A program made the position numbers and the translations under genes. A stretch of DNA of 6,666 nucleotides from Eubacteriales bacterium (GTDB lineage Bacteria > Bacillota_A > Clostridia > Christensenellales > Aristaeellaceae): assembly GCA_028692205.1 (NCBI GenBank), contig JAQUXV010000150.1:1-6666 (forward strand), read 5' to 3'. Position 1 is the stretch's first letter, and every line of letters begins with the position of its first letter. This document shows positions 1-6,666 of this stretch, one piece after another. Below the pieces are notes generated by a model. The model was given only the letters and a program-made list of their open reading frames with translations. It ran no database searches and was not told the DNA's origin.

Positions 1-239
1 CCGATCACTTCCACGATGTTCGGGTTAGTTTGGTCGCCGCCCATCGCCATTTTAACGCGTTCGGCCAGAATGGCGCGCTCCTTGTAAACACAGCAGCGCG
101 TTTTCGGCTTGGGGCCCGGGGCGATCAGCTTGGGAATGTCAAGGTAACTGTCCGCCAGCCGGTCTTCATAGGCGTGGCGGGCCACCTCCCGCAGCACCTC
201 ATATTTCAGTTTCTGGACGTCGGTATCAAAAAGACGCAT
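1..239 (-). CDS. Monomeric [FeFe] hydrogenase, N-terminal 79 codons only (group B/HydA2-like)
   Basis: The frame runs from an ATG at 237-239 to the left edge without a stop, so only the first 79 residues are seen. The start is strongly supported by GGAGGT (249-244), the best ribosome site in the window. The peptide begins MRLFDTDVQKLKYEVLREVA and contains PGPKPKTRCCVYKERA at about 41-56, and AMGGD and NPN near 65-74. I recognise this as the N-terminus of monomeric, ferredoxin-dependent [FeFe] hydrogenases of group B type, where cysteine-rich [4Fe-4S] motifs and the H-cluster domain follow. Those diagnostic parts lie outside the window, so the call rests on the N-terminus and on context: in R. 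albus the corresponding gene, hydA2, lies next to hydS. It would make H2 from reduced ferredoxin. A related Fe-S protein without an H-cluster is the main alternative. Confidence 0.75.
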   Translation of the reverse strand, partial: MRLFDTDVQKLKYEVLREVARHAYEDRLADSYLDIPKLIAPGPKPKTRCCVYKERAILAERVKMAMGGDQTNPNIVEVI

Positions 240-433
240 AGGCACCTCCATGTATCGTGTGGTCCCCGGTTCCGGACGGCAAGATCAGGTGAAGATTATG
301 CAAACCCCTTGAGCTTGCAGCAGTGCAGCCGCTTCAGCCCTGAACAGAGCGGAAGGCGTTACCGGCGGCGTTTTTGGTTTGTGCCGCCTGTCTGCTTTCC
401 CGGTGATTGCAAAGCGATCAAACAGGCTGTTGG
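240..433 (-). other. 194-base intergenic region between phosphatase and second hydrogenase genes
   Basis: No credible gene is present; a short frame starting inside the phosphatase gene runs into it but has no recognisable content. One perfect 6-bp stem (GGCGGC/GCCGCC, 364-388) with a 13-base A/C-rich loop lies here, without a T-run on either strand. A CATAAT hexamer occurs on the minus strand near 300, but no matching -35 element is visible. The spacing would allow an internal promoter or processing site for the second hydrogenase. Confidence 0.4.
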
Positions 434-1606
434 CTAAAAATAGGAAAGGCGTATGTGCTTGCCCATCTGTTTCAGGCATTCGGCCAGCGACTGGATCAGC
501 TGCTGCTTGACGCCGAAAGTGATGGGCAAATCGGGGTTCTGGTGCGCCGGATTGATAGCCAGTCCAACAAAGAAGTTGATGTCGGTTGCGTTTTCAAACA
601 GCTCGCGGGCAATCTGGCTGGCCCCGTCCTTGCCGACGGCCCAGTCCGGCGCGAGCTTGGCGCTGTCCAGAAAATCCCGCGCATAGGTGAGCACCTTGGA
701 AAGCGTCACCACGCCTTCGGTTACCAGATCGACGCCCTCGATGACGCTGGTGGGCGGCACGTCCGGGTCCGGATAATCCAGCGAGGGAACCAGCTGCCGG
801 TGCAGGTAGTCCGCCGCCAGCCGGCTGGTGGTACCGCCGCAGACAATTTTCGCCCCCTCTTTGGCGAAGAAAAGATTCATCATTTTCATGTCCTGCGTTT
901 TGTCGGCGGGCGGGCCGACCACCAGATTTACGGGGTGCCGCCTGCGCACGCGCAGTACCGCGATGGTGGTGTCATCGCCGGGCTGATCGCCGTACAGGCG
1001 GCCGCACTCGTCCGCAATCAGTCCGGCGGTGCTTTTGGCGGAATTTTGCGGCAGGTAATTGGCGCTGGCGTATTGCGCGATACGGTCCCGCGTCCAGCCG
1101 AAGTTGAACGCGCTGCCGACGCCCGCGTATTCCGCACCGTCGCTCATGGCGATGAGCACGTCCCCACATTCGACGGGAAAGGTGCTTTCCCAGATGGATT
1201 TTCCCGCGATGACGCGGGTAACGGTGGGATAATCCATCGGCTCGCCGTTGCGCAACACGATGGTAGCGGGATTGTCGAACTGGATAATCTGCGCCATGCG
1301 GTTCTCGGTAACACGCAAAATGGTGAAGGTGGAATAAGCCAGCTGGCGAACGCTGCAAACGGGAAGCGTGCTCGCGATGGTGGAAACGCATTCCTCAATG
1401 GGCATGCCGCCGTTTAGCAGCGTGCAGGTGATTTTGCTGGTAAGGGTTGCCAGAATGTTGGCTTTCACGCCGCTGCCCAGCCCGTCGGCCAGCACGAGGG
1501 TTATGTCGTCCTCCCCGCCGCCCGCAACTTCCACACGGTCGCCGCAAAGGGTCTCGCCACGCTTGTTCAGGCTCACATAGCCTGCTTCCGTCCAAAGATT
1601 ATTCAC
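434..1606 (-). CDS. SpoIIE-family (PP2C-type) protein phosphatase with conserved extra C-terminal domain
   Basis: A 390-residue, probably metal-dependent Ser/Thr phosphatase. Residues 1-222 form the SpoIIE/PP2C domain: CGD at 21-23, Asp41-Gly42 in LADGLGSG, Asp156-Gly157 in AMSDGAEYAG, and Asp211-Asp212 in GDDTTIAVLRV; these acidic residues are the expected metal ligands. A second domain at about 226-390 contains VVGPP, CGGTT (256-260), GVDLVTEG (291-298) and INPAHQ (351-356). I recognise it as recurring behind such phosphatases in Clostridia but cannot name a function. The GTG start overlaps the hydS stop by eight bases (GTGAATAA), with only a distant AAGGA 11 bases upstream, so translation is probably coupled and the two proteins probably act together. 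The substrate is unknown: no STAS-type anti-anti-sigma gene, the usual SpoIIE-family target, is visible. No membrane segments are seen, unlike SpoIIE itself. Confidence 0.92.
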   Translation of the reverse strand: MNNLWTEAGYVSLNKRGETLCGDRVEVAGGGEDDITLVLADGLGSGVKANILATLTSKITCTLLNGGMPIEECVSTIASTLPVCSVRQLAYSTFTILRVTENRMAQIIQFDNPATIVLRNGEPMDYPTVTRVIAGKSIWESTFPVECGDVLIAMSDGAEYAGVGSAFNFGWTRDRIAQYASANYLPQNSAKSTAGLIADECGRLYGDQPGDDTTIAVLRVRRRHPVNLVVGPPADKTQDMKMMNLFFAKEGAKIVCGGTTSRLAADYLHRQLVPSLDYPDPDVPPTSVIEGVDLVTEGVVTLSKVLTYARDFLDSAKLAPDWAVGKDGASQIARELFENATDINFFVGLAINPAHQNPDLPITFGVKQQLIQSLAECLKQMGKHIRLSYF

Positions 1607-3269
1607 GGTTCATCGCATCCTTCAGGTTGGAGAGGGCAAGCTTGGTTTCGGCGGTGGTTTCGCCCAGCAGCGAAGCGATCTCCTGTACCACGCGCATCTG
1701 CTTGTCGATGACGCGGTCGGCCGTTTCCACCGTGCGGCGGCGCAGATCGTCGTCTTTACCGCGCATGGTTTCGCGCTCGGTCACATCGCGCATGATGGCG
1801 ATTACGATATGGTACTGCCGGTCGTACAGCACGGTTTCTTCGATATAGAGCTGGTATTCGGCCAGATAGCGGCAGGTGCCGACTGTATTGTGCGCCGAAA
1901 CCACTACAGTTTTATACGGCTCAGGGTTCAGAATCCGTACCACGTTTTCGTGCAGAATGTCGGTTTCAGCCGTTAAACGGAACAGCTTGACCGCCGCGCG
2001 GTTAATCTGCTGCACTACCAGCTGCTCGTCCATCACCAGCACGGCGTTGGGCGTGTTGTTGATGATGGTGTCGCTGAAACTTTCGGCTTTCTCCTTCAGG
2101 AAGGGCAAACACATGCTGATCTCCGCCTTGCCCTGCAGAATGGCCACCGCCTTGTCCCGGCAGGTGGGGTAGCCGCAGGAGCCGCAGTTAAGTTCCTTCT
2201 CCGGGCTGGTTTTCCCCATTTTAAGCAGCATGGCGTTAATGGCTTCGCTGCCGAAGTTGACGGTTTTCCCACCCAGAAACGCAAAGGAACGGCTGACGCT
2301 TTCCGGTGGAGCCTCGATGGTGAAACGCTCGTCGCCCGCGTAAGCGTCCACGCGCAATGCGCCCTTGATGCGGCGCTCCCGATGTTCGCGAATACAGGGG
2401 CCATTGATGCAGCTGCCCTCGCAGGCGCTCATTTCGATGAACACGTTCTTCACCTTGCCGCGCTCCAGCTCGTCGAAAGCCATACGGCAGTTATCCACGC
2501 CGTCGATGGCGACGCGCCGGTAGCCGGAAATCTGCTCGGTTGCTTTCAGGATGCCGCCGGTGGCCGGGTAGAAGCGCGAGCGTTTGCCCTCGTCGGCCTC
2601 CGATTCCATATCCGGCAGGTTTACCTGTTCCTCCGTCATCCAGTCCCGAAGCTCGTCATAGGTGAGCGCAACGTCGATGTAGGGGCTGTTGTCCGCTTCG
2701 TCTTTTTTTGCGATACAGGGACCGGCGAACACGGTAAAGCAATCGGGGTTTTGTTGCTTTAGCAGCTTGCAATGCGCCTGCGCGGGGGTGAGCACCTTGG
2801 CGAGATGGGCGAGCATGGTGGGATAGTACTTCTGCGCCAACAGGTTGATGGCGGGGCAGCAGCTGGAAATGATTATGCTTTGCCGGTGCTGCCGCATGAT
2901 CGCCGCATACTCGTCGCTGACCATCTGCGCACCGATCGCTGTCTCCTGCACATCGGCAAAACCAAGCTGCTTCAGCGCCGCCGCCATGCCGGAAACATCG
3001 TGTGTGTGAAAATCTGCGATAAAAGAGGGTGCGAGGCTGCAAACCACCCTTTTCCCTGCGGTGATCGCGTTTTTCACCAACTGCACGTCGTTACGGATCT
3101 GTTTGGCTTTCTGCGGGCAGGCTACGAAACAGCTGCCGCACAGGATGCACTCGTCCGGCAATATCTGCGCCCGATTATCGGCAAAGCTGATGGCTTTGAC
3201 CGAGCAGGTGCGGATACATTTATAACAGTCCTTGCAGTTGTTTTCCTTCAGGCTCAGAATATCCGGCAT
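1599..3269 (-). CDS. hydS: Sensory-type [FeFe] hydrogenase with PAS domain (HydS-like, group C)
   Basis: A probable H2 or redox sensor in the cytoplasm. Residues are numbered from the outer ATG at 3299 (566 residues); the inner ATG at 3269, residue 11, is preferred for its ribosome site and because the conserved ferredoxin part follows at once. Domains in order: two [4Fe-4S] ferredoxin motifs (Cys22/25/28/32 and Cys51/54/57/61); an H-cluster domain with SSCCP (Cys147, Cys148), GPCIAKKDE (Cys195, Lys198) and EMSACEGSC (Cys293, Cys297); a four-cysteine Fe-S motif CGSCGYPTC plus Cys397 (372/375/380/397); a PAS domain at about 408-508; and a charged helical, possibly coiled-coil tail at 511-560. 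All four H-cluster ligands and the proton-relay Cys147 are kept. The Met residues of the usual MPC and MAC motifs are Gly193 and Ser291. No output domain is fused; the overlapping phosphatase gene probably supplies it. The protein needs the HydEFG maturases, which are not in this window. Confidence 0.93.
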   Translation of the reverse strand: MPDILSLKENNCKDCYKCIRTCSVKAISFADNRAQILPDECILCGSCFVACPQKAKQIRNDVQLVKNAITAGKRVVCSLAPSFIADFHTHDVSGMAAALKQLGFADVQETAIGAQMVSDEYAAIMRQHRQSIIISSCCPAINLLAQKYYPTMLAHLAKVLTPAQAHCKLLKQQNPDCFTVFAGPCIAKKDEADNSPYIDVALTYDELRDWMTEEQVNLPDMESEADEGKRSRFYPATGGILKATEQISGYRRVAIDGVDNCRMAFDELERGKVKNVFIEMSACEGSCINGPCIREHRERRIKGALRVDAYAGDERFTIEAPPESVSRSFAFLGGKTVNFGSEAINAMLLKMGKTSPEKELNCGSCGYPTCRDKAVAILQGKAEISMCLPFLKEKAESFSDTIINNTPNAVLVMDEQLVVQQINRAAVKLFRLTAETDILHENVVRILNPEPYKTVVVSAHNTVGTCRYLAEYQLYIEETVLYDRQYHIVIAIMRDVTERETMRGKDDDLRRRTVETADRVIDKQMRVVQEIASLLGETTAETKLALSNLKDAMNRE

Positions 3270-3279
3270 CGGATTCACG

Positions 3280-3284
3280 CTCCC
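3280..3284 (-). promoter_or_regulatory. Ribosome binding site that favours the inner hydS start
   Basis: GGGAG on the minus strand lies ten bases before the ATG at 3269. The two upstream in-frame ATGs (3299 and 3290) have no purine-rich site before them, only a run of T and C. This makes 3269 the better start for the sensory hydrogenase, shortening it by ten residues to 556. Confidence 0.5.
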
Positions 3285-3326
3285 AAACATCGATAACATA
3301 GGGGAAAATACGAATGCTGCGGCCTG

Positions 3327-3348
3327 AAAACGGCGCTGCCGCGCGCCG
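3327..3348 (-). terminator. Weak terminator or attenuator between ferredoxin and sensory hydrogenase genes
   Basis: On the minus strand CGGCGC, a six-base loop (GCGGCA) and GCGCCG form a perfect 6-bp stem followed at once by TTTT and then CAGG. The T-run is short, so partial read-through is likely; it could lower hydrogenase expression relative to the ferredoxin. Confidence 0.4.
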
Positions 3349-3378
3349 GTTCAACGGGCCGATAATAATAAAAGCGAA

Positions 3379-3624
3379 TTAGACGGCTTTCGGGAGAACC
3401 TGCTCCTCGAAAAACTGTTTGGTATCCTCGGGTTTCAGGGAAAAATTCTCAGTGCCGACGGTAACGCATACGCCGTTTTGGCAATTGCCCATGCAAAACT
3501 GGCCCGCGAGCTCCACCTTATCCTTCAGGTTGTTGGCGGCGACGAGGCGCTGCAGCTCCTCCACGATCTGGCGGGATCCTTTCAGGTGGCAGCTGCTGCC
3601 GATACAGATGGTTACCTTCACCAT
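3379..3624 (-). CDS. Thioredoxin-like [2Fe-2S] ferredoxin
   Basis: An 81-residue cytoplasmic protein with the fold of the C-terminal part of NuoE/HydC (24-kDa complex I subunit) and of small thioredoxin-like [2Fe-2S] ferredoxins. The four expected ligands are Cys7 and Cys12 (CIGSSC) and Cys44 and Cys48 (CMGNC); Cys53 is an extra nearby cysteine. The helical N-terminal extension of full NuoE is absent, so it is a stand-alone carrier and not a shortened complex I subunit. It directly precedes the sensory hydrogenase, which suggests electron exchange with that protein or redox input to it; this is inference. The start is supported by AAAGGAG nine bases upstream. The TAA stop is 109 bases from the preferred hydrogenase start, and a weak terminator-like hairpin lies between. 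Confidence 0.9.
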   Translation of the reverse strand: MVKVTICIGSSCHLKGSRQIVEELQRLVAANNLKDKVELAGQFCMGNCQNGVCVTVGTENFSLKPEDTKQFFEEQVLPKAV

Positions 3625-3663
3625 GCCGATACGCTCCTTTACAGTTGAGTTTTATTCGATGCT

Positions 3664-3689
3664 ACCCCCGAAGGTGAACCTCCGGGGGT
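3664..3689 (-). promoter_or_regulatory. Strong 11-bp hairpin upstream of the ferredoxin gene
   Basis: On the minus strand ACCCCCGGAGG pairs with CCTTCGGGGGT around a TTCA tetraloop: 11 continuous pairs, one of them G-U. On the plus strand that pair becomes A-C, so the structure fits minus-strand RNA. No T-run follows, so it is not a classical Rho-independent terminator. It begins the last 65 bases before the ferredoxin ATG and could be a 5' stabiliser, a processing boundary or an attenuator remnant. Confidence 0.55.
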
Positions 3690-3707
3690 GAAGCGCGGTA
3701 TTGTTAT

Positions 3708-3726
3708 GGGCGAAAACCTTACGCCC
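3708..3726 (-). promoter_or_regulatory. Small hairpin in the intergenic leader
   Basis: GGGCG and CGCCC form a 5-bp stem around a 9-base loop. It lies between the long-range stem and the strong C/G-rich hairpin nearer the ferredoxin gene. Short enough to arise by chance in GC-rich DNA. Confidence 0.25.
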
Positions 3727-3749
3727 GGGAAAACGGGGGAGAGGCCGCG

Positions 3750-3808
3750 CGCAAGGCGGGAATCCTTCACAGCGAGCCCGGTTCAGCCCGGTAGAAACCC
3801 GCCCTGCG
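3750..3808 (-). promoter_or_regulatory. Long-range stem-loop in the intergenic leader
   Basis: Read on the minus strand, CGCAGGGCGGG (3808-3798) can pair with CCCGCCTTGCG (3760-3750): 11 pairs including one G-U, enclosing a 37-base loop that carries the repeated ACCGGGCT. On the plus strand the same position would be an A-C mismatch, so the structure favours minus-strand RNA, the direction of the genes. The function is unknown. Confidence 0.4.
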
Positions 3809-3854
3809 AGCCCTATGCGCCGCGAAGGAGAAAAGCGGTTCCGTAATCCGCGGT

Positions 3855-4604
3855 TTATTCGTAGTCCATCACGTTCGCCCAGCGGAGAAGGAACTCCCGT
3901 TCCTCCGGTTTGCCCTTCACGATCTGGCTGGCGGCTACGATGGGAATCCACTTCTGCACATACTGTCTGGCGGTGTCGCTTTTTTTGCAGAACAGGGAAA
4001 GGTATTCTTCCGCACCGTTCATATCTCCGTCCAGCCAGAAGAGCAGGTAGGTGCGCGCCGCGTCGGCGGAAGCGTTGCCCTGCGTGGCGTGCGACCAATC
4101 CAGAATGTAAGCCTCGTCCTTCTCGTTGATAATGATGTTCTTGGGGTTGAAGTCGCCGTGGCAAAGCTTGTTATGCCGGGGCATGCCTTCCAGCCGGGCG
4201 TGCAGCTCGTAGCGCGTGGTGGCGTCCAACCCGCTCTGGCTGATTTTACGGTTCATCTTATCCCGGAGAAGCGTCATCAGCGGGGCGTTCTGCGTATGCA
4301 TCATCAGCTGCAGATCCACGAAGCGCTCCATGTACTCGGCTTTCTTTTCGGGCTGCTCCGCCATCAGCTGCGCGAGGGTTTTACCGGTGATGTAATCGCT
4401 CACGATGGCCCATTTGCCGTTTACCTTGGTCACTTCCCGAAGGGTGGGCACGTTGAGCGCCGTTTCCTCGGCGCGCGCCTGGTTAAGCGCTTCGTTGAGG
4501 ACGTCGGCCTTGCTGTAATCGTCGTCGAACACCTTCACGGCCAGATCGCCGTCGCGGTACACGGTTTTATTGGTGCGAACCGCGATCACTTTTTCCAGTT
4601 TCAT
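3855..4604 (-). CDS. Small APH/choline-kinase-fold kinase
   Basis: A 249-residue cytoplasmic kinase of the aminoglycoside phosphotransferase/choline kinase superfamily. Visible motifs are a short N-lobe with Lys24 in LAVKVF (ATP-binding lysine) and Glu38 as its likely partner, a hinge-like IVSDYITGKT around 67-75, the catalytic loop HGDFNPKN at 149-156 (Asp151 base, Asn156 metal ligand), and the metal-binding Asp169 in ILDW. All catalytic positions are present, so it should be active. The substrate cannot be read from sequence. The setting next to a sensory hydrogenase and a PP2C-type phosphatase argues against antibiotic resistance and for signalling; a small-molecule kinase remains possible. 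In the reported R. albus hydS/hydA2 unit a 'serine/threonine protein kinase' accompanies the dehydrogenase; this gene may be its counterpart. The start is supported by GGGAGGG six bases upstream. No membrane segment is seen. Confidence 0.88.
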   Translation of the reverse strand: MKLEKVIAVRTNKTVYRDGDLAVKVFDDDYSKADVLNEALNQARAEETALNVPTLREVTKVNGKWAIVSDYITGKTLAQLMAEQPEKKAEYMERFVDLQLMMHTQNAPLMTLLRDKMNRKISQSGLDATTRYELHARLEGMPRHNKLCHGDFNPKNIIINEKDEAYILDWSHATQGNASADAARTYLLFWLDGDMNGAEEYLSLFCKKSDTARQYVQKWIPIVAASQIVKGKPEEREFLLRWANVMDYE

Positions 4605-4627
4605 AATGATCCCTCCCTTTCAATCAA

Positions 4628-6666
4628 TTACTTTTTCTCGCCGTAGTAGGCGTTCAGGTACATTTGCTTGATTTCGCTCATCAGCGGATAGCGCGGGTTG
4701 GCGCCGGTGCACTGGTCGTCGAACGCCAACTCCGTCATCGCGTCCAGCCGGGCAAGGAAATCCTTCTCGTCAACGCCGTAATCGCGGATGGTCTTTTTGA
4801 TGCCGATCTTGGCTTTAAGCTCGTCGATGGCGACGATCAGCCGTTCCAGCTTCTCCTCATCCGTTTTGCCGCCGAGCTTGAGTGCGTCGGCCACCATGGC
4901 GTAGCGGGCGAGCGTGTGGGGATGATCGTACTGCGAGAAGGTGCCCATCTTGGCCGGAACCTCGGCGGCGTTGTAGCGGAGCACCTCGTCGATCAGCAGC
5001 GCGTTGGCGATGCCGTGCGGCAGGTGGTGGAACGCGCCCAGCTTATGCGCCATGCTGTGGCATACGCCAAGGAAGGCGTTGGCAAACGCCATGCCGGCAA
5101 TGGTGGCGGCGTTGGCCATCTTCTCGCGGGCCAGCGCGTCGTTGGGGCCGTTGTCGTAAGCGCGGGGCAGGTATTCGAAGATCATCTTGAGCGCCTGCAG
5201 GGCAAGGCCGTCGGTGTAATCGGTCGCCATCATGCTGGCGATGGCTTCCAGGCAGTGGGTTACCGCGTCGATGCCGCTGGCGGAGGTGAGGCCCTTGGGG
5301 GCGTCCATCATCATATCCGCATCCACGATCGCCATGTTGGGCAGCAGCTCGTAATCCGCCAGCGCGTATTTTACGCTGGTTTTTTCATTGGTGATGATGG
5401 TGAAGGGCGTAACCTCGCTGCCGGTGCCCGCCGTGGTGGGGACTGCGATAAAGTAGGCTTTCTGGCCCATTTTGGGGAAGGTGTAGATGCGCTTGCGGAT
5501 ATCGCAGAAGCGCATGGCCATATCCATAAAGTCCGCTTCCGGATGTTCGTAGAGCACCCACATAATTTTGGCGGCGTCCATGGCGCTGCCGCCGCCGATG
5601 GCGATGATGCAATCGGGCTGGAAGGCGTTCATGGCCTTCACACCCTCGCGGGCGCACGCCAGCGTGGGGTCGGGAGCGACATCGAAGAAGCAGGTGTGCT
5701 GGATACCCATTTCGTCCAGCCGGTCGGTGACGGCTTTGGTGTAACCGTTGTTATAGAGGAAGGAGTCGGTGACGATGAACACCTTTTTCTTATCCATCAC
5801 GTCTTTCAACTCGCGCAACGCCACGGGCAGGCAGCCCTTCTTGATATACACTTTCTGCGGGGTGCGGAACCAGAGCATATTCTCTCTCCTCTCGGCGACG
5901 GTTTTAATGTTCAGCAAATGCTTTACGCCGACGTTTTCGCTGACGGAGTTGCCGCCCCAGGAGCCGCAGCCCAGCGTGAGGGAGGGGAGAAGCTTAAAGT
6001 TGTACAGGTCGCCGATACCGCCGTGGGAGGAGGGCGTATTTACCACGATGCGGCAGGTTTCCATCTTTTCGGAGAAGCGATTCAGCTTCGCCTGCTGCGT
6101 GCGGGTATCCAGGTATACGCTCGCCGTGTGGCCGTGGCCGCCGTCCTCAATCAGGCGTTCCGCTTTGGCCATCGCCTCGTCAAAATCTTTCGCGTGGTAC
6201 ATGGCCAGCACCGGAGAAAGCTTTTCATGGGCGAATTCCTCGCTCATGTCTACGCTTTCCACTTCGCCAATCAGCACCTTGGTTTCTACGGGCACGGTAA
6301 CGCCAGCAAGCCCCGCGATCTTCACGGCGGACTGGCCGACGATCTTGGCGTTCAGGGCGCCGTTAACCAGAATGGTCTTGCGAACCTTGTCCAGTTCTTC
6401 ACCCTTCAGGAAATAGCAGCCGCGGGCGGCGAACTCCGCACGTACTTTTTTATAGATGGAATCCAGCACGATCACGCTCTGCTCGGACGCGCAGATCATG
6501 CCGTTGTCAAACGTCTTGGAGTGGATCACGGAGTTGACGGCCAGCAGAATATCCGCGCTGTCGTCAATAATGGCGGGCACGTTGCCCGGGCCCACGCCCA
6601 GCGCCGGTTTGCCGCTGGAATAAGCGGAACGTACCATGCCGGGGCCGCCGGTGGCGAGAATGCAGT
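4628..6666 (-). CDS. adhE: Bifunctional acetaldehyde-CoA/alcohol dehydrogenase AdhE, N-terminus cut by window edge
   Basis: Reduces acetyl-CoA to acetaldehyde and then to ethanol with two NADH; a cytoplasmic enzyme that forms helical filaments in relatives. The reading frame is open to the right edge, so the ATG at 6637 is internal: nine in-frame residues (CILATGGPG) precede it. Numbering from that Met, the aldehyde dehydrogenase half shows the catalytic Cys49 in DNGMICASEQ, and the linker NMLWFRTP starts near 253. The iron-dependent alcohol dehydrogenase half has the nucleotide-binding GGGSAMDAAK at 348-357 and the iron ligands Asp457, His461, His527 and His541. Their spacings (4, 66, 14) equal those of E. 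coli AdhE (653, 657, 723, 737). By the same alignment about 190 N-terminal residues are missing. The TAA stop lies 23 bases before the kinase gene, with no terminator between, so the two are probably cotranscribed. Identity is certain; in vivo direction (ethanol formation) is inferred. Confidence 0.97.
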   Translation of the reverse strand, partial: CILATGGPGMVRSAYSSGKPALGVGPGNVPAIIDDSADILLAVNSVIHSKTFDNGMICASEQSVIVLDSIYKKVRAEFAARGCYFLKGEELDKVRKTILVNGALNAKIVGQSAVKIAGLAGVTVPVETKVLIGEVESVDMSEEFAHEKLSPVLAMYHAKDFDEAMAKAERLIEDGGHGHTASVYLDTRTQQAKLNRFSEKMETCRIVVNTPSSHGGIGDLYNFKLLPSLTLGCGSWGGNSVSENVGVKHLLNIKTVAERRENMLWFRTPQKVYIKKGCLPVALRELKDVMDKKKVFIVTDSFLYNNGYTKAVTDRLDEMGIQHTCFFDVAPDPTLACAREGVKAMNAFQPDCIIAIGGGSAMDAAKIMWVLYEHPEADFMDMAMRFCDIRKRIYTFPKMGQKAYFIAVPTTAGTGSEVTPFTIITNEKTSVKYALADYELLPNMAIVDADMMMDAPKGLTSASGIDAVTHCLEAIASMMATDYTDGLALQALKMIFEYLPRAYDNGPNDALAREKMANAATIAGMAFANAFLGVCHSMAHKLGAFHHLPHGIANALLIDEVLRYNAAEVPAKMGTFSQYDHPHTLARYAMVADALKLGGKTDEEKLERLIVAIDELKAKIGIKKTIRDYGVDEKDFLARLDAMTELAFDDQCTGANPRYPLMSEIKQMYLNAYYGEKK

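What the first reader, a model, noticed from the sequence alone, without database searches (positions are those of the whole stretch)
1..4604. Sensory hydrogenase flanked by a kinase, a phosphatase and a second hydrogenase: a candidate H2-sensing phospho-signalling module next to adhE
Seen: six collinear genes, adhE, APH-fold kinase, [2Fe-2S] ferredoxin, PAS-[FeFe] hydrogenase, SpoIIE-type phosphatase, second hydrogenase. Known, from memory: R. albus 7 has hydS and hydA2 in one transcription unit with an aldehyde/alcohol dehydrogenase, a kinase, a phosphatase and a redox repressor, and HydS was proposed as an H2 sensor. Inferred: the hydrogenase reads H2 or redox state, the phosphatase and kinase adjust phosphorylation of a target, and the outcome sets ethanol versus H2 production. 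The locus type is described, but the target and signal flow are not, to my knowledge.
Basis: partly seen in the sequence, partly recalled or inferred. Interest (0 to 1): 0.75.

Follow-up and report, generated by a model that had tools for sequence, protein, structure and literature searches.

The report
Hydrogen-sensor operon joined to ethanol genes
A fermenting bacterium carries a known kind of hydrogen-sensor/phosphatase operon joined to its ethanol gene, and the kinase beside it turns out to belong with the ethanol gene rather than with the sensor.

Summary
The six collinear genes are real: adhE (cut by the window edge), APH-fold kinase, thioredoxin-like [2Fe-2S] ferredoxin, PAS [FeFe] hydrogenase (HydS, group C type), SpoIIE/PP2C phosphatase, and the start of a group B type [FeFe] hydrogenase. 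The locus type is known (R. albus 7 cluster; the genetically studied hfs operon). New here is how it splits. In 291 Clostridia, 78 of 80 HydS genomes hold the phosphatase; in 79 loci most like the query the ferredoxin precedes HydS in 75. The kinase goes with adhE: 59 of 71 copies lie directly 3' of adhE; 34 of its 66 genomes have no HydS match (33 after one contig-edge case), and 48 of 80 HydS genomes lack the kinase. Rex-type operators precede adhE, or rex in front of it, in 23 of 36 loci (10 of 549 control genes). So a fixed kinase-phosphatase pair on one target is not supported. Best reading: a Rex-controlled adhE-kinase unit joined to a ferredoxin-HydS-phosphatase-hydrogenase unit, in which HydS probably controls the phosphatase in trans through its conserved C-terminal helix. 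Targets of both enzymes remain unknown; a kinase acting on AdhE itself is the most novel open reading.

The parts
4628..6664 (-). adhE, bifunctional acetaldehyde-CoA/alcohol dehydrogenase, 5' end cut by the window edge
   Evidence: NF010378 1074 bits over its 951 cut-off; 84% identical to the AdhE of genome G001
3855..4604 (-). APH-fold kinase, 249 aa, partner gene of adhE
   Evidence: PF01636; Lys24, Asp151, Asn156, Asp169 in 49 of 49 aligned sequences; 59 of 71 copies of the family lie directly 3' of adhE
3379..3624 (-). thioredoxin-like [2Fe-2S] ferredoxin, 81 aa
   Evidence: PF01257; matches residues 572-620 of a solved Fe-hydrogenase alpha subunit (7p5h_A, E 6e-8) and 7-64 of a HydB (7q4v_B, E 3.6e-5); upstream of hydS in 75 of 79 loci
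1599..3269 (-). hydS, putative sensory group C type [FeFe] hydrogenase with C-terminal [4Fe-4S], PAS and conserved C-terminal helix, 556 aa
434..1606 (-). SpoIIE/PP2C Ser/Thr phosphatase with an added C-terminal alpha/beta domain, 390 aa
   Evidence: PF07228; model mean pLDDT 86.1, residues 2-223 like PP2C; C-terminal domain model pLDDT 91.4
1599..1606 (-). 8-base overlap of hydS stop and phosphatase start (GTGAATAA), suggesting translational coupling
3..239 (-). start of a second, group B1 type monomeric [FeFe] hydrogenase, cut by the window edge
   Evidence: TIGR04105 on the fragment; full-length relatives from L004 and L044 score 558 and 551 over the 450 cut-off

Best explanation
Two redox-control units that also occur apart are joined here in one collinear gene row. 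Unit 1, adhE plus an APH-fold kinase, is probably switched on by release of the repressor Rex when NADH is high. Unit 2, ferredoxin-HydS-phosphatase-group B hydrogenase, is a known H2/redox-sensor operon type. Inferred mechanism: the H-cluster of HydS equilibrates with H2 and reduced ferredoxin; the electron state is passed through its C-terminal [4Fe-4S] cluster to the PAS domain; the conserved helix after the PAS domain changes the activity of the separate phosphatase, whose catalytic domain starts at its first residues and carries no regulatory linker of its own. By analogy with the hfs mutants, HydS holds back a phosphatase-dependent rise of adhE expression and ethanol. The kinase is not the obligate opponent of the phosphatase; its substrate is more likely AdhE or a small molecule tied to AdhE. 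Shown here: families, active-site residues, gene linkage, Rex sites in relatives. Inferred: signal flow, both substrates, Rex control of this window's own operon.
For: HydS/phosphatase: 78 of 80 HydS genomes hold the phosphatase and 78 of 80 the other way, of 291 searched; phosphatase directly after hydS in 76 of 76 loci with enough sequence. Kinase/adhE: 63 of 66 kinase genomes hold the close AdhE type; 59 of 71 copies directly 3' of adhE on the same strand, 33 of these in genomes without a HydS match (32 after the contig-edge case G123); adhE-kinase in all 20 regions of 7.5-11 kb that I chose from HydS-lacking genomes, with no HydS, phosphatase or hydrogenase match in them. Catalytic residues: H-cluster Cys 138, 185, 283, 287 in 81 of 81; phosphatase Asp41, 156, 211, 212 in 77 of 77; kinase Lys24, Asp151, Asp169 in 49 of 49. 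HydS has Gly and Ser where, by my alignment of motifs, classical enzymes have the two Met, as told of T. maritima HydS (passages of PMC8163306). HydS helix 514-556: mean majority fraction 0.83 against 0.65 for the H-domain. Rex operators: 23 of 36 adhE loci, 10 of 549 control genes. hfs genetics: abstract, passages and full Discussion of PMC5707799.
Against: No experiment on this organism; no direct evidence of HydS-phosphatase contact; no HydS-phosphatase fusion found. In the R. albus account HydS is proposed to induce adhE at high H2 (PMC6776011), whereas hfsB deletion raises adhE (PMC5707799): the signs agree only if HydS represses when H2 is low. Six genes do stand in order in 33 of 62 loci, and kinase and HydS co-occur more than by chance, so a joint function in those lineages is not excluded. 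The kinase is not obligatory for adhE: 58 of 95 close-type adhE copies have it within 500 bases. Associations were not corrected for relatedness; genomes may be incomplete; the 1e-40 cut misses divergent kinases such as that of L059. 13 of 36 adhE loci show no Rex site at this cut, and the Rex site of this window's own operon lies outside the window.
Confidence: 0.6

Rival explanations
1. First reader's model, close to the proposal of Zheng et al.: HydS senses H2 and works through the adjacent kinase and phosphatase as one phosphorylation cycle on a shared target that sets ethanol against H2.
For: All six genes in order in 33 of 62 loci; HydS is present in 32 of 66 kinase genomes against 48 of 225 others, Fisher p 3e-5 uncorrected for relatedness; a proposal that HydS signals to an adjacent Ser/Thr kinase is in print as retold in PMC5707799.
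Against: 48 of 80 HydS genomes lack the kinase and 34 of 66 kinase genomes lack a HydS match, 33 of them lack both HydS and phosphatase. A fixed kinase/phosphatase pair should not be separable this often.
Confidence: 0.2
2. Transcription is set by Rex alone (NADH/NAD+, which rises with H2); HydS and the phosphatase tune enzyme activity or have another target, and are not the cause of the large H2 response.
For: Rex operators in 23 of 36 adhE loci against 10 of 549 control genes, and in 13 of 19 HydS-lacking adhE-kinase loci; a rex-type gene directly before adhE in 13 of 36 adhE loci.
Against: hfsA or hfsB deletion changes adhE transcript two- to threefold and rex expression moves in the unexpected direction (PMC5707799 Discussion). 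13 of 36 adhE loci show no site at this cut.
Confidence: 0.35
3. HydS is not a sensor but a catalytic or electron-transfer hydrogenase, with the ferredoxin as its partner.
For: H-cluster ligands are kept in 81 of 81 and Cys137, by position the proton-transfer Cys, in 80 of 81; the ferredoxin is its steady neighbour.
Against: Gly/Ser replacements, PAS domain, conserved output-like helix, and the steady phosphatase partner; hydrogenase activity rises when hfsB is deleted (PMC5707799).
Confidence: 0.1

Closest known systems
Ruminococcus albus 7 eight-gene cluster (PMC6776011, passages; Zheng et al. 2014 not held, known through other papers and recall)
   Same: bifunctional alcohol/aldehyde dehydrogenase, sensory group C hydrogenase, putative Ser/Thr phosphatase and a second [FeFe] hydrogenase together; 111-fold lower expression in co-culture with an H2 consumer
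   Different: that paper calls the second hydrogenase group A1, here the models say B1; the R. albus sequence itself was not compared; this work shows the kinase is separable from HydS
hfsABCD operon of Thermoanaerobacterium, also studied in C. thermocellum (PMC5707799, PMC11837493)
   Same: PAS hydrogenase (hfsB), serine phosphatase (hfsC) and second hydrogenase (hfsD) in a row; regulatory link to adhE
   Different: in what I read no adhE or kinase is part of that operon; [quoted passage not shown]
T. maritima HydS (group C, M2f)
   Same: Ser/Gly replacements beside the diiron site, PAS domain, extra clusters (as told in PMC8163306 passages)
   Different: sequence and partner genes were not compared directly
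RsbU/RsbP/SpoIIE PP2C phosphatases
   Different: no N-terminal regulatory part; extra C-terminal alpha/beta domain; the proposed regulator is a separate hydrogenase

Membership tests
[quoted passage not shown]
   Cys138, 185, 283, 287 in 81 of 81 aligned sequences
[quoted passage not shown]
   GPC in 81 of 81; at the second place Ser in 76 and Asn in 5 of 81; meaning from PMC8163306 passages, positions matched by me
[quoted passage not shown]
   Fer4 families, PF04060 E 9.4e-12, PF00989 23.2 bits over its 22.6 cut-off
[quoted passage not shown]
   needs biochemistry
hfs-type operon | PAS hydrogenase, serine phosphatase and second hydrogenase in this order | tested here: met
   window; 61 of 73 loci have a hydrogenase after the phosphatase
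hfs-type operon | hfsA gene in front | not tested
   hfs sequences were not fetched
SpoIIE/RsbU PP2C phosphatase | metal-binding Asp residues and PP2C fold | tested here: met
SpoIIE/RsbU PP2C phosphatase | own N-terminal regulatory domain or linker | tested here: not met
   catalytic fold spans residues 2-223 of the model; untrimmed open frames are 389-395 aa in 76 of 76 loci and at most 420 aa in the 80 genomes
SpoIIE/RsbU PP2C phosphatase | anti-sigma kinase and STAS antagonist partners | tested here: inconclusive
   seven gene families recur in 6 or more of 80 loci, none of this kind by query match or by Pfam of representatives; rarer neighbours and the rest of the genomes were not searched
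APH-type kinase | catalytic Lys, HGDxxxxN and DW motifs | tested here: met
   (His149 in 48 of 49, the rest 49 of 49)
group B1 monomeric [FeFe] hydrogenase | TIGR04105 above cut-off | tested here: inconclusive
   window holds only the first 79-83 residues (67 bits); two full-length relatives pass
Rex regulon | operator upstream of the transcription unit | tested here: inconclusive
   met in 23 of 36 relatives; the window ends inside adhE

The most novel reading that the evidence does not exclude
The APH-fold kinase is a dedicated regulator of AdhE: a two-gene adhE-kinase unit, Rex-controlled, spread over Clostridia independently of the hydrogen sensor, in which the kinase phosphorylates AdhE itself (or a ligand of it) and so sets ethanol flux after transcription. 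In lineages like this one it has been joined to a HydS-phosphatase unit, giving transcriptional and post-translational redox control in one operon.
Probability: 0.3. Interest if true: 0.7.

Novelty: new member of a known kind. Interest (0 to 1): 0.42.

Why it matters
Ethanol against H2 is a main branch point of anaerobic fermentation in guts, rumens and biofuel strains. Splitting the locus into two units says which knockout answers which question: hydS and phosphatase for sensing, kinase for AdhE. The hfs paper reports a change of NADH-ADH but not NADH-ALDH activity that expression alone does not explain and suggests post-transcriptional control (PMC5707799 Discussion); where a kinase travels with adhE it is a direct candidate to test.

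Tried and rejected
HydS-phosphatase fusions: a search restricted by length to long proteins that share the phosphatase gave 11 proteins among 7997 scored candidates; I read four of them. The two with hydrogenase domains join the phosphatase to another hydrogenase, not to HydS, and look like deletions or chimeras (my reading). No support for a fused form.

Counts mended on checking: an earlier Rex count of 27 of 39 included single-domain alcohol dehydrogenases in the adhE cluster; the clean count is 23 of 36. One kinase genome counted as lacking HydS, G123, shows a HydS piece at a contig end (L102).

Rfam (gathering threshold) and tRNA scans of the window: nothing. Literature: ten searches in an open-licence library. 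Searches found no paper. In the listings and passages seen I met no account of a kinase linked to adhE apart from HydS; most hits were seen as titles only, so this absence is weak.

Full report
What is there. Six genes lie in a row on the - strand: adhE (5' end outside the window), APH-fold kinase, thioredoxin-like [2Fe-2S] ferredoxin, HydS, SpoIIE phosphatase and the start of a second [FeFe] hydrogenase. HydS is best started at 3269. It has Fer4 clusters, the H-domain, a C-terminal [4Fe-4S] domain and a PAS domain. The phosphatase gene overlaps the hydS stop by 8 bases. The second hydrogenase fits the group B1 model on the fragment only; full-length relatives from two loci pass the curated cut-off.

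Relatives. Among the listed homologues that a source names, several are Candidatus Limiplasma and unnamed Clostridiales or Eubacteriales. A genome-contig scan with a 22-row HydS alignment kept the best 80 of 219 confirmed matches. Among these 80, counting only loci with enough flank: phosphatase directly after hydS 76 of 76 (4 dropped); ferredoxin before hydS 75 of 79 (1 dropped); second hydrogenase after the phosphatase 61 of 73 (7 dropped); kinase upstream 44 of 69 (11 dropped); adhE upstream 38 of 66 (14 dropped); all six in order 33 of 62 (18 dropped). Because the scan was seeded with close relatives of the query, these shares are biased towards this architecture.

A wider sample. In 291 genomes of the same class, drawn evenly, the kinase was found in 66 (E up to 1e-40), HydS in 80 (1e-100), the phosphatase in 80 (1e-60) and AdhE in 131 (1e-150), of which 91 hold a close type (62% identity or more; the rest are 46-50%). 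HydS and phosphatase share 78 genomes (82 hold either); 75 of 81 HydS copies have the phosphatase within 200 bases, and of the six others G057 is a record split and G263 lies at a contig end (my reading of positions). The kinase and the close AdhE share 63 genomes (Fisher p 1e-37), the kinase and HydS 32 (p 3e-5); these p values ignore relatedness. Of 71 kinase hits (one gene appears as two fragments) 59 lie directly 3' of adhE, same strand; 33 of these are in genomes without a HydS match, 32 once G123 is set aside, whose HydS is cut by a contig end (L102). 20 of 81 HydS copies have the kinase within 3 kb. Of 95 close-type adhE copies 58 have the kinase within 500 bases, so the kinase is frequent but not obligatory for adhE. 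Twenty regions of 7.5-11 kb from HydS-lacking kinase genomes, chosen by me from the 34, were read: adhE-kinase in 20 of 20; one has a ferredoxin match after the kinase, none a HydS, phosphatase or hydrogenase match. Of 15 HydS genomes tested earlier, 14 of them picked because no close kinase stands right beside hydS, only those of L001 and L062 hold a close kinase, and L062's lies about 8 kb upstream of hydS.

What this does to the idea. Three do (ferredoxin, HydS, phosphatase); the kinase belongs with adhE. A phosphatase in HydS genomes that lack the kinase (48 of 80) must have a substrate phosphorylated by something else there, unless a divergent kinase below the cut does it.

Regulation. 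A script compared 410 bases around gene starts with the Rex operator TTGTTAAN4TTAACAA (consensus recalled). At 12 or more of 14 letters, a site lies upstream of adhE, or of a rex-type gene directly before it, in 23 of 36 adhE loci, 19 of them at adhE itself, against 10 of 549 other genes in the same loci. HydS-lacking adhE-kinase loci show it in 13 of 19 (one of 20 dropped for lack of flank), and 8 of 21 ferredoxin genes in loci without adhE or kinase have one. A rex-type gene family recurs in 17 of 80 loci and a LysR-type family in 24; two representatives of the first and one of the second were confirmed by Pfam. The window itself ends inside adhE, so its own site cannot be read.

Residues and structure. 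In 81 aligned HydS sequences all four H-cluster Cys are constant, Cys137 of the first motif is kept in 80, and Gly and Ser (Asn in 5) stand where classical enzymes have Met (comparison from PMC8163306 passages). The helix at 514-556 has a mean majority fraction of 0.83, the C-terminal cluster region 0.85, the N-terminal cluster region 0.75, the H-domain 0.65 and the PAS core 0.66. The phosphatase model (pLDDT 86.1) shows PP2C at 2-223 with no regulatory part in front, and an alpha/beta domain behind it that is about as conserved as the catalytic part (62 of 168 against 71 of 222 positions at 95% or more). In RsbU a partner-induced coiled-coil linker dimerises and activates the phosphatase domains (PMC12143880, abstract and passages). 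HydS may supply such a helix from a separate protein; this is inference.

What is known. PMC6776011 (passages) reports a 111-fold drop of an eight-gene R. albus cluster with alcohol/aldehyde dehydrogenase and group C hydrogenase in co-culture, and proposes H2 sensing with a phosphatase. PMC5707799 (abstract, passages, full Discussion) shows that deleting hfsA or hfsB, the latter the HydS homologue, raises ethanol about 1.8-fold with two- to threefold more adhE mRNA, that hfsC and hfsD are needed, that NADH-ADH but not NADH-ALDH activity rises, and retells the proposal that HydS signals to an adjacent Ser/Thr kinase. PMC11837493 (passages) says HfsC has homology with serine phosphatases. PMC12578642 (passages) says group C enzymes are thought to regulate [FeFe] hydrogenases. 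So the locus kind, the sensing idea and even the kinase idea are in print; the separation of the kinase from HydS was not in what I read.

Verdict. Real, mostly known, with a corrected partition. The open points worth a bench test are the substrate of an adhE-linked kinase and whether HydS acts on the phosphatase through its last helix.

Noticed in passing
window 434-943: The phosphatase carries a conserved C-terminal alpha/beta domain without a Pfam family (GPP, CGGTT, TEG and NPAHQNP motifs); it could be a second ligand-sensing or substrate-binding site.
   Followed up: partly
L024, L036, L039, L045, L066, L080 and others, just upstream of hydS: Two ferredoxin genes in tandem: one near the kinase more like the window's, a second, more distant one next to hydS. 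The window has only the first type.
   Followed up: partly
L009 8130-12842: Rearranged order: ferredoxin and second hydrogenase precede hydS and phosphatase.
   Followed up: no
L055 and L077, around hydS: HydABC-like subunits lie near the hydS-phosphatase pair; in L077 a NuoE-type and a NuoF-type protein were confirmed by Pfam.
   Followed up: partly
P0035: The Cys at the proton-transfer position of the first H-cluster motif is Ala in this homologue.
   Followed up: no
L059 8741-9427: A divergent kinase (30% identical) stands at the kinase's place after a rex-type gene, without adhE upstream; the 1e-40 cut would miss such genes.
   Followed up: partly
window 4664-6664, + strand: A 667-codon open frame runs antisense to adhE, probably a by-product of codon usage.
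   Followed up: no
window 3625-3854: A 230-base, 61% GC gap between kinase and ferredoxin; the median of 49 relatives is about 19 bases and two reach 230 or more; no Rfam match.
   Followed up: partly
L047: A contig labelled Bacteroides sp. carries the adhE-to-hydrogenase row; probably a mis-binned contig.
   Followed up: no
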